Source of the DNA: Actinoplanes cyaneus
GTDB lineage: Bacteria; Actinomycetota; Actinomycetes; Mycobacteriales; Micromonosporaceae
DNA length: 64,000 nt
Assembly: GCF_016862095.1 (NCBI RefSeq)
Contig: NZ_BOMH01000025.1
Coordinates: forward strand, 1-64,000
Direction of reading: 5' to 3'
The notes beneath the pieces are model-generated. The model ran no database searches. It had not been told where the DNA came from and was given only the letters and a program-made list of their open reading frames with translations. Shown here in pieces: positions 1 to 64,000 of the stretch. Position 1 is the first letter of the stretch; each line of letters begins with the position of its first letter. The position numbers and the translations under genes were made by a program.

Positions 1-38
1 GGGGGGGGTGGGGGGGGTGGTGGCGGAGAATGGGGATC

Positions 39-554
39 ATGTATCTGATCAGGGAACGGTTCTTTGCCATCGGGGACGACTTCGATGTGCTGGACGAGAA
101 CGGCACCAAGGTCTACCGCGTCGACGGCAAGGCGTTCAGTGTCCGGGACAAGCTGGTCATCGAGGACCCGGACGGGAACGAGGTGGCGACCGTGCACCGT
201 CACCTGGTCGCGCTCCGGCCGACGTACGAGATCCGGATCGGTGGCGAGGAGGCCGCCGAGGTGCGCAAGAAGCTGTTCACGCCGTTCCGGGACAAGTTCA
301 CCATCGACGTGCCGGGTCACGACGACCTGACGATGAAGGGTGATCTGCTGGATCACGAGTACGTGATCGAGCTCGACGGCGACGAGGTGGCGGCGGTCTC
401 CAAGCGCTGGCTGACCGTGCGGGACACGTACGCCGTACAGCTGAAGTCGGGGGTTGATCCGCTCCTGATCCTCTGCAGTGTGCTCGCGCTGGACCTGGCG
501 ATGGAGCGCGAGGCCGAGAAGCACGACAAGAAGCAGCGCGACGACGAGAACTGA
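39..554 (+). CDS. LURP-one-related (tubby-like fold) protein
   Basis: A 171-residue protein with the hallmark opening YLIRERFFAIGDDFDV followed by repeated short beta-strand segments (VYRVDGKAFSVRDKLVIEDP). This is typical of the LURP-one-related family, which shares the tubby C-terminal/scramblase beta-barrel fold. Bacterial members have no settled function; a lipid- or membrane-associated role is only inferred from the fold. The start at 39 is preferred because GGAG at 25-28 sits 10 bases upstream; the in-frame ATG at 30 would leave only one base. The tail (EREAEKHDKKQRDDEN) is highly charged. No neighbour on the left is visible because the window begins here, inside a G-rich run (positions 1-20). 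Confidence 0.85.
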   Translation: MYLIRERFFAIGDDFDVLDENGTKVYRVDGKAFSVRDKLVIEDPDGNEVATVHRHLVALRPTYEIRIGGEEAAEVRKKLFTPFRDKFTIDVPGHDDLTMKGDLLDHEYVIELDGDEVAAVSKRWLTVRDTYAVQLKSGVDPLLILCSVLALDLAMEREAEKHDKKQRDDEN

Positions 555-617
555 GCGGAATTCGCAACCGCGCCGTCCGCCGGTCGATGGAGTGGCATCG
601 AGATCCGGGAGGTCCTC

Positions 618-1397
618 ATGCTGGCTGAGCGCACCGCTGCTCACCCCGTCGACTGGTGGCGGCAGTTCCAGACCGCGACCGAACGGTTCGACGAGGCGAT
701 CGTCACCACCGGCCTGACCGAGCTGCTGCTGCCGAAGATCACCTCGCAGCTGCTGCAGCGGGAGGCCGACATCGCCGCCGACATCGCGATCCTGTACCGG
801 AACAAGCCGAACAGCGAGGGCCTGCTGGACAGGTACAACGGCGCCCGGCATCGGCTGCGGGAGACGATCGCCCGCCTCGCGGACCGCGACGTCGACCCGG
901 CCGCGCTCGCCGAGGCGGAGGTGGTGTCCTGGATTCTCGACGGCGACTACGCGCGGGCCGCCGCGGAGATCGAGCCCCGGGTCGGCGCGGTCCGGCTGCT
1001 GCGCATCTTCGTCTCGGCGCTGCGGGTCTCCGCGCTCGACGTGAACGTGACCGCGCACCTGCTGAACGCCGGGCGCACCCCGTCCGAGGCCATCTACGCT
1101 GGCAAGATCGTCGGTAAGTACGGCTACTGGCCCGACTGGCTGCGTGACCTGGTCGTCGAGCACGCCGTGGCCGGCACCCTGACCGATGAGTTCGTCGCCG
1201 CGCTGGACCTGTGCGCGTTCGCGACGCTGCGCTCGACGCAGTCACGACTGGCCCGGCAGTTGCTGCGCCGCGAGCCGGCGGCGATCAACTCGGCGGCGCG
1301 GACCCTCGAGGCGATCGGGGAGACCGACATCGCCGTACGGCTGCGCGAGGGGGACGTGGGCGCGGTGGCGTTCGCCGCCCGCTTCGCCTCCGTCTGA
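618..1397 (+). CDS. Conserved hypothetical alpha-helical protein
   Basis: A 259-residue soluble protein that I do not recognise. It is predicted mostly helical, with repeated Leu/Ala-rich amphipathic stretches and no signal peptide or membrane segment. It carries short TPR/HEAT-like helical pairs (for example ALAEAEVVSWILDGDYARAAAEIEPR) but no clear motif. The start is well supported: GGGAGG lies a few bases upstream of ATG 618. It lies 63 bases after the LURP-one gene in the same direction, so the two could share a transcript, and it converges tail-to-tail with the diguanylate cyclase gene (9-base gap). Codon use matches the surroundings, so it is probably a resident gene. Confidence 0.75.
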   Translation: MLAERTAAHPVDWWRQFQTATERFDEAIVTTGLTELLLPKITSQLLQREADIAADIAILYRNKPNSEGLLDRYNGARHRLRETIARLADRDVDPAALAEAEVVSWILDGDYARAAAEIEPRVGAVRLLRIFVSALRVSALDVNVTAHLLNAGRTPSEAIYAGKIVGKYGYWPDWLRDLVVEHAVAGTLTDEFVAALDLCAFATLRSTQSRLARQLLRREPAAINSAARTLEAIGETDIAVRLREGDVGAVAFAARFASV

Positions 1398-1406
1398 GAC
1401 GGGGCG

Positions 1407-2870
1407 TCACACCGCGGCGAGCGCCACGCGGTCGCGGCCCGCGCCCTTGGCCTGGTAGAGGGCGGCATCCGCACGGGCGAAGAGCGCGACCGACGATTCC
1501 TGGCCGTCCCAGACCGCGATGCCCGCGGAGAAGGTCTGCCCGGACGGTGTCAGCGGGCGCAGCCGGTCCAGGAGTTCGGCTGCCGCGGCACCCCCGCAGT
1601 TCGGGATGAGCAGGGCGAACTCCTCGCCGCCGTAGCGGGCCAGCAGGTCGCCGGAGCGCAGACCGGCGGCCCAGGCCGCGGCGGCCTCCTTGAGGAGCCG
1701 GTCGCCGGCCTGATGGCCGTACTGATCGTTGAACCGCTTGAAGTGGTCGAGGTCGAGAACGGCAAGGGCCAGCGACTTCCCGTCGCGGCGAGCGTGGTCC
1801 AGCGCCAGCGGCAACGCCAGCTCCCAGGCGCGCCGGTTGGCCAGGCCGGTCAGCGTGTCGCGCTGGGCCAGCTCGGTGAGCTCCTCGGCCTGGCGTTCGA
1901 GCACCGACGCCTGCCCCTCGACCTGCCGGATCAGGACCGCCATGCGGGCGACCACCAGCAGGAACATCCCGACGCAGCCCACCACGATGGCCGGGGCGTC
2001 GGCCACGTGGTTGTGCTCGTGCCAGGCCTGCGCGGCGAGCAGCAGCGGCGCGATCATCGTGGCGGTGGTGAGCAGCACCAGCCGCCATCGCGAGAAGCGC
2101 CGGCCGACGACCTGCACCGGCGCGGCCAGGTCACGGATACCGGGGTGCAGCCCGGCAGCGCCGAACAGGCCGAAGGCGATCAGGTAACCGGCGTCCATGA
2201 GATGGCTGACGAAGGTGCCGGCCTCGAACTCGAAATGGTCGCTCAGCGCCCAGGCGTAGTCCGCCGCCAGGTAACTGGTCATCCCGGCGGCGAGCAGCCG
2301 GAACGCGCCGTTGCGGGCGCCGCCGCCGACCAGCATGCGGGCCAGGAGCGCCAGCAGCAGCAGATCGAGCACGGGATAGCTGATCGCGACCAGCTTCCCG
2401 GCCGAGGTGAGCTCGGTGGACCGGGTGACCGGCTTCATCAGGTACACCCAGGCGATCAATGCGAACGCCCCGGCGAGGATGACCGCCTCGATGACCCCGG
2501 CGGAGTCGCGCGCGGGCAGCCGGCGCCGCAGGATCAGCACCAGCACCATGGCCTCCAGGAAGCCGGCGCTCAGGTAGACCACGTCGGCTGGCGCCGGGTA
2601 GACCGAGATGTGCAGGTGGCGCGCATACCAGGCGTACGTGAAGTCCCCGGCGACCACGAGGAGCTGGCAGGCCGCGAAGGCCACCCACAACCGCGCGGAG
2701 ACCGCCCTGTTCCCGCGCACGCCGACGATCATGGCGACCGCGCCGGACACCGCGATCGCGTCGTAGCTGATGGTCTGCAGCCAGGTGTCGGGCGTGCCGA
2801 AGTACGCGACCACCGCGACCGCCAGGGCAATCAGGTACCAGACCCACGGCGGCCAGACCGCTCGTCTCAT
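1407..2870 (-). CDS. Membrane-anchored diguanylate cyclase (GGDEF)
   Basis: A 487-residue protein expected to make cyclic di-GMP from two GTP. About eight hydrophobic segments fill roughly residues 5-300 (for example WYLIALAVAVVAYFG), forming a polytopic sensor region, followed by a short coiled segment (RQVEGQASVLERQAEELTEL) and a GGDEF domain at about 338-487. The active motif is ARYGGEEFALL at about 412-422. Five residues upstream lies an RSGD match to the RxxD inhibitory I-site, so product feedback is likely. The start at 2870 is chosen because AGGAGGG (2874-2880) lies just upstream; a longer reading frame to 2954 lacks this. It is next to a Ser/Thr kinase gene read in the same direction and separated by 105 bases. 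Confidence 0.93.
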   Translation of the reverse strand: MRRAVWPPWVWYLIALAVAVVAYFGTPDTWLQTISYDAIAVSGAVAMIVGVRGNRAVSARLWVAFAACQLLVVAGDFTYAWYARHLHISVYPAPADVVYLSAGFLEAMVLVLILRRRLPARDSAGVIEAVILAGAFALIAWVYLMKPVTRSTELTSAGKLVAISYPVLDLLLLALLARMLVGGGARNGAFRLLAAGMTSYLAADYAWALSDHFEFEAGTFVSHLMDAGYLIAFGLFGAAGLHPGIRDLAAPVQVVGRRFSRWRLVLLTTATMIAPLLLAAQAWHEHNHVADAPAIVVGCVGMFLLVVARMAVLIRQVEGQASVLERQAEELTELAQRDTLTGLANRRAWELALPLALDHARRDGKSLALAVLDLDHFKRFNDQYGHQAGDRLLKEAAAAWAAGLRSGDLLARYGGEEFALLIPNCGGAAAAELLDRLRPLTPSGQTFSAGIAVWDGQESSVALFARADAALYQAKGAGRDRVALAAV

Positions 2871-2975
2871 TCGCCCTCCTGGTCCGCACGCCCCGGCTGG
2901 GCGCCCGCACCTCATTGCAGCAGGCGAAAGCAGTGGATATCGCACAAACGGCACACCGAACGGGCGAGGGCCGGC

Positions 2976-4508
2976 TTAAAGGGGTCCCCGGTCGACGAAG
3001 CTGAACGAGGACAGTGGCGGGGCGTCGCCGAGCACCTCGACGAAGAGGACCTTGTCGCCGGGACTCCACTGCACGAAGCCGTACGTCTCGTTGGAGATGT
3101 AGTAGGTGGGGCGCTTCTTGTCGTCGGTGCCCTCGGCGGGCTCGATCGAGAAGAGGGTCGCCTTGGTCGCCTCGCACGTCGTCGGGACCAGGCGCGCCGA
3201 CTCGTCCAGCACGATCTTCACGCCGAGGCAGGTCTGCCGCTTGGCGCCCGGGTCACGCAGGGAACGGATCATGAACTCGACGCCGACCGGGTCCAGGACG
3301 AACTCCGACTTTGTGCCGGTGCCGTCACCGCCCTGAACCTCCGCGTCGGTGACGTCCAGGGCCAGGTCACGGTCGGCCTCGGCGATGTGGATCAGCGCGC
3401 GGCGGTTGCCGAGCATGATCGACGACAGTTTCTGGGCCGGTGACAGTGACGGCTCCTTCGCCGCCGGCGCCGACGACGCGACGACCGGCGCGCTGCTGAT
3501 TGCCACGTCGGGGACGGCGCCGTCGTCCTTCGGCAGGAATCTGGCGAGGGCGACACCGGCGGCGGCCAGGAGCAGGACGGCGACGGCGGTGATCGGAAGC
3601 AGTCGTGAGCGGCGGCGCTTCGGCACGGCCGGCACCAGCATGGTGTCCGCCTCGACCGGAGCCGGAGCCGGCGACGAGACCGGAGCGGCCGGCGACCCCG
3701 CCAGCAGCACGTCGAGCAGTTCCCGCGCGGTCGGCCGCGCGTCCGGCTCCTTGTCCAGAGCCCGTTCCACAGCCCCGCGCAGCGGCTCCGGTATCCCCGA
3801 CAGATCTGGCGGCTGGGTCAGGATCCGCATCGCCGTCGCGGCCGCCGAGTCCGCCGCGTACGGCGTCCGCCCGGTCGCGGCGTAAGCGACCACCGCACCC
3901 CACGCGAAGATGTCCGCCGCCGGCGTCACCGGCCGCCCGCCGGCCGGGTCGAACCGCTCCGGCGCCATGTACGCCACGGTCCCGACCATCTGATCGGTCC
4001 GCGTGTGCTGACTCGTCGCCTCGAACGCGCGCGCGATGCCGAAGTCGATCACCTTGATCCCGCCGCGCGCGAACAGCACGTTCCCCGGCTTGAGGTCGCG
4101 GTGGATCACGCCGGCGCCGTGGATCGCGGTCAGCGCTGTCGCGATGCCGACAGCCACGCCGTGCAGCGCCGCCCCGGACAGCGGCCCGTTCTCCCGCACC
4201 TCGGCGGCCAGGCTCGGGCCGTCGACGAACTCGACCACCAGGTACGGCGGCTCATGATCGGGGTCGGCGTCGAGCACCTCGGCGGTCGAGAACGGCGGCA
4301 CCTGCTTGGCCCGGTTCACCTCGCTGCGGAAACGGGCGCGGAACTCGGACTCGTGGGCGAACTCCGACCGCACCATCTTGATCGCCACGAGGCGCCCGTC
4401 CTGGTCACGGCCCTGGAACACCGTTCCCATGCCGCCCTCGCCGAGCCTGCCGATCAGTTCGTACCGGCCGAGCCGGGTCTCGTCGCCCGGACGTAACGGC
4501 ATGCTCAT
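2976..4508 (-). CDS. Hanks-type Ser/Thr protein kinase, membrane anchored
   Basis: A 510-residue receptor-like kinase. The kinase domain covers about residues 15-270 with a glycine loop (RLGEGGMGTV), invariant Lys44 (VAIKMV), catalytic loop HRDLKPGNV (136-144), DFG (155-157) and APE (182-184), so it should be active. A Pro/Ala/Val linker leads to one membrane helix at about 303-323, and the last 180 residues form an extracytoplasmic domain that is not PASTA; it has two spaced cysteines (RQTCLGVKI and VPTTCEA). Start 4508 (MSMPLRP) is preferred because GAGGGGG lies about 11 bases upstream; in-frame ATGs at 4571 and 4535 lack a ribosome site. It is divergent from a second diguanylate cyclase gene, so the 86-base gap probably holds both promoters. 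Confidence 0.93.
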   Translation of the reverse strand: MSMPLRPGDETRLGRYELIGRLGEGGMGTVFQGRDQDGRLVAIKMVRSEFAHESEFRARFRSEVNRAKQVPPFSTAEVLDADPDHEPPYLVVEFVDGPSLAAEVRENGPLSGAALHGVAVGIATALTAIHGAGVIHRDLKPGNVLFARGGIKVIDFGIARAFEATSQHTRTDQMVGTVAYMAPERFDPAGGRPVTPAADIFAWGAVVAYAATGRTPYAADSAAATAMRILTQPPDLSGIPEPLRGAVERALDKEPDARPTARELLDVLLAGSPAAPVSSPAPAPVEADTMLVPAVPKRRRSRLLPITAVAVLLLAAAGVALARFLPKDDGAVPDVAISSAPVVASSAPAAKEPSLSPAQKLSSIMLGNRRALIHIAEADRDLALDVTDAEVQGGDGTGTKSEFVLDPVGVEFMIRSLRDPGAKRQTCLGVKIVLDESARLVPTTCEATKATLFSIEPAEGTDDKKRPTYYISNETYGFVQWSPGDKVLFVEVLGDAPPLSSFSFVDRGPL

Positions 4509-4594
4509 GTCGACTTGTGCCCCCTCTGCCGGCATCGGGCGGAGTTTACCCATGCCGATCACGAGGACCACTCAGGACTACGATCAATCGGACG

Positions 4595-6193
4595 ATGAGC
4601 GCGTACATGGATCCGAGGACTCTGAACGCGGAGCTCACCGCGCTCGAGGAACATCCGCGTTACGGCATGGACCTGGACGAGTGGTTCGCCCGTGCCACCG
4701 CCCTCGAGAAGGCCGCGGCCGAGCTCGGAGCCACCGACCTGGAGCTTCGGGCACAGCTGCTGCGGGCGGACATCGTCGGGCGCCGCGGGGATGTGATCAC
4801 CAGCGGGCAGATCTGCCGGCAGGTGAACGCGTGGGCCACCGATCACGAGCATCAGCTGCTGCTGGTGCTGAGTCATCTGCGGTTGTCGCCGTACTTCGGT
4901 CAGCTCGGCGACTATCCGACAGCGCTGGAGCACGCGCTCGGCGCTCTCGAGGCGCTGTCCCGGATGGGGGACGCGGCTTCGCCGTACCTGCGATGGCGGT
5001 GTGTGATGGCGCTCGCGGATGCGCTCGCCGACGTCGAGGACATCGAGGGCGCCCGCCAGCGTTATGCGGAGGCCGGCAAACTGTCGGTCACGCTCGGTGA
5101 CATCCGGGCGCGGATCCGGGTCTTCAACAACCTGGCCTTCACCGAGCACGACGTCGGGGACAGCGCGCAGGCCGAGCATGCCGTCGAGCGGATCCTGCAG
5201 CTCGCCGCCGAGCACGGGCTGACCCTCGACTACAACACGCTCGACACCGTCGCGCACGTGCAGCTCGGCGCCGGGCGGTACCAGGACGCGATCACGACGC
5301 TGCTGCCGGCGCTCGACGACGAGTACGCGATCGCCTACGAGGAGGTCGGCTCCCGCGCGCAGTGCCTGGTCACGCTCTCCGAGGTGCACCGCCGTGCCGG
5401 GGACCTGACGGGCGCGCAGGACGCCGTGGACCGCTGCCGCCTGCTCTGCGAGGACCGCCGCCTGTTCGGGGTCGCCGTCGACGTCCGCCGCGAGCAGGCG
5501 GAGATCTGGGCCGCGGCGGGACGGTTCGCCGAGGCGCTCGACGAGTACAAGGCGTTCCACGCCGCCGCGATGGCGCTGACCTCCAGCGAGCGCGATGCCC
5601 GGGCGAAGACCCTTCATGCGATGTACGAGGCGGACGAGGCCCGCCGAGCCGGGGCACGCGCCCAGGAGCTGTCCCTGCGCGACCCGTTGACCGGCCTGTT
5701 CAACCGCCGCTTCGTCGATGTCGAACTGCCCGTCCTGATCGGTCAGGCCCTGGAGGCGCACACGCCGCTGTCGGTCGCGATCGTGGATCTCGACCACTTC
5801 AAGCGGATCAACGACACGTGTTCGCACGAGGTCGGCGACGAGGTGCTGCGGCGGGTCGCGGAGCTGCTCACCGACTCGGCGGCGAGCGGGCGGGACGCGT
5901 TCGCGGCGCGGCTCGGCGGCGAGGAGTTCCTGCTGGTGCAGCCGGGTGCGGACCCGTCCACGGCGTACGCGTGGGCGGAACGGCTGCGCGTCGCGATCCG
6001 GTCGCACGACTGGCGTCCGATCACCGGGGCCGTGCCGGTGACCGCGAGCATCGGCGTGGCCACGTCGGCGGAGAGCTGCCGGACGCAGGAGGCGCTGCTG
6101 CGGCTCGCCGACACGCACCTCTACGCCGCCAAGGAGGGTGGCCGGGACCGCACCGCCGACGGCCCTCACCACGTGCTGAAACAGGCCTCCTGA
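4595..6193 (+). CDS. TPR-containing cytosolic diguanylate cyclase (GGDEF)
   Basis: A 532-residue protein without membrane segments. Residues 1-350 are a run of degenerate tetratricopeptide-like helical repeats (for example YPTALEHALGALEAL and RYQDAITTLLPAL), a likely protein-interaction or ligand-sensing solenoid. A GGDEF domain occupies 363-532 with DPLTGLFNRR at its start and ARLGGEEFLLV at about 438-448. The position that would be the RxxD I-site reads GRDA, so canonical product inhibition appears lost, unlike the membrane cyclase at 1407-2870. The start is uncertain: ATG 4595 or ATG 4607, neither with a strong ribosome site. An in-frame ATG at 4517 would begin inside the divergent kinase promoter region. 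It is followed by a 25-bp hairpin at 6265. Confidence 0.92.
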   Translation: MSAYMDPRTLNAELTALEEHPRYGMDLDEWFARATALEKAAAELGATDLELRAQLLRADIVGRRGDVITSGQICRQVNAWATDHEHQLLLVLSHLRLSPYFGQLGDYPTALEHALGALEALSRMGDAASPYLRWRCVMALADALADVEDIEGARQRYAEAGKLSVTLGDIRARIRVFNNLAFTEHDVGDSAQAEHAVERILQLAAEHGLTLDYNTLDTVAHVQLGAGRYQDAITTLLPALDDEYAIAYEEVGSRAQCLVTLSEVHRRAGDLTGAQDAVDRCRLLCEDRRLFGVAVDVRREQAEIWAAAGRFAEALDEYKAFHAAAMALTSSERDARAKTLHAMYEADEARRAGARAQELSLRDPLTGLFNRRFVDVELPVLIGQALEAHTPLSVAIVDLDHFKRINDTCSHEVGDEVLRRVAELLTDSAASGRDAFAARLGGEEFLLVQPGADPSTAYAWAERLRVAIRSHDWRPITGAVPVTASIGVATSAESCRTQEALLRLADTHLYAAKEGGRDRTADGPHHVLKQAS

Positions 6194-6264
6194 CTAGCGG
6201 CATCCGCCGTGCGTGATGCTCCGCGAACTCCGCTCGGGCCCGGCCAGCCGCGCGACTCGCCCTT

Positions 6265-6323
6265 CCCGGCTGGTCCTCATGGGCGTTATGAGGGACGAAT
6301 AACGCCCATGAGGACCAGCCGGG
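6265..6323. terminator. Perfect 25-bp inverted repeat between convergent genes
   Basis: Left arm 6265-6289 and right arm 6299-6323 are exact reverse complements (25 bp) with a 9-base loop. It lies between the convergent GGDEF gene (ends 6193) and FGGY kinase gene (ends 6608), so it can end transcription from both sides. There is no T tract, as is usual in actinomycetes. The arm reads GGCTGGTCCTCATGGGCGTT and matches the hairpin family described at 12514, 27143, 27205, 60569 and 60631. Confidence 0.8.
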
Positions 6324-6357
6324 ACCTGGGGCCGCGTCGCGACCTGGACCACCGGCG

Positions 6358-6438
6358 TCGTCGCGGGCTCCGGCGGGTGGGCGCGTGCGGCCCACTCGAG
6401 TCCGACTCGTCGCGGGCTCCGGCAAGTGGGCGTGTGCG
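6358..6438. repeat. Two 32-bp imperfect direct repeats in a 414-bp gene-free stretch
   Basis: The stretch 6194-6607 has no convincing gene. After the hairpin it carries two near-identical 32-base units (6358-6389 and 6407-6438; core TCGTCGCGGGCTCCGGC) spaced 49 bases apart. An inverted pair CCCACTCGAG (6391-6400) and CTCGAGTGGG (6444-6453) flanks the second copy. The function is unknown; an intergenic RNA or spacer is possible. Confidence 0.6.
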
Positions 6439-6607
6439 AGCGGCTCGAGTGGGACGACGGGGGTTGTGCCTTGACCGTGCCCCGCCGCGGAGGCCGCCCT
6501 TGCGGGCTGAGCGTTCTGGGCCGGTCACGGCCCTGCTCAGCCCGGAAGGGTCCCCGCGGGAGCGACGATCCGGACCACAGCGGAGATGGGCAATGAAGAT
6601 CTTGCTC

Positions 6608-8203
6608 TTAGCTGTTGGCGACCGCTGCCTGCTCGACCGGCAGGGCCGCCACGTAGCGCTGGATGAACGCGTCGAAACCGGCGACGTCGGCCGGGTCGGG
6701 AGTGGCCGTCTCCAGCTCGGCGCCGGCGAAGACCGTGCTGGTCAGGAAGTCGTCGAGGGTCTGGCCGGGCTGCTTGCCGGTGAGGTACGCGGCGAGGATC
6801 GCGATGCCCCAGGCGCCGCCCTCGGAGGCGAGGTCGCCGACCGAGACCGGGGTGTTGATCGCGGCGGCCAGCAGGTTCTGGGCGACGCCCTTGGTCTTGA
6901 ACAGGCCGCCGTGCGCGAACATGCGGTCGAGCTGGACGTTCTCGGCCTTCTGGAGCACGTCCATGCCGAGGCGCAGCGTGGCGAGCGCGGAGTAGAGCTG
7001 GACGCGCATGAACGTGGCGAGGTTCAGCGTGCTGCCGGGCTCGCGCAGGAACAGCGGGCGGCCCTCGTGCAGCTTCGTGATCGGCTCGCCGGACAGGTAG
7101 TTGAACGCCATCAGGCCGCCACCGTCGGGAGCGCCGCTCAGCGCGGAGCGGAACAGCGTCTCGAAGACGGTGTTGGTGTCCGCCGTGGAGCCGAGCGCGG
7201 TGGCGAACTCGGCGAACAGGCCGGCCCACGAGTTCAGCTCGCTGGCGCCGTTGTTGCAGTGCACCATCGCGACCAGGTCGCCGGCCGGGGTGGTGACCAG
7301 GTCGACCTCGGGGTGCATGCGGCTCAGCGGGCCGTCCAGCACGATCATGGCGAAGATGCTGGTGCCGGCGCTGACGTTGCCGGTGCGGCGGGCGACGGAG
7401 TTGGTGGCGACCATGCCGGTGCCGGCGTCGCCCTCGGGCGGGCAGACGACCGCGCCGGGCTGGAGCTTTCCGCTCGGGTCGAGCAGCTTGGCGCCGGCCT
7501 CGGTGAGCGTGCCGCCGGACTCGCCGGCCGGGAGCACGGCCGGGAGCAGCTGCTCCAGCTTGACGGGCAGGCGGCCGGCGGCGAGCTCGTCGAACCGGTC
7601 GAGCATGCCCTCGTCGTAATAGCCGGTGGTGACGTCGATCGGGAACATGCCGCTGGCGTCGCCGACACCGAGGACCTGCCGGCCGGTGAGCTTCCAGTGC
7701 ACGTAACCGGCGAGCGTGGTGAGGTGGGCGAGGCGGGCGACATGCTCCTCGCCGTCGAGCACGGCCTGGTGGAGGTGGGCGATGCTCCAGCGGTGCGGGA
7801 TGTTGTAGCCGAAGAGCTCGCTGAGCTGCTCGGAGGCGGCGCCGGTGTTGGTGTTGCGCCAGGTGCGGAACGGGGTGAGCAGCTCGCCGGCGGCGTCGAA
7901 CGCGAGGTAGCCGTGCATCATGGCGGAGACGCCGAGCGCGCCGACGGAGGTCAGCTCGACGCCGTGACGCTTCCGGACATCCTCGGCGAGCGCCGCGAAG
8001 CAGTCCTGCACGCCGGCCCAGACCGCGTCGAGGGAGTAGGTCCAGACGCGGTCGACGAACTGGTTCTCCCAGTCGTGGGCGCCGGTGGCGATCGCCGCGT
8101 GATCCGGCCCGATCAGCACCGCCTTGATGCGGGTCGATCCGAACTCGATGCCGAGCGCGGTGCGCCCCTGCTCGATCGCTGCACGCGTTTCCGTCATGGT
8201 CAT
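6608..8203 (-). CDS. FGGY-family carbohydrate kinase (ribulokinase/xylulokinase-like)
   Basis: A 531-residue sugar kinase. The N-terminal phosphate-binding motif GIEFGSTRIKAVLIG (about 18-32) and a second ATP-binding region near VVCPPEGDAGTGMVATNSV are those of FGGY kinases. It resembles the long-form bacterial kinases often annotated as xylulokinase or the alternative L-ribulokinase of arabinose catabolism rather than classical AraB. It is expected to phosphorylate a ketopentose such as L-ribulose or D-xylulose with ATP in the cytosol. The start at 8203 has CTTGAGG (complement of 8211-8214 core) seven bases upstream. An AraR-like palindrome at 8237-8250 supports a pentose role. It appears to be monocistronic, with no isomerase or epimerase nearby. 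Confidence 0.88.
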   Translation of the reverse strand: MTMTETRAAIEQGRTALGIEFGSTRIKAVLIGPDHAAIATGAHDWENQFVDRVWTYSLDAVWAGVQDCFAALAEDVRKRHGVELTSVGALGVSAMMHGYLAFDAAGELLTPFRTWRNTNTGAASEQLSELFGYNIPHRWSIAHLHQAVLDGEEHVARLAHLTTLAGYVHWKLTGRQVLGVGDASGMFPIDVTTGYYDEGMLDRFDELAAGRLPVKLEQLLPAVLPAGESGGTLTEAGAKLLDPSGKLQPGAVVCPPEGDAGTGMVATNSVARRTGNVSAGTSIFAMIVLDGPLSRMHPEVDLVTTPAGDLVAMVHCNNGASELNSWAGLFAEFATALGSTADTNTVFETLFRSALSGAPDGGGLMAFNYLSGEPITKLHEGRPLFLREPGSTLNLATFMRVQLYSALATLRLGMDVLQKAENVQLDRMFAHGGLFKTKGVAQNLLAAAINTPVSVGDLASEGGAWGIAILAAYLTGKQPGQTLDDFLTSTVFAGAELETATPDPADVAGFDAFIQRYVAALPVEQAAVANS

Positions 8204-8236
8204 GTTTCTACCTCAAGCGCGGACGGGAGATGGGAG

Positions 8237-8250
8237 TGTGAACGCTAACA
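8237..8250. promoter_or_regulatory. LacI-family (AraR-like) operator upstream of the FGGY kinase
   Basis: TGTGAACGCTAACA is an imperfect palindrome (10 of 14 positions symmetric). Its complement TGTTAGCGTTCACA resembles the TGTTAGCG-type site of LacI-family arabinose repressors in actinobacteria. It lies 34 bases upstream of the kinase start, where binding would block transcription. The matching regulator is not in the window. Confidence 0.6.
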
Positions 8251-8318
8251 TTTGTGCTGACGCAGCTCAGCGTCTGACGACAGCTGAGACGGAGGACGCT
8301 CACAGGATAGAGCCCGGA

Positions 8319-9629
8319 TCATGCCGAGCGCAGCAGCCGATCCAGGACCCGGGCACCGAATCGCAGTCCGTCCACCGGGACGCGCTCGTCCACACCGTGG
8401 AACAGCGAGGTGAAGTCGAGGTCGGGCGGCAGCCGCAGCGGCGAGAACCCGAAGTGCCGGATCCCGAGCCGCTGGAACGACTTGGCGTCGGTGCTCGCCG
8501 ACAGCATGTAGGGCAGCAGTCGCGCCCCCGGATCCTCCGCCCCGATCGCCGCGGCCATGGCGTCGACCAGTGACCCGTCGAAGGAAGTCTCCACCCCCGG
8601 CATGAACAAGTACTCCCGTTCGATCTCCGGCCCGAGCACCTCCGCCAGCTCGGCCTCGAACAGCGCTTCGCGCCCCGGCAGCATCCGCCCGTCGATCGTC
8701 GCCCGGGCGGTGGAGGGCACCACATTCGCCTTGTAACCGGCCTCGACCATGGTCACCGTCGCGGTGTCCCGCAACGTCGCCCCGACCAGCCGGGACAGGT
8801 GCCCGAGCCGGGCCACGGCCGCCTCCGGGTCGTCCGGGTCGAACGGGATCCCGGTCAGCTCGGCGAACCCCTCCAGCAGCTCCCGCACGGGACCGGTCAG
8901 CACCAGCGGAAACCGGTGCCGATCGAGTCGAGTGATCGCGGCGGCGAGTTTCGCCACGGCGTTGTCGTCGTGCAGCAGCGAGCCGTGCCCGGCCGTCCCG
9001 CGCGCGGTCAGCCGCAGCCACGCGACGCCCTTCTCGGCGGTCTCCACCAGGTACGCCCGGGCGCCGTCGCCGGTCGTGACGGAGAAGCCGCCGACCTCGC
9101 TGATCGCCTCGGTCGCGCCCTCGAACAGCTCCGGCCGGTTGTCGGTCAGCCAGCGGGCGCCGTTGAAACCGCCGGCTTCCTCGTCGGCGACGTACGCGAA
9201 GATGATGTCCCTGGGCGGGACGACGCCCTCCCGTTTGAGCTGCCGCGCCACGGCCAGGGTCGTCGCGAGGGTGCCCTTCATGTCGACCGCGCCGCGCCCC
9301 CAGACGAAGCCGTCGCGCACCTCGCCGGAGAACGGGTGCACCGACCATTCGGTCGCGTCGGCCGGCACGACGTCGAGATGCCCGTGCACGAGCAGGGCGC
9401 CGCGTGACTGATCGGATCCGGTCAGCCTGGCGATCACGTTGCCGCGGCCCCTGGCGCCGGACTCCACGTAGGTGACGTCGTAGCCCACGTCGGCCAGTTT
9501 CCCGGCGACGTAGTCGGCGGCCGGCCGCTCGGTGCCCGGGCCGCCGCTGTCGCTGGCGTTGGTGGTGTCGATCGCGATCAGCTCACTCGCGAGCCCGACC
9601 ACCTCGTCGGCAGCGCCCCCGTCGGCCAT
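8319..9629 (-). CDS. M20-family metallopeptidase / amidohydrolase
   Basis: A 436-residue zinc hydrolase of the M20 (ArgE/DapE/CPG2-like) family. Metal and catalytic residues are visible: HGHLDVVPAD with His84 and Asp86, GRGAVDMKG with Asp116, and ADEEAGG with Glu150-Glu151. The dimerisation (lid) domain is at about 200-320 and includes the TAGHGSLLHDDNAV segment. A downstream histidine expected near the C-terminus (FHGVDERVP) is present. It cleaves an N-acyl or peptide amide bond; the exact substrate cannot be told. The start is supported by GAGGGGG a few bases upstream of ATG 9629. It precedes the FGGY kinase in the same direction after a 115-base gap, with that gene's own operator in between. 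Confidence 0.92.
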   Translation of the reverse strand: MADGGAADEVVGLASELIAIDTTNASDSGGPGTERPAADYVAGKLADVGYDVTYVESGARGRGNVIARLTGSDQSRGALLVHGHLDVVPADATEWSVHPFSGEVRDGFVWGRGAVDMKGTLATTLAVARQLKREGVVPPRDIIFAYVADEEAGGFNGARWLTDNRPELFEGATEAISEVGGFSVTTGDGARAYLVETAEKGVAWLRLTARGTAGHGSLLHDDNAVAKLAAAITRLDRHRFPLVLTGPVRELLEGFAELTGIPFDPDDPEAAVARLGHLSRLVGATLRDTATVTMVEAGYKANVVPSTARATIDGRMLPGREALFEAELAEVLGPEIEREYLFMPGVETSFDGSLVDAMAAAIGAEDPGARLLPYMLSASTDAKSFQRLGIRHFGFSPLRLPPDLDFTSLFHGVDERVPVDGLRFGARVLDRLLRSA

Positions 9630-9706
9630 CCGACCCCCTCAAGATCACATTCATTCTCCCGTACGGCCATGAGCACGCCTCACCGCGACTCGCGGATCAC
9701 CGCGCG

Positions 9707-10834
9707 TCAGCAACCGTCCCGGAGCTCCCGGACCAGGGACGAGACGACCGCCTTCAGGCTGCCGTGATGCGCGGCGGCGACCTGGAGCTGGCGCTGGTAG
9801 CTCGCTCCCCCGTCGACGATGTCGCGCAGCCGCTCCAGCTCGGCCGCACAGCCCAGCGCCTCGGCCACCGGCGCGAGCCGCGGCACCAGCTCGGCCAGAT
9901 CCTGCGTGACCAGGCGCTCGTCCCCGGCCGCGTTCTGGATGATGATCGCGTCGAGGCCGTATCGCGCGGCCCGCCACTTGTTCTCCCGCACGAACCACGG
10001 CTGCATCCGCGGCACGTCGCGCCCCGCGTCCAGCTCGCGGGAGAAGTGCTCGACCAGGCACTGCGCGAGCGCCGCGATCGCGCCGATCTCCCACGGGGAG
10101 GAGATCCCGTCGAACGTCCGGATCTCGATCGTCCCCCACTTCGGCGACGGCCGGATGTCCCAGCGCAGCTCGTTCAGCTCCTCGATCACGCCGATGTGCT
10201 GCAGGTCGGCCACGAGCGACTCGTACTCGGACCACTCGGTGAGCTGCGGCGGCAGCCCCGCCGTGGGGAGCTGCTGGAACATCAGGGCGCGGTTGGAGGC
10301 GTACCCGGTCCGCTCCCCCGCCCAGAACGGGCTCGACGCGCTCAGCGCCTGGAAATGCGGCAGGTACGTCAACAGCCCGTCGATGATCGGCAGCACCTTG
10401 CGCCGGTCCTCGACCCCGACGTGCACGTGAACGCCCCAGATCATCATCTGCCGTCCCCACCACTGGGTCCGGTCGATCAGCGTGTCGTAGCGCGGCTTGT
10501 CCGGCGTCACCTGCTGCCGGAACCACTGGCTGAACGGATGCGTGCCGGAGGAGATCAGGTCCACCCCCATCGGCTCGGCGACCGCGGCGACCCGCTCGAC
10601 GAGCCGCACCAGGTCGGCCACGGCGTCGCGCGCCCGGTGATGCGGCGCGCTGACGACTTCCACGGTGTTGGTCAGCAGCTCGTTCGTGACGTGCGGAAAG
10701 CCGTCCGCGGCGCCGAGCTTGGCGAGCAGTTCCGGTGCCGCGGCGGTCAGTTCCCCGCTGCGCCGATCGACACAGGCTATCTCCCACTCGATCCCTAGAC
10801 GCGATCTGACCGATGGGGCGAAGTCGATACCCAT
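9707..10834 (-). CDS. Carboxylate-amine ligase, YbdK/GCS2 family (glutamate-cysteine ligase-like)
   Basis: A 375-residue ATP-dependent carboxylate-amine ligase of the GCS2 fold. Family signatures are GIEWEIACVDRRSGEL near the N-terminus, WGVHVHVGVEDRRKV mid-protein (metal/ATP site) and GTIEIRTFDGISSPWE. In actinobacteria related enzymes act as weak glutamate-cysteine ligases, and EgtA supplies gamma-glutamylcysteine for ergothioneine; no egt genes are present here, so the substrate is open. The length is normal for YbdK. The start ATG 10834 has only a weak ribosome site. A second, divergent paralogue lies at 19482-20585. The downstream M20 hydrolase (77-base gap, same strand) could act on a related amide. 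Confidence 0.88.
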   Translation of the reverse strand: MGIDFAPSVRSRLGIEWEIACVDRRSGELTAAAPELLAKLGAADGFPHVTNELLTNTVEVVSAPHHRARDAVADLVRLVERVAAVAEPMGVDLISSGTHPFSQWFRQQVTPDKPRYDTLIDRTQWWGRQMMIWGVHVHVGVEDRRKVLPIIDGLLTYLPHFQALSASSPFWAGERTGYASNRALMFQQLPTAGLPPQLTEWSEYESLVADLQHIGVIEELNELRWDIRPSPKWGTIEIRTFDGISSPWEIGAIAALAQCLVEHFSRELDAGRDVPRMQPWFVRENKWRAARYGLDAIIIQNAAGDERLVTQDLAELVPRLAPVAEALGCAAELERLRDIVDGGASYQRQLQVAAAHHGSLKAVVSSLVRELRDGC

Positions 10835-10892
10835 GCGCCAACTCTACGGATTCGGGCGGATTGCGCGACCAGGGTGACACCGGCGGCCGGGC

Positions 10893-11303
10893 TCATTCGA
10901 GTGCGGCGATGTTGGCGGCCTCGTCCGGGTCCGGCTCGGCAACGTCCAGGAAGGCGCGCAGGACCTCGACGGCGACGTCCGGGGCGAGGCGTTTGAGGCT
11001 CATGGCCAGCACGTTCGCGTCGTTCCAGAGGCGGGCGCCGCGGGCGATCCACGGATCCCAGGCCAACGCCGCCCGCACACCCACCACCTTGTTGGCCGCG
11101 ATCGCCGTCCCCGTGCCGGTCCAGCACATGACCACGCCGTAGTCGGCCCGTCCGTCCACGACCGCCTGCCCGACGAACCGGCCCAGGTCCGGCCAGCTCT
11201 CCGCAGTGTCCGGCCGGATCACCTCGTGACCGTCCTCGACCAGGGCCGCGACCACCGCCCGGGTCGTCTCGTTCTCGTCGTCGCTCGCGAACGCCACCCG
11301 CAT
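10893..11303 (-). CDS. rpiB: RpiB/LacAB-family sugar-phosphate isomerase
   Basis: A 136-residue protein of the RpiB family, which interconverts ribose 5-phosphate and ribulose 5-phosphate (or galactose 6-phosphate and tagatose 6-phosphate in LacAB). The motif GVVMCWTGTGTAIAANKVVGVRAAL is broken here for description: Cys near residue 61 is the catalytic base, followed by the GTG phosphate loop and the NK-GVRAA segment. NDANVLAMSLKRL near residue 95 is the usual anion-binding stretch. It lies 58 bases upstream of the GCS2 gene on the same strand, so they may be cotranscribed. Because ordinary actinobacterial RpiB proteins are a little longer, a specialised sugar substrate is possible. Confidence 0.85.
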   Translation of the reverse strand: MRVAFASDDENETTRAVVAALVEDGHEVIRPDTAESWPDLGRFVGQAVVDGRADYGVVMCWTGTGTAIAANKVVGVRAALAWDPWIARGARLWNDANVLAMSLKRLAPDVAVEVLRAFLDVAEPDPDEAANIAALE

Positions 11304-11331
11304 CCACCAAGCCTAAGCCGTCCACATCCGC

Positions 11332-12312
11332 GTGCGATCATGCGGCGTGCTGACTCAATGGGCGCGCTCGTTGCACCTCCGGTCGTCCGCGATCGCCGCG
11401 GCAGGCGGTTCCGTGGTCGTGGCCGAGCGCCACCGGCGCTTGGTCGCCTTGCGGGCCCACGACGGCGGGCAGCGCTGGGATCGGCAGGTCGAGGACTGCT
11501 GGGGCACCCTGGTCCTCGCCGGTGACCGGTGCCTCTACCTGAGCCAGTCGGGCGTGCTGCACTGTTTCGCGCTCGGCTCCGGGGAACCGTTGTGGGCGCG
11601 TCCCGGTCTGCCGCTCCGGCGGCACGTCAGCGTCTGCGGCGACGTCATCTTCGTGGGTGGCTGGCGTGGTTATCACCCGCTGGTCCGGTTCTCCCTGTCC
11701 GACGGGGAGCCGCTGCCGTTCGCCGGAGTGCCGCTGGGCCCGCTCGCCGCGCCCATGCCGCTGCTGTCAGGCGCGGTGCTCCTCGCCGGCGCCGACCGGC
11801 CGGCGCTCGTGCTGCTGGCGGCCTCCGGGACCTTGCTGGACGAGTGGCCGCTCCCCGAACCGATCGCTTTCGCCGATGGCGGCCCCGGTTTCAGCGCGGG
11901 CGACGATGGGTCGGTCACCTTTCTCAGCGGGCGGCGCATAGTCATGGCGTTGCGCGACGGCGACGGTCCACGGGTCCTCTGGCGGCACGACCGTGATCTC
12001 GTCCCGCGGGCACCCATGTTCGACGCACGGACGTTGTGGCTGGTGGACGACGCGGGCATCGCGGTCGTCGACACCGTCCGGGGTGCCGTCACGACGATCG
12101 ATCACCGGCGGAACGGCCCGGTCTGCGCCGCCACTCGCACGTCCGGCACCGCGTTGTTCGGCTTCGCGGACGGCTCGGTGATCGCCGTGGATCGTGCTGG
12201 GGAGACCAGGCCGCTGATCAGGATGCGGGCGATGATCGACCGGCTTCTGCCCGGCGCACACGGCCTGGTGCACGTCTCCGCGAAGGGCCGACTCGTCACG
12301 TTCCGCCCCTGA
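11332..12312 (+). CDS. PQQ-like beta-propeller protein
   Basis: A 326-residue protein built of repeated beta blades (for example VVVAERHRRLVALRAHDGGQRWDRQ, shown here only by its ends: VVVAERHRR and GGQRWDR). The pattern of a strand, 'D/SG--LW' turn and next strand is that of PQQ/WD40-like propellers. About six to seven blades can be counted. There is no signal peptide, so it is likely cytosolic, and no catalytic motif. The start is uncertain: GTG 11332 or GTG 11347, neither with a strong ribosome site. It is divergent from rpiB with only 28 bases between start codons, so the promoters must overlap. Function unknown. Confidence 0.72.
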   Translation: MRSCGVLTQWARSLHLRSSAIAAAGGSVVVAERHRRLVALRAHDGGQRWDRQVEDCWGTLVLAGDRCLYLSQSGVLHCFALGSGEPLWARPGLPLRRHVSVCGDVIFVGGWRGYHPLVRFSLSDGEPLPFAGVPLGPLAAPMPLLSGAVLLAGADRPALVLLAASGTLLDEWPLPEPIAFADGGPGFSAGDDGSVTFLSGRRIVMALRDGDGPRVLWRHDRDLVPRAPMFDARTLWLVDDAGIAVVDTVRGAVTTIDHRRNGPVCAATRTSGTALFGFADGSVIAVDRAGETRPLIRMRAMIDRLLPGAHGLVHVSAKGRLVTFRP

Positions 12313-12767
12313 CAGCAGTCGCTGCACCGATCGCGCCCGGGCTCGCCGCCGAGCGGTGCCCGGATCCGCTCGGCCGGCCCGGCGACCGCGTCCGCGATGT
12401 CGTCCGGCTGCGGCCCGATCCGCGCCGTTCGGCCCTTGGCCGGCTCGACGCCGACGCGTCCGGTCGGGCGGGCCGGCCGGGGCGGGTCTCGCGGGCAGGG
12501 CGCGGGGTCGCCGGCTGGTGCTCACGGGTGTTGAACGGCCTTGATGCAACCCTCAGCGCCAGCCGGGCCGAGACACGCCCGGATGCCGGGACCGGCGTCC
12601 ACATGGCGGACAGCGACCGGCCGCAGGGCGCAGGGCTCGCGCGGTGGTGGCCGGCACGCATGGTGATCGGCGGCGGTGAGCGGCGACCGGGGCGGAGGGC
12701 TGCGACCGGGGCGGAGGGCGGCGGAAAACCCGTTGCCGGTGCGGGCGGAGCCTGCTGGGGTGGGCGC
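12313..12767. other. 455-bp stretch without a convincing gene
   Basis: Reading frames here are shadows with arginine/proline-rich composition. Contents that can be supported are a hairpin of the GCTGG family at 12514-12563 and a tandem 19-bp repeat (GCGACCGGGGCGGAGGGCT) at 12683-12719. The repeat ends about 50 bases before the acetyltransferase start, so it could touch that gene's promoter. Confidence 0.55.
12514..12563. repeat. GCTGG-family hairpin
   Basis: Left arm begins GCTGGTGCTCACGGGTGTTG (12514-12533). The right side ends CAACCCTCAGCGCCAGC (12547-12563), which pairs with it apart from a few mismatches and a bulge. Length, foot (GCTGG/CCAGC) and GGGTGT core match the hairpins at 27143, 27205 and 60631. 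It is probably a transcription end signal about 200 bases past the beta-propeller gene. Confidence 0.55.
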
Positions 12768-13550
12768 GTGAATCGAGAAGAAGTGCTTGCGCTGTTCGAC
12801 CGGCAGATGCGTCGTGACGTCCGGGCCGGCGGCCCGTCGTCGCGCGTCGAGCGGGAGGGAAGGGTCGTCCGGCACGTCGGCGCGGCGGAGGATTGGAACG
12901 CCGTCCTGTGGTCGGATCTGGACGAGGCCGACGCCGACGCGGTGATCGCCGAGCAGGTGCGGTTCTTCGACGGGCTCGGGGTCGAGGTGGAGTGGAAGCT
13001 CTACGGCCACGACCGCCCTGCCGACCTCGGTGAGCGCCTGGTCAAGGCCGGTTTCGTGCCGGACGATCGGGAGACGCTGATGGTCGCGCAGATCGGCGAG
13101 CTCGACCTCGCCGTGTCCCCGCCGGAGGGGGTGCGACTGGTCCCGGTGACCGACGAGGCCGGGGTCGATCTGATGTTCCGGGCCAGTGAGCAGGCGTTCG
13201 AGGAGCCGAGCGGCCACCTGCGCGCTCAGGTGCTGGCGCAGCTCACCGACGATCCGGAGAGCATCCGCGCGTTCGTGGCGATGGCCGGGGACGAGCCGGT
13301 GTGCGGGGCGCGGATGGAGCTCAACCGGGGCACGGCCTTCGCGAGCCTGTGGGGCGGCGGCACGGTGCCGGCGTGGCAGGGCCGCGGGATCTATCGCGCG
13401 CTCGTGGCGCATCGCGCCCGGATCGCCGCCGGCCTCGGCTACGAGTTCTTGCAGGTCGACGCGTCGGATCAGAGCCGCCCGATCCTGCAGCGGCTCGGGT
13501 TCGAGGTGCTGGGCACGACAACGCCGTACCGTCGCAAGCCGGGCTCTTAA
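12768..13550 (+). CDS. GNAT-family N-acetyltransferase
   Basis: A 260-residue protein with a C-terminal GNAT domain at about 110-260. The acetyl-CoA binding segment reads VPAWQGRGIYRALVAHR (the Q/RxxGxG/A region, QGRGI), followed by the ASDQSRPILQRLGFE segment typical of motif B. The N-terminal 110 residues look like a degenerate acetyltransferase fold, making this a two-lobed GNAT. Substrate unknown. The start is GTG 12768 with GGGG at 12757-12760; the much longer open frame upstream is arginine/proline-rich and is not credible. It converges with the SDR gene at 13547 and overlaps it by four bases at the 3' ends. Confidence 0.85.
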   Translation: MNREEVLALFDRQMRRDVRAGGPSSRVEREGRVVRHVGAAEDWNAVLWSDLDEADADAVIAEQVRFFDGLGVEVEWKLYGHDRPADLGERLVKAGFVPDDRETLMVAQIGELDLAVSPPEGVRLVPVTDEAGVDLMFRASEQAFEEPSGHLRAQVLAQLTDDPESIRAFVAMAGDEPVCGARMELNRGTAFASLWGGGTVPAWQGRGIYRALVAHRARIAAGLGYEFLQVDASDQSRPILQRLGFEVLGTTTPYRRKPGS

Positions 13551-14254
13551 AGCTCGACCCCGGTCTCCTCCTTCAACGATCGGAGGAGGAGATCCTGGAA
13601 CTTCTCGTCGTGCACCGAGCGATGCGGTTCGCGGCGCTGCCGGTGGTGCCAGTAACCGCCGCTGGTCAGCGCGTCGGCGTCGTCGCTGGTGACAAGCCAT
13701 TCCTGGGTATGGTGTCCCAGCTCCAGATCGTCCGGGGCGCCGCGCCCGCCCATCCGGGTCGGGACCCAGCCCGGGTCCACGGAGTTGCTGAGCACGCCGG
13801 GACGCAGGCGCGCGACGGCCGCGGCGAGCGTGGAGACGTAGAGCTTGCTGTCGGAGTAGGAGCCGTCCCACCGGATCACCGGCCGCCCGCCCAGGTGCAT
13901 GCCGCTGCTCAGGTAGACCAGCCGCGGCGCGGGCACCAGGGCGGTGAGCAGGTACGGCGCGATGACGTTGACCGGCATGACCGCCCTGCCGCTGTACACC
14001 CCGGCGTTGTGGATCACCCCGTCGAGCGGCGGCGCGCCGGTGAGCTCGGCCGCGATCCGCAGGACGGCGGCACGGTCCTCGAGGTCGCCGACGACCAGGT
14101 GCGCGCCACGGCGTACCAGCTGATCGATGGCCGCGGCACGCGCCTGGTTGCGGGCGTGCACCACGACGTCGTGCCCCTGCGCCAGCAGGGTCTCCGCCGT
14201 GAGGCGGCCCAGCCCGTCCGCGGAGCCGGTGATCAGAATCCGTCGCGCCGTCAC
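13547..14254 (-). CDS. Short-chain dehydrogenase/reductase (SDR)
   Basis: A 235-residue NAD(P)-dependent oxidoreductase. The Rossmann motif ITGSADGLGRLTAETLL (TGxxxGLG) is at about 7-20, the VHNAG-type strand appears as DGVIHNAGVYSG, the serine is in LVYLSSGMHLGG and the catalytic Tyr/Lys in YSDSKLYVSTL (YxxxK). It is slightly shorter than average, with a short loop before the active site. Start GTG 14254 is chosen because it directly precedes the first beta strand; upstream sequence in frame belongs to the neighbouring gene read in another frame. It follows the TIGR01777 gene on the same strand after a 35-base gap, so both are probably cotranscribed. Substrate unknown. Confidence 0.87.
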   Translation of the reverse strand: MTARRILITGSADGLGRLTAETLLAQGHDVVVHARNQARAAAIDQLVRRGAHLVVGDLEDRAAVLRIAAELTGAPPLDGVIHNAGVYSGRAVMPVNVIAPYLLTALVPAPRLVYLSSGMHLGGRPVIRWDGSYSDSKLYVSTLAAAVARLRPGVLSNSVDPGWVPTRMGGRGAPDDLELGHHTQEWLVTSDDADALTSGGYWHHRQRREPHRSVHDEKFQDLLLRSLKEETGVEL

Positions 14255-14289
14255 ACGATCAACGGTAGCGCCGGCTCCGCGCCGGGCCG

Positions 14290-15183
14290 TCAGGCGATCG
14301 ACGCCAGCCCGGACTCCACGTCGGGGCACTGCCAGCGGAAGCCGGCCTTCTCCAGCACCGCGGGCACGACCCGCTGGCTGGCGCGGGCTTCGCCGCCGAA
14401 CTCGCCGAGCGCCAGGTCGAGCGCGAAGCCCGGCACCGCGAACAGGGCGGGGCGGTGCAGCGTGCGGGCCAGGGCGCGGGTGAGCTCGGCGTTCGTGACC
14501 GGGTTCGGCGCGACCAGGTTGACCGGCCCGGCGACCTCCTCGTGCTCGATCAGGAACTCGACGGCGGCGAGCCAGTCGGCGAGGGCGATCCACGGGGTCC
14601 ACTGGCGGCCCGAGCCGAGCTTCGCGCCGGCGCCGAGCTTGAACAGCGGCAGCAGTGGCTGAAGAAAACCTCCGTCGCGGGCCAGCGGCAGACCGGTGCG
14701 CAGCAGGACGACGCGGGTGCCGGCGTCCGCGGCGGGACGGGCCGCCGCCTCCCAGTCGCGGCACAGCTGCGCCAGGAACGTGTCGGCGGGCGGCTCGTTC
14801 TCGGTCACGGCGCGGTCGCCGGTGTCGCCGTACCAGCCGACGGCGGACGCCTGCAGCAACGCGCGCGGCCGATCACTTTCGGGCAGGGCGGCGATCGTCC
14901 GGGCGATCGTGCCGGTGCTGTCGATCCGGCTGGCGCGCAGCGTCTCCTTGTAGGCGGCGTTCCACCGCCGGTCACCTACGCCGGCGCCGGCCAGATCGAT
15001 CACGATGTCCGCCGCGGCGACGACGGCCGGGTCCAGCTCGCCCCGGCCGGGCTGCCAGGACATCTCGCCGGGGCTCCGGGGCGCGCGCCGCACCAGGCGG
15101 GTCAGGTCATGGCCGCTCGCGGTCAGACGGTCGGCCAGCCTCGTGCCGAGGAAGCCGGACGCGCCGGCCAGGAGGATTCGCAT
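14290..15183 (-). CDS. TIGR01777-family epimerase-like protein (YfcH/SDR39U1 type)
   Basis: A 297-residue extended-SDR fold protein. The N-terminal nucleotide-binding motif ILLAGASGFLGTRLA (GxxGFLG) is intact. The family marker sequences DIVIDLAGAGVGDRRW, the QASAVGWYGDTGD stretch and the C-terminal DUF1731-like region (FGGEARASQRVVPAVLEKAGF) are all present. Proteins of this family are widespread in actinobacteria and their reaction is unknown. Start ATG 15183 opens directly with the first strand. It is 35 bases upstream of the SDR gene on the same strand, probably one operon. The 162-base gap to the divergent VOC gene contains an AT-richer segment at about 15205-15240 suited to promoters. 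Confidence 0.9.
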   Translation of the reverse strand: MRILLAGASGFLGTRLADRLTASGHDLTRLVRRAPRSPGEMSWQPGRGELDPAVVAAADIVIDLAGAGVGDRRWNAAYKETLRASRIDSTGTIARTIAALPESDRPRALLQASAVGWYGDTGDRAVTENEPPADTFLAQLCRDWEAAARPAADAGTRVVLLRTGLPLARDGGFLQPLLPLFKLGAGAKLGSGRQWTPWIALADWLAAVEFLIEHEEVAGPVNLVAPNPVTNAELTRALARTLHRPALFAVPGFALDLALGEFGGEARASQRVVPAVLEKAGFRWQCPDVESGLASIA

Positions 15184-15345
15184 GCCGCACCTTTACCCGA
15201 ACAGCCCAGAATTTAAAAACTCAAGAATCAATCTAGGCGTACGACGGCCGGACGCCCGGCAATCGCCGTGACGGCGTGTTGAGGACACGGCCCTTGATCC
15301 GGGCACGTCGATCGCGCAGGATTTCGCGGACGACGAGGGGGATGT

Positions 15346-15765
15346 ATGGATTTCGCACTGATCGGGATGGCCGTCGCCGCCGAGAAGCCGGCGACCGCCG
15401 CGGCCTGGTTCGCCGAGCACTTCGGATTCACCATCAACATCGATCTGGGGTGGTACGTCAACACCCAGCACGCCGGCCACCAGAACGTCACGCTGGACTT
15501 CGTGCAGCGTGATCACGAGTCGTGGCCGGAGGCGACCCGTGGCAGGACCATCGTCGGGACGATGCTGGCGTTCCTGGTCGCCGACGTCGACGCCGAGTTC
15601 GAGCGGCTGAGCGCCGCCGGCCTCAGGGTGGTCATGCCGCTGGTGACCGAGAAGTGGGGCCAGCGCCGGTTCCAGGTCGCCGGGCCGGACGGGCTGCTGG
15701 TGGAGGTCCTGCAAGCGGTCGCACCGGATCCGCAGTGGCTGGCCGACAACGGCCTGGCCGGCTGA
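15346..15765 (+). CDS. VOC-superfamily (glyoxalase/bleomycin-resistance fold) protein
   Basis: A 139-residue single-domain vicinal-oxygen-chelate protein with two beta-alpha-beta-beta-beta modules. The final strand DGLLVEVLQ contributes the usual metal-site glutamate. It begins with the typical DFALIGMAVAAEKPATAAAWFAEHFGF pattern, here noted only by the WFAEHFGF end. Such proteins isomerise, dioxygenate or sequester small molecules; this one cannot be assigned a substrate. GAGGGGG precedes ATG 15346 at good spacing. It is a single gene, followed by a strong hairpin at 15775 and convergent with the secreted protein gene. Confidence 0.85.
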   Translation: MDFALIGMAVAAEKPATAAAWFAEHFGFTINIDLGWYVNTQHAGHQNVTLDFVQRDHESWPEATRGRTIVGTMLAFLVADVDAEFERLSAAGLRVVMPLVTEKWGQRRFQVAGPDGLLVEVLQAVAPDPQWLADNGLAG

Positions 15766-15774
15766 GATGACCGT

Positions 15775-15800
15775 GCGGGCGGGGCCTCGACCCCGCCCGC
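15775..15800. terminator. Strong GC hairpin between convergent genes
   Basis: GCGGGCGGGG (15775-15784) and CCCCGCCCGC (15791-15800) pair perfectly over 10 bp with a six-base loop. It lies between the VOC gene stop (15765) and the end of the secreted protein gene (15809), so it can serve both strands. Confidence 0.85.
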
Positions 15801-15808
15801 CGGAAAGG

Positions 15809-17008
15809 TCAGCCGTCGTAGCTGGCCTGGTTCACCGCGAAGACGTTGCGGTGACCGACCGGCTCCTGCAGCGACCACAGCAGGTCCGGTTCGTCGGTGT
15901 CCTCCCAGTAGCTGATGCTCTCGCCGCCGCTCACCCAGGCGTAGGACGAGGGGCCCGCGGCCGGGGTCCAGTAGTACAGCTTCTTGTCGCCGGAGGAGTT
16001 GAACCACCACCGGCTGTTGTGCGAGGCGACCCCGTTCAGCTTGTACCAGGGCAGTTGCAGCGCCTCGGTGGCCGTCGTGCTGGCCGCGAACGTGGTGAGG
16101 CCCGAGGCGAACGGGAAGCGGACCGCCCGCGGCGCCCGGTTCGGGTACGACGTGCAGCCGGACGAGCAGGTGTACTCGGTCATCACGATCGACGGGTCGG
16201 CCCGGTCCAGCGAGATCGACGACCAGGCCAGCGAGGTGCCCGACGTGGTCGCCGCCGTGATCGTGCCGACCTGCGGCAGCACGTACGCGTAGTTGTGCGC
16301 GTAGTAGGTGGTGTCGTTCTGCCGGCCGATCTGGTCGGCGGTGCCACCGGTGCTGGTCTGCAGCATCTTCGCCATGTTGAACACGCGCATGCCGTGCCCG
16401 GTGTCGGCGACGTAGAGGTAGTCGCCGTACCAGGAGACGCCGCCGGCGTGCACCACCACGTCCTTGAAGCTGGGCGCGGCAGCGGTTCCGGTCGGCTCGA
16501 CCAGCAGGATCTTCCGGTACTTGTTCGGGTACGTGGCGTCCCAGTCGACCAGCGTGATCCGGCTGCGCGTCGAGTCCCCGTCGCAGGCGTCCTTGGTGTA
16601 CCAGCTGACCAGGATGAGCTGGTGCCCGTCGTAGTTCCCGCTGTTCGCGGTGCCCACGGCGTCCCGGCTGGTGGTGATGCCCTGCGGGAAGTTCTTGCAG
16701 TCGCCCACGTCGGTGTCGTCGAACTGGAACCCGGTGCTGTACCCGGGCAGGTTCAGCGAGTCGGTGATCGCCTGCCGATCGTGGTTGGCGTTGTCCATCA
16801 CGTCGGACACCGTCACCGCGGGCAGCTTCGAGGCGAGCGCCGTGTTCAGCGCGTTGTACTTGGTGTAGTTGGCGCTGAGCGTGAACTGCCCGGCGTTCAG
16901 CGCGGTAGGCGCCGCGGCGGCCTGGGCCGGGCTGCCCGCGACCAGCGCCGCCGAGACGGTGACCCCGAGCGCCACGGCAGCCCGCAGCAGGCGTGCAGGT
17001 ATGGACAT
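15809..17008 (-). CDS. Secreted beta-propeller-like protein of unknown function
   Basis: A 399-residue exported protein. Residues 1-31 form a Sec signal peptide (RLLRAAVALGV..., cut after SPAQAAA). The mature part is rich in Tyr, Trp, Ser and Thr with repeated strand patterns (GVSWYGDYLYVADTGHGMRVF; NKYRKILLVEP) that suggest a propeller. There are paired cysteines (CSSGC, and GDCKNF with KDACDGD) that could form disulfides outside the cell. No catalytic motif is recognised. It lies downstream of the GH12 gene on the same strand, but a strong terminator at 17123-17154 separates them, so it likely has its own promoter in 17009-17122. Surface or secreted role inferred only from the signal peptide. 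Confidence 0.78.
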   Translation of the reverse strand: MSIPARLLRAAVALGVTVSAALVAGSPAQAAAAPTALNAGQFTLSANYTKYNALNTALASKLPAVTVSDVMDNANHDRQAITDSLNLPGYSTGFQFDDTDVGDCKNFPQGITTSRDAVGTANSGNYDGHQLILVSWYTKDACDGDSTRSRITLVDWDATYPNKYRKILLVEPTGTAAAPSFKDVVVHAGGVSWYGDYLYVADTGHGMRVFNMAKMLQTSTGGTADQIGRQNDTTYYAHNYAYVLPQVGTITAATTSGTSLAWSSISLDRADPSIVMTEYTCSSGCTSYPNRAPRAVRFPFASGLTTFAASTTATEALQLPWYKLNGVASHNSRWWFNSSGDKKLYYWTPAAGPSSYAWVSGGESISYWEDTDEPDLLWSLQEPVGHRNVFAVNQASYDG

Positions 17009-17122
17009 ACAGAACCCCCGGACCTAGATCAATATCGGCCGGAGACGATACGCTGGTCCGAGGCCGGTTCTGAAATCGGGTTCACCTTCTGTTCACCCGG
17101 GAAGCCGGGCCGGGGAGGCCGG

Positions 17123-17154
17123 GGCCGGCCGGGTCGTCACGACACCGGCCGGCC
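17123..17154. terminator. Terminator hairpin downstream of the GH12 gene
   Basis: GGCCGGCCGG (17123-17132) and CCGGCCGGCC (17145-17154) are exact complements. The 12-base interval contains a further small GTCGT/ACGAC pairing, so one long stem forms. It begins eight bases past the GH12 stop codon on the minus strand. Confidence 0.8.
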
Positions 17155-17161
17155 GAATCGG

Positions 17162-18247
17162 TCAGGCGCGGGTGCAGGTCGTGCCGTTGAGGGTGAACGC
17201 GGACGGGCTCGCGAACGAGCCGCTGTACGTGCCCTGGAACCCGAACGACGTGCTGCCGCCGGCCGGGATGCTGCCGTTGTGCCCGGCGTCGCGCGCGGTG
17301 ATCGCGCCCGACGTGCCGCTCAGGGTGGTGTTCCACGAGCCGGTCACGGACTGCCCGCCGGGCAGCGTGAAGCCGAGCGCCCAGCCGTTGATCGCGCTGC
17401 TCCCGGTGTTGGCGACGGTCACCGTCGCGGTGTAGCCGTTGTTCCACACGTTGGTCGCGTAGGTGACCTTGCAGGAGCTCGACGGAACCGGCGGCGTGGT
17501 GGTCCCGCCACCGTTGACCGCGGCGGAGAAGCTGGTCACGGCCAGTCCCGTGCCGCCGATCCACGGCTCGAACCCGGCCTGGATGCTGGTCAGGTACCAG
17601 GAGTTGGTGATCGCGCCGCGGTTCTTCACGTCGTTGATGAAATCGAGGACGCTGAAGCTCCAGCTGGTGATCGGTGACGGCGCGACGTAGGAGACGACGG
17701 CGTTGGATCCGTTGCTGCCCTGCCACACCTGCCAGCTGCGGCCGCCGATGGTCGTGGTGCCGACCACCGAGCCGATCGGCTGGATCGATCCCTGCCGGTT
17801 GAACCAGATCATGATCTCCTGCGCGTTGACGCCGTCCTTCCGGGGCGACGGGTCGAGCCAGATGTCGTACGCCGCGTCGTACGTTGCGCCGGAGACGTAG
17901 TTGTAGCTGATGCTGCTCGTGGCGCTGCTGATCGCGCTGACCTGGATCGGCAGGTTCGTGCCGGGCGAGCAGTTGGTGTAGTGGCAGCCGTAGAAGATCG
18001 CCGGGTAGGACACCGGAGCGCCGCTGGTGCTGCCGACGCCCTGCTGGCTGACGATCGAGAAGCCGTTGCTGGTGACGTTGATGCACTGCTCGGCGCTGGT
18101 GCCCCAGCGGTTGTTCATCACCACGTACCGGCCACCGACGGTGGTCGATCCGTACTGCTCGCAGATGCGGGTGTCGGCCCGGGCCGGTTGTGCGACGACG
18201 AGGCCGCTGACGAGGGCGAGGAGGAGGACGAGGAGCGAACGTCTCAT
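17162..18247 (-). CDS. Secreted GH12 endoglucanase with C-terminal CBM2
   Basis: A 361-residue secreted cellulase. Signal peptide 1-24 ends PARA before DTRICEQYG. The GH12 beta-jelly-roll domain covers about 25-240 with nucleophile Glu144 in NAQEIMIWFNR and acid/base Glu227 in SIQAGFEPWIGG. A GGGTTTPPVPSSS linker leads to a CBM2 cellulose-binding domain (259-361) with conserved CKVTY...WNNGYTATVTV and tryptophans for binding. It hydrolyses internal beta-1,4-glucan bonds outside the cell. AAAGGAG lies upstream of ATG 18247, and a perfect CebR-type operator sits 20 bases before the start codon, predicting repression until cellobiose is present. Confidence 0.95.
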   Translation of the reverse strand: MRRSLLVLLLALVSGLVVAQPARADTRICEQYGSTTVGGRYVVMNNRWGTSAEQCINVTSNGFSIVSQQGVGSTSGAPVSYPAIFYGCHYTNCSPGTNLPIQVSAISSATSSISYNYVSGATYDAAYDIWLDPSPRKDGVNAQEIMIWFNRQGSIQPIGSVVGTTTIGGRSWQVWQGSNGSNAVVSYVAPSPITSWSFSVLDFINDVKNRGAITNSWYLTSIQAGFEPWIGGTGLAVTSFSAAVNGGGTTTPPVPSSSCKVTYATNVWNNGYTATVTVANTGSSAINGWALGFTLPGGQSVTGSWNTTLSGTSGAITARDAGHNGSIPAGGSTSFGFQGTYSGSFASPSAFTLNGTTCTRA

Positions 18248-18267
18248 GGGGGAGCTCCTTTCGGGAC

Positions 18268-18281
18268 TGGGAGCGCTCCCA
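18268..18281. promoter_or_regulatory. CebR-type operator (GH12 side)
   Basis: TGGGAGCGCTCCCA is an exact 14-bp palindrome identical to the known binding site of CebR, the LacI-family cellobiose-responsive repressor of streptomycetes and Thermobifida. It lies between the ribosome site and the presumed promoter of the GH12 gene. Confidence 0.9.
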
Positions 18282-18344
18282 ACTGACGCTACAACACAAG
18301 AATGTTTCTAGCCAATTACAGCCGTCAATGATAGGAAGAGCGGG

Positions 18345-18358
18345 TGGGAGCGCTCCCA
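18345..18358. promoter_or_regulatory. CebR-type operator (RCC1 gene side)
   Basis: A second exact TGGGAGCGCTCCCA, 24 bases before the GTG start of the RCC1-repeat gene and 77 bases from the first copy (centre to centre). The two sites place both divergent genes in the same cellulose-responsive regulon. The AT-richer interval 18290-18335 probably holds both promoters. Confidence 0.9.
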
Positions 18359-18382
18359 CATCTGAGAAGGGGGACTTGCCAC

Positions 18383-19492
18383 GTGAAAGCTCTGCTCCTG
18401 GCGGCGCTCACCGCCGCCCTGGCACTGGTCGGCATGACCGGCCCCGCCTCCGCCGCGTCGGGCGCCGGCTACTCCCACACCTGCGTGGTCCGGAGCGGAT
18501 CACTGTGGTGCTGGGGTGGCAACGCGAGCGGCCAGCTCGGCGACGGCACCACCACCAGCCGCACCACGCCGGCCCGGATCGGCGACGTCAGCACCTGGGC
18601 CGCCGTCGACGCGGGCACCAGCTACACCTGCGCCACCCGGACCGACGGGACACTGTGGTGCTGGGGCGCCAACAGCCGCGGCCAGCTCGGCGACGGCACC
18701 ACGGCCAGGAAGACCTCCCCGACGCAGGTCGGCACCGGCACCACCTGGGCGGGCGTGAGCACCGGCGACGCGCACACGTGCGCCACCCGTACCGACGGCA
18801 CGCTCTGGTGCTGGGGCTTCAACCGGCTCGGGCAGCTCGGCACCGACCCGTCCACCGTCTACACCGCCACCGCCCCGCGACAGGTCGGCACCGGCACCAC
18901 CTGGGCGAGCGTCTCCACCGGCTTCGGGCACACCTGCGCCACCCGCACCAACGGCACGCTGTGGTGCTGGGGCGACAACGGCGACGGGCAGCTCGGCCTC
19001 GGCAGCCGGCTGGCGTCCACCGCGCCCGCGCAGGTCGGGACCGGAACCACCTGGGCCTCGGTGACGGCCGGCTACGCGTTCAACTGCGCCACCCGCACCG
19101 ACGGCTCGCTGTGGTGCTGGGGCGACAACGGGTACGGTCAGCTCGGCACCGGCACCACCTACCAGACCGCGCCGGTGCAGGTCGGGACCGCGACCAGCTG
19201 GACGCGGGCCGACGCCGGGTTCAACACCGTGTGCGCGTCACGCACCGACGGCAGCCTGTGGTGCTGGGGCAACAACCTGACCGGCCAGCTCGGCGACGGC
19301 ACCACCGTCAACCGGAGCACCCCGACCAGGGTCGGCACCGCGACGACCTGGACCAGCGATCTCGTGACCGGATATCACACCTGTGCCGTCCGTACCGACG
19401 CAAGCCTGTGGTGCTGGGGGAACAACGCGAACGGCCAGCTCGGCGACGGGACGACCACCAACCGCGGCACGCCGGCGCAGGTCACTCTCTAG
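18383..19492 (+). CDS. Secreted RCC1-repeat beta-propeller protein
   Basis: A 369-residue exported protein starting at GTG 18383 (AAGGGGGA about 10 bases upstream). Signal peptide 1-26 ends PASAAS. The rest is seven RCC1-type repeats of about 50 residues, each with a core like RTDGTLWCWGxNxxGQLGDG, followed by P-xx-VGTxTxW and a HTCA strand. Each blade carries a Cys in the HTCA strand and one in LWCWG, so every blade can form its own disulfide, suited to life outside the cell. The tryptophan-rich WCWG turns lie on one face. Function unknown; the CebR-type operator suggests a role in cellulose or oligosaccharide binding. Its 3' end overlaps the convergent ligase gene by 11 bases. Confidence 0.9.
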   Translation: MKALLLAALTAALALVGMTGPASAASGAGYSHTCVVRSGSLWCWGGNASGQLGDGTTTSRTTPARIGDVSTWAAVDAGTSYTCATRTDGTLWCWGANSRGQLGDGTTARKTSPTQVGTGTTWAGVSTGDAHTCATRTDGTLWCWGFNRLGQLGTDPSTVYTATAPRQVGTGTTWASVSTGFGHTCATRTNGTLWCWGDNGDGQLGLGSRLASTAPAQVGTGTTWASVTAGYAFNCATRTDGSLWCWGDNGYGQLGTGTTYQTAPVQVGTATSWTRADAGFNTVCASRTDGSLWCWGNNLTGQLGDGTTVNRSTPTRVGTATTWTSDLVTGYHTCAVRTDASLWCWGNNANGQLGDGTTTNRGTPAQVTL

Positions 19493-20585
19493 CGAGCGCG
19501 GCCAGCCGGTCGAGCATCCAGGGGACGGTCGCGGAACTGAGGAGCCGGCGCTGCACCTGGGCGCCGGTGCCCTCCCGCCGGATCCGGTCCAGACCGGCCG
19601 TGACCAGGTCGAGGTCGTCGTGGCGGCGCAGTGCCGGGGTGACCCGGTCGAGCAGCGCGGCGACCACGTCCCACGCCGGGACCGCCCGGCCGGTCCCGGG
19701 GTCGAGCAGGTCGCCGTCCAGTCCGGAACGGGCGGCGTTCCAGTGGGCGGCACGGACCAGCACGTCCGGGAGCACCGGCGCGGGGCGGCCGGCGACGGCC
19801 TCCCGTGCCGCGGTGTCCACCAGGGCCCGGACCAGCGCCGCGATCAGCACGGTGTCCCCCACGCGCGGGCAGACGTCGGCCACCCGGATCTCCACGGTCG
19901 GGAACGTGGCCGACGGCCGGGACCACCACAGCACCATCGAGGCGTCCATCATCGCGCCCGAGGAGATCAAGGCTTGCGTGGTACGGCGATAGTCCGCCGG
20001 CCCGTCGAGATGCGGCCACGGCCCGAGGCTGGGCCACCGCTCCAGCTGCGCCGACCGCCAGCTGGCGAACCCGGTGTCGGCGCCCTCGAAGATCGGCGAG
20101 TTCGCGGCCAGCGCCTGGATGACCGGCAGGTCCCCGCGCAGCCGGGTGCAGACCGCGACCGCCAGCTCCTCGCCGGGCACCCCGACGTGCACGTGGCAGC
20201 CGCAGACCGAGGGGTCACGCGCGATCGGCCCGTAGTGCGCGGCGATCGCCCGGAACCGCGCGTCGTCGGCCGGCTCGGGGAAACGCTCGGCGACCGGCGT
20301 CGCACCGACCGGGACCAGCATCGCCCCGGCCGCGAACGCCGCGTCCGCCGTCCCGCGACGGTTGGCCAGCAGCTGCCCGGCGAGATCCGCGGCGTCGGTG
20401 CAGACGTCCGAGACCATCTCGATCATGCTCGGGCGGAACTCGCGGCGGCTGCGCGGCCGTAACTCCTCCGGCAGCGCGGCCAGGGTCTTCTCGGCGACCG
20501 GCGCGTTCTCCCCACTGCCCGGTTCGAGTAGCAGGAACTCCTCCTCGACGCCGACGGTCAGCCGGTCGGGCAGGCCGGCGGTCAC
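19482..20585 (-). CDS. Carboxylate-amine ligase, YbdK/GCS2 family (second copy)
   Basis: A 367-residue GCS2-fold ligase with VGVEEEFLLLEPGSGE at the start, SVCGCHVHVGVPGEE mid-protein and VEIRVADVCPRVGDT downstream, all standard for YbdK-type glutamate-cysteine ligase-like enzymes. It differs strongly from the copy at 9707-10834 and is not a recent duplicate. GTG 20585 overlaps the upstream methyltransferase stop codon as GTGA, so the two are translationally coupled and probably act in one pathway: an ATP-dependent amide bond formation plus a methyl transfer. Substrate unknown. It converges on the RCC1 gene with an 11-base overlap. Confidence 0.88.
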   Translation of the reverse strand: MTAGLPDRLTVGVEEEFLLLEPGSGENAPVAEKTLAALPEELRPRSRREFRPSMIEMVSDVCTDAADLAGQLLANRRGTADAAFAAGAMLVPVGATPVAERFPEPADDARFRAIAAHYGPIARDPSVCGCHVHVGVPGEELAVAVCTRLRGDLPVIQALAANSPIFEGADTGFASWRSAQLERWPSLGPWPHLDGPADYRRTTQALISSGAMMDASMVLWWSRPSATFPTVEIRVADVCPRVGDTVLIAALVRALVDTAAREAVAGRPAPVLPDVLVRAAHWNAARSGLDGDLLDPGTGRAVPAWDVVAALLDRVTPALRRHDDLDLVTAGLDRIRREGTGAQVQRRLLSSATVPWMLDRLAALARE

Positions 20586-21559
20586 CGGGAGCGGGAGGCG
20601 GTCAGCAGCACCACGGCGATGCGCTCGGCCCTGCCGTACGCCGGGCCGTCGAGCTCCTCGTCGTAGACGTCCGGGTCGACCTCCCGGTACGACCACGCCA
20701 GCCCGGTCCCGGCCAGCCGCTGCTCGGCGGCCTGCCGCAGCGGGTCCCGGCCGTCGATGATGCCGGTGCCGCTGAACAGGACCAGCGAGCCGCCCGGCGC
20801 CAGCCGCTTCGCTGCCGCGTCGATGATCCGCAGGGACAGGCCGTTGCCGTCCGGGCCGCCGCCGTCGCGGTAGGCGCGCCCGGCCGGATCGATCATGAAC
20901 GGCGGGTTGGAGACGATCAGGTCGAACTCGCCGTCGGCGCCGTCGAGCAGGTCGCTGCGCACCGGCCGGACCCGATCGGTGCCGGCCAGCACCGCGTTGA
21001 CCCGGGTGTAGCGCAGCGCCTTGTCGTTGATGTCCACCCCGAGAACCTCGGCGCCCGGGACCCGCTTGGCGACCGCGATCGCGCCGGCGCCGGTGCCGCA
21101 GCCGATGTCGACGGCCCGGCGGACCTGATCCGTGCGGCCCCGGACGTGCGCGACCGCGGCGTCGGCCATCCGGTAGGTGTCCGGGCCGAAGAAGACCGAG
21201 TCGGGAGCGTCCGTCGGGAACGCCGAGTGCACGAAGATCTCGTCGTCGTAGGACGAGTAGCGCACGCGGCTGCGCCACAGGTCACCGCGGGGCTCGAGCG
21301 CGTCCGCCACCTCCAGCAGCGCCATGAAGCCCAGCGGCAGCAGGTCCGCCGCGAACGGGCGGCTCCAGCCGAAGACGTCCCGCAGATCCCGAGCGACTTC
21401 GTTGCCCGTACGGCCGTTGACCCGCGCGTGCGTCGCCGGTGTCACCGTCGTGAAGTGGTATCCGCTGTCGCGCAGGGCCTGGCCCAGCTCGATCAGCGCC
21501 TCGTCGGCGGCCCCGGTCCGCGCGCTCGTCCTGGCCCGGGAAGTCTCGGTCGTCGTCAT
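20582..21559 (-). CDS. SAM-dependent methyltransferase (MTS-type small domain)
   Basis: A 325-residue methyltransferase. Motif I is DIGCGTGAGAIAVA at about 150-163, the acidic end of strand 2 is VLGVDINDKAL, and the VSNPPFMID motif (NPPF/Y) near residue 225 marks the group that methylates planar amino or amide nitrogens (RsmC/HemK type). The N-terminal 120 residues form a separate helical domain. RNA, protein glutamine or small-molecule substrates are all possible. Start 21559 is preferred over ATG 21571, whose GGGG would sit only one base upstream. It is coupled by GTGA overlap to the GCS2-type ligase downstream. Confidence 0.85.
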   Translation of the reverse strand: MTTTETSRARTSARTGAADEALIELGQALRDSGYHFTTVTPATHARVNGRTGNEVARDLRDVFGWSRPFAADLLPLGFMALLEVADALEPRGDLWRSRVRYSSYDDEIFVHSAFPTDAPDSVFFGPDTYRMADAAVAHVRGRTDQVRRAVDIGCGTGAGAIAVAKRVPGAEVLGVDINDKALRYTRVNAVLAGTDRVRPVRSDLLDGADGEFDLIVSNPPFMIDPAGRAYRDGGGPDGNGLSLRIIDAAAKRLAPGGSLVLFSGTGIIDGRDPLRQAAEQRLAGTGLAWSYREVDPDVYDEELDGPAYGRAERIAVVLLTASRSR

Positions 21560-21685
21560 GGGCGCCCGCATTCCCCGGATGGCCGAAACTATGTCAGGGC
21601 CGCGGCGACGTACGCGTCCACGAGCGCTCGCGCCGCCGGCCGCCGCCGCGAGCCAGCGCCGGCCCGACGACGTGCGGTCGCGGCC

Positions 21686-23320
21686 TCACGCCACGTAGCG
21701 GAACTGCGAGACGAGGTTGCGCAGGTCGCTCGACATGCGGGCCAGCTCGGCGGTCGCCTCCTGCGCCTGGGTGATGCCCTCCGTCGTCTGCTGCGCGGCG
21801 AGGGCGACAGTGGCGACGTTCGACGCGATCTGCTCGGCGTTGACGGCGGTGTCGGAGATGCTGCGGTTCATCTCGGCCGTGGTGGCGGTCTGCTCCTCGA
21901 CCGCCGACGCGATGGTGGTCTGGTAGTCGCTGACCCGGGCGATGATCGCGGCGATCTCGCCGATCGCGGCGACCGCCTTGCCGGTACCGTCGCGGATCGC
22001 GTCGACGCGGCGGGTGACGTCCTCGGTGGCCCGGGCGGTCTCCTGCGCGAGCTCCTTCACCTCGCCGGCCACCACGGCGAAGCCCTTGCCGAGCTCACCG
22101 GCCCGGGCCGCCTCGATCGTCGCGTTCAGTGCCAGGAGGTTGGTCTGCTCGGCGATCGACGTGATCGCCTCGACCACCTCGCCGATCTCCCGCGACGACT
22201 GGCCCAGCGCCGCGATCGTGGTGTTCGCGGCCCGCGCGGCCTCAACCGCCGAGCCGACCACCGCGCTGGCCTCGGTCGTCGAGTGCGAGATCTCGCGGAT
22301 CGACGCGCCCATCTGCTCGCTGCCGGCCGAGACCGTCTGCACGTTCAGCGACACCTGGCCGGTCGCGCTGGCCACCGCCTGCGCCTGGACCGCGGACTCC
22401 TCGGCGGACGCGGCGATCTGCGCGGACGTGTTCGTCATCTGCTCGGCGGCCGCGGCCAGCGACGTGGCCGAGTCGTCGATGGTGTGCATCGCCGCGCCGA
22501 GCGAGTCCAGGCTCTTGCGCAGCGCGGTGGCCATCCCGGCGATCTCGTCGCGCCCGGTGACCTCCACCGGCGTGGCCAGGTCGCCACCGGCGAGCAGGAC
22601 CAGGCGCCGGCGCACCCGGTCGACCGGCCCGGTCACCGAGCGGGTCACGGCGACCGCCAGCAGGATCGCGATGACGGCCGCGGCCGAGCCGGCGATCCAG
22701 ATCAGCAGGGTGCCGTTGCGCTGCGAACGGTCGGCGCTGTCGCGGGCGGTGGTGAAGTCGGCGACGGCGGTGGTGACGAGGCCGTCGAGGGCGGTGCCGA
22801 TCTGCTCGAAGATCTCGATCTCCCGGCCGATCACGAGAGCGTCGGCCTGCTTGATCGCGGCCGGTGTGCCGGTGCCGTAGAGCTGGGCGACCTGTGTGTC
22901 GACGGAGAGGAAGTCCTCGGCGAGCGTGCCGATCTGTCCGAGGGCGTCCCGTTCCGCGGCGCTGGTGGCGGCGGCGGACGCGTCGGCCACGGTGGCCCGG
23001 AACGTCTTCATCGAGGCGAGGAAGGACGCGCGGGAGTCGCCGGTGTCCTGGGCGGCGTCGCCGACCCCGCGGTGGACGTCGAAGGCGTACGCCGTCTGCC
23101 AGCCGTTGAAGTCGGCGGAGCTGAACTTGGCGTCCTTCGTCAGCGCGACGAACCGCTGTGCCGCGGCCATCCGGTCGGCGGCGTCCCCCTGGTGCTGCGA
23201 GGTGGTCAGGGCGGTCGCCATCACGACCAGCAGCAGTGCCACGACCACCGCGAAGGCGGTCGCCAGCCGCGAGCCCAGCCGGACCTGGTTGAGAAGGGTC
23301 ACTCTCGCATGATCGGTCAC
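21686..23320 (-). CDS. Methyl-accepting chemotaxis protein
   Basis: A 544-residue transducer: membrane helix 1 at about 20-38, an extracytoplasmic four-helix-bundle type sensor at 40-200, membrane helix 2 at 204-226, a HAMP domain at about 227-280 and a long coiled-coil signalling domain to the end. The signalling tip [16 protein letters not shown] is intact, so coupling to CheA/CheW is expected, but no che genes are in the window. Start GTG 23320 overlaps the stop codon of the LacI-type regulator gene upstream (GTGA), an unusual coupling. It may sense the ligand whose transport or use that regulator controls; this is inference. Confidence 0.92.
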
Positions 23321-24393
23321 CCGTCCGCTTCGCGGGCGTGGTTCGTGCTCCTGCGTTCGACAACCTGCCACCGGTGTGTCACGGACGAGACCTCAGGAGA
23401 CCCGAGCGCCGTACGGGCACAGTCCGCCCCCTGCTCCCGCAGGGACTGGGCCAGGGTGGTCAGCCCGGCGGGCCCGGCCGCGTCGGTGTCGTCCCAGCCG
23501 GTGACCGCGAGGTCGGCCGGCACCCGCAGCCCGGCGTTCGCGGCTGCCCGCAGCGCGCCGAGGGCCAGCTCGTCGCTCATCGCCGCGATCGCGTCCGGGG
23601 CGCCGGGGCCGCGCAGCAGCTCGGCGGCGAACCTCTCCCCCTCGGCGATGTGGTTGACCGGGCAGACGGCTAGGCGCAGCGCGGCGGCCAGGTTCCCGGT
23701 GCCGGTCCAGGCGTCGCGGAACCCGGCCCACCGGTTCCGGGTGACCGGGAACCTGATCTCCGGCTCCTCGGCGGCGGTCAGCAGCCGGCGGGCGCGACCG
23801 CGATCCAGCGGGAAGCCGAGCACCACCGGCCGTCTGGCCCGGGCGAAGGCGAGCTCGCCGATCGCGGCGGCGGCGGCCCGGTCGTCGATGCCGATCACCG
23901 GCACGCCCGGGATCGCCGGGCCGGCGTGGACCACCGCCGGCAGCCCGGTCGCCGCGACCGCGGCCAGCACCGGGTCGTCGTCACTGGTGGTCCAGACCAC
24001 GAAACCGTCGACGGCGGCCTGCGTCACCCGCTGCGCGTCGGTGGGGCCGCCGGTGATCGGCAGCAGGGTCAGCCCGACACCCCGCGCGGCGCAGACGTCG
24101 GAGACGCCGGCCAGGAAGCGCGCCGCCTGCGGGTCGTCGAACGCGTAGCTGAGCCGTTCGCCGAGCACCACGCCGAGCGAGCCGATCCGGCCGCGGCGCA
24201 GCGACCGGGCGGCCGGATGCGGGCCGGGGTAACCGAGCTGCTCGGCGGCGGCACGGACCCGCTCGGCGGCCTCGGCCGACACGCGGTCGGGCTGGGAGTA
24301 GGCGTACGAGACGGTCATCGGGGACACCCCGGCCGCGCGGGCCACCTCGCGCATGGTCGGCCGCGGTTTCGGGTTGCGGGCGGGGCGGGTCAC
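23317..24393 (-). CDS. LacI-family transcriptional regulator
   Basis: A 358-residue regulator with an N-terminal LacI helix-turn-helix ([21 protein letters not shown], residues about 13-33) and a periplasmic-binding-protein-like effector domain (LGVVLGE strand near 75, VDGFVVW near 130, [12 protein letters not shown] near 270). Such proteins repress sugar-uptake or export genes until a ligand binds. It is divergent from an MFS transporter gene with a 16-bp operator at the transporter start, which it probably binds. GTG 24393 is the start; the ribosome site is weak, so the transcript may be nearly leaderless. Its stop overlaps the chemoreceptor start. Confidence 0.93.
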
Positions 24394-24407
24394 GCACAGA
24401 CTTTACT

Positions 24408-24423
24408 TGTGTACCGTTACACA
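24408..24423. promoter_or_regulatory. Operator-like palindrome in the LacI/MFS intergenic region
   Basis: TGTGTACCGTTACACA is palindromic at 14 of 16 positions. It lies 14 bases before the regulator start and overlaps or immediately precedes the MFS start, depending on which GTG is used. It is a good candidate for autoregulation and transporter control by the adjacent LacI-family protein. Confidence 0.7.
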
Positions 24424-25623
24424 GAGAAAACCTTCGTCCGGGACGCGCCGACGGTGCTGTCCTACGCGGCTCTGGGCTGCTTCTCCTTCTGGCTGTACGC
24501 GTTCGGGCCCGCGGTCACGCTGCTCCGGGCCGAGCTGGGGTTCTCGTACACGCTGCTCGGCGTCTACCAGGTGGTGATCTCCCTGGGTGCCGCGGTGGCC
24601 GGGGCGAGCTTCGCGTGGTTCGCCAGGCGGCTGTCCCGCGGCGTCCTGCTCTGGTCCTCGGCGCTGGCCACGGTCGCCGGCACCGGACTGTTCACCCTCG
24701 TCCGGACCGTGCCGGGCACCCTGGTCGCGACCGCGCTGTTCGGGGTGGCCGGGGCGACGCTGCTCACCGTGGTCCAGGCGGTCCTGTCCGACCGGCACGG
24801 CGGCCGGCGCGACCGTGCGCTGACCGAGGCGAACATCGGCGCGGGCGCGTCAGCGGTGCTCGCGCCGCTCCTGCTGGGGGCGCTCGCGGCCACCGTGCTC
24901 GGATGGCGGGCGACGTTCGCGCTACCCGCCGTCGTACTGCTGGTGCTCTTCCTGCGCTACCGGCGGCAGCCGCTCCCCGCCGCGTCCCCCGAGCCGCCCG
25001 GGACCGGCCGGGCCGGGCGGCTGCCCCTGGCCTGTGTGCTGTTCGCGGTGCTCACCGCGGTCAGCTCGGCGATCGAGTTCTGCCTGGTCTACTTCGCGCC
25101 GCAGCTGCTGGTGCACACCGGCATGACGGCCACCGCGGCGGGCACCGCGCTGAGCGCGAACTACCTCGGCATCCTGCTCGGACGGCTCGGCGGGGCACGG
25201 ATCATGCGCGCGGAAGGCCGTACCGTGGCAATCCTTTCGCTCTCCCTGGCCGTGACCGCGGCGGGCTTCGCCCTCTTCTGGCTCTCGGACTCCCCGGTCC
25301 TCGCCGTTGCCGGCCTGTTCCTGTGCGGGACGGGCATCGCGAACCTCTATCCGCTCGGGCTCGCGCTGACCCTCGATGCGTCCGGCGGCCGCGAGGACCG
25401 AGCCAACGCCCGCACCCAGCTGATCCTCGGCCTGGCCGCGGCCGCCTCGCCGTACCTGCTCGGCACCCTGGCCGACAGCTATGGACTGACCAGCGGGTTT
25501 GCTGTCGTGCCGGCCCTGATCGTGCTCTGCGTGCTGCTGCTCCGCGGCGGCCTGCGCGCCCGGCCCGTGACCCCGCGGGGCGGGACCGCGGAACGCCGGA
25601 TTGGAGACGATTCCGGTGGGTAG
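24409..25623 (+). CDS. MFS transporter
   Basis: A protein of up to 404 residues with about 12 membrane helices (for example CFSFWLYAFGPAVTLL and GFAVVPALIVLCVLLL) and the usual MFS loop between helices 2 and 3 (WFARRLSRGVLLW). It exports or imports a small organic solute. Two GTG starts are possible: 24409, inside the operator palindrome, or 24454, which has GGGAC about 11 bases upstream and leaves a normal leader behind the operator. The second is biologically more comfortable. It is divergent from its probable LacI regulator, and its stop codon lies three bases before the next gene, suggesting an operon. Confidence 0.88.
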   Translation: MYRYTEKTFVRDAPTVLSYAALGCFSFWLYAFGPAVTLLRAELGFSYTLLGVYQVVISLGAAVAGASFAWFARRLSRGVLLWSSALATVAGTGLFTLVRTVPGTLVATALFGVAGATLLTVVQAVLSDRHGGRRDRALTEANIGAGASAVLAPLLLGALAATVLGWRATFALPAVVLLVLFLRYRRQPLPAASPEPPGTGRAGRLPLACVLFAVLTAVSSAIEFCLVYFAPQLLVHTGMTATAAGTALSANYLGILLGRLGGARIMRAEGRTVAILSLSLAVTAAGFALFWLSDSPVLAVAGLFLCGTGIANLYPLGLALTLDASGGREDRANARTQLILGLAAAASPYLLGTLADSYGLTSGFAVVPALIVLCVLLLRGGLRARPVTPRGGTAERRIGDDSGG

Positions 25624-25626
25624 CGC

Positions 25627-27105
25627 ATGACGGCGACTGACGCTCGTTTGCCGGCGGCGAACACGGGTAGCCGCAGAATCCCGACCTCCCTACGGCGGTG
25701 CCCCGGCATGACCTCGAACTTCGATCTCGCCCGCACGCCGGTGCCCCGCGCGGGCCGGGTGGTGTGCCCCGACAGCCTCGGCCGCGCGCTGCTGGCCATG
25801 GCGGTGCCGCCGGTCCAGCGCCGCGGTGACGTGCTCTCCCGCGTCCCGCTGCTCGGCCGCCGCGGCGAACTGCCCGAGCCGCTGCGCCCGGCCGCCCTCG
25901 CCGCGGACGCCCTCGAAGAAGCCGTGCCGCTGGACCACCTCGACCGCATCGACGCCGAGGCCGTCGCCCGCTGGATGGTCGGGCACCACCCGGGCTCGAC
26001 CTGGCCGGCCGTGGTGCTCGGCTCGCCGCACGGCGCCGCGGTGCAGCTGGCCGCGGCGTGCGGCGCGGCCTGGCTGCCCACCACGTTCACCGTGACCGCG
26101 CCGTGGCCCGGCGGCGCCACCGGCGACTGGGCGGCGGCCATGGCCTGGGGAACACGGCTGGCACGACGCATCATGGCCGCCAACCCCGGCGTCACCGTGC
26201 GGCAGGTGCACGACCCGGTGCTGCGCGGCCCGCTGTGCGGCACGACCGTCTCCCTGCACGTGAGCTGGCGGAGCCTGCCCGAGGCGTACCGGGCCTTCCT
26301 GCGCTCCCGTGTGGTCCCCGGGGGCGCCTCCGTCCTGGTGCGCGACCTGCGCACCTGGCCGGCCCTGAGCGGGCCGCCCGGATACAGCTTCCAAATCGGC
26401 ACGCCGACCAGCGGCTGGAGCCCGGCCGAACACTCCCGCGACAACGAGGCCTTCCGCCGGTTGCTGCGCGCGATCGGCGCGCGGGAATGGACCGACCCCC
26501 GGGCGGACCTGCTCGAGCACTACGCCGAGACCAGCGGCGAACCGGGCCTGGAGCCGCAACTGCGCCAGCTCGCCGGGGAGAGCGGATCGACCGCCCACCG
26601 GGTCCTCTACACCGACCCTCAGGCGCTCAGCGCCGCCGTGGCCGACCTGTACCGCAGCCGGCAGGCGAAGTCCCACGGCGGCTCGCACGCCGTCGTCGGC
26701 ACCGGCCGGATGACCGACCCGTGGCAGGTGCTCGACGCCGGTCTGGTGCCCTACTGGTGCGAGTCCTCGTCCCGGGCAGCGGCCCTGGCCGCGGAACTGT
26801 GGCTGGCCGGCAGCCGCCCCTTCGACCGGATCAGCGTGCTGCCCGAACCTCCCGGCACGCCGCACGAACACCTGGCCTCGCTGACCCACTGGCGCTCGGT
26901 CGCCGCCTTCGCCCGCCGCACCGGCCTGGTCGACCGCCTGGTGGCCGGCCGCTATCCGACGTTGCCGATCGCGGCCGGGCACGCCAGTCACTTCTTCCGG
27001 CACGCGGAGGCGAACCCGCGCCGGCCCGAGCCGATCCCGGTCGCCGACGCCGTCCGCCACCTCGCCGCGAGCACCACCGGACCGGACTCCATGATCGTCT
27101 CCTAG
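25627..27105 (+). CDS. Hypothetical protein, operon partner of the MFS transporter
   Basis: A protein of 492 residues (or 465 from ATG 25708) that I do not recognise. It is soluble, Ala/Arg/Pro-rich, without signal peptide, and shows an alternating alpha/beta character (TWPAVVLGSPHGAAVQLAAA; RISVLPEPPGTPHEHL). There are no clear catalytic motifs. ATG 25627 follows the MFS stop by three bases and has GGTGGG just upstream, favouring translational coupling with the transporter; the first 27 residues look poorly conserved in character, so the later start is also possible. Codon use is typical of the window. A tandem pair of hairpins follows the gene. Confidence 0.65.
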   Translation: MTATDARLPAANTGSRRIPTSLRRCPGMTSNFDLARTPVPRAGRVVCPDSLGRALLAMAVPPVQRRGDVLSRVPLLGRRGELPEPLRPAALAADALEEAVPLDHLDRIDAEAVARWMVGHHPGSTWPAVVLGSPHGAAVQLAAACGAAWLPTTFTVTAPWPGGATGDWAAAMAWGTRLARRIMAANPGVTVRQVHDPVLRGPLCGTTVSLHVSWRSLPEAYRAFLRSRVVPGGASVLVRDLRTWPALSGPPGYSFQIGTPTSGWSPAEHSRDNEAFRRLLRAIGAREWTDPRADLLEHYAETSGEPGLEPQLRQLAGESGSTAHRVLYTDPQALSAAVADLYRSRQAKSHGGSHAVVGTGRMTDPWQVLDAGLVPYWCESSSRAAALAAELWLAGSRPFDRISVLPEPPGTPHEHLASLTHWRSVAAFARRTGLVDRLVAGRYPTLPIAAGHASHFFRHAEANPRRPEPIPVADAVRHLAASTTGPDSMIVS

Positions 27106-27142
27106 CCGCCGCACCACGAGCGCCACCAGCCGAGTCGCCGCA

Positions 27143-27254
27143 GCTGGCGTCCACGGGTGTATCGAGCGGCTGACGGACCTCTGGAGACCAGCCGAGTCGC
27201 CGCAGCTGGAACTCAGGGGTGTATCCAGCCTCAAATACACCCCTGATCACCAGC
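27143..27254. repeat. Two tandem GCTGG-family hairpins with a 23-bp direct repeat
   Basis: Hairpin one spans about 27143-27192 (degenerate). Hairpin two spans 27205-27254, whose inner arms TCAGGGGTGTAT (27213-27224) and ATACACCCCTGA (27235-27246) pair perfectly and whose feet GCTGG/CCAGC also pair. A 23-base direct repeat (27125-27147 and 27187-27209; core GAGTCGCCGCAGCTGG) consists of the foot of one hairpin, the spacer and the foot of the next. They lie 40-150 bases past the unknown gene and are probably its terminator. The remainder of 27106-27432 holds nothing else I can support. Confidence 0.7.
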
Positions 27255-27432
27255 CGCGGTCGCGACAACCACCGTGGTGACCGGCCACGGGCGGGCTGTC
27301 GCCCGTTCGATCCGCTGCGGCGGCGCAGCAGGACAGCCGGGCCGGGGTCAGTGGTGATCGACTCAGTGGGTCGGCATGGGGCGGAATGCGGGTAAGGCTG
27401 CAGGCATGTCTACCGGAGAAGGGGCACAACTC

Positions 27433-28263
27433 ATGGCCAGGACATGGTTCATCACCGGCACGTCACGTGGTTTCGGCCGCGAATGGGCGGAAGCCGCCCT
27501 CGACCGCGGGGACCGCGTCGCCGCGACGGCGCGGGACGTCTCCTCGCTGGACGACCTCGCGGCCAAGTACGGCGACCGCGTGCTGCCGCTGGCCCTCGAC
27601 GTGACCGACCGCGCCGCCGGCCTGGCCGCGCTCGAGCGGGCGTACGAGCACTTCGGTCGTCTCGACGTGGTCGTCAACAACGCCGGCTACGGCCAGTTCG
27701 GGATGATCGAGGAGATCAGCGAGCAGGAGGCGCGCGCGCAGTTCGAGACGAACGTCTTCGGGGCGCTGTGGATCACTCAGGGGGCGCTGCCCTACCTGCG
27801 GGACAGCGGCGGCGGCAACATCATCCAGGTGTCGTCGATCGGCGGGATCTCGGCGTTCGCCAACATCGGCATCTACAACGCCTCCAAGTGGGCCCTCGAA
27901 GGTTTCAGTCAGGCGCTCGCGCAGGAGGTCGCCGCGTTCGGCATCAAGGTGACGCTGGTCGAGCCGGGTGGCTACGACACCGACTGGGGTGGCTCGTCGG
28001 CCAGTCACGCGACGGCGCTGCCGGTGTACCAGGCGGTGCGCGCGCAGGCCGCGGAGGCGCGCAAGGGCCGTACGTCGAATCCGGGTGATCCCGCGGCGAC
28101 GCGGTCGGCAATCCTGAAGATCGTGGACGCCGACAACCCGCCGCTGCGGGTCTTCTTCGGCACCGCGCCGATCGGCATCGCGACGGCCGACTACGAGTCC
28201 CGGCTCGCCGAGTGGCGCGCGTGGCAGCCGGTTTCGGTAGAGGCCCAGGGCGCCAACGGCTGA
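27433..28263 (+). CDS. Short-chain dehydrogenase/reductase (SDR)
   Basis: A 276-residue classical SDR: cofactor motif TGTSRGFGREW (TGxxxGxG), structural NNAGYGQFG, catalytic serine in VSSIGGISAFANIG and YNASKWALEGF (YxxxK). The first strand is followed by Arg, favouring NADPH. Such enzymes oxidise or reduce a carbonyl; substrate unknown. Start 27433 is favoured by GAAGGGG eight bases upstream; ATG 27406 and GTG 27376 give an extra, poorly structured N-terminus. The C-terminal part (GGYDTDWGGSSASH) is longer than average, as in the SDR_a5-like group. It appears to be monocistronic. Confidence 0.92.
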   Translation: MARTWFITGTSRGFGREWAEAALDRGDRVAATARDVSSLDDLAAKYGDRVLPLALDVTDRAAGLAALERAYEHFGRLDVVVNNAGYGQFGMIEEISEQEARAQFETNVFGALWITQGALPYLRDSGGGNIIQVSSIGGISAFANIGIYNASKWALEGFSQALAQEVAAFGIKVTLVEPGGYDTDWGGSSASHATALPVYQAVRAQAAEARKGRTSNPGDPAATRSAILKIVDADNPPLRVFFGTAPIGIATADYESRLAEWRAWQPVSVEAQGANG

Positions 28264-28341
28264 TCCGGAGGGAACCGGCCGGCCCGGGAGGTCGACCGGT
28301 CTGGGTCCGATTGACTACACATCGGCGCCGGTCCGGCCTGG

Positions 28342-29616
28342 GTGCGCGACCGTGAGGCGGTGAAGAAGCTGCTGCTCATCGCCACCATGGTGCTGGCCGG
28401 GATCACAGCCGGCACACCGGCGGCCGCGCATGGGGCGCGACCGGACATCGACAGTGTCCGCGGCTGGAACGAGCTCGCGCTCTCCGCGGTCCGCGTGACC
28501 CGGGCGAGCGACGCCGACGCCGCGCGCCTCTACGCCATGCTCGGCGTCGCCGTCTTCGACGCGGTCAACGGCCTGCGCCCGAGCCGTGAGCGCCGCACGC
28601 CCGCCTTGGTCGGCGACGCCGGGCCGCACGGCGCCGACCCGCAGGCCGCAGCGGCCGGCGCGGCGCACGCGGTGCTCGTGCGCGCCGACGCGGACCGTGC
28701 CGCGACCTACGACGCGCGGCTCGCCGCCGACCTCGCCCGGCTGGGCTCCGGCACGTCCGTCGCCCGGGGCGCCGCGTGGGGCGGGCGGGTCGGCGCGGCC
28801 GTCGTCGACGCCCGCGCCGGGGACGGGTCGCGACCCGTCACGACCCAGCCGGCCGGGGCCGGGCCCGGGGTGTTCCGCGCCGAGTGGCCCGGCACGCAGT
28901 ACCGCCAGGTGCGCCCGTTCGCGGTCGCCGACCCGGCCGGCCACGTGCCCGGTCCTCCCCCGGCGCTGACTTCGACGGCGTACGCGCGGGCCTTCGACGA
29001 GGTGAAAAGCCTCGGTGACGGCCGCGTGGAGGCGCCCGACCTGCTCGCCACCTACCAGTTCTGGTCGTTGCCGGCCGGGTCCGTGCAGCCGCCCGGCGAG
29101 TGGCTCCGGATCGCGCTGACCGTGGCCGCCGACCGGCGACTGGGTCTCGGCGAGCAGGCCCGGCTCACCGCGCTGCTGACCATGGCGCTCGCCGACACCG
29201 GTGTTCCCACGGTGGCGGCCAAGTACACGTACCGGCACTGGCGTCCGACCACCGCGATCCGGGAGGCGGACACCGACGGCAACCCGGCGACCGGGCCGGA
29301 TCCGGCGTGGACCGCGCGGGCCGGCAGCGTCGGCGGCACTCCCGAGTACGTGTCCGGGCACAGTGCATACAGCCGGGCGGGCGCGACCGTGCTCGCCGGC
29401 TTCTTCCGGACCGACCGGATCACGTTCACGCACGCCACGGACTCCGCGCCGGGCGGGGTGCCGCGGACCTATCCGGGCTTCTCGGCCGCGGCCGACGAGG
29501 CGGGCAGATCCCGGGTGTACGGCGGTCAGCACTTCCCGTTCAGCGACGCGGCCGGCCAGTCGATCGGCCGGGGTGTGGCGCGGGAGGTGCTGGCCACCTC
29601 CCTGCTGCCCCGCTGA
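28342..29616 (+). CDS. Secreted vanadium-dependent haloperoxidase / PAP2-type protein
   Basis: A 424-residue exported protein (signal peptide through about residue 29, GTPAAAHG). The phosphate/vanadate pocket motifs are in order: K294-x6-R301-P302 (KYTYRHWRP), VSGH at 337-340 in place of PSGH, and S390-R391-x5-H397 (SRVYGGQHF) with Asp402. This is the vanadium-dependent haloperoxidase/acid phosphatase superfamily, so it could oxidise halides with hydrogen peroxide or be an acid phosphatase; sequence alone does not separate these. The start is GTG 28342 or GTG 28360, the latter giving a more typical signal peptide (KKLLLIATMVLAG). It converges with the SpoIIE phosphatase gene with a six-base gap. 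Confidence 0.88.
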   Translation: MRDREAVKKLLLIATMVLAGITAGTPAAAHGARPDIDSVRGWNELALSAVRVTRASDADAARLYAMLGVAVFDAVNGLRPSRERRTPALVGDAGPHGADPQAAAAGAAHAVLVRADADRAATYDARLAADLARLGSGTSVARGAAWGGRVGAAVVDARAGDGSRPVTTQPAGAGPGVFRAEWPGTQYRQVRPFAVADPAGHVPGPPPALTSTAYARAFDEVKSLGDGRVEAPDLLATYQFWSLPAGSVQPPGEWLRIALTVAADRRLGLGEQARLTALLTMALADTGVPTVAAKYTYRHWRPTTAIREADTDGNPATGPDPAWTARAGSVGGTPEYVSGHSAYSRAGATVLAGFFRTDRITFTHATDSAPGGVPRTYPGFSAAADEAGRSRVYGGQHFPFSDAAGQSIGRGVAREVLATSLLPR

Positions 29617-29622
29617 CAACGG

Positions 29623-30777
29623 TCAGTGACGGCGCCACTGCAGCATGGCGGCGGTGGCGTCGTCGCGCAGCTCGCCCTCCTCGTAGGAGACGATCGCCTG
29701 GATCAGCCGGCGCATGAGTTCCGGGGCGGGCGCGCCCTCGCGCAGGCCGCCGAGCAGGAACTCGCTGAGCCGGTCGACACCGAACAGCGCGCCGGAAACG
29801 TCTCGCGCCTCGGTGATCCCGTCGGTGTAGAAGACCAGCGTGTCCCCCGGCTCCAGCTGCTGCTCGATGATCCGTGGCGGCCGGGAGAGCATGTGCCCGA
29901 GGCCGAGCGGCAGCGTGTTCGGCGTGGGCAGTTGCGGCAGGGCCTGGCCGTCGCGCAGGAACAGCTCGGCGGGGTGGCCTGCGCTGATCCGCCGGTACGC
30001 CCCGGTGTCCATCTCCAGCTCGGCCAGCAGCGCGGTCACGAACGACCCCGGGTACTGCGAGCGGATCCACTTGTCGATCGACCGGCACGTGTCGAGCAGC
30101 GTCAGACCGGAACGGCGGGCATTACGGTACGTGTTCAACGCGAGGGTCGTGAGTGCGCTGGCACTGATCCCGTGCCCGACCGTGTCGAAGAGCGCGACGT
30201 GCAGCAGGTCGCCGTTGGACGCGTAGTCGAACGCGTCGCCACCGACCTCGTAGCAGGGCTCGAGCACCGCGGTCACCAGCGTCCCGTCCACGGCGAACGT
30301 GAGCGGCGGCAACTGGTTCCAGATGATCTCCGCGGCCAGTTGCATGGGCATCCGCCGCCGGGTGTGCTCGACCGCGTCGCCGTAGAAGCGCCGGCTCGCG
30401 ATCAGCTCGGCGATGAGAGCGGCGATGACCGTGAGGTCGTGCAGCGCCTCCTCGGACGGGTACGCCTTCAACCGCAGCTCCAGGACGCCGAGCCGCTCGG
30501 CCCCGTGCAGCAGCGGAATCCACAGCAGGCCGTCGCTCCACTGCGGCTGGGCGGTGGTGAAGGCGCGGCCGGCCGGCGTCTCCTCCACCACCAGTGAGGC
30601 CGCCGAGCCCGGCCGCAGCGGGTGCAGCCCCACCTGTCCGTAGTCGACGAGCAGCACCGTCGCCGATTCCGCGTCGAACAGCGGGGCGGCCGCCGCGAGC
30701 ACGTCGGGCAGATCCTCGGCGCGGCCACGGTGCCGCAGATCCATCAGCCGCCGGACGGCCTCCATTGACGCGAGCAT
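29623..30777 (-). CDS. GAF-SpoIIE-type PP2C phosphatase
   Basis: A 384-residue signalling phosphatase. Residues about 15-145 resemble a GAF sensor domain (SATVLLVDYGQVGLHPLR; LGVLELRLKAY) and 165-384 form a SpoIIE/RsbU PP2C domain with metal-binding aspartates in VGGDAFDY, ALFDTVGHG, VFYTDGITEA and RDDATAAM. It should dephosphorylate a phosphorylated anti-sigma-factor antagonist in a partner-switching cascade; no such partner is encoded nearby. GGAGGAGG lies upstream of ATG 30777. It is a single gene, convergent with the haloperoxidase-like gene. Confidence 0.9.
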   Translation of the reverse strand: MLASMEAVRRLMDLRHRGRAEDLPDVLAAAAPLFDAESATVLLVDYGQVGLHPLRPGSAASLVVEETPAGRAFTTAQPQWSDGLLWIPLLHGAERLGVLELRLKAYPSEEALHDLTVIAALIAELIASRRFYGDAVEHTRRRMPMQLAAEIIWNQLPPLTFAVDGTLVTAVLEPCYEVGGDAFDYASNGDLLHVALFDTVGHGISASALTTLALNTYRNARRSGLTLLDTCRSIDKWIRSQYPGSFVTALLAELEMDTGAYRRISAGHPAELFLRDGQALPQLPTPNTLPLGLGHMLSRPPRIIEQQLEPGDTLVFYTDGITEARDVSGALFGVDRLSEFLLGGLREGAPAPELMRRLIQAIVSYEEGELRDDATAAMLQWRRH

Positions 30778-30902
30778 CGCCTCATCCTCCTCCGGCCTGC
30801 CGTCCTCGCACCATCCGGCGTCGGCAGTCCGGTCGCGGGGCGCGTCGTCCCTGCTGGCAGCCGTGACGGATCAATGACAGGCGACGGGGTGGCGCGGGCC
30901 GG

Positions 30903-31994
30903 TCACCGGCGATTCCCGGCCGGCTCCGCCGAGAGGTGCTTGATCAGCGCCGCGACCGCGTCCCGCCCCGCGCGGTTCGCGCCGACCGTCGACTGGGACG
31001 GACCGAAACCGATCAGATGCACCCGTGGCTCATCGGCGACCTGGGTGCCCGCCATCCGGATGCCGCCGGACTCGTTCCGCAGGTGCAGCGGGTCCAGGTG
31101 GGCGAGCGCCGCCTTGAAGCCGGTCGCCCACAGGATCACGTCGACCGGGGTGAACGAGCCGTCCGCCTCGCGCACCCCGTCCGGCTCGATCCTGGTGAAC
31201 ATCGGCCGGCGCTCCAGCGCGCCGCGCTCCTTGGCCGCGATCGCGTAGGGGGTCCACGCCAGACCGGTGTAGGAGACGACGCTGCCGGTCGGCCGGCCCG
31301 CCTCGACATCCGCGACGACCTTGGCGATCGTCTCGCGCCCGGCCACCTCCGGCTCGAACCCGTCGGTGCGGAAGAACGGCTCGCGCCGCGTGTACCAGAA
31401 CGTCGTGGCGACCCGGGAGATCTCCTCGAGCAGTTGCACCGCGGAGATCCCGCCGCCGACGACGGCCACGCGCCGGCCCGCGAACTCCGACGCCGACACG
31501 TAGTCGCGCGTGTGCACCTGCCGCCCCGCGAACGTCTCCTGCCCGGGATAGTGCGGCAGCACCGGGTTCGTCCACGTGCCGGTCGCGTTGATCACCGCCT
31601 GCGTGAGCCACTCCCCCGCGTCCGATTCAACGACGAGATCAGGACCCGCTTCCCGTACGGCGTGAACCGTCACCGGCCGCAGGATCGGCAGCCCCGCCGA
31701 GCGCTCGAAGCCGGCGAAGTAGCGCGGCACCGCCGTCCGGCTGGGCTCCTCGGGGTCGATCGCGGGTTTCGGGAACCGCGGCAGGTCGAAGATCCCGTTG
31801 ACGGTCGCCATCCGCAGCGACTCCCACCGATGACGCCACGCGCCGCCGGCGGCCGGGGCCGCGTCGAGGACCACGAACGTACGCGCGGAATCCTGGTTCT
31901 GGGTGGCGTCGGCGAAGCCGCGGCGCTTGAGGTGGTAGGCGGCGGAGAGCCCGGCCTGGCCGCCGCCGATCACCACCACCGACGCGCGGCGCAT
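30903..31994 (-). CDS. FAD/NAD(P)-dependent flavoprotein monooxygenase (Baeyer-Villiger/FMO-like)
   Basis: A 363-residue flavoprotein with two dinucleotide folds: VVVIGGGQAGLSAAYHL (FAD, about 6-22) and VAVVGGGISAVQLLEEI (NADPH, about 168-184). The ATG motif near the C-terminus (VILWATGFKAAL) is typical of flavin monooxygenases and putative flavoprotein CzcO-like oxidoreductases. It is shorter than true Baeyer-Villiger enzymes. It likely hydroxylates or oxidises a small molecule. ATG 31994 overlaps the stop of the MarR gene by one base (TGATG), so the two form a coupled operon and the regulator probably senses the enzyme's substrate. Confidence 0.9.
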   Translation of the reverse strand: MRRASVVVIGGGQAGLSAAYHLKRRGFADATQNQDSARTFVVLDAAPAAGGAWRHRWESLRMATVNGIFDLPRFPKPAIDPEEPSRTAVPRYFAGFERSAGLPILRPVTVHAVREAGPDLVVESDAGEWLTQAVINATGTWTNPVLPHYPGQETFAGRQVHTRDYVSASEFAGRRVAVVGGGISAVQLLEEISRVATTFWYTRREPFFRTDGFEPEVAGRETIAKVVADVEAGRPTGSVVSYTGLAWTPYAIAAKERGALERRPMFTRIEPDGVREADGSFTPVDVILWATGFKAALAHLDPLHLRNESGGIRMAGTQVADEPRVHLIGFGPSQSTVGANRAGRDAVAALIKHLSAEPAGNRR

Positions 31995-32455
31995 CAGGCC
32001 CGCCCGAGGTGTTCGCGCAGCGCGGCGGCGATCTCCCCGGCGGCGGCGAGCTGTGCGGGTGTCAGCGCGTCCACGAACAGCTCCCGCACGGCCCGCAGGT
32101 GCGGGACGGTCGCCGCGCGGAAGGCGTCGTTCCCCTCGGGGGTGAGCACGACCTCGGCGCCGCGGCTGTCGGTGGCGCACTCCTCGCGCCGGATCAGCCC
32201 GCGCCGCTCCATCCGCCCGAGGTGGTGCGAGAGGCGGCTGCGCTCCCAGCCGATGCGCACCGCGAGATCGGAGGAGCGCAGGCGGCCGCCGTCGGCCTCG
32301 CTGAGGGCGAGCAGCACCGTGTAGTCGCCGGTGGAGAGGCCGGTGTCGCCCTGCAAGCGCCCGGCGAGGCTGCCGCGCAGCGCCTCGGTCGTCTCGACGA
32401 AGTCGCGCCAGACCCGCAGCTCGTCACGTGTGGGCAGCTTCCGTGTCCCGGCCAT
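31994..32455 (-). CDS. MarR-family transcriptional regulator
   Basis: A 153-residue winged-helix repressor. The MarR core runs TGDYTVLLALSEADGG, then the recognition region RIGWERSRLSHHLGRMERRG and the wing CATDSRGAEVVLTPEG. MarR dimers bind palindromes and release them on binding phenolic or other small ligands. GGGAGG lies upstream of ATG 32455; two overlapping palindromes at 32470-32491 just upstream are strong candidates for autoregulation. It is the first gene of a two-gene operon with the flavoprotein. A longer frame to 32566 lacks a ribosome site. Confidence 0.92.
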   Translation of the reverse strand: MAGTRKLPTRDELRVWRDFVETTEALRGSLAGRLQGDTGLSTGDYTVLLALSEADGGRLRSSDLAVRIGWERSRLSHHLGRMERRGLIRREECATDSRGAEVVLTPEGNDAFRAATVPHLRAVRELFVDALTPAQLAAAGEIAAALREHLGRA

Positions 32456-32469
32456 GCACGCCTCCCTGA

Positions 32470-32491
32470 TTGACACGTCAACGATATGACG
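32470..32491. promoter_or_regulatory. Overlapping palindromes at the MarR promoter
   Basis: TTGACACGTCAA (32470-32481) is a near-perfect palindrome. It overlaps CGTCAACGATATGACG (32476-32491), which has CGTCA/TGACG half-sites six bases apart. The spacing and position 15 bases before the start codon suit autoregulation by the adjacent MarR protein. Confidence 0.7.
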
Positions 32492-32562
32492 CGTTGTCCG
32501 GCCCGTCCATGCTCCGGCCCGATCTGTGCCCGGCGATACAGCGTCCCCGCACGGCTTCGGGC

Positions 32563-33756
32563 TCACCCCGTACGGGAAGAGGTCTGTGCCGCGGGGAAAG
32601 CGGCCCGGCTGCCGAGCAGGACGACGGCCAGGCCGCAGGCGGCCAGAGCCGCGCCGGCGGCCGGGACGGCACTCACCCCGGCGTGATCAAGAACGGTCGC
32701 GCCGAACAGCGCGCCACCGCCGATGCCCATGTTGAACGCCGACGTGGTCAGCCCGGACGCCGCGTCGGGCGCCTCGGGCGCCACCCGCAACGCCGCCGCC
32801 TGCAGGAACACCGGCATCGTGCCGAACGCCAGCCCGCACGCCGCCAGGGCGAGCACGGCCGGCACCGCACCGCTCGCAACGGCCGCCAGGGCGAGCGCGG
32901 CGATCAGGCCACCGGTCGCGATCAGCATCGACGCCCGCGGCCGGCGGTCGGCGAGGACCCCGCCGAGGAAGATCCCGGCGCCGTTGGTCACGCCGTAGAC
33001 CAGCAGCGACGGCCCGATCGCGCCCTCCGGGACCCCGGCGTCGCGCAGGAACGTGGCGACGTAGGTGTAGAACCCGTAGAACCCGAGGCAGAGCACGACG
33101 GTCGCGGCGACGACCGTCGTCGCGCCGGGCGCGCGCACCACCCGGGCGAGACCGGCCGAGACCCCGGCGGGCGTGCCCGGCAACGCCGGCAGCAGCCACC
33201 GCACGGCCACCGCCAGCAGCGCGAACAGGCCGGCGAGCAGCCCGAACGCGGGCCGCCAGCCGACCAGCTCGCCCAGCGACGTGCCGGCCGGAACACCCGC
33301 CACGAACGCGATCGTGCCACCACCGAAGACGAACGTGGCCGCGCGACCGGTGCTGCCCGGCGGAACGAGGCGCACCGCGTAGCCGACCGCGATCGCCCAG
33401 AACAGCCCGTGCATGACCCCGCCGGCGATCCGCGCGGCCAGCGCCACCGCGAAGTCACCCGCCAGCGCGCTGATCGCGGCGCTCACCGCGTAGCCGCAGA
33501 GGGCCGCGACGAGCAGCGGGCGGCGCGCGAACCGGGCGGTCCAGGCGCCCAGCGGCGCCGCGAGAAGAGCGACCATCAGCGCGTACGCCGTGACGAGCAG
33601 ACCCGCCCGGGACACCGGCACGTCGAGACTGTCGCTGATCGCCGGCAGCAGCCCGGTCGGCAGCATCTCGTAGGTGACCGACAGGAACGCCGCCCCGGTC
33701 AGCGTGAGGAGCCCGGTGAGCGACCGGCCCCGGGTCACGGTGGTGGAACGCGTCAT
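32563..33756 (-). CDS. MFS exporter (DHA1-like) under a riboswitch-like leader
   Basis: A 397-residue transporter with about 12 membrane helices and signatures of the arabinose-efflux/multidrug DHA1 group: loop WTARFARRPLLVAAL between helices 2 and 3, and GGVMHGLFWAIAVGYAVRL in helix 5 region. It exports a small hydrophilic or amphipathic compound with proton antiport; the substrate is unknown. Start ATG 33756 has GGGAGG at 33762-33767. That ribosome site is buried in an 8-bp hairpin and faces a competing pseudoknot in the leader (see 33757-33846), so translation is probably ligand controlled. The gene stands apart from the MarR operon downstream. Confidence 0.9.
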   Translation of the reverse strand: MTRSTTVTRGRSLTGLLTLTGAAFLSVTYEMLPTGLLPAISDSLDVPVSRAGLLVTAYALMVALLAAPLGAWTARFARRPLLVAALCGYAVSAAISALAGDFAVALAARIAGGVMHGLFWAIAVGYAVRLVPPGSTGRAATFVFGGGTIAFVAGVPAGTSLGELVGWRPAFGLLAGLFALLAVAVRWLLPALPGTPAGVSAGLARVVRAPGATTVVAATVVLCLGFYGFYTYVATFLRDAGVPEGAIGPSLLVYGVTNGAGIFLGGVLADRRPRASMLIATGGLIAALALAAVASGAVPAVLALAACGLAFGTMPVFLQAAALRVAPEAPDAASGLTTSAFNMGIGGGALFGATVLDHAGVSAVPAAGAALAACGLAVVLLGSRAAFPAAQTSSRTG

Positions 33757-33846
33757 CTGCGCCTCCCTGGTCAGGAGGCGCCCTTCGGTCGGAGAAACCG
33801 GCTGAGCGTGGCGGACCCCGTCCGTCGCAGCGCCTCTCAACCGGCC
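33757..33846 (-). promoter_or_regulatory. SAH-riboswitch-like leader RNA controlling an MFS exporter
   Basis: On the minus strand CCGGTTGAG (33844-33836) pairs with CTCAGCCGG (33806-33798) as P1. The conserved-looking CGCTGCGAC follows, then CGGAC (33824-33820) pairs with GTCCG (33816-33812) as P2. AGGCGC (33835-33830) pairs with GCGCCT (33781-33776) as a pseudoknot. The same GCGCCTCC (33781-33774) also pairs perfectly with GGAGGCGC (33766-33759), which includes the ribosome site. The two pairings are mutually exclusive. The order P1, GCGCUGCGAC, P2, GCCA, P1', pseudoknot is that of SAH riboswitches, which turn genes on with ligand. The class call is by eye, not by covariance search. Confidence 0.75.
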
Positions 33847-33986
33847 ACCCCGACCGTAGGCGGCGACACGGCCGGCCCGCAACTCGATGCGCCCGTCACT
33901 CCCCCGCCGGATCCGGTCACCCGAACGACTTACGCTCAGTCGGGTCGTCGACAGTCCCGGATCCGGGATGCCCGAACAATGCGCGG

Positions 33987-35453
33987 ATGCCTACGAAAGC
34001 CCGGTGGCGCACCGGCGTCCTCGCCGTGCTGGCGCTCGTGTCCGTCGGGTTCATCGCCTGGACGACGACCGCCGACACGGACCTCTCCGACACCGTCGCC
34101 GCGACAGCGGGCCTGCTGATCGGCGCGGGTTCGCTGGCCGTCGGCATCATGCAGCTGCTGCAGACGCCATCCGCGCCGAAGGTCTCCGCCGTGGCGGAGG
34201 CGGCCAAACTCGGCGACGACATCCGGCAGCAGTGGCTCGACGAGGCGACCGCCCGCTCCGTGGGCAGCGCCGCCATCCTGCCGGTGACCTGGAATGTCGA
34301 GGTTTCCGAGGTCGCCGACGCGGACCAGCCGGACAACCCGTGGCAGACGGTCGGCATGGGCATGCTCAACGGCGACTTCACCACCGCCGCCGAGGAGATC
34401 GCCAAGGAGTACCGGCGGGTGGACAACGGCCGATGATGATCTCACTGGCCGCCGCTGTCTACGGCGAGCCCGGGTCACACCCCGGGGAACTGCTGGCCGC
34501 CGAGGTCACCGAGGCGCGGCACACCGTCGAGGACCATCTGCTCGACCACGCCGTCATCGTCCGGTTCGGGGGTGACGGCCGCGCCGCCGCGCGCCTCACG
34601 TTCCTCGCCACCTACCTGCATCAGCACCGCGAGCGTGACCTCGCCTGGTGGCGGATGAGCGAGCGCCTGCTGCCCCGGTTGGCGGTGCCGGCGTTCGCGC
34701 TCCTGCTCGGCCTGGTGATGATGGTCCTCGGCGCGCTCCTGACGCCCCCGGTGGCGGCGTTGCTCGGCGAGACCGACGGCGGAACCGACGAATCGCTGGC
34801 CGCGGGTGGCGTCGCCGGCGGCGCGTTCGCCGTGCTGTTCGTTCTCACCTGGTACGCCGTACCGACGCGCCTGCCCGGCTGATTGTCCTGGTCGTTCGCC
34901 GGATCGTGGCGGCGGATCCAGCGGGCGCTGCTCGTCGGGTTCGCCATCCCGGTCATGCCGGGCGCCGCGGTGCTGCTCGCGATCATCGGCGTCCAGCCAC
35001 TGATCGACAACTGGACGTACGAGTCGGTCCACACTCTCATCGGCAGCGCGGTGGCGATCCTCGCGGCCGGCTGTGTGCTCGCGGCCGGGCTGGCCGCGGA
35101 CGCCTGGCTCAGCGCCCCGCCGGAACGCTCGTCCCGGCCCAGCCCGCAGCGCTTCCTCGTCCACGACCGGCGCTCCTCGCTCGCCGGCGCGGCCGCGGCG
35201 GCCGTCGTGGTGACACTCACACTTCCACCGTTCTACCTGGTGTCGATGGTGGTCGGGGACTGGCTCGCCCATCTGGTAGCCGCCCACGCCGGAGCCGGGC
35301 CGCTGCCGGACGGCATCCTGCCGCCAGGCCGCCCCACCGATCACCTCGAGCCGCCTGTCGGACATCACCGCGGTTGCCCTGCCGGAGGGCACCCCCGCCC
35401 GGGTCGTCGTCGCCTCCGGCTCGGCGGCCGAGATCTGGACGACCTCCCACTGA
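33987..35453 (+). pseudogene. Decayed NACHT-type STAND NTPase gene lacking the ATPase core
   Basis: Three linked fragments. Part one (33987-34436, 149 aa) has the membrane helix and the AVRQQW-like segment (KLGDDIRQQWLDEATARSV) plus LNGDFTTAAEEIAKEYRRV that precede the Walker A motif in actinomycete NACHT proteins, then stops exactly there. Part two (34433-34882) resumes with the post-NACHT region (ARHTVEDHLLDHAVIVRF; TFLATYLHQHRERDLAWW) and membrane helices. An in-frame TGA (34880-34882) interrupts it; part three continues in the same frame (from 34883), then shifts frame near 35340 to end SAAEIWTTSH at 35453. Loss of about 300 residues, a nonsense codon and a frameshift argue for a dead gene, though the ATGA overlap at 34433 leaves the small membrane proteins possibly expressed. 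Confidence 0.72.
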
Positions 35454-35568
35454 ACGGTCGCCTCGACCCGCGGGTGGTGACGGCCGCCGCGTCATGACCA
35501 CTCGGGCCGTGCCCGAATGGCGGTCCTCCGGGCGTCGGCACGTGCGCCCTTTCCTTCCTTGGACGATT

Positions 35569-35582
35569 TGGGAGCGCTCCCG
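35569..35582. promoter_or_regulatory. CebR-type operator upstream of the CBM2 esterase-like gene
   Basis: TGGGAGCGCTCCCG matches the CebR site at 13 of 14 positions (last base G instead of A). It lies 85 bases before ATG 35668 in a gene-free stretch (35454-35667) that also carries the promoter. It links this gene to the cellulose regulon at 17-19.5 kb. Confidence 0.8.
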
Positions 35583-35667
35583 TAACATGCTGACAGGGCA
35601 CCCCCAGTCCCCGTTCGGCATTGTCGCTCGTGAATTCCCTCCGCCATTCGTGTCAGGAGAAGAAGCC

Positions 35668-36921
35668 ATGACGAGACCCCGATCGGCGCCGGACGCCCCG
35701 GCGCCGGTGGCCCGAAGGAGAGTGCGGCTCAGCGCGGGGCTGGCCGCCGCGGTCGTGTCGCTCGCCGCCGGACTCATCGCGGTCGGCGCCACCCCGGCCG
35801 ATGCCGCTGTCGGCGGCTCCGGGCCCTACCCCGCCGACTACGAGACCTCCGCCACCCTGCCCAACCACACCATCTACCGGCCGCAGACGCTCCCTTCCGA
35901 GCGCCTGCCCGTCTTCGTGTGGGGCAACGGGGGATGCGCGGCCAACGGCACCGGCCAGATCAACTTCCTCCGGGAGATCTCCTCCCACGGCTTCCTCGTC
36001 ATCGCCAGCGGAGCCCCGAACGGTTCCGGCTCGACCACGTCCCAGATGCTCACCCAGTCCATCGACTGGGCCGTCGCGGAGAACTCCCGGCAAGGCGGCA
36101 AGTACTACGGCAGGCTCGACGTCACCCAGGTCGCGGCAGGGGGCTGGTCGTGCGGAGGCCTGGAGGCCTACGCCGTCTCCGGTGACCCGCGGGTCACCAC
36201 GACGACGATCTTCAGCAGCGGGCTGCTCAATGACGCCGACGACTATCAACTGCGGCGGCTGACCAAGCCGATCGCCTACTTCATCGGCGGCCCCGGCGAC
36301 ATCGCCTATCCGAACGCGATCGACGACTGGGGCAAACTGCCGTCCGGGCTGCCCGCCTTCATGGGCAACCTGAACGTCGGGCACGGCGGCACCTACGACC
36401 AGGTCAACGGCGGCGAGTTCGGCCGCGTGGCGGTGCTCTGGCTCAAGTGGCGCCTGAAGGGCGACCGCACCGCCGGCACCGCGTTCGCCGGCGCCGATTG
36501 CGGCCTGTGCCACAGCCAATGGCAGGTCCAGCAGAAGAACCTGATCCTGGACGGCGGCACGTCGCCGAGCACGCCCCCGGTCCCGCCGTCCGGTTCGCCG
36601 TCCACTTCGCCGTCCAGCGACCACGGTTCCGGTTGTTCCGCGGTCTACACCGTGCAGGACCAGTGGAACGGCGGCTTCGTCGCCTCCGTCAGCGTCACCG
36701 CCGGGTCCACCGCGCTCACCAGCTGGCGGGTCTCCCTCGGCCTGCCGGCCGGAGCATCCGTCACCTCGCTGTGGAACGGCGTCGCCAGCGGCTCCAGCGG
36801 CACTGTCACCGTCACCAATCAGAGCTACAACGGACGACTGGCCGCCGGACAGGGCACCACCTTCGGCTTCCAGGGCACCGGGACCGGCGGCGGGGCCACG
36901 GTCACCTGCACCGGAGGCTGA
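35668..36921 (+). CDS. Secreted alpha/beta-hydrolase (esterase-like) with C-terminal CBM2
   Basis: A 417-residue exported protein. A long signal peptide ends near TPADAAVGG (about residue 47). The catalytic module (50-300) is an alpha/beta hydrolase: VFVWGNGGCAANG (oxyanion region), nucleophile elbow GGWSCGGLEA (GxSxG, Ser in WSC) and a likely catalytic His in NVGHGGTYDQ. A Pro/Ser-rich linker (TPPVPPSGSPSTSPSS) leads to a CBM2-type domain (about 325-417; CSAVYTVQDQWNGGFVASV). It probably deacylates plant polysaccharide or a related polymer. AGGAG precedes ATG 35668; a CebR-type site lies upstream. It converges with the Gfo/Idh gene. Confidence 0.88.
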   Translation: MTRPRSAPDAPAPVARRRVRLSAGLAAAVVSLAAGLIAVGATPADAAVGGSGPYPADYETSATLPNHTIYRPQTLPSERLPVFVWGNGGCAANGTGQINFLREISSHGFLVIASGAPNGSGSTTSQMLTQSIDWAVAENSRQGGKYYGRLDVTQVAAGGWSCGGLEAYAVSGDPRVTTTTIFSSGLLNDADDYQLRRLTKPIAYFIGGPGDIAYPNAIDDWGKLPSGLPAFMGNLNVGHGGTYDQVNGGEFGRVAVLWLKWRLKGDRTAGTAFAGADCGLCHSQWQVQQKNLILDGGTSPSTPPVPPSGSPSTSPSSDHGSGCSAVYTVQDQWNGGFVASVSVTAGSTALTSWRVSLGLPAGASVTSLWNGVASGSSGTVTVTNQSYNGRLAAGQGTTFGFQGTGTGGGATVTCTGG

Positions 36922-36952
36922 TCGCCCGCCCGGGGACCACGAGCCGGCCGGC

Positions 36953-38047
36953 TCAGCGCAGGCGCCACTCCTCCGGCGGGGTGAGCGGGACGGGGGCGGG
37001 CCGCTCGGCCGTGGTGGTGAGGTCGACGCGGCGGCCCTGTTCCGCCGAGCGGAGCAGGGCCGTCATCGCGTCGAGGACGTGCAGGGCCAGGGCTCCGCCG
37101 GCCCGCGGCTCCGCCGAGGTGATCATGTCGAGCAGGCCGATCCCGCGGGCCGCCTCCCGGTAGCCGGCGAACGGCTCGAGCGTGCGCCAGTCGTCGGCGC
37201 CCAGCGCGGCGAGGCGCACGTCGCCGTCGAAGCGGTTGGGATCGGGGACGACCAGGGTGCCGGTCTCGCCGTGGACCTCGATGGGGGCCGCCGTGGTGCG
37301 GACGGCGTCGAAGCTGGTGGTGATCGTCGACAGGGCGCCGCCGGCGTGGTGCAGGACGCCCGTCACGTGGGTGTCGACCGAGACCCCGATCCGCTCACCG
37401 GAACGCGGACCGGTCCCGATCACCCGGGACCCGCGCAGGCGGGAGCCGGCGCCGGTCACCGCCACGATCGGGCCGAGCAGGTGGATGAGGGCGGACAGGT
37501 AGTAGGGCCCCATGTCCAGCAGCGGGCCGCCACCGGGCAGGTAGTAGAAGTCGGGGTGGGGATGCCAGCGCTCGTGGCCGGGGGTCGCCATCACGGCCAC
37601 CGCGGACAGCGGGCGGCCGATCAGCCCGGCGTCGACGGCGGCCCGGGCGGTCTGGACGCCGGTGCCGAGAACGGTGTCGGGAGCGCAGCCCACCGCCACG
37701 CCCACGGCGGCCGCCCGGTCGAGCACCGACCGCGCGGCGGCCAGGCCGGCGGCGAGCGGCTTCTCGCCGTACACCTGCTTGTGATTGTCGATGGCACCCA
37801 GCGCGACGGAGGCGTGCGCCGCGGGCACCGTGAGGTTGAGAACCGTGTCGACGTGCGGGTCCCGCAGCAACTCCTCGACCGGCAGGGCACGGCACCCGTC
37901 GATGCCGGCGGCCACCGACGCGGCACGGGCGGCGTCGAGGTCGGCGACCGCCGTGACCGCCACGCCGGGATGACCGGCGAGGGTCGAGAGGTACGCCGCG
38001 GAGATGTACCCGGTTCCTACGACGCCGATCCGGTGCGGGCGGCCCAC
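36953..38047 (-). CDS. Gfo/Idh/MocA-family oxidoreductase (ThuB-like)
   Basis: A 364-residue NAD(P)-dependent sugar-type dehydrogenase. The Rossmann start RIGVVGTGYISAAYL, the GEKPLAAGLAAA motif (EKP, catalytic Lys) and DMGPYYLSALIHLLGP (active-site Asp/His region) are typical. GTG 38047 is the start, with GAGAGGGG six bases upstream; it overlaps the 3' end of the thuA-like gene by 31 bases, so the two are coupled. ThuA and a Gfo/Idh protein (ThuB) together convert disaccharides such as trehalose to 3-keto forms in rhizobia; a similar keto-sugar route is plausible here but no transporter accompanies them. Confidence 0.88.
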   Translation of the reverse strand: MGRPHRIGVVGTGYISAAYLSTLAGHPGVAVTAVADLDAARAASVAAGIDGCRALPVEELLRDPHVDTVLNLTVPAAHASVALGAIDNHKQVYGEKPLAAGLAAARSVLDRAAAVGVAVGCAPDTVLGTGVQTARAAVDAGLIGRPLSAVAVMATPGHERWHPHPDFYYLPGGGPLLDMGPYYLSALIHLLGPIVAVTGAGSRLRGSRVIGTGPRSGERIGVSVDTHVTGVLHHAGGALSTITTSFDAVRTTAAPIEVHGETGTLVVPDPNRFDGDVRLAALGADDWRTLEPFAGYREAARGIGLLDMITSAEPRAGGALALHVLDAMTALLRSAEQGRRVDLTTTAERPAPVPLTPPEEWRLR

Positions 38048-38718
38048 AACATGCCCCTCTCGATGACGGTACGCACACTGGGGTTCCGCAGGACGTCGAG
38101 GCTGTGCCCCGGTGTGCTGACGACGATCCGGCCGGCGCCCCACTGCCGGGTCCAGACGGCCGGGGAGACGATCGGCCGGTGCCACGGATGCCACGGTCGT
38201 ACCGGGTGGGTGGTGGTGGCGAGCACGTCGATGAGGTCGTCGTGCAGCACCCAGTACTGCTCGGTGGTGAGCTCGAAGTCGCCGAGACCGGCGGTGATCG
38301 GATGCTCTCTGCCCAGCGCCGTCAGCGTGACCTCGTACGGCAGGAAGTTGTCCGTCTCGTCGCCACCGCAGGCGCCCGGCTCCTTGCCGGGGTGACTCGC
38401 GAACTGGCCGCCCACCAGCTGCAGGTAGTCCGACGAGGCCCGGAACGAGTCGGCGATGCCGCCGTGCCAGCCGGTGAACCCGGTCCCGGCGGCGACGGCC
38501 GCCCGCAGGCCGGCGATCTCCCCGGGCTCGATGGTCCCCATGCTGACGCACTGCACGATCAGGTCGGTCTCCGCCATCACCGACGCGTCACCGTAGATGG
38601 CCGCCGAGTCGGAGATCCGCACCTCGCAGCCACGATCAGCGAGGAACGGCAGGAACAGTTCCGTCGCCTCGACGGGCCGGTGCCCTTCCCATCCCCCGCG
38701 AACCACCAAGACCTTCAT
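38017..38718 (-). CDS. ThuA-like domain protein
   Basis: A 233-residue single-domain protein of the ThuA (trehalose utilisation, class I glutamine-amidotransferase-like fold) family. Markers are KVLVVRGGWEGHRP at the start, the GWHGGIADSFR segment (FTGWHGG) and ITAGLGDFELTTEQYWVL toward the end. The HGG/E-T pattern is shared with characterised ThuA proteins, which act with ThuB in keto-sugar metabolism. GGAG lies upstream of ATG 38718. Two TGACATGTCA palindromes at 38769-38818 lie between this gene and the divergent SDR gene and may control both. Confidence 0.88.
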   Translation of the reverse strand: MKVLVVRGGWEGHRPVEATELFLPFLADRGCEVRISDSAAIYGDASVMAETDLIVQCVSMGTIEPGEIAGLRAAVAAGTGFTGWHGGIADSFRASSDYLQLVGGQFASHPGKEPGACGGDETDNFLPYEVTLTALGREHPITAGLGDFELTTEQYWVLHDDLIDVLATTTHPVRPWHPWHRPIVSPAVWTRQWGAGRIVVSTPGHSLDVLRNPSVRTVIERGMLWAARTGSAS

Positions 38719-38768
38719 CGTCTACTCCTATCAGATCGACGGGATGGGCGCCTCCGTCACCGTGACGA

Positions 38769-38818
38769 GCGTGACATGTCATCCAATGGACTCATGAGCT
38801 ATACATGACATGTCACGC
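38769..38818. promoter_or_regulatory. Paired TGACATGTCA operators in a divergent promoter
   Basis: GCGTGACATGTCAT (38769-38782) and ATGACATGTCACGC (38805-38818) are exact reverse complements, and each contains the full palindrome TGACATGTCA. Centres are 35 bp apart, about three helical turns. They lie between thuA-like and SDR genes; the MarR regulator at 39610 is the nearest candidate binder. Confidence 0.78.
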
Positions 38819-38838
38819 AAAACGAGAGGGAGACGACC

Positions 38839-39579
38839 ATGGGACAGCTCGACGGCAAGACGGCACTGATCACCGGTGGCACCAGCGGCATCGGACTGGC
38901 CTCCGCGCAACGACTGGCGGCCGAGGGCGCGACGGTCTTCGTGACCGGCCGCGACCAGGCGAAACTGGACGCGGCGGCGGCCGGGGGCCTGGTCGCGATC
39001 CGCGGCGATGTGAGCGACCCGGCCGACCTGGACCGGGTGTTCGCCGCGATCGCGGAACGCGGCAACGGGCTGGATGTGCTGTTCACGAACGCCGGTGGCG
39101 GCGGCTTCGCGACACTCGAAGACACCACGTGGGAGCACTACGAGCAGACCTTCCACCGCAACGTGGCCGGCACGATCTTCACCGTGCAGAAGGCCCTGCC
39201 GCTGCTGAACCAGGGCGCGGCGATCGTGCTGGCCGGATCCACGGCGGCCGCCGGCGGCACGCCGGCGTTCGGCATGTACGCCGCGAGCAAGGCGGCGGTC
39301 CGGTCGTTCGGCCGCACCTGGGCCGCCGAGCTCGTCGGCCGCGGCATCCGGGTCAACACGATCGTGCCCGGCCCGACCGAGACGCCCGGGCTGGCCGGGC
39401 TCGCCGCGGACCCGTCACAGGTCCAGGCGGTCTTCAAGAGCCTGAGCGAGAACGTGCCGATGAACCGCCTGGGCCGCCCCGAGGAGATCGCCGCCGCGGT
39501 GCTGTTCCTCGCGTCCGGCCAGTCGAGCTTCATGACCGGCGCCGAGCTGTACGTCGACGGCGGCGAGCGTCAGGTCTGA
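38839..39579 (+). CDS. Short-chain dehydrogenase/reductase (SDR)
   Basis: A 246-residue classical SDR: ITGGTSGIGLASAQRL (TGxxxGIG), TNAGGGGF in place of NNAG, catalytic serine in VLAGSTAAAGG, MYAASKAAVRSF (YxxxK) and the C-terminal FMTGAELYVDGG ending common to FabG-like enzymes. It reduces or oxidises a small carbonyl compound; often such genes sit beside MarR or TetR regulators and answer to reactive aldehydes or quinones. GAGGGAG precedes ATG 38839. It is followed after 30 bases by a MarR gene, forming an operon with the twin operators upstream. Confidence 0.93.
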   Translation: MGQLDGKTALITGGTSGIGLASAQRLAAEGATVFVTGRDQAKLDAAAAGGLVAIRGDVSDPADLDRVFAAIAERGNGLDVLFTNAGGGGFATLEDTTWEHYEQTFHRNVAGTIFTVQKALPLLNQGAAIVLAGSTAAAGGTPAFGMYAASKAAVRSFGRTWAAELVGRGIRVNTIVPGPTETPGLAGLAADPSQVQAVFKSLSENVPMNRLGRPEEIAAAVLFLASGQSSFMTGAELYVDGGERQV

Positions 39580-39609
39580 CTCCGCGACCGCGGCCACTAT
39601 AAAGAACTG

Positions 39610-40092
39610 GTGACCGATAGCCCGTGGCTGGACGCCGGCCAACAACGTGTCTGGCTCGCCTGGATCCGCCTGCAGCTGCGCATGACGTACGAGATCAATC
39701 GTCAGCTGCAGGCGGACAGCGCCCTGTCGATGGCCGACTACGACGTGCTGGCCGGGCTGAGCGCGAGTGCCGCCGGTCGCCTCCCGATCAGCGCGCTCGC
39801 CAACCATCTGGGCTGGGAGCGAAGCCGGGTGTCGCACCACGTGAAGCGGATGGCGACCCGCGGCCTGGTCGCGATGGCGGCCGCCGAGACCGACCGCCGG
39901 GTGACCGAGGTGACCCTCACCGACCACGGCCTCGGCGTGCTGCGGAGCGCCGCACCGGGCCACGCCGCCCTCGTCAAGAACCTGTTCTTCGGCGACCTCC
40001 CGGGCGCCGAGCTGCCCGCGCTGGCGGACTCGCTGGAACGCGTCTACGCGCACGTCCTGAAGAACGGCACCCTGCCGCCACCACCCGGATGA
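39610..40092 (+). CDS. MarR-family transcriptional regulator
   Basis: A 160-residue MarR-type winged-helix protein starting at GTG 39610. The DNA-binding core is SALANHLGWERSRVSHHVKRMATRG with wing ETDRRVTEVTLTDHG; helix 1 region WIRLQLRMTYEINRQL is the dimer arm. It probably represses the SDR gene just upstream and itself via the twin TGACATGTCA sites. It is similar in recognition helix (GWERSRxSHHxxRM) to the MarR at 31994-32455, so both may read related half-sites. Confidence 0.9.
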   Translation: MTDSPWLDAGQQRVWLAWIRLQLRMTYEINRQLQADSALSMADYDVLAGLSASAAGRLPISALANHLGWERSRVSHHVKRMATRGLVAMAAAETDRRVTEVTLTDHGLGVLRSAAPGHAALVKNLFFGDLPGAELPALADSLERVYAHVLKNGTLPPPPG

Positions 40093-40171
40093 GCCCGCGC
40101 GCGCTTTCCCACCGGCGCGGATGCGGAGCGCCACGGGAGACAACTCGCAGCCGACATGCCAACATGCAGCG

Positions 40172-40477
40172 ATGGATACCGATGGACACCGGGCCCGTGC
40201 CGAACAACTCACCGCCGACGCCGAGCAGCTCTTCGCCACGCTGGACAGCCGCCGCAGGAGCGGCGACGGCGTCGATGCCGGAGACGTGCAGTGGATGGGC
40301 GTGCTGACCCAGTTGGCGCAAACCCATGCCGCCCTCGCCGCCGGGCTCCCCGCAACGGCGCGATCGTCCTATGTGCCCGGCTACGGAGGGCCGGCCCCGG
40401 ACGCGACGGCGGCCGCGTACCGGACGGCCGGGTTCGTCGACTACGGCGACGGGGAACCCACTCACGACCGGCGATGA
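40172..40477 (+). CDS. Small hypothetical protein
   Basis: A possible 101-residue soluble protein starting MDTDGHRARAEQL. It has an amphipathic helical N-half (AEQLTADAEQLFATLDSRR) and a Gly/Pro/Tyr-rich C-half (SSYVPGYGGPAPDAT). No family is recognised and no strong ribosome site precedes ATG 40172; ATG 40121 is an alternative. Base composition at codon positions is consistent with coding. It lies 79 bases after the MarR gene on the same strand and might be cotranscribed. Confidence 0.5.
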   Translation: MDTDGHRARAEQLTADAEQLFATLDSRRRSGDGVDAGDVQWMGVLTQLAQTHAALAAGLPATARSSYVPGYGGPAPDATAAAYRTAGFVDYGDGEPTHDRR

Positions 40478-40534
40478 CGCCCGGACCACCGCTCCCGCCC
40501 CGCTGGGCATCCGGCCGGGCCGCGATCAGCCTGG

Positions 40535-40804
40535 TCAGTGATGGTGACCGGTGTTGTCGGGCAGGGCGTGCAGGCGGCTGCCCCGGACGAGCACCGCCCG
40601 GCTCCCCCGCTCCCGGCCGTCGTCGCCGATCTCGATGCCCTCGACCTCGTACCAGACCTCCGCGCCCTCGCGGTGTGGCCGGTTGCGCCGCACATGGAGG
40701 ACAGCCAGGCGCAGTGGACCCGATCCGGGCCGGTAGTCCGGCTCGGCGAGGGTCATCACCGGCCGGCGGGGCCCCTGATTGGGCAGCATCCTCCAGTTGC
40801 GCAC
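40535..40804 (-). CDS. Small hypothetical protein, beta-rich
   Basis: An 89-residue protein from GTG 40804, which has GGGGAGG eight bases upstream. The sequence alternates hydrophobic and charged residues in strand-like runs (PLRLAVLHVRRNRPH; AEVWYEVEGIEIGDD; SRAVLVRGSRLHAL) and ends DNTGHHH. It looks like a compact beta barrel; no family is recognised. In-frame ATG 40789 has its GGAGG directly abutting it and is less likely. Confidence 0.6.
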   Translation of the reverse strand: MRNWRMLPNQGPRRPVMTLAEPDYRPGSGPLRLAVLHVRRNRPHREGAEVWYEVEGIEIGDDGRERGSRAVLVRGSRLHALPDNTGHHH

Positions 40805-41124
40805 GTCCGCGACCTCCCCGTGTGTACTGCAGTCACCCTGCCGCGCCGTCAGCGCAGATTCAAGAGCAAATGCACGTGCACCTGCAAGAGAGTTTTCACT
40901 TGCACCGAACGGCGCCGACAGCGCGGCCGAAGGGACGACCACCGGAGGGTCACGTGGTCGGTCACCGCGGCGCGCCCGCCCCTGCGATCCGGTGGCGAGC
41001 CCGTCCAGCGCAGTCAGCCGATCTCCGGTGTGCCAAGCGCCGGCCACGGCCTCCGGTGGCCGTGACCGGCGCTGTCAGGCTGACCGCGTCAGCAGTTGCG
41101 GCAAGAGAGCAGTGGCCCCCGGTT
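40805..41124. other. 320-bp stretch without a gene
   Basis: No credible coding sequence is seen. It includes an AT-richer segment (about 40855-40915) with a TGCACGTGCA palindrome (40871-40880) and repeated TGCA words, probably the promoter and a regulator site for the 89-residue gene on the minus strand. The rest up to the membrane protein gene is featureless. Confidence 0.45.
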
Positions 41125-41715
41125 TCAGTTCTCGGCGTGACGGGTGCCGACCAGCCACAGCGACAGCCAGACCACCCCGAGCGCCAGCACGACCAGTGAC
41201 ACGTCGAGGACCACTTCCGGCACGAAGGCGCGCAGCGCCACCGGCACCGACCCGAGGGCGTAGAGCGCCAGGCCACCTCGGGGTGGGATGGCCGTGGCGG
41301 CCAGGGTGACGGCGAAGCCCACCGATCCCAGCAGGAACAGGACGGACGCGACGGTCAGCGCCGCGCCCAGCGGGCCGGCGCGCAGGTCGGCTACCTGGTC
41401 CGTACTCAGCCGCGAGAACACCAGGTTGATGGCGAACTCGACGCCGACGAGCAGAGCCAGCGCGACGTAGTTCACTGCGAAGGTCACCCGGCCGATCCAG
41501 CCGATCCGGCCCTCGCACAGCAGGTAAAGAGCGGTGATCAGGGCGAGGGCGAAGACCTCGGCCATCGGTGCGAGTAACTGCGTCAGAGCTGATGTCGGAA
41601 TGAGGTGCGCGCGTTTGGCCGCGTTGACCACGAGCACGGTGGCGCCGAGCAGGCCGGCGACGCCGGCGAGCCGCTGCAGGGGATATGACAGCCGCACGGG
41701 TGCGGTGGTGACCAC
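41125..41715 (-). CDS. Small integral membrane protein (DUF4386-like)
   Basis: A 196-residue protein with about six hydrophobic segments (LLGATVLVVNA; EVFALALITALYLL; FAVNYVALALLVGVEFAINL; VASVLFLLGSVGFAV; VLDVSLVVLALGVVWLSLWL). The arrangement resembles the DUF4386 group of small membrane proteins. Function unknown. GTG 41715 is the start with GGAGG eight bases upstream. It is divergent from a MarR regulator with two palindromes in the shared 80-base promoter, so it is probably the regulator's target. Confidence 0.78.
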   Translation of the reverse strand: MVTTAPVRLSYPLQRLAGVAGLLGATVLVVNAAKRAHLIPTSALTQLLAPMAEVFALALITALYLLCEGRIGWIGRVTFAVNYVALALLVGVEFAINLVFSRLSTDQVADLRAGPLGAALTVASVLFLLGSVGFAVTLAATAIPPRGGLALYALGSVPVALRAFVPEVVLDVSLVVLALGVVWLSLWLVGTRHAEN

Positions 41716-41739
41716 GGTGAGTCCTCCGAGAGGGTAGGC

Positions 41740-41788
41740 GCATCAGTTGATGCAGTCTCGCACTAGTTACTGCGATAATGCAATAACT
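41740..41788. promoter_or_regulatory. Two palindromes in the divergent MarR/membrane-protein promoter
   Basis: GCATCAGTTGATGC (41740-41753) has perfect six-base half-sites. AGTTACTGC (41765-41773) and GCAATAACT (41780-41788) form a 24-bp site with eight of nine pairs. The second lies directly before the MarR start; the first covers the membrane-protein leader. Confidence 0.7.
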
Positions 41789-41795
41789 GATTGGT

Positions 41796-42374
41796 ATGCT
41801 GCTCCCCATGCCGGGCCCCAAGAACGTTCTCGTCGACATCTGGCTGCTCTCCTCGGTGGCCACCGCACTCGTCGCCGAGGAGCTCGCCGACAGTCCGTTG
41901 TCCGTCGACGAGTTCGCGCTCTACGGCCTGGTCAGCGACCTTGGCCCGGTGACAGCCACGCAACTGTCCCAGTGGACCGGCATGTCCCCCACGACGCTGT
42001 CGGCCATGCTGCGCCGCTGCCAGGCGCGCGGCGAGCTGGCGCGCACGCCCAACGCCGCTGACCGGCGCAGCACGCTGGTGGAACTGACGGAGCAGGGACG
42101 CGCGGTGTACGACGCGGCGCTGCCGGCGCTGGTCATCGCGCAGCAGCGGCTCGCCGAGCACCTCGACCTGCCGGACGACGACGCCCGCGCCACGCTCCAG
42201 CGGGTAGACGCGGCTGCACGTGCGGCGTTGAAGCTGCCGGCCCGGCCGTACCGGGTCAGCGCGCCGCAGGTCACCACTAGCCTGTCGGCCGCCACATCCG
42301 GGTTGACGACCGACCAGGAGGCCGAGGTGCGGACGTTCGCGACGTGGCTGCGTTACCGCGACGAGGCTCGATGA
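41796..42374 (+). CDS. MarR-family transcriptional regulator
   Basis: A 192-residue MarR-type protein. The winged helix is at about 45-105 (FALYGLVSDLGPVTATQLSQ; WTGMSPTTLSAMLRRCQARG; wing AADRRSTLVELTEQG). The C-terminal extension (SAATSGLTTDQEAEVRTFATWL) is longer than usual. It probably represses itself and the divergent membrane protein through the palindromes between them. Start ATG 41796 or ATG 41808; neither has a strong ribosome site, and the second palindrome ends eight bases before the first. Confidence 0.87.
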   Translation: MLLPMPGPKNVLVDIWLLSSVATALVAEELADSPLSVDEFALYGLVSDLGPVTATQLSQWTGMSPTTLSAMLRRCQARGELARTPNAADRRSTLVELTEQGRAVYDAALPALVIAQQRLAEHLDLPDDDARATLQRVDAAARAALKLPARPYRVSAPQVTTSLSAATSGLTTDQEAEVRTFATWLRYRDEAR

Positions 42375-42469
42375 AGAGTGCCGCGAGCGCACTCACATCG
42401 GCATGAGCGTGTACCGGCCGGCGGGGCAGTGCCTGCAGGTGGACAACGTGGAGGCGACCGCGGGAGGGA

Positions 42470-43870
42470 TCAGGGGATCGGCGCGGCGAGGCGGTCCAGG
42501 CGGTTGACGATCAGGTCGCAGCTGGCCAGGACGGTTTCGGCGGCCCGGCGCGCGGCCGGGGTCAGGGTGCGGCCGTGGGCCAGCGCGCGCCACCGCTCGC
42601 CGGCCGCCCGCGCCGCGGCCCACGTCTGCGCCGCGGTGGCGTCCGGGGACATGCCGAGCCGTTCCCCGACGCTGGTGCCGGCGCCGCCCAGCAGCCGGCC
42701 GGCGTCGGCCGCGTCCTCGCGCGGCAGGGTCACGCGGCCCGACCGCAGGGCCGACAGCAGCCGCAACTCCCGCAGCTCGTGCGCGTCGGCGACGAGCAAC
42801 TCGAGCTGGCCGAGCAGGTTCCCGGCGGCCGGGTTGCGGTGGGTGCGCAGCAGCCTGTCCAGGGTGGTCAGCGCGGATCGGGCGCGCAGCACCGGCCGGC
42901 GCGCGGTGAAGAGGCTCGCGATCGCGGCCTGCAGTTCCTTGAGGCCACTGTGCTCCTGAAGGCGTTCGGCGAGCGCGGCCGGAGTGTCGCTGCCGGTCCG
43001 GACGAGGGTCAGCGCCAGCCGGATGCCGCCGAGCCCGAACCGCTGCAGCAGCCGGACCCGCCGCTGGGCGTCGACCGGCCGCAGCGCGTCGGCCGCGGTG
43101 AACCGGTCGGTGGAGAGCAGGTGCGGCTCGGCCTCGTCCTTCGGCAGGGCGGCCAGCGCGGCGATCGCCGCGAACTCGTCGTCGCCCAGGGTTCGCGCGG
43201 CCGCCGCGATCAGCGGGGACACCGCTGAGAGATCCTGACAGACCATGGCCGTACGCGGTTCGCGCCGTCGCCGCCGGGCGAGCTGTCGCGCGGTCAGCAG
43301 CGCGTCGATCCGCCCGCCGCCGGTCGCGTCGGCCCGGGACAGCACCACCATGATGTGCACCGGTGGTGCCAGCCGCCCGCGTGCCGCCCGCAGGGTCCGC
43401 AGTTCCGGCTCGCCGAGCTGCGGGGTCACGTAGAGGATCGCGTCGGCGTCGGCGGCCGGGAGACGCGCGTCGATCAGCTCGGTGCGCCGCAGCACCCGGC
43501 TGGGCCAGGCGATCACCGCTCGTTCCCCGGTGCCCGCGGTGTGCCGGGCGTCCGGCGTCAACCGCAGGCCGGTCGCGGTGCGGATCAGCGGGATCTCGGT
43601 GTCCTGCCACCACGCCCGCGGCTCGGTGCCGTCCCGGTAGACCACCTCACCGGGCAGCCCGACCGGTGCCAGTTCCTCACCGATCAGCGCGTTCACCAGG
43701 GTCGATTTGCCCGACCCGGGCGGCCCGGCGACGGCGATCCGCAGGGGGCCAGCGAGCCCGTCGAGGGTGGAGCGCAGCAGCGCGGCGGCGGGCGGGACGG
43801 CCCGGTAGACGTGTGCCGCGTCGTTGAGCAGCCGGTACGTGCGCTGTTCCAGCTCCTCGTCGTCGATCAC
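42470..43870 (-). CDS. iniC: Dynamin-like GTPase, IniC-type
   Basis: A 466-residue GTPase. The P-loop VAGPPGSGKSTLVNALIG is at about 47-64; the nucleotide-specificity motif reads LSRAD instead of NKxD/TKxD. The C-terminal half is helical and lacks an obvious membrane paddle. Length and position after an IniA-like gene match mycobacterial IniC (493 aa). Bacterial dynamin-like proteins of this kind remodel or stabilise the inner membrane under envelope stress. GTG 43870 overlaps the IniA stop codon as GTGA, so production of the two GTPases is coupled, fitting a heteromeric complex. Confidence 0.85.
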   Translation of the reverse strand: MIDDEELEQRTYRLLNDAAHVYRAVPPAAALLRSTLDGLAGPLRIAVAGPPGSGKSTLVNALIGEELAPVGLPGEVVYRDGTEPRAWWQDTEIPLIRTATGLRLTPDARHTAGTGERAVIAWPSRVLRRTELIDARLPAADADAILYVTPQLGEPELRTLRAARGRLAPPVHIMVVLSRADATGGGRIDALLTARQLARRRRREPRTAMVCQDLSAVSPLIAAAARTLGDDEFAAIAALAALPKDEAEPHLLSTDRFTAADALRPVDAQRRVRLLQRFGLGGIRLALTLVRTGSDTPAALAERLQEHSGLKELQAAIASLFTARRPVLRARSALTTLDRLLRTHRNPAAGNLLGQLELLVADAHELRELRLLSALRSGRVTLPREDAADAGRLLGGAGTSVGERLGMSPDATAAQTWAAARAAGERWRALAHGRTLTPAARRAAETVLASCDLIVNRLDRLAAPIP

Positions 43871-45732
43871 GCGCGGACGCCGGTCAGGGCCAGCGCCTCG
43901 GAGTGCAGCCGGGCGAGCGCGGCCAACTCCTCCTGGATGCGCCTGCTGTGCTGTTCCCGGGCGGCGACGTCCTGGTCGGCTGCCACTTTCGCGTTGCGCA
44001 GCGAGTCCATGACGATCTCCTGCAGGTCCTCGGTGACCGCGGTGAAGTGGTCGCGCAGGGCGCGCTGGACCCGGCGTACGCTGTCGCGGGCCTCTTTGTT
44101 GAGCCGCACGAAAACGTCGTCGATGTGGCGCGCCACCATCGCCTTCGCCTCCGCCTGCCGTTTCTTCAGCAGGGATTTGCTCTCGTCGCGGATGGTCTTG
44201 CCGCCGAAGATCGCGCCGCCGCCGATCGAGATCGGGTTGATCAGCGACATCCCGGCGAGGCTGGTGACCAGGCCGAACATGACCACCCCGCCGTACGAGC
44301 CGCGCAGGCCGATGAAGAGTTTCTGGCCCGGGCTGAATCGGGCGACGGGCGGCGCGTCCAGACCGGGCACCTGCTCGTCCACGCCGTCGTCGACGGCCGA
44401 GGCCAGCGCGGGCGGCGGCAGCACCTCGCCGGCCTCGGGCGGGAAGCAACCGGCGACCCGGTGCGCCATCCACTCGGTGCGTTCGGCGAGCCAGGTGGTG
44501 CTGGTCTCGGCGAGCTCCTGCAGGGACTGCCGCAGCCACGGCTCGAACTCGTCCCACGCCTTCGCCGGGTCGGCCTCGGCGAAGAACTCCTCCGCCTGGG
44601 CGAGCACCGCCTTGGTCCGCTCGCGCAGGTCGTGCTCGACGTCGGACATCAGGTCGCCGATCTCGTCGGACAGGCTGTTCTGCCAGCGGACCGCGCATTT
44701 GCGCAGGTCGTCGAGGCGGCGCTGGGTGGCGTGCAGGCGGGCCACGGCGTCGGGCACGCCGGCGTCGCGCTGGGCGGCCAGGTCGTCGCGCAGCGGGACG
44801 GCGAGCTCTGCCAGCACCACCTGGGCCAGCCGGGCGACGGTGTCCCGGGCCAGCCGGTCGGGCTTGGCCGCGATCGTGCGCTGCAGGTGGACGATCAGGT
44901 CGGGGAAGCCGGACTCGCCGTTGAGCGCGGTGTCGCCGGTCTTCAGCGCGTGCAGCCGCAGCACCGAGGAGACGGCGGTGGTCGCGGCGGGCACCCCGGC
45001 TCGGGCCAGCCGGGCGCGGCCGTCGGCGAGGGTCCGCCGCCAGTCGGCGGCATAGTCGGTCTTGGTGAACACCACCAGCAGCCCCGGCTGGAAACGGGCC
45101 AGGTCCCGCAGCACGGCGAGATCGGGGTCGCCGAGCCCGCGATCGGCGTCGCAGGCGTAGAGCACGACGTCGGCGCCCGCGCGCTCGGCCACGCCGGGCA
45201 GCCCGGCCAGCGGCGGGGTGTCGATGAGGACGAGCCCGCCGGCCAGCAGCGACCGCGGCACGGCCACCTCGGCGTGCACCGGCGCGCCGGCCGGCAACCG
45301 GGCCGTGCTCTCGGCGATCGAGGCGCCGAGCGTGTCGAGCCCGAGCGGCACCCGGTCCTGGAGGCCGACCTCGTCGGTCCAGTCGGCGTCCGGCGAGCCC
45401 CGCCGGACCAGCTGCGCTGTGGGCGAGGCGGCGTGCCGGACGACGGTCGGGACACCGGCGCCGGCACACACCTCGGCGTTGATCAGCGCGTTGATAAGCT
45501 GACTCTTGCCCTGCTGGGCAGCGCCGGCGACCAGCACCCGCAACTCCGGGCGCAGCAGCTGGGCGCGGCGCCGCGTCAGCCACTCGGCCAGCTCGGAGCG
45601 TCCGTGCTCACCGCACGCCCGGATGGTGGAGTCGAGCACGTCGAGCCAGAGCAGGGCGCCGACGGCCCGCGGTTGCGGGGCGAGAGAGACCGGACCCGCA
45701 TAGGCCGTGGGTCCGGTCTCCCAAGTCGTCAT
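43867..45732 (-). CDS. iniA: Dynamin-like GTPase with membrane paddle, IniA-type
   Basis: A 621-residue dynamin-family protein. GTPase motifs are VAGAAQQGKSQLINALI (P-loop, about 68-84), LVLIDTPPLAG (G3) and VVFTKTDY (G4). Long helices follow, then a hydrophobic stretch (GGVVMFGLVTSLAGMSLINP and IGGGAIFGG, about 465-495) that can insert in a membrane, then a charged coiled coil. This is the layout of mycobacterial IniA (640 aa), a membrane-fission dynamin induced by cell-wall drugs. It lies 24 bases downstream of the IniB-domain gene and four bases overlapping the IniC-like gene, giving iniB-iniA-iniC order as in mycobacteria. Confidence 0.9.
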   Translation of the reverse strand: MTTWETGPTAYAGPVSLAPQPRAVGALLWLDVLDSTIRACGEHGRSELAEWLTRRRAQLLRPELRVLVAGAAQQGKSQLINALINAEVCAGAGVPTVVRHAASPTAQLVRRGSPDADWTDEVGLQDRVPLGLDTLGASIAESTARLPAGAPVHAEVAVPRSLLAGGLVLIDTPPLAGLPGVAERAGADVVLYACDADRGLGDPDLAVLRDLARFQPGLLVVFTKTDYAADWRRTLADGRARLARAGVPAATTAVSSVLRLHALKTGDTALNGESGFPDLIVHLQRTIAAKPDRLARDTVARLAQVVLAELAVPLRDDLAAQRDAGVPDAVARLHATQRRLDDLRKCAVRWQNSLSDEIGDLMSDVEHDLRERTKAVLAQAEEFFAEADPAKAWDEFEPWLRQSLQELAETSTTWLAERTEWMAHRVAGCFPPEAGEVLPPPALASAVDDGVDEQVPGLDAPPVARFSPGQKLFIGLRGSYGGVVMFGLVTSLAGMSLINPISIGGGAIFGGKTIRDESKSLLKKRQAEAKAMVARHIDDVFVRLNKEARDSVRRVQRALRDHFTAVTEDLQEIVMDSLRNAKVAADQDVAAREQHSRRIQEELAALARLHSEALALTGVRA

Positions 45733-45756
45733 TCGCGCACCGCTCCGTCTCTCGTC

Positions 45757-46581
45757 CTACAGGTGCAGGTCGCCCAGCAGCCCGTGCGTCGTGTCCTGGA
45801 CCGTGTCGCCCGCCGCTCCGGTCACCCCGGTGATCCCGTGCAGCACGTGACCGGTGGTGCCGGTGACGCCGCTGACGGTTCCGGTCACCCCGGTGACCAC
45901 GTCGTGCACGGTGTCGACCGGGTCCGGGGACAGCACATGCCCCAAATCCGGCGTAATCACCGATCCGATCGAAGAGGTTGCCCCGCCGAGCCCGGCCCCG
46001 TCAAGGCTCGGGACGTGATCGAGGGGTGCCGATGACGGAAGGTGGTGGATCGTGTCCAGTCCGCTGTCGAGCGTCGGCACCACCGTCTCCACCGTGGTGA
46101 CCGTGTGATCGACGGCCGGGACGACCTGCGTGTCCAGGTGGGTGTCCACGTGGGCGTCCCCGTGGGTGTCCAGGTGCCGGGCCGGGTCGGCGCCCACGTG
46201 GAACGACGAGCCGATGCCGGTCTCCCCGGCCACGCCGAGCACCGCGGCGTTGACCGTCAGGTTGCCGTTGACCTCGGCGTTCAGATGCGCCGCCGGGACG
46301 TCGGCCTGCGCCGTGATGGCCTGCAGGTGCGACACCGCGCCGGCCACGTCGAGGTCGGCCACCCCGGTCGTCAGGTCGTCCACCCCGGTCAGGCCGTGCA
46401 GGCCGGTGACCGGGGCCGAGTCCACCACCAGCGGGATCACCTGCTGCACGTCCGCGGCGGTGATGTCACCCAGGCCGGCCGCGTGCAGCGCCTGCTCGGG
46501 GTCGAGCTCGAACGCCGACCGGGCGGACGGGTCGTAGATCAGGTTCAGCACGAATTCCTGCAACGTCGGAAACGAGTCCAT
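45757..46581 (-). CDS. iniB: IniB N-terminal-domain protein
   Basis: A 274-residue protein. Residues 1-55 match the IniB N-terminal domain: PTLQEFVLNLIYDPSARSAF, DPEQALHAAGLGDITAADV, then QQVIPLVVD. The rest is low-complexity and repetitive: HLDTHGDAHVDTHLD repeats and GVTGTVSGVTGTTGH repeats, like the Gly/Ala-rich tail of mycobacterial IniB. There is no signal peptide. AAGGAG lies at ideal distance from ATG 46581. It is the first gene of the three-gene dynamin operon; the 229-base divergent promoter region lies upstream. The role of IniB proteins is not settled; a scaffold or pore-associated factor has been suggested. Confidence 0.88.
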   Translation of the reverse strand: MDSFPTLQEFVLNLIYDPSARSAFELDPEQALHAAGLGDITAADVQQVIPLVVDSAPVTGLHGLTGVDDLTTGVADLDVAGAVSHLQAITAQADVPAAHLNAEVNGNLTVNAAVLGVAGETGIGSSFHVGADPARHLDTHGDAHVDTHLDTQVVPAVDHTVTTVETVVPTLDSGLDTIHHLPSSAPLDHVPSLDGAGLGGATSSIGSVITPDLGHVLSPDPVDTVHDVVTGVTGTVSGVTGTTGHVLHGITGVTGAAGDTVQDTTHGLLGDLHL

Positions 46582-46810
46582 GAGGCTCCTTCGATTCTCC
46601 GTGCCGCATCGGGCACCGCAACACAAGCTAGGGCGGCGACGGTGCGCGGACATCGGGCTGCGTCCCCCAACCGATGTGGACGATCCCGGCGTACGGGATT
46701 AGGGGGTTAGGGTTTTCCACAGGGGATGTTTTTGGGGGAAGATCACAGCTCGGACATCTGGTACTAACGTCTCGACTCACCTGCCCGAACGGTGAGGGAG
46801 GAGAGACGCC
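46582..46810. promoter_or_regulatory. Divergent promoter region of the ini-like cluster
   Basis: A 229-bp gene-free interval between the iniB-like gene and the Hsp70-like gene. It contains an ATCCCG/CGGGAT inverted repeat (46683-46688 and 46694-46699), then an unusually G/T-rich tract with two TTAGGG words (46699-46714) and GTTTTCC/GTTTTTGGGGG runs. This composition is unlike the rest of the window and is the likely binding region for the LuxR/P-loop regulator. Confidence 0.55.
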
Positions 46811-47836
46811 GTGCCGTACGTGCTGGGGATCGACATCGGAGCCGGCCACACCCGTGCCGCCGTGTGCCGCCGTGACAGCGGGACCGGCCGTGGCTGGGGC
46901 CCGCCGCAGCCGGTGCCGCTCGGCGCCCGCGGCCGGATGGTCTCCTCGGCGCTGGCGATGACCCCGGAGGGCGACGTCGTCCCCGGTGACCTGGGCCGGC
47001 GGCCCGCCGAAACGGCCGTCGGCGGCTATCTGCGGCGCGTCGGCGACAGCTCGCCGATGCTGTTCGGCGGGTCCCGGTTCCCGGCGCACGGCCTGGTCGC
47101 CGCGATGGCCCGCTGGGTGGTCGACCGGGTCTGGCAGCAGCTGGACGAGCCACCCGAGAGGATCGCGCTGGCCTACCCGTCGGGCTGGGGCAACGGCCGG
47201 CTGCACCTGGTGCACGCCGCGCTCGCCGAGGCCGATCTCGCGCAGACCGCGCTGGTCACCCGGGCCCGCGCGGTGGTCGAGTGTCACCAGGCGGCGGGGC
47301 GCGTGCCGGCCGTCGGCGGGCTGCTCCTGGCGTTCCGGATCGGCGGTTCCACCTGCGAGGTCACGGTGGCGGCGCCGCACGGGCCGGGCCGGCTCGAGCT
47401 GCTCGGCAGCGCGGAGCTCGACGAGGTCGCCGGCTTCGACGTGGAGGGTGCGACGGCCGCCGATGCCCGGGCCGTCCTGACGCCCACTGTGGACCTGGCC
47501 GAGCAGACCGTCAGCGACTGCCGGGTCGCGCCCGGTGATCTTTCCGCGGTCTTGATCGCCGGAGGCTCCGCATCCGTATATCCGCATGTGTCTGATCTGC
47601 TCGCGGCGGCCTTCCCGGTGCCGGTGCTGCGCGACCAGGATCCGCCGATGACCGTGGCGGCCGGCGCCGCGCTCGCCGTCCGGCCGCGGGCACACCGGCC
47701 CGCGCGGCAGCAGCCGCTCGGCCCGGCGCCGGCCGATCCTCCCGAGACGGCGACGGACGCCTGGCCGCAGGTGACGAGTGCCCGGCCGCCGCGCCCGCCG
47801 GTCGCCATCCCCGCCGTGCGGACGGGCGACCGGTGA
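46811..47836 (+). CDS. Hsp70-fold (DnaK-like) ATPase
   Basis: A 341-residue protein with the ATPase fold of actin/Hsp70: phosphate-1 motif VLGIDIGAGHTRAAVC (about 4-19), phosphate-2-like LLLAFRIGGSTCEVTV (about 172-187) and adenosine motif AVLIAGGSASVYPHV (about 245-259). It lacks the Hsp70 substrate-binding domain and ends in a Pro/Ala-rich tail. It may be an ATP-driven switch in the signalling pathway of the following genes. GTG 46811 has GAGGGAGGAG upstream. Its stop overlaps the LuxR start by four bases (GTGA), first gene of a five-gene operon divergent from iniB-iniA-iniC. Confidence 0.85.
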   Translation: MPYVLGIDIGAGHTRAAVCRRDSGTGRGWGPPQPVPLGARGRMVSSALAMTPEGDVVPGDLGRRPAETAVGGYLRRVGDSSPMLFGGSRFPAHGLVAAMARWVVDRVWQQLDEPPERIALAYPSGWGNGRLHLVHAALAEADLAQTALVTRARAVVECHQAAGRVPAVGGLLLAFRIGGSTCEVTVAAPHGPGRLELLGSAELDEVAGFDVEGATAADARAVLTPTVDLAEQTVSDCRVAPGDLSAVLIAGGSASVYPHVSDLLAAAFPVPVLRDQDPPMTVAAGAALAVRPRAHRPARQQPLGPAPADPPETATDAWPQVTSARPPRPPVAIPAVRTGDR

Positions 47837-50247
47837 GCGCGCCCGTCCTGACCGGTGCGTCCGCGGCCTCCTCCGGCGCCTCCTCCGCCGCCGGCCTGCT
47901 GGCCCAGGTCGCCGCGGATCCGCACGCCCCGCTGCGCGCCGTGGTCGTCGCGCCCGGCGGTTTCGGCAAGACCGCGCTCCTGCACGAGCTCGCCGCGCTG
48001 TGGCAGCGGGCCGGCGTGACGATCACGACGCCGTGGCAGGCCGACGGCCCGGCGGACGAGCGGGTGCTCCTGGCCGACGACGCGCACCGGCTCGATCCGA
48101 TCAGGATCCAGGAGCTGCGGGCGTACGCCGAGAAGCCGGAGGCCCGGGTCGTCGTCGCGTGCCGTCCGTGGCCACGCCCGGAGGGCCTGCCGGAGCTCGT
48201 CGACCTGCTGAGCCGGATCCGGCCGCCGGTGCGCCTGCCCCCGCTCAGCACCGACCAGATCCGCGAGCGGCTGACCGGCCCCTCCCCCGAGCTGGTCACG
48301 ATGATCGCCGAGCAGACCGGCGGGGTGCCGCGCTACGTCGCGCGGATGGCGCAGGCGCGCACTCCGGCCGACGCCCTGGCCGGGTTCGCGCCCGAGCTGG
48401 ACGATCTGGAGCCGGACGTGCGCACGCTGCTGCTGGCCGCCGAGGCCGGGGCCGGGCTCTCGTTCGACCTGCTGGCGGCGCTGCTGGGCCGAGATGCCGG
48501 TACGGTCGCCGAGCTGGTCGACGCGGGCCGCGCGACCGGGCTGCTGGCCGCCGACGGCACGCTGGTGCCACTGGCCCGGCGGGCGATCGCGGCGCTCGGG
48601 CCGATCGGGCACCGGATCGACGTGCGGCAGCGCCTCGCCGCCCTGCAACTGGCTCGCGGCGGGCCGGTGCTGCCGCTGGTCGCACCGCTGCTCAAGGACG
48701 GTGGTGGCGGGCTGGCACCGGGGGCGGTCGGCGGGCTCGGCCCGGTCTACGAGGCGGCCGGCGAGGAGGCTCTCGGCGACGATCCGCGGCTGGCCGCCGA
48801 GCTGTTCGCGGCGGCGGCCGGCGCCGGCCGGGGCACGGCTGCCCGGCGTGCGCTGGCGACGGCGCTCGCCGGTGACCTCGACGAGGCGTCCCGGCTGGCC
48901 GACCAGGCGCTCGAGGCCGGGCCGCCGGAGCAGCGGGCCGAGGCGGCGTACGTGGCTGCCGCCGTGCTCACCCAGCGGGGCCAGACCGCGCAGGCCGCCG
49001 CCCTGTTCCAGTGGTCGCCGTCGCCGGTCGCCGCCGCGTTCGGCGCGATCGCGCTGATCGGTACCGGTCAGCGGACCGACGTGGCGCCCGCAGCCCCCGG
49101 CGACGCGCCGCCCACCCTGCTCAGCTCGGCCGCGGCCCTGATGGCGCGCGGCATGGCCGAGTCCGTCGGCGGCACCCCCGCCGTCGCGCTCTCCACCCTG
49201 GTCCAGGCCGCCGCGATGATCGGACCGGCCGGTCCGGCGGTCCTGCTGCCGGACTCGCCCGCCGCGCTGGGCGCCACGATCGCCCTGCACTGCGCCGACC
49301 TCGGCACCGCCGGCGCGTTGCTGGACCGGGCGGTCCGCGCGAACACCGGCGGCGCCCTGCTGGCCGATCGGCACCGGCTGCTGCGGGCCTGGATCCTGAT
49401 GCAGCGCGGGCAGGGCACCGAGGCACCGGAGGGGCGCCCCGGGCGGGACCGCCTGTTCGCCGGGGCGCTGCGGGCCGGGCTCGCCCGCCGCGCCGGTGAC
49501 CTGGTCGCCCTGCGCAGCTGCTGGCCGGACGCCTGTCACGCGCTGCTCGGCCAGCCGGTCGACCTGTTCACCCTGCTCCCGCTGGGCGAGCTGGCGGTGG
49601 CCGCCGCGCGGCTGGGCGAGCACCACCGGGTCGCCGGGCACCTGGCCGAGGCCGACCGGCTGCTCGGTGCGCTCGGCGGTCCTCCGCTGTGGAGCGCCCC
49701 GCTGCACTGGAGCCGGCTGCACGCGGCGATCCTGGCCGAGGACCGGGACGCGGCCGGGCGGCACGCGACGGCGCTGACCGGCATGCGCGACTTCAGCCCG
49801 TACACGACGGCGGTCGCGGCCGCCGCCGAGCGCTGGCTCGACGTGCTGGACGACCGGTCCGCACCGGAGACGGTGATCGACGCGGCGCTCGGCCTGAGCG
49901 CGCTCGGCCTGGTCGGCGAGGGCGCGCGGCTGGTCGGCCAGGCGGCGATCCGCACCACTGACCGCAAGGCGATGACGCTGCTGCTGGAGTGTGCCCGCGG
50001 CTTGCGGGGGCCGGCCGGGGAGTTGCCCGCGCCGGACTCGCCACGTCTGCTCAGCGACCGCGAACGTGAGGTCGCCGCGCTGATCCTTTCCGGACTCACC
50101 TACAAGCAGATCGCCGAGCGGCTCTACCTCTCGGCGAAGACCGTGGAGCACCACGTGGCCCGGATCCGCCAGCGTCTCGGGGTCACCGGGCGTCCGGAGC
50201 TGCTGAGCCGGCTGCGTGACCTGATCGACCCGGAGGACAAGTCATGA
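47833..50247 (+). CDS. LuxR-family regulator with N-terminal P-loop ATPase (IniR-like)
   Basis: An 804-residue LAL-type activator. The ATPase has a Walker A-like VVAPGGFGKTALL (about 38-50) and Walker B VLLADDAH. A long helical TPR-like region (200-720) follows, and the C-terminus is a LuxR/NarL helix-turn-helix (LLSDREREVAALILSG; YKQIAERLYLSAKTVEHHV). Mycobacterial IniR, the activator of iniBAC, has the same plan: P-loop ATPase plus LuxR domain. Its location opposite an iniBAC-like operon makes it the likely activator of that operon. It overlaps both neighbours by four bases. A sugar or envelope signal binding the central region would fit but is not shown. Confidence 0.88.
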   Translation: MSAPVLTGASAASSGASSAAGLLAQVAADPHAPLRAVVVAPGGFGKTALLHELAALWQRAGVTITTPWQADGPADERVLLADDAHRLDPIRIQELRAYAEKPEARVVVACRPWPRPEGLPELVDLLSRIRPPVRLPPLSTDQIRERLTGPSPELVTMIAEQTGGVPRYVARMAQARTPADALAGFAPELDDLEPDVRTLLLAAEAGAGLSFDLLAALLGRDAGTVAELVDAGRATGLLAADGTLVPLARRAIAALGPIGHRIDVRQRLAALQLARGGPVLPLVAPLLKDGGGGLAPGAVGGLGPVYEAAGEEALGDDPRLAAELFAAAAGAGRGTAARRALATALAGDLDEASRLADQALEAGPPEQRAEAAYVAAAVLTQRGQTAQAAALFQWSPSPVAAAFGAIALIGTGQRTDVAPAAPGDAPPTLLSSAAALMARGMAESVGGTPAVALSTLVQAAAMIGPAGPAVLLPDSPAALGATIALHCADLGTAGALLDRAVRANTGGALLADRHRLLRAWILMQRGQGTEAPEGRPGRDRLFAGALRAGLARRAGDLVALRSCWPDACHALLGQPVDLFTLLPLGELAVAAARLGEHHRVAGHLAEADRLLGALGGPPLWSAPLHWSRLHAAILAEDRDAAGRHATALTGMRDFSPYTTAVAAAAERWLDVLDDRSAPETVIDAALGLSALGLVGEGARLVGQAAIRTTDRKAMTLLLECARGLRGPAGELPAPDSPRLLSDREREVAALILSGLTYKQIAERLYLSAKTVEHHVARIRQRLGVTGRPELLSRLRDLIDPEDKS

Positions 50248-51878
50248 GCACCCGTACGAAAGTGATCACCGGCCTGGCGCTGCTGATCGCGCTCTGGGCG
50301 GCGGCCGCCGTGCCCGCGCTGGGTGAGGCCCGGCGCGTGCTGTCGGCGCGCACCACCGCCACCGACCTCGCCGGGCCGGCCGGCGCGCTGGTCCTGGCCC
50401 TGGAGACCGAGCGCCGGATCGCGGTGGCCGGCGACTCGGCGAGCGAGACGGCCGCGCAGCGGGTGCACACCGACCACGCCCGGCAGGAGCTGGCCACCGC
50501 CCGGGACGCGGTGAGCGGCTGGCTGTCCGGGTCGGACGCCACCCGGCAGACCGGCGCGCTGCTCGACCGCACCGCGCGGCTGACCGAGATCCGCGGGCAG
50601 GTCGACGGCGGGCAGTTGCGCGGGGTGAAGGCGGCCGACGCGTACACCGCGCTGATCGACCCGTCCGGCCTGGAGACCCCGACCGTCTTCGCCGACCAGG
50701 CCGGCAGCCGCGCCGCCGCGCTCTCCGCGCTCAGCCGGGCCCGTGAGCTGCTCGCCGAGGAGGACGCGCTGCTCGCCGCGTTCGCCACCCAGGACAAGAT
50801 CACGGACGCCGACCGGGTACGTCTGCAGAACCTCGCCGGCGCCCGGCGCGAGCTGTTGTCCGCGGCCGGCGCCGAGCTGCCGATCGCGGCCGGCACCGCC
50901 CTCACCGCGGCGGAGGGCGCGGCCGGTGGCCCGGCGTGGTCGACCGCCTACAACACCGCCAACACCGCGCTGTGGGAGCAGCAGACCGCCGGGGTGACGG
51001 CGGCCGCCGGCGCCGGGACGAACGACGCGGTGCTCACCGTCGTACGCGCCGGGGTCGTCGGGGGTGTGGGTCTGATCGCCGTCCTGGCGATGCTGCTGCT
51101 GGCTTGGCGCTCCCGGACCGGCCTGAAGCGCCCGCGGCGGCAGACGTCCCGCCCGGCCGCGCCGGCCCGGCTCGGCGGTCTCGACCCGCTGCTGCGCGAC
51201 CTGGAGAGGCGCAACCAGGGCCTGGTCCACCGGCAGTTGCGCCTGCTCGACACGCTGGCGCGGCGCGAGGCGGACCAGGACGCGCTCGGTGACCTGTTTC
51301 GCGCGGACCACCTGGCCAACCGGGTGCGCCGCAACCTGGAGAAGGCGATCACGCTCACCGGCGGCTCCCCGGCCCGGCGCTGGCACCAGGCGGTCCCGCT
51401 CGCCGAGGTGGTCCGGGCCGCCGCGTCGGAGATCAGCGAGTACGACCGGGTCTCCACCGCGCGGCTCGACCCGGTCACGCTGGCCGGGCCCGCGGTGACC
51501 GACCTGATGCACCTGCTCGCCGAGCTGGTCGAGAACGCGGCGACGTTCGCCCCGGCCGAGACCACGGTCCGGGTGGCCGGCGAGCACGTGGCGGACGGTT
51601 ACCGGATCACGGTCACCGACGTCGGGCCGGGCATGACCGCCGACGACCTGGCGACCGCGGCCCGCGTGATGGCCGAGCCCGAGCCACCGACCGGCGGCAC
51701 GTGGTGGGGCCTCTACGCGGCGGGCCGGTTCGCCGCCCGCCACGGCATCGCGGTAACGCTGGCCAACGGCTTCGACGGCGGCCTGGTCGCCGAGGTGCTG
51801 GTGCCGACCACCCTGATCGGCCCGCTCGCCGGCGACAACGAGACCACGCTCGACGACCTGGAACCGGTGATCGGCTGA
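50244..51878 (+). CDS. CvnA-like sensor with histidine-kinase-type ATPase fold
   Basis: A 544-residue membrane sensor. Helix one is at about 6-25, an extracytoplasmic helical NIT-type (nitrate/nitrite-sensing) domain runs 30-265, helix two is at about 272-295, and a GHKL ATPase domain lies at 400-530 with N-box LAELVENAATFAP and G-box DVGPGMTADDLA. A DHp-like helix (HRQLRLLDTLARREADQD) is present, but an unambiguous H-box phosphoacceptor is hard to place. This is the plan of CvnA in streptomycete conservons. ATG 50244 overlaps the LuxR stop as ATGA, and its own stop overlaps the DUF742 start. No roadblock or GTPase gene follows, so the conservon is incomplete. Confidence 0.85.
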   Translation: MSTRTKVITGLALLIALWAAAAVPALGEARRVLSARTTATDLAGPAGALVLALETERRIAVAGDSASETAAQRVHTDHARQELATARDAVSGWLSGSDATRQTGALLDRTARLTEIRGQVDGGQLRGVKAADAYTALIDPSGLETPTVFADQAGSRAAALSALSRARELLAEEDALLAAFATQDKITDADRVRLQNLAGARRELLSAAGAELPIAAGTALTAAEGAAGGPAWSTAYNTANTALWEQQTAGVTAAAGAGTNDAVLTVVRAGVVGGVGLIAVLAMLLLAWRSRTGLKRPRRQTSRPAAPARLGGLDPLLRDLERRNQGLVHRQLRLLDTLARREADQDALGDLFRADHLANRVRRNLEKAITLTGGSPARRWHQAVPLAEVVRAAASEISEYDRVSTARLDPVTLAGPAVTDLMHLLAELVENAATFAPAETTVRVAGEHVADGYRITVTDVGPGMTADDLATAARVMAEPEPPTGGTWWGLYAAGRFAARHGIAVTLANGFDGGLVAEVLVPTTLIGPLAGDNETTLDDLEPVIG

Positions 51879-52234
51879 TGGGCGCCACCGAGGAGACCTG
51901 GTACGACGAGGACGCCGGCCCGATCGTCCGCCTCTACGCGCGGGTCGGCGCCCGGGCCGCGGCGCAGCGCGACGGCCTCGACCTGAGCGTGGTCCTGCAC
52001 CGGGTGCCGGGCGTTCCCGAGCCGGACAACCTCTCCCCCGACCAGAGCAGAGCGCTGCGGCTGATCCGCCGGCCGATCGCGCTCTCCGAGGTGGCGGCGC
52101 GACTCGGGCTGCCGCTCGGCCCGGCCCGGCTCATGCTCGCCGAGCTGCGCGACGCGGGCCTGCTCGAGGCGGACCGCCGGGACGCGTCCCCGGACGTCCT
52201 GGAACGGCTCCTCAGCGGGCTCAACTCGCTCTGA
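51878..52234 (+). CDS. DUF742 (CvnC-like) winged-helix protein
   Basis: A 118-residue protein of the DUF742 family, the third component of conservons. It opens ETWYDEDAGPIVRLYA, matching the family's W-D-E-AGP-VRPYA start, and ends in a winged-helix-like module (RRPIALSEVAARLGLPLGPA; LMLAELRDAGLLEAD). DUF742 proteins interact with the roadblock and kinase-like components at the membrane. TGATG overlap with the CvnA-like gene indicates coupling. Here CvnB and CvnD are missing, so it may link the sensor directly to the LuxR regulator. Confidence 0.87.
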   Translation: MGATEETWYDEDAGPIVRLYARVGARAAAQRDGLDLSVVLHRVPGVPEPDNLSPDQSRALRLIRRPIALSEVAARLGLPLGPARLMLAELRDAGLLEADRRDASPDVLERLLSGLNSL

Positions 52235-52252
52235 GAACTCACGGAGACACTG

Positions 52253-53044
52253 ATGAATGACACCGGTACGCGGGGGCGGCGGTCGCTGTCCGTCGTGGTG
52301 CTCGACGGGATGCTGCGGCTCTACAGCATTCTGCAGTCCGGGCCGACGCCGACCCCGAAGGTCCGTGAGCCCGGCCGCCGCCGCGCCTTCGGACGCTGGG
52401 CCCTGGTGACCGCCGCGGTCGTCGCGCTCGCCGGGACAGCGCTGCTGGTCGTGATCCTGGTCCGCGGCTCCGGCGACCCCGCCGCGCCGCCCGACCCGGC
52501 GGCAGCGCTGCCGGGCCGCTCCGCGCCGCCCGCCGCGGCGGGCTCCCCGGTGGTGTCCGCGGCGACCTCGGCGTCGCCCTCGCCGTCGGCGTCGGCCTCG
52601 GCCTCGGCTTCGGTTTCGGTTTCGGCGAAGGTGTCCGCGCGATCCAGCCTGGGCGTGGCGGCCACCGCCACCAGGCCGGCGGCGTCGGCCCCGGTCACCG
52701 AGGGAGCCGCGGCGCCGCTGACCGCGTCGTACCGGACGTCGTCGGTCACCGGCGGGCTGCTCGGCTACAAGATGACCGTGACCGTGGCCAATCCGGGCGC
52801 GGCGGCGAAGGACGGCTGGGCCCTCACCGTGACGCTGCCCCGGCCGACGCTGATGGTCAGTTCGGTCAACGGCGCCACCGCGACGCAGGACGGCTCGACG
52901 TGGACGTTCGTCCCGGACAGCAGCACGTCAGCGGTCCCGGCCGGCGGCTCGGCGGTGATCAGCTTCGGGGTCACCGGCGCGACCCTGATCGACGCCGCCC
53001 CGAAAGCCTGCACGATCGACGGCAATACCTGCGCGAGCCCGTAG
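52253..53044 (+). CDS. Membrane-anchored protein with extracytoplasmic CBM2-like domain
   Basis: A 263-residue protein with a cytoplasmic N-terminus (1-47; SILQSGPTPTPKVREP), one membrane helix (ALVTAAVVALAGTALLVVIL, about 50-69), a Pro/Ala/Ser linker with SAS repeats (70-150) and a C-terminal beta-sandwich (160-263) resembling CBM2: YKMTVTVANPGAAAKDGWAL and VPAGGSAVISFGVTG, with a closing CTIDGNTC pair. The domain lacks some surface tryptophans of cellulose-binding CBM2, so the ligand may be another cell-wall or extracellular glycan. Last gene of the operon, 18 bases after the DUF742 gene, followed by a strong terminator. I infer a sensor role. Confidence 0.82.
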   Translation: MNDTGTRGRRSLSVVVLDGMLRLYSILQSGPTPTPKVREPGRRRAFGRWALVTAAVVALAGTALLVVILVRGSGDPAAPPDPAAALPGRSAPPAAAGSPVVSAATSASPSPSASASASASVSVSAKVSARSSLGVAATATRPAASAPVTEGAAAPLTASYRTSSVTGGLLGYKMTVTVANPGAAAKDGWALTVTLPRPTLMVSSVNGATATQDGSTWTFVPDSSTSAVPAGGSAVISFGVTGATLIDAAPKACTIDGNTCASP

Positions 53045-53079
53045 CCGGCCGGTGCCTGCCGAGTCACCCGTGACGCCGT

Positions 53080-53114
53080 GGCGGGTTCGTCCCTCTCCGG
53101 GCGACGAACCCGCC
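53080..53114. terminator. Terminator hairpin of the Hsp70-LuxR-CvnA operon
   Basis: GGCGGGTTCGTC (53080-53091) and GACGAACCCGCC (53103-53114) pair perfectly over 12 bp with an 11-base loop. It starts 35 bases after the last operon stop codon and 43 bases before the photolyase start. Confidence 0.85.
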
Positions 53115-53156
53115 GAACCGCGGAACTGACCGGCCGGCGGCGGCAGGATGGGTGGC

Positions 53157-54614
53157 ATGCGCCGTCGCTGGCTGTTCGCCGACCAACTGGGGCCGCACTT
53201 CCTGGACGCGCCCGATCAGCCCGTGCTCCTGGTCGAGTCGAAGGCGGTCTTCCGGCGCCGCGCGTTCCACCGGCAGAAGGCGCACCTCGTGCTCTCCGCG
53301 CTGCGTCACCGCGCCCGGGAGGGGAACGTCCGGCTGGCGCGCGCCGAGACGTACACCCAGGCGGCCGGCGAACCGCTCACGGTGTGCCATCCCACCTCCC
53401 GCGCGGCCCGCGGCCTGATCCGGCGCCTGCCGGACGTCGAGATGCTGCCGCCCCGCGGTTTCATCACCGCGCCGCCGGACTTCGTGGCGTGGGCACACGG
53501 GCGCGACCACCTGCGGCTGGAGGATTTCTACCGGTACGCCCGTGAGCGTCACGACATCCTGATGGACGGCGCCGAGCCGGCCGGTGGCCGCTGGAACCTC
53601 GACGCCGACAACCGCGAGCCACCCCCGCGCGGCGCCGCCCGGCTCGACGTCCCGCCACCGCCCGCGATCGTCGAGGACGAGATCGACGAGCAGGTGCGCG
53701 CCGATCTCGACAAGTGGGAGCGGGAGGACGGGATCACGTTCGTCGGCAACGACGGGCCGCGGCTGTTCCCGGCGACCCGGGAGGAGGCGCTCGCGCGACT
53801 GCGGCACTTCGTCACCCACCGGCTGCCCGCGTTCGGTCCGCACGAGGACGCGATGCTCGCCGGTGACCCGCTGATGGCGCACAGCATGCTCAGCCCGGCG
53901 ATCAATCTCGGACTGCTGGACCCCCTGGAGGTGGTCGAGCGGGTCGAGAAGGCGTACCGGGAAGGCTCGGTCCCCCTGTCGAGCGCTGAGGGATTCATCC
54001 GGCAGATCCTCGGCTGGCGCGATTTCATCTGGCATCTGTACTGGTACTTCGAGCCCGGCTACCGGGCGGAGAACGAACTCGGGGCGCGCCGCGAGCTGCC
54101 GGCCTGGTTCGCGGCGCTGGACGCGGACGCGGTCGGTGCCCGCTGCCTGTCGGACGTGCTGGCCGGTGTCCGCGACCGCGGCTGGATGCATCACATCCCG
54201 CGGCTGATGGTCCTGGGCAACTACGCGATGCAGCGCGGCTGGCGCCCGGGCGCGGTCGCGGACTGGTTCCACCGCTCGTTCGTCGACGGCTACGAGTGGG
54301 TGATGACGGCGAACGTCATCGGCATGAGTCAGTACGCCGACGCCGGCCGCATGAGCACGAAACCCTACGCGGCCGGCGGCGCCTACATCAACCGGATGAG
54401 CGACTACTGCCCCGGCTGCCGCTACGACCCGAAGGCCCGGACGGGCGAGAGCGCCTGCCCCTACACCGCCGGCTATTGGAGTTTCCTCGCCCGCCACGAG
54501 CAGGCGCTCGCCGGCAACCACCGCATGCGCCGGCCGCTGCAGGGCCTGCACCGGCTGGCCGACCTCGACGCCCTCGTCGAACAGGAGAGGGCCCGCGGCT
54601 CGCGAGCTCCATGA
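53157..54614 (+). CDS. phrB: Iron-sulfur bacterial photolyase/cryptochrome (PhrB-type, (6-4) photolyase-like)
   Basis: A 485-residue photolyase-related protein (FeS-BCP family). Four cysteines that ligate the 4Fe-4S cluster are at Cys330, Cys418, Cys421 and Cys434. Their spacing (88, 3, 13) equals that of characterised PhrB proteins. The FAD-binding C-terminal region has HSMLSPAINLGLLDP, FIRQILGWRDFIWHLYW and ANVIGMSQYADAGRMSTKPY. It should repair UV-induced (6-4) photoproducts using light, with a lumazine antenna in known members. Start 53157 is preferred because AGGA lies about eight bases upstream; ATG 53148 has no spacing. Its ribosome site lies behind the operon terminator, so it has its own promoter. 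Confidence 0.94.
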   Translation: MRRRWLFADQLGPHFLDAPDQPVLLVESKAVFRRRAFHRQKAHLVLSALRHRAREGNVRLARAETYTQAAGEPLTVCHPTSRAARGLIRRLPDVEMLPPRGFITAPPDFVAWAHGRDHLRLEDFYRYARERHDILMDGAEPAGGRWNLDADNREPPPRGAARLDVPPPPAIVEDEIDEQVRADLDKWEREDGITFVGNDGPRLFPATREEALARLRHFVTHRLPAFGPHEDAMLAGDPLMAHSMLSPAINLGLLDPLEVVERVEKAYREGSVPLSSAEGFIRQILGWRDFIWHLYWYFEPGYRAENELGARRELPAWFAALDADAVGARCLSDVLAGVRDRGWMHHIPRLMVLGNYAMQRGWRPGAVADWFHRSFVDGYEWVMTANVIGMSQYADAGRMSTKPYAAGGAYINRMSDYCPGCRYDPKARTGESACPYTAGYWSFLARHEQALAGNHRMRRPLQGLHRLADLDALVEQERARGSRAP

Positions 54615-54678
54615 TCGGCAGCTCGCTGGTGGCTCGGCTCGGATTGCCGGCCGCGTAATCGGTTCGGGTCCCCCCGCT

Positions 54679-55040
54679 CTACCCGCCGTGGTCCGTCGCC
54701 CTGTCCGCCACGGCGGCGGCCGCGCGGACGAAGGCGGCCAGGGCTGGGGAGGTGGCGTGCTCGGGCCAGGCGAGAACGAGCGTGGTGGGCTCGGCATCAT
54801 CGACCGGGACAGCGACCAGGTCGTCGCGGAGCTGGTCGCGGATGGAGGAGGGGAGGACGGCGACCATCCGTCGTAAGGCGACGAGGTGGAGAAGCTGCCC
54901 GAGGTCATGGACCTCGGGTCCGGGTGAGCCACCCTCGGACGCGTCCGGCCAGCGCGGCAGGGGCTCACCGGCGAGGTCGTTCAGGCAGACCCGGGTACGG
55001 CCCGCGAGGCGATGCGAACTCGGCACCACGAGAAGTTGCT
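54679..55040 (-). pseudogene. 3' fragment of a LysR-family regulator
   Basis: About 118 residues of the effector domain of a LysR regulator: LLVVPSSHRLAGRTRVCLND, then LAGEPLPRW, LGQLLHLVALRRMVAVLPSS and the terminal strands. The helix-turn-helix and first effector subdomain are missing. The frame stays open but changes character near 55040, where the divergent SDR fragment begins. Coordinates of the junction are approximate. Confidence 0.75.
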
Positions 55041-55041
55041 C

Positions 55042-55338
55042 GCCCGGATGACCGATCCCGAGGACTACTTCACGACCCGGCCCCCGTTGGCCGCGTATGC
55101 CCCGTCCAAGACCGCACTCAACTCGCTGACCGTGCAGTACGCCAAGGAACTGCGCAGCCGCAACATCCTGGTCAACGCCGCCGATCCGGGGCCATGTGCG
55201 ACCGACTTCACCACCGCGTTCCCCGGCCTGACCCGCACCGCGGCCGACGGCGCGGCCGTGGTCGTCCGGCTGGCCACGCTGCCCGATGACGGGCCGACCG
55301 GCGGCTTCTTCGACGAGCACGGCCCGGTTCCCTGGTGA
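55042..55338 (+). pseudogene. 3' fragment of a short-chain dehydrogenase
   Basis: About 98 residues from an SDR C-terminal half, including the catalytic YAPSKTALNSL (YxxxK), VNAADPGPCATDFT and the closing GGFFDEHGPVPW. The Rossmann start and the catalytic serine region are missing. A short frame opens at ATG 55012, but these residues cannot form a working enzyme. It is oriented away from the LysR fragment. Confidence 0.75.
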
Positions 55339-55359
55339 GCTGCCTCTCAGGGAACCGGG
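55323..55359. terminator. Hairpin at the SDR fragment stop codon
   Basis: CCCGGTTCCCTG (55323-55334) and CAGGGAACCGGG (55348-55359) pair over 12 bp with a 13-base loop that contains the SDR stop codon. It lies between convergent reading directions (SDR fragment and Trypco1 gene) and could act on both. Confidence 0.75.
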
Positions 55360-55375
55360 GCACGGGGTGGTGGGG

Positions 55376-55783
55376 TCAGCCCGGACGGCCGTCGGTTTCC
55401 TGATCGGGGGTCTCCTGATCGGCGTCGTCCGCGGCGGCCGGTCCGGCGGGAGCGGCCGCCGCCTTCCCCCACGTGGCGGTGAGCTTCAGCTGGCATTTGC
55501 CGCCCGCGTCGGCGACGACGCTGACCAGCTTGCCGGCCTTCACGCTGATCTCGATGCCGAACTCGACCGAGACGGTGTCCGGCCGGGACCGGGAGACCGC
55601 CAGCTTCACCATGTCGAGAACGCCGTCGACAGTGCCCACGAAATCGGGCAACTGCATGATCTGGATGGCGGCGTCCCCGAGCCCGACGTCGCGCGGGCCG
55701 GACGGTCTCAGGTGCTCGCTCTCGTTCACGGCGACCTGGATGACCTGGCCGCTGGGCAGTCGTACCGACACCGGATCCGGCAT
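55376..55783 (-). CDS. Trypco1-type (CU044_2847 family) small protein
   Basis: A 135-residue protein of the trypsin-co-occurring domain 1 group: VSVRLPSGQVIQVAV, then DFVGTVDGVLDMVKLAV, VSVEFGIEISVKAGKLVSVVAD and CQLKLTATWGK, ending in an Asp/Glu-rich tail. The family is usually encoded near trypsin-like peptidases or NTPase conflict systems in actinobacteria and is thought to be a regulatory or effector-associated module. Here no NTPase is adjacent; the nearest peptidase is the secreted trypsin 2 kb away. AGGAGG precedes ATG 55783. Confidence 0.8.
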   Translation of the reverse strand: MPDPVSVRLPSGQVIQVAVNESEHLRPSGPRDVGLGDAAIQIMQLPDFVGTVDGVLDMVKLAVSRSRPDTVSVEFGIEISVKAGKLVSVVADAGGKCQLKLTATWGKAAAAPAGPAAADDADQETPDQETDGRPG

Positions 55784-55859
55784 GGCGTCCTCCTTCTGGT
55801 TGCCCTCCGTCCTACCAGAGAGGACCACGAATCCCGGCCGGCGACGACCACGAACGTGA

Positions 55860-57041
55860 CTATCCTTCGAGGAGCAGCCGGGCCGCGACCGTTGCGCCGT
55901 CCGGCTTTATCTGGGCACCGACGGCCTCCGCCCGTACGCGCAGATCGGGCTTCAGGGCTTGCGACAGCGCGTCGGCGAGCGTCTCCGGGGTCGCGGTCAC
56001 CCCGATGCCCAGCTCCGTGATCTTGGCGCCCCAGGACGGCTGATCGGCGATGTGCGGCACGATGACCTGCGGCGACCCGGAACGCGCGGCGGCGTGCGTG
56101 GTGCCCGCCCCGCCGTGGTGCACGATCGCGGCGACCCGCGGGAACAACGCCTGCTGGTTGACCTCGCCGACGACGAAACAGTCAGCGGCGTCGTCGATCG
56201 CGGTCAGCCCGGCCCAGCCGCGCGCGAGCACGACCCGCCGCCCCTGTGCCCGGACCGCCTCGATGCCGACCTTCGCGATGTCCTTCTGGGTGTACGACGC
56301 CATGCTGCCGAAACCCACGTAGACCGGCGGCTCCCCGTCGTCCAGGAAGGCTCGCAGATCGTCGGGCAGCGGCCGGTCGTCGGGCAGGAACCAGGCGCCC
56401 GTCTGCCGCACGTCCACATCGTCCGGGGCCGGGCAGAGCACCGGATCGGCGGCCAGCCACGGCTGATCGCCGAACACGTAGTCGCGGACGTTGTCGACGG
56501 GCGGCAGGCCGATCGCCGCCCGATGGGTGTTGACGGCGCCACCGTAGAGGGCGTTGACCCGGTCGGCGTCCTGCTTCCACTTCGTCGCGAGATCGGCCCC
56601 CTCGTCGGACGGGGTGCCCGGCCGCCGCCCCGGCGCGGAGTGCCGCGACGGCAGTCCCAGCGTGTGGAAGCAGGCGAGCACATAGCGGATGCCGAGCTTG
56701 TCGGCCACGTCCCGCGCACCGGCCGGCATCAGTCCGGTCGCCACCAGCGCGTCACACCCCTGCGCCGCGCTCATCAGCGTCTCGAACCGGGCCGCGACCA
56801 GCGCCGGAGCGAGCCGGAACGCCTCCTGGGCGCCCGGCGGCTTCGGCCCGGCGACGATCGACCGGACCGTCGGGCCGAGCGGCACGTGCGGCACCCCGGC
56901 CCGCGCCAGCAGCGTCCCGAAGTCGTCGTCCGGCGGGGCCGCCACCACCGCCTCCGCGCCCTCGCGCCGCAGCGCCGCCGCCAGCCCGGCCAGCGGCTCG
57001 ACGTCTCCCCGCGACCCCCATGTCGTCAGCAATACACGCAT
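55860..57041 (-). CDS. GT1-family glycosyltransferase (UGT/MGT type)
   Basis: A 393-residue GT-B enzyme. It opens RVLLTTWGSRGDVEPLAGLA, the standard acceptor-domain start (GSRGDVEP), and carries the donor-binding motif VHHGGAGTTHAAARSGSPQVIVPH split here as HHGGAGTTHAAARSG and PQVIVPHIADQ, with the GSM strand YVGFGSMAS. It is related to sterol and macrolide/glycopeptide glycosyltransferases and probably moves a sugar from a nucleotide donor to a lipid or secondary metabolite. GGAG lies about ten bases upstream of ATG 57041. No resistance or biosynthetic neighbours help to name the acceptor. Confidence 0.92.
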   Translation of the reverse strand: MRVLLTTWGSRGDVEPLAGLAAALRREGAEAVVAAPPDDDFGTLLARAGVPHVPLGPTVRSIVAGPKPPGAQEAFRLAPALVAARFETLMSAAQGCDALVATGLMPAGARDVADKLGIRYVLACFHTLGLPSRHSAPGRRPGTPSDEGADLATKWKQDADRVNALYGGAVNTHRAAIGLPPVDNVRDYVFGDQPWLAADPVLCPAPDDVDVRQTGAWFLPDDRPLPDDLRAFLDDGEPPVYVGFGSMASYTQKDIAKVGIEAVRAQGRRVVLARGWAGLTAIDDAADCFVVGEVNQQALFPRVAAIVHHGGAGTTHAAARSGSPQVIVPHIADQPSWGAKITELGIGVTATPETLADALSQALKPDLRVRAEAVGAQIKPDGATVAARLLLEG

Positions 57042-57158
57042 TCTCGCGACTCCCGTTTTCGCAGGTCTCAGGCTTCCGACCGACGATTCTGCGCCCTGAC
57101 CCGGGTCTTGCGGCAAGTCCCCCGGTCCGATATATGTTGAGTGTGGGAGGGGTGCGTC

Positions 57159-57566
57159 GTGGGTATGGGCCCGGGCGTGGCAGACCTTGACGACGAGACC
57201 ATCGCTTTCGCCCATCGCATGTTCGACCTGGCGCGCTCCGGGGACACCGGCGAGCTGATCGCCAACGTGGCCGCGGGCCTGCCCGCCAACCTGACCAACG
57301 ACAAGGGTGACACGCTGCTGATCCTCGCGGCGTACCACAGCCACACCGACACGGTGGCCGCGTTGCTGGCGCACGGCGCCGACCCGGAACGGATCAACGA
57401 CCGCGGCCAGTCCGCGCTGGCCGCAGCCGTTTTCCGCCGCAACGCCGAGGCGGTGCGGACGCTGCTGGCGGCGGGTGCGGATCCGGCCTCTGCGCGGCCG
57501 ACCGCCGAGTTCTTCAAGCTCCCGGAGATGATGGAGATGCTCGACTCCGCCGCTGGTTCCCGCTGA
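57159..57566 (+). CDS. Ankyrin-repeat protein
   Basis: A 135-residue cytosolic protein with about three ankyrin repeats: KGDTLLILAAYHSHTDTVAALLAHGADP, given by its parts GDTLLILAAYHSHTD and VAALLAHGADP, then RGQSALAAAVFRRNAEAV and TLLAAGADP. Small ankyrin proteins in streptomycetes often sit beside catalase or act as protein inhibitors/adaptors. The start is taken as GTG 57159 with GGAGGGG six bases upstream; GTG 57141 and ATG 57165 are alternatives. It stands alone, divergent from the glycosyltransferase with about 117 bases between starts. A small CCCGAGC/GCTCGGG hairpin at 57629-57648 follows. Confidence 0.87.
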   Translation: MGMGPGVADLDDETIAFAHRMFDLARSGDTGELIANVAAGLPANLTNDKGDTLLILAAYHSHTDTVAALLAHGADPERINDRGQSALAAAVFRRNAEAVRTLLAAGADPASARPTAEFFKLPEMMEMLDSAAGSR

Positions 57567-57747
57567 TCGCACGTTCCGGGGGCGTCTTCGGGCGCGGGCT
57601 CGTGAGGGCCCTCGGCGAACCCGACCCGCCCGAGCTGAGGGGCTCGGGGAGCGGCCGACCTCCGCAGTCCCCGACGACGAAGTCATCGACGTACTTCTTT
57701 GTGCAGGTTTGTTGACAGTAGAGCGACTCCGTGCGAACAATCAACGC

Positions 57748-57759
57748 GAGAGCGCTCTC
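57748..57759. promoter_or_regulatory. LacI-type palindrome upstream of the secreted protease gene
   Basis: GAGAGCGCTCTC is an exact 12-bp palindrome with the central AGCGCT of LacI-family operators, one change per half from the CebR core GGAGCGCTCC. It lies 31 bases before ATG 57791 and after a TTGACA (57712-57717). A carbohydrate-responsive repressor is likely, whether CebR itself or a relative. Confidence 0.6.
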
Positions 57760-57790
57760 TTCCGCATTCCCCCACCGTGAAGGACGTTCG

Positions 57791-59368
57791 ATGACCCGTA
57801 CCCGCAAAGCCTTGATCGCCGGCATGGCCGCCCTCGCGGTCATCGGCGCCGCACCACAGCCGGCCCCCGCGGCAGCACGTTCCGGCTTCCCGCCGGCAGA
57901 CTCGGCCCTCGCGGCAACGAGGTCCGGCCTCGCCACGGCAAGCTTCGACCTCGCGCCCGGCATGCTCGACGCGATGCGCCGCGACCTGCACCTCGACGAC
58001 GCCCAGATCGCCGGGCGGCTCGCCATCGAGGCCGCCGCGCCGGTCATCGAGAAGCGGCTGCGCGCCCACCTCGGCAAGCGGTTCGGCGGCGCCTGGATCC
58101 CGGCCGGCGCGAGCCGTCTCACCGTCGCTGTGACCAGCGAGAAAGACGCTTCGGCGGTACGGGCGGAAGGCGCCGACCCGGTCGTCGTCGAACGCTCCGA
58201 GAGCGACCTCGACGCCGCTCGCGCCACACTGGATCGCCACGCCGCGCAGGCTCCCGCGGCGATCCGCGGCTGGTACGCCGACGCGGCCACCAACAGTGTC
58301 GTGATCACCGCGGCGCCGGGCGCCGAGGCGCAGGCCCGCCGGTTCGCCGCCGCCGCGCACGCCGGCCCGGTCACCGTGCGGACCGCTGCCGAGCAGCCGA
58401 AACCGATGTACGACACGCGCGGCGGCGACCAGTACGTGATCAACGGCAACACCCTGTGCTCGGTCGGCTTCCCGGTCGCCGGCGGCTTCGTCACGGCCGG
58501 TCACTGCGGTGGTGCCGGGAGCCCGACGCTCGGCTACAACAACGTCGCCCAGGGCACGTTCGCCGGTTCGTCGTTCCCCGGCAACGACTACGCGTGGGTG
58601 CGTACCAACGGCAACTGGGTCTCCCAGCCCTGGGTGAACAACTACGCCGGCGGGAACGTCCTGGTCAGCGGCTCGGCGGAAGCCGCGGTCGGCAGCTCGA
58701 TCTGCCGCTCCGGACGCACCACCGGCTGGCGCTGCGGCACCCTGCTCGGCAAGAACGAGACGATCAACTACGCCCAGGGCGCCGTCTCCGGCCTGAACCG
58801 CAGCAACGCGTGCGCCGAGCCCGGCGACTCGGGCGGGTCGTGGATCTCCGGCAACCAGGCACAGGGCGTCACGTCGGGCGGCACCGGCAACTGCACCTCC
58901 GGCGGCACGATGTGGTTCCAGCCCGTCAACGAGATCCTTTCCGTGTACGGCCTGTCGCTGACCACCAGTGGCGGCAGCGGCGGCAGCGGTCAGCCGATCA
59001 TCAGCAACTGGAACAACCTCTGCGTCGACGTGCCCAACGGCAACTTCGCCGACGGCGTGCAGGTGCAGACGTGGGGCTGCAACAACAGCGGCGCGCAGAA
59101 GTGGGAGGCCACCGGCGGGGCGCTGCGCACCGGCAACAACATGTGCCTGGACGTGCCGTGGGGCTCCACCGCGAGCGGCGCGATCATCCAGATCGCCACG
59201 TGCAGCGGCAACCCGGCCCAGCAGTGGGTGCTCAGCGCCGCCGGCGACCTGGTCAACCCCCAGGCGAACAAGTGCCTGGACATCAAGGACTGGGTGAACG
59301 GCGACGGCGCGAAACTGCAACTCTGGGACTGCGCCGGCACCACCAACCAGAAGTGGCGCCGCGGCTGA
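57791..59368 (+). CDS. Secreted S1 serine protease (streptogrisin-like) with ricin-B lectin domain
   Basis: A 525-residue exported protease. Signal peptide 1-29 (LIAGMAALAVIGAAPQPAPA), a long pro-region (about 30-200) as in alpha-lytic proteases, then the S1 domain with His in TAGHCGG, Asp in FPGNDYAWV and Ser in EPGDSGGSW. Cysteine pairs (NTLCSVGF/GHCGG; CRSGRTTGWRC) are those of streptogrisins. A Gly/Ser linker leads to a C-terminal ricin-type beta-trefoil (about 390-525) with three QKW/QQW-like turns (GAQKWEA, AQQWVLS, NQKWRRG). It should digest proteins while bound to galactose- or xylan-type glycans. Start 57791 has GAAGGA upstream; ATG/GTG 57731 lies before the LacI-type operator. Confidence 0.94.
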   Translation: MTRTRKALIAGMAALAVIGAAPQPAPAAARSGFPPADSALAATRSGLATASFDLAPGMLDAMRRDLHLDDAQIAGRLAIEAAAPVIEKRLRAHLGKRFGGAWIPAGASRLTVAVTSEKDASAVRAEGADPVVVERSESDLDAARATLDRHAAQAPAAIRGWYADAATNSVVITAAPGAEAQARRFAAAAHAGPVTVRTAAEQPKPMYDTRGGDQYVINGNTLCSVGFPVAGGFVTAGHCGGAGSPTLGYNNVAQGTFAGSSFPGNDYAWVRTNGNWVSQPWVNNYAGGNVLVSGSAEAAVGSSICRSGRTTGWRCGTLLGKNETINYAQGAVSGLNRSNACAEPGDSGGSWISGNQAQGVTSGGTGNCTSGGTMWFQPVNEILSVYGLSLTTSGGSGGSGQPIISNWNNLCVDVPNGNFADGVQVQTWGCNNSGAQKWEATGGALRTGNNMCLDVPWGSTASGAIIQIATCSGNPAQQWVLSAAGDLVNPQANKCLDIKDWVNGDGAKLQLWDCAGTTNQKWRRG

Positions 59369-59385
59369 TCCGGGCGCGGCCGGGG

Positions 59386-59778
59386 TCAGCGGGCGTCGTA
59401 GTCCAGCCGCGCCCGCTCGACCTCGGCCATGTGCCGCCGGCCCCACGCGCGCACCGCCTCCAGAGGTTCCAGCAGTGACCGGCCGAGATCGGTCAGGTGG
59501 TACCTCGCCCCCGGCGGCACACCGGGCAGCACCTCGCGGCGCACCAGCCCGTCCCGTTCGAGACTGCGCAGCGTCTGGGCCAGCATCTTCTCGCTGATCC
59601 CGGTCGCCGCCGCGCGCAGCTCCGCGAACCGCCGGGCGTCACCCGCCAGACTCTCGACGAGCAGCAGCGTCCAACGGTCCGCCAGCCGGGACAGCGTCTG
59701 CCGGGTCGGGCAGGTCGTCGGGCAGTCCGTGTCGGCATGCACCGGGAGCCGGGACCCGGGCCGCAACCTGATCGCCAT
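59386..59778 (-). CDS. HxlR-family transcriptional regulator
   Basis: A 130-residue winged-helix regulator with the HxlR signature: two N-terminal cysteines (DCPTTCPTRQTL), LADRWTLLLVESLAGDARRFAEL and the recognition helix ISEKMLAQTLRSLERDGLV, then wing VPPGARYHLTDLG. Cysteine oxidation or thiol modification controls several HxlR proteins (YodB, HypR), and the DC-TTC pair could do so here. It is divergent from an MBL hydrolase gene with a perfect palindrome between them, the usual layout of an HxlR regulator and its target. Confidence 0.92.
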   Translation of the reverse strand: MAIRLRPGSRLPVHADTDCPTTCPTRQTLSRLADRWTLLLVESLAGDARRFAELRAAATGISEKMLAQTLRSLERDGLVRREVLPGVPPGARYHLTDLGRSLLEPLEAVRAWGRRHMAEVERARLDYDAR

Positions 59779-59804
59779 GCCGCGACCCTATCCGGCCCTT
59801 ACCC

Positions 59805-59820
59805 GCAAGTGCGTACTTGC
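59805..59820. promoter_or_regulatory. HxlR operator candidate
   Basis: GCAAGTGCGTACTTGC has six-base half-sites GCAAGT/ACTTGC in perfect symmetry, matching the TACTTgc-type sites of HxlR/YodB regulators. It lies 26 bases before the HxlR start and 31 before the MBL gene start. Confidence 0.78.
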
Positions 59821-59851
59821 CGGAGCCCCGCCGCCCGGAGACGGTGTGGAC

Positions 59852-60598
59852 ATGAAGATCGGACAGACCATGATCACTTTCGTCCACGACGGCGAGGTGC
59901 GCGGCGATCCGCAGAGCTTCTTCCCGGGCAGCGACTGGACAGCGCACGCCGATCTGCTGGACGACACCGGCCAGGCGGTCGCCAACGTCGGCTCGTTCCT
60001 GATCCGCACCGATGCCCACGTGATCCTCGTCGATCTCGGCCTGGGCCCCGGCGGCGCTCTCCTGGACAACCTCGCGGCGCTCGGGACATCGCCTGCCGAC
60101 GTGGACCTGGTGCTCCTGACCCACCTGCACCGCGACCACGTCGGCTGGGCCGGAGCGTTCCCGCGCGCCCGGCATCTCGTGGAACGACGCGAGTGGGACT
60201 TCTGGAGCGCCTGCCCCGGCGGCGTGGGGCCGGATCCGGAGCGGGTCCTGCCCGCTCTCGCCGGTGATCTCGGCTTCCTCGACGAGCTGCCCGCCGGGAT
60301 CCGCGCCATACCGACACCCGGCCACACCCCGGGCCACACGAGCTTCCTGATCACCGACCCGGGTACGGACGAGCGCGTTCTCGTCCTCGGTGACCTGCTC
60401 CACACCAGAGCGCAGTTCGACGAGCTCGCGTGGCAATTCCGCTCCGACGACGACCCGGCGCGGGCCCGGCGGCAGCGCGCCGGGGTGCTCACCCGCTTCC
60501 GTGACGGGCGGACCGTCCTCGCCGGCGGTCACTTCGCCGGTGACGCCTTCGAGCCGCCGGCACCCCGGCCGGCCGTCAGGGGTGCTTCCGCTCTTTGA
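59852..60598 (+). CDS. MBL-fold metallohydrolase (AHL-lactonase/quinolone-lactonase-like)
   Basis: A 248-residue zinc or iron hydrolase. The metal motif HLHRDHVG (HxHxDH) is intact, with further ligands in TPGHTPGHTSF (His) and VLGDLLHTRAQF (Asp). The size and the insertion WDFWSACPGG resemble the lactonase-like MBL group (AiiA, AttM). It probably opens a lactone or thioester, perhaps a signal or toxic electrophile recognised by the divergent HxlR protein. ATG 59852 has GGAG 11 bases upstream. Its last codons lie inside the first of two tandem hairpins. Confidence 0.9.
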   Translation: MKIGQTMITFVHDGEVRGDPQSFFPGSDWTAHADLLDDTGQAVANVGSFLIRTDAHVILVDLGLGPGGALLDNLAALGTSPADVDLVLLTHLHRDHVGWAGAFPRARHLVERREWDFWSACPGGVGPDPERVLPALAGDLGFLDELPAGIRAIPTPGHTPGHTSFLITDPGTDERVLVLGDLLHTRAQFDELAWQFRSDDDPARARRQRAGVLTRFRDGRTVLAGGHFAGDAFEPPAPRPAVRGASAL

Positions 60599-60616
60599 AG
60601 TACCCCTGACGGCCGG
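60569..60616. terminator. Hairpin 1 at the MBL gene end
   Basis: Arms 60569-60588 and 60597-60616 (20 bp, one mismatch) with an eight-base loop; the arm contains CGTCAGGGGTGCTTC. The stop codon of the MBL gene overlaps the loop. Convergent with the MFS gene. Confidence 0.8.
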
Positions 60617-60630
60617 CCGACACCCGGGCG

Positions 60631-60680
60631 GCTGGACACCACAGGTGCTTCCCGCCGCTGAAGCACTCCTGGTGTCCAGC
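60631..60680. terminator. Hairpin 2, GCTGG-family, same architecture as hairpin 1
   Basis: Arms 60631-60651 and 60660-60680 (21 nt, three mismatches) with an eight-base loop; foot GCTGG/CCAGC and upper arm CAGGTGCTTC. Arm and loop lengths equal those of hairpin 1, and both share GGTGCTTC next to the loop. Together they form a double, two-way stop between convergent genes. Confidence 0.8.
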
Positions 60681-60740
60681 TGACACCGGACGGCCCGGCC
60701 GCTCGCCCGGGACCGGCAAGCGGCCGGAGTCGGAACGGCC

Positions 60741-61874
60741 TCAGCCCACCGGCGCGGGGCTACGGGCGGGCCAGCGCATCGCCAACGCGCAGAGCACGGT
60801 CAGCCAGGCCGTGCCGACGACCACCGCCATGCTCCAGTGCAGACCTGCGAAGCCGATCGCCGGTGGCCCGAGCAGCAGGCCGGTGGTGCTCATTGTGGCG
60901 GCCGCGGTCAGGGCGGTGGTGCCGTGCCGGGCGGCGGCCATGTACAGGCACGGGCTGACCGCGGCCATGCCCAGGCCGACGCAGGCGAACCCGGCGAGCG
61001 CGGGGTAGGCGCCGCCGGCGAGCAGTCCCGCGGCCAGGCCCGCGCCGGCCAGGGTGCCGCCGGCCACGACGACCGTCCGGTCGCCCCAGCGGTCGCGCCA
61101 GCCGTCGGCGAACAGGCGGGCCAGCAGCATCATCCCGGAGGTGACGGCGATGCCCAGTGGCAGCAGGTGATCGGCGGCGTGCGTGATCTCCTTGAGGTAG
61201 AGCGCCGACCAGTCGGTCATCGCCCCCTCGGTGATTGTGGCGAGCAGCATCGCCAGGCCCAGCCACAGCACCGCGCCGGTCGGCAGGCTCCACCGGCGCC
61301 CGGCAGGCTCGGCCGGCGCCGGCTCGGAGGTCAGCAGGGCCGGCCGGGCGGCGAGCGTGAGTCCGAGAAGGATCAGGCCGGCCACCGCGAAGTGCGCCGG
61401 CACCGAGCCGGTCACCGACGTGACCGCGGAGGCCAGCAGCGCGCCGGCGAAGATGCCGCCGCTGAACGTGGCGTGCAGTTTCGCCATCGTGGTGCGCTCG
61501 AAGGTGCTCTCCAGCGCGGCGCCCTGGGCGTTCATCGCCACGTTGAGGCAGCCGACCGCGACCCCGTCGGCCAGCAGCACGACCAGGGCGAGCGGGTAGA
61601 GCGGGACGACCGCGAGGCAGGCCAGCACGGTGACCAGCACGACGACCGCGGACACCGCCAGGATGCGCGAGCCGAACGTGGACATCAGTTTCGGGACCAG
61701 TGGGGCCGACACCACGGCGCCCACCCCGGCGGCGAGCAGCAGGACCCCGACCTGGGCCGCGGACAGGTGCATCCGGTCGGTGAGCGCGGGGATGCGGGCG
61801 GCCCAGGTCGAGTACTGGAAGCCGAGCGAACCGAACAGCGCGGCGACCGACAACTGGGCGCGTCGAAACGACAT
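60741..61874 (-). CDS. MFS transporter
   Basis: A 377-residue transporter with 12 membrane helices. Loop LVPKLMSTFGSRILAVSA between helices 2 and 3 and the GCLNVAMNAQGAALE segment place it in the YbjJ/inner-membrane MFS group of putative exporters. ATG 61874 lies seven bases after the stop of the PLP decarboxylase-GNAT gene, so it is the third gene of the operon and probably exports the product made by its neighbours. Confidence 0.9.
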   Translation of the reverse strand: MSFRRAQLSVAALFGSLGFQYSTWAARIPALTDRMHLSAAQVGVLLLAAGVGAVVSAPLVPKLMSTFGSRILAVSAVVVLVTVLACLAVVPLYPLALVVLLADGVAVGCLNVAMNAQGAALESTFERTTMAKLHATFSGGIFAGALLASAVTSVTGSVPAHFAVAGLILLGLTLAARPALLTSEPAPAEPAGRRWSLPTGAVLWLGLAMLLATITEGAMTDWSALYLKEITHAADHLLPLGIAVTSGMMLLARLFADGWRDRWGDRTVVVAGGTLAGAGLAAGLLAGGAYPALAGFACVGLGMAAVSPCLYMAAARHGTTALTAAATMSTTGLLLGPPAIGFAGLHWSMAVVVGTAWLTVLCALAMRWPARSPAPVG

Positions 61875-61880
61875 GCGGGC

Positions 61881-63482
61881 CTATTCCTTCAGGTCACGGG
61901 ACATGTAGACGGCGTCCGGGCCGTAGGACGCGGGCATCGTGACCTCCGGCCGGGCGCGGAATCCGAGCGACGACCAGAATCCGGCGCTGCCGTCGACGGA
62001 GACGAGCGCGATCCGTTCGTACCCCAGCAATCGCCCTTTGGTGATCAGGTGCCGCGCCAGGCGCCGTCCCCATCCACGGCCGCGGAGATCGGGGTCGATC
62101 ACCATGTCGTGCAGGTGCAGGCCGGCCGAGGTGAACGGCGACATCTCCGGGCGGGTGAGGTCGGGGAATTCCCCGGGCGGGTAGGGCAGCGCGAGCAGAT
62201 AGCCGCCGATCCGGTCCCCGAGATCGAGCACGAACGACGTTTCCGGGCATGCCCGTGACCGCAATGCCGCCGGGCTCTCCGACAATTCCTGTTTGCCGTA
62301 GGTCTCGGATTCGAGCGCGACGATCGCGGGCCAGTCCGGCTCGCCGATCGGGCGGATCCGCTCGGCCCGCACGGTGTCACAGGTCAGCGGGTCGAAGCCG
62401 TTGAAACCGACAGTGGTGTAGCTGGTGGCATACGCGCCGGCGGAGTGGATCCACACCGGATCGCCCGAGGTCAGCCCGGCCGGGACCGGCACCGGGACGC
62501 CACCGCCGAGCACGTCGTCGCTGTCGCAGCTGGGTCCGGCGACGACGGCGGGCACGACCGGGCCGTCCTCGTGTCCCGGGAATTCCATCCGATAGCGGAG
62601 CTGGTCACCCTCGAAAAGGCCGTTGAATCGCCCGCGGCTCAGATAGAGCCAGGCTTGGCGGCGAATGGTGAATCGTGCGACCGTCGCGCGGATGACGCCG
62701 TGATCGGCGACGAGATAGCGCCCCGGCTCGACGATGAACGCGAGCTCGCCGGCGAGGGCTCGCAATCGCCGCATCCCGGCCCGGATCGTCGCGAAGATCT
62801 CCCCGGTCGGCGGGGTCAGCCCCGGATAACCGGCCGCCGGCAGACCACCACCGAGATTCACGAAGGCGAGCCGGATACCTTTCTCGCGCAGCCGTGGAAG
62901 GAGTCCGGCGAGAGAGTCGAAAGCCCATTGCCATCCGCGTACGGTCATCTGCTGCGACCCCACGTGCAGGGACAGTCCCGCCGGTCGCAACCCGAGCGCC
63001 CGCGCCCGGTCCAGCACCCCGACCGGGTCGTCACTGCCGCACTTGCCGGTCAGCCCCCACACCGCGCCCGTCCCGGTGGTCGTCACCCGGCAGAAGACGC
63101 GGCTGCCCGGGGCGTGCCGGGCGATCGCCTCGACGTCCTCCACACAGTCCGTCGCGTACGTCGTGATGCCGAGCCGATACGCCGCCGCGATGTCGTCGTC
63201 GGACTTGACGGTGTTGCCGTAGTGCACGCGACGCGGGCGGACCCCGGTCCGCAACGCCTGCCGGATCTCGCCCGGGCTGGCGGCGTCGAAGCCCGCCCCG
63301 AGGTCGGCGAGGGTGGTCAGCACGTCGTCGACCGGGCACGCCTTCATCGCGAACCGCACGTCGGCCCCGGGCAGCTCGGCCCGCAGCCGCCGGTACTGGC
63401 TCTCGACGCCGGTCAGGTCGTAGACGATCCGGTCGGTGTCCGCCGTGGACAGGGCGGCGCTCAGATGTGGGGCGAGGGTCAT
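61881..63482 (-). CDS. PLP-dependent decarboxylase (ODC/DapDC fold III) fused to a GNAT acetyltransferase
   Basis: A 533-residue fusion. Residues 1-385 form a fold-type III decarboxylase: PLP lysine Lys47 in VRFAMKACP, HYGNTVKSDDD, LHVGSQQM, VNLGGGLPAAGYPG, the phosphate-binding EPGRYLVADHG and the catalytic GPSCDSDDVLGG (Cys-Asp). Residues 390-533 form a GNAT domain with acetyl-CoA segment DPDLRGRGWGRRLARHL. It probably decarboxylates a basic amino acid such as ornithine, lysine or diaminopimelate and acylates the amine formed. It starts one base after the upstream stop codon. It is an operon with a DUF6271-like protein and an MFS exporter. Confidence 0.9.
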   Translation of the reverse strand: MTLAPHLSAALSTADTDRIVYDLTGVESQYRRLRAELPGADVRFAMKACPVDDVLTTLADLGAGFDAASPGEIRQALRTGVRPRRVHYGNTVKSDDDIAAAYRLGITTYATDCVEDVEAIARHAPGSRVFCRVTTTGTGAVWGLTGKCGSDDPVGVLDRARALGLRPAGLSLHVGSQQMTVRGWQWAFDSLAGLLPRLREKGIRLAFVNLGGGLPAAGYPGLTPPTGEIFATIRAGMRRLRALAGELAFIVEPGRYLVADHGVIRATVARFTIRRQAWLYLSRGRFNGLFEGDQLRYRMEFPGHEDGPVVPAVVAGPSCDSDDVLGGGVPVPVPAGLTSGDPVWIHSAGAYATSYTTVGFNGFDPLTCDTVRAERIRPIGEPDWPAIVALESETYGKQELSESPAALRSRACPETSFVLDLGDRIGGYLLALPYPPGEFPDLTRPEMSPFTSAGLHLHDMVIDPDLRGRGWGRRLARHLITKGRLLGYERIALVSVDGSAGFWSSLGFRARPEVTMPASYGPDAVYMSRDLKE

Positions 63483-63483
63483 C

Positions 63484-64000
63484 TCAGACGGGCGTCTCGC
63501 GGGCCGCGGCGATCAGCGCCGCCCACGCGTCGATCAGCAGCGCGTAGTCGTCCATGTCGCGCCGCGCCTCGATCAGCAGGGTGTCCCGGCGTTCCCGGAT
63601 CAGGTCGGCGACGCCGGTGAACCGCCCGCCGAGCCGCCGGTACGCCGCTTCCATGAGGTCGGCGGTCGTCTCGTTCGGCTCCCGCGGCTGCCAGGTACTC
63701 TCCCGGACCAGAGCGGCGATGTCCGCCGGGGCGTCGGTGGTCATCCGCTGGTAGACGAAGTGCAGGTAGTACATCGACAGGATGAACTTGGCGAACCGCA
63801 ACTGGTACGCCAGGAATCCGGCGTCAGTCTTGCGTTCCGCGGTGTGGAAATTGACGATGTGCCGGTTGTGCAGCAGACCCGGAAGCCCCGCTTTGTCCGC
63901 CACGTGAATGAGGAAGTAGTCGCTGCCGATGGTGTCCGTGGCGGGCGGCAGCGGAACCCTTTCCTGCAATCCGTGGAAGCTGATGTTGTGCATGTCGACG
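63484..64000 (-). CDS. DUF6271-like protein, 5' end outside the window
   Basis: The C-terminal 170 or so residues of a protein whose frame stays open to the right edge; ATG 63993 is probably internal. Recognisable stretches are TIGSDYFLIHVADKAGLPG, LLHNRHIVNFHTAERKTDAG and FAKFILSMYYLHFVY, which I associate with DUF6271 proteins of actinomycete metabolite clusters. These have an N-terminal glycosyltransferase-like part that would lie beyond 64000. Function unknown. One base separates it from the decarboxylase fusion. Confidence 0.65.
   Translation of the reverse strand, partial: VDMHNISFHGLQERVPLPPATDTIGSDYFLIHVADKAGLPGLLHNRHIVNFHTAERKTDAGFLAYQLRFAKFILSMYYLHFVYQRMTTDAPADIAALVRESTWQPREPNETTADLMEAAYRRLGGRFTGVADLIRERRDTLLIEARRDMDDYALLIDAWAALIAAARETPV

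Follow-up and report, generated by a model that had tools for sequence, protein, structure and literature searches.

The question raised by this locus is whether an MFS exporter gene of the soil bacterium Actinoplanes cyaneus is controlled by an SAH riboswitch and, if so, what such a switch would do there. In the window (the whole stretch of 64,000 nucleotides that we analysed), we found that an SAH-riboswitch-type leader occupies positions 33846-33757 of the minus strand, immediately 5' of the exporter gene (32563-33756, minus strand; 397 aa, DHA1-like), and this confirms the original observation of an SAH-riboswitch-like leader. From sequence comparison we consider it very probable that this leader belongs to an actinobacterial branch of the SAH riboswitches and works as a translational ON switch before a new target. 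The class is already known; the exporter would be a new kind of target, as far as a limited literature search can tell.

All elements of the leader region are on the minus strand. A candidate –35 element (TTGCGG, 33877-33882; a single consensus-like match) is separated by an 18-nt spacer from a candidate –10 element (TACGGT, of the form TANNNT, 33853-33858) that stands at a fixed distance to P1 across the family. Placed from this candidate –10, the RNA would start near 33846. The aptamer is a full model match from 33774 to 33846. Its P1 5' strand CCGGUUGAG (33836-33844) and P1 3' strand CUCAGCCGG (33798-33806) pair as 33844-33836 with 33806-33798 to give 9 bp, one of them G-U. The pseudoknot 5' strand AGGCGC (33830-33835) is followed by a conserved UGC at 33829-33827 and by the P2 hairpin CGGAC-GGG-GUCCG (33812-33824), in which 33824-33820 pair with 33816-33812 over 5 bp. 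The pseudoknot 3' strand GCGCCU (33776-33781) completes 6/6 pairs with the 5' strand. P1, P2 and the pseudoknot are visible in the letters and are backed by the covariation described below. The leader thus has the structure of the SAH class, with P1 and P2 flanking a conserved core and a pseudoknot that joins the P1-P2 junction to a strand lying 3' of P1. The same 3' strand also begins an alternative hairpin, GCGCCUCC-UGACCAG-GGAGGCGC (33759-33781), which hides the ribosome site and also covaries in the family: as the original prediction had claimed, GCGCCUCC (33781-33774) is the perfect complement of the ribosome site GGAGGCGC (33766-33759), the Shine-Dalgarno region, after which comes the ATG at 33756. 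P1, P2, the pseudoknot and the ribosome site all lie where that prediction had placed them.

A search with the Rfam SAH riboswitch model had been proposed as a check, and it bore the prediction out in part. RF01057 matched the window leader with 31.9 bits across all 78 positions (E 2.2e-4, 301 bases searched), a full-length match under the gathering score of 37 bits, and across the whole window no Rfam family reached its gathering score. The window leader is therefore outside Rfam's curated list, and the case for homology rests on R2, a covariance model whose 28 training leaders all precede ahcY or metH in other genomes; it contains zero MFS or adenosine deaminase (add) leaders and zero home-genome sequences. 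RF01057 had found 22 of these 28 leaders and the model R1 the other 6; since R1 contains the window leader (which scores 75.1 bits with it by construction), R2 is independent in its sequences and not wholly so in their discovery. When we searched the 10.36-Mb home genome with R2, four sites stood out: ahcY (79.5 bits), adenosine deaminase (72.1), the MFS leader (71.9; genome-wide E 1.4e-12) and metH (60.4). The fifth-ranked site scored 22.7 bits, leaving a 38-bit gap below the fourth, and the second-best match within the window scored 13.2 bits. RF01057 had the same four sites on top, with ahcY at 39.5 bits (above its cut-off), adenosine deaminase at 34.3, MFS at 31.9 and metH at 28.1. The ahcY and adenosine deaminase proteins of the home genome score above their NCBIfam cut-offs, and the metH frame, truncated at the end of its locus, aligns with methionine synthase along 494 residues and scores 782 bits, where the cut-off for the whole protein is 1497. 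Across the genus, RF01057 gave 150 matches at E 0.05, 49 of which pass its cut-off and 148 of which are backed by R1. Two RF01057 matches in sister genomes (L194, 30.0 bits; L195, 28.2 bits) appear coding or repeat-like by eye and have neither an R1 match nor a core-pattern match. Because such false-looking matches fall in nearly the same score range as the window leader, RF01057 alone is not decisive; we rejected it as proof by itself and do not rely on it. These scores suggest that the Rfam model under-calls the actinobacterial branch.

The original prediction had staked itself on covariation of P1, P2 and the pseudoknot in related leaders, and this covariation is present. We supplied 94 sources to a model of P1 and P2, with the pseudoknot absent from it, and 92 matched; the two unmatched were L194 and L195. 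In the resulting alignment of 92 actinobacterial leaders, 94.3% of cells are paired compared to 28-45% when the partner strand is slid, and there are two-sided changes at 11/20 pairs (shuffled mean 6.0). In the pseudoknot, 99.8% of cells are paired and two-sided changes occur at 2/6 pairs, where A-U becomes G-C in 2 leaders and C-G becomes U-A in 4. A first, structure-free alignment of 32 leaders had given 93.9% paired cells and 9 pairs with two-sided changes. Since related sequences inflate covariation counts, we weigh the pair changes themselves above the numbers.

The window leader and RF01057 have in common the order P1, core, P2, pseudoknot, and the core letters GCGCUGC, CCA and GCUC are as in the Rfam consensus. 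The two differ in that the window leader scores under the gathering score, precedes an exporter and has C where the consensus has G30 and G where it has C46. Its pseudoknot reads AGGCGC/GCGCCU where the Rfam consensus has GAGCGC/GCGCUC, letters that we take to pair as the pseudoknot. We mapped the equivalents of G15, C16, A29, G30 and C46 by the sequence and numbering of 3NPQ together with the Rfam consensus, and presume this mapping to hold. G15, C16 and A29 are described as ligand contacts in the known SAH aptamer (PMC7057144); their equivalents are conserved in 92/92, 92/92 and 91/92 leaders, and the window leader has all three. Consensus G30 is replaced by C in 91/92 leaders and consensus C46 by G in 91/91, ahcY leaders included (columns 87 and 128 of alignment A3). 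C46 is described as adjoining the homocysteine tail of SAH (PMC7057144), and the C and G at these equivalents may be a tertiary pair that has been swapped beside the ligand. Since the home ahcY leader clears the RF01057 cut-off with neither G30 nor C46, we do not count these two positions as class-defining. This branch-wide change, together with an exporter being an odd target for SAH, could be taken to mean that the aptamer before the pump reads some other adenosine-like ligand (SAM, adenosine, 5'-deoxyadenosine or a nucleoside antibiotic) while its sister leaders read SAH. We regard this as very unlikely, because the same change is found in leaders for which SAH makes sense as the ligand, those of ahcY and metH, including the home ahcY leader that scores above the RF01057 cut-off, and because, stems, loops and linkers aside, the core of the window leader is identical to that of the home ahcY leader except at column 21, which varies freely between A and G. 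The suggestion of a variant aptamer for a different ligand, made in the original prediction, is thus unsupported.

How would an SAH aptamer act on the exporter gene? An intrinsic terminator was rejected since no T run follows the hairpin. The sequence shows an aptamer that is homologous to ahcY and metH leaders and lies close behind a promoter-like –10, with a pseudoknot 3' strand that is able to pair with the ribosome site instead; translational ON control is the reading that we prefer. The pseudoknot and the ribosome-site hairpin are mutually exclusive in the window leader, as had been predicted, and we found that other leaders of the family share this layout and carry compensating changes in the hairpin. 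Of 206 distinct leaders, 188 carry, within the 45 bases that follow the pseudoknot 3' strand, a stretch of 5 or more bases perfectly complementary to it, as against 36% for shuffled sequence; the other 18 have no perfect 5-base complement. This count is partly trivial because any CCUCC fits any Shine-Dalgarno sequence. More informative are hairpin letters that change together (CCUUCC with GGAAGG in 9 leaders, CCCCC with GGGGG in 2) and the closing pair beside CCUCC/GGAGG, which is formed in 149/160 leaders (79/88 distinct loops), where 2000 permutations averaged 78 and reached 100 at most. There are also letters that are out of step, CCUUCC opposite GGGAGG in 4 leaders and CCUCC opposite GGGGG in 12; these need G-U pairs or reflect another match of the pattern used. 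The ribosome-site hairpin has an energy of –17.6 kcal/mol as compared to –10.0 kcal/mol for the isolated pseudoknot helix. With the hairpin so much stronger, either the switch works kinetically or the gene stays mostly off, and we would expect kinetic, co-transcriptional control with a tight OFF state. TANNNT starts 18-22 bases 5' of the P1 GAG at 171 occurrences in 205 leaders; with TACGGT at 33858 at this family-fixed spacing, the aptamer probably opens the mRNA. Wang et al. (2008) speak of gene activation by SAH riboswitches in their title, and in the proposed reading the window leader would likewise be activating.

The nearest solved relative of the MFS protein by sequence is the sugar efflux transporter SotB (6kki, E 4.5e-41). 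The best family models for the MFS protein are SotB (PRK03545) at 216.9 bits, with a cut-off of 401, and Cmx/CmrA at 175.9 bits, with a cut-off of 400, so that the substrate of SotB is not transferable to it. The NepI model gave 73.5 bits, under its NCBIfam cut-off of 584, and we rejected NepI or an adenosine exporter as the identity of the pump on these family scores. Downstream of the MFS gene, on the same minus strand, are a MarR-family regulator (31994-32455, with its start placed by inference) and an ArsO-like flavin monooxygenase (30903-31985; 305 bits, cut-off 425), the latter a candidate member of the same mRNA. In A. liguriensis (L039, which has runs of N), a MarR gene and the start of a monooxygenase also lie downstream of the MFS gene. 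In A. palleronii, the 1.5 kb past the MFS gene hold same-strand ORFs, none of which is MarR- or monooxygenase-like by eye. Elsewhere in the window (11943-12040, plus strand), ARAGORN calls a 98-base tRNA-Gln(ctg), which is unusually long for this tRNA.

We found the leader at all 3 close MFS orthologues that were found, those of the home genome, A. liguriensis (84% identity) and A. palleronii (70%). With 30 of 32 homologue matches fetched, the 27 at 52% identity or less, each with at least 1467 bases upstream, are without the leader (best score 16.2 bits, at chance level, in L041). The 9 further MFS loci from a scan of named genomes are also without it, and a search of a plasmid collection for relatives of the MFS protein at E 1e-60 gave zero matches. 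A leader-pump pair in only 3 species, a very stable ribosome-site hairpin and a relic-like case elsewhere (L245, described below) would all fit a real SAH aptamer that is a passive passenger, copied along with its promoter and leaving the pump unregulated. So would the leader of A. liguriensis, in which one P1 pair is U-U. Against such a passenger, the aptamer, the pseudoknot and the ribosome-site hairpin are all kept in A. palleronii despite only 70% protein identity, and, U-U aside, the stem differences among the three MFS-orthologue leaders available for comparison retain pairing through G-U and A-U exchanges; we give it a correspondingly slight probability, on a par with that of another ligand. 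Chance folding of GC-rich sequence, with a ribosome-site hairpin and no riboswitch, has next to no probability, for while the genome is GC-rich and RF01057 has two false-looking matches of 28-30 bits in sister genomes, chance does not account for the 38-bit gap with R2, the covariation over 92 leaders or the leader at all 3 close orthologues.

To see which other genes stand behind this leader, we surveyed the genus and its relatives. In Actinoplanes, leaders are present in 67/67 genomes (148 R1 matches); 142 matches were fetched, and the 135 distinct leaders among them precede ahcY (59), metH (58), adenosine deaminase (12), MFS (3) and HAD-type phosphatase (3) genes. The phosphatase loci are L100, L103 and L106, in three genomes, and in L100 the first residues of the phosphatase resemble the deaminase start, as if the leader and first codons had been re-used. 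At E 0.001, R1 has matches in 156/300 genomes of the family and in 74/394 of a class sample. The 59 loci outside the genus comprise metH (39), ahcY (9), genes for MOSC-domain proteins (6), add (3), a methyltransferase gene (1) and L245, which is unclear. In 20 further stretches, we found metH (9, including L274), ahcY (5; L273 and L275-L278), MOSC (2; L269 and L270), add (1; L271) and a methyltransferase gene (1; L268), as well as a partial match without a clear downstream gene (L272); L285 was left out of the count. Both non-genus samples were taken best-first or picked by hand, so their proportions mean little. The MOSC-domain proteins (Pfam; L250, L258, L263, L264, L265, L267, L269 and L270, in other genera of the family) begin about 25 bases or less from the leader and have no obvious link to SAH. 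Class I methyltransferase genes (Pfam) lie directly 3' of leaders at L218 (653-1480, minus strand) and L268 (240-1046, plus strand). At L245 (1501-1850), the leader is followed by a short, stop-ended ORF, beyond which lies another MFS gene; this is perhaps a relic, and by eye the short ORF is perhaps what remains of a methyltransferase-like gene. L245, from another genus, had at first looked like a further, independent case of an MFS target, and we rejected it because of this ORF between leader and MFS gene.

The adenosine deaminase genes bear on what the regulon does. Each of the 67 Actinoplanes genomes has an adenosine deaminase gene without a leader (68 such genes at E 1e-60), and 12 genomes have a second copy. 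The leader is present at 12/12 second copies as compared to 0/68 other deaminase genes. The second copies share 82-100% identity with the home-genome copy that bears the leader, and they begin 16-65 bases past the leader (L002, 1494-1571 on the minus strand, and 11 further loci in the genus). Adenosine is the product that holds SAH hydrolase back. With the leader at all of the extra add paralogues, the regulon is linked to what SAH hydrolysis produces, and the dedicated add copy gives it a step that removes adenosine. An exporter fits the same logic, and we therefore rank export of a nucleoside or of SAH first among the possible roles of the pump, although the family scores do not show it.

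SAH riboswitches have been noted in Mycobacteriaceae (PMC3766115). The window leader is likewise actinobacterial, and R1 also finds metH leaders in a family of the same taxonomic order that we take to be Mycobacteriaceae (f2; L283 and L284). These differ from the window leader in their pseudoknot (AGGCGU/ACGCCU), in the partner of the ribosome site (CUUCC/GGAAG) and in their target, which is metH and not a pump. One review describes the SAH class as exclusively associated with SAH-recycling genes (PMC9971707). For Proteobacteria, the targets named in PMC4239095 are ahcY and metF and, in some lineages, metH, methyltransferases (COG1189, COG1385) and a membrane protein (PF04020), which already makes 'exclusively' a loose term. 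The original prediction held that an exporter would be new as a target of SAH riboswitches; a limited literature search turned up neither an exporter nor an adenosine deaminase under such control, a weak negative that agrees with this view.

Taken together, these comparisons support the original interpretation, as far as sequence can. When SAH is scarce, GCGCCUCC would pair with GGAGGCGC and the start would be closed. When SAH rises, the pseudoknot would be stabilised during transcription, the ribosome site would be freed and the MFS exporter would be made, co-induced with AhcY, MetH and the dedicated adenosine deaminase. The pump may then help the SAH-hydrolase reaction to drain, with a purine nucleoside or SAH itself as the most likely cargo; this role of the pump is the weakest step. 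Against this explanation we count the score under the RF01057 cut-off, the C46 and G30 changes, a hairpin far stronger than the pseudoknot helix, the out-of-step hairpin letters, the MFS association in three species, the U-U in P1 of A. liguriensis, the protein family scores far under their cut-offs, and A. palleronii, where the pump is present and the leader-bearing add copy is absent.

It is also conceivable, and on balance doubtful, that the pump serves as a self-defence exporter and responds to damage and not to the drug: an adenosine analogue that blocks SAH hydrolase, as neplanocin A does, would raise SAH, the riboswitch would open, and the analogue or excess nucleoside would be pumped out. 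We know of no precedent for a riboswitch that triggers efflux through a metabolite piling up when the target enzyme is blocked. According to an abstract, neplanocin A was isolated from Ampullariella regularis, and Ampullariella resolves to Actinoplanes in a taxonomy lookup.

In the preferred reading, that of a translational SAH switch, the leader would give an otherwise anonymous DHA1 pump SAH as its defined effector and would turn the substrate of that pump into a testable question. SAH is a toxic by-product of methylation, and our findings suggest that the cell may switch a pump on when it builds up. If a regulon with a dedicated adenosine deaminase and an exporter is real, cells would also remove or expel products as SAH accumulates.
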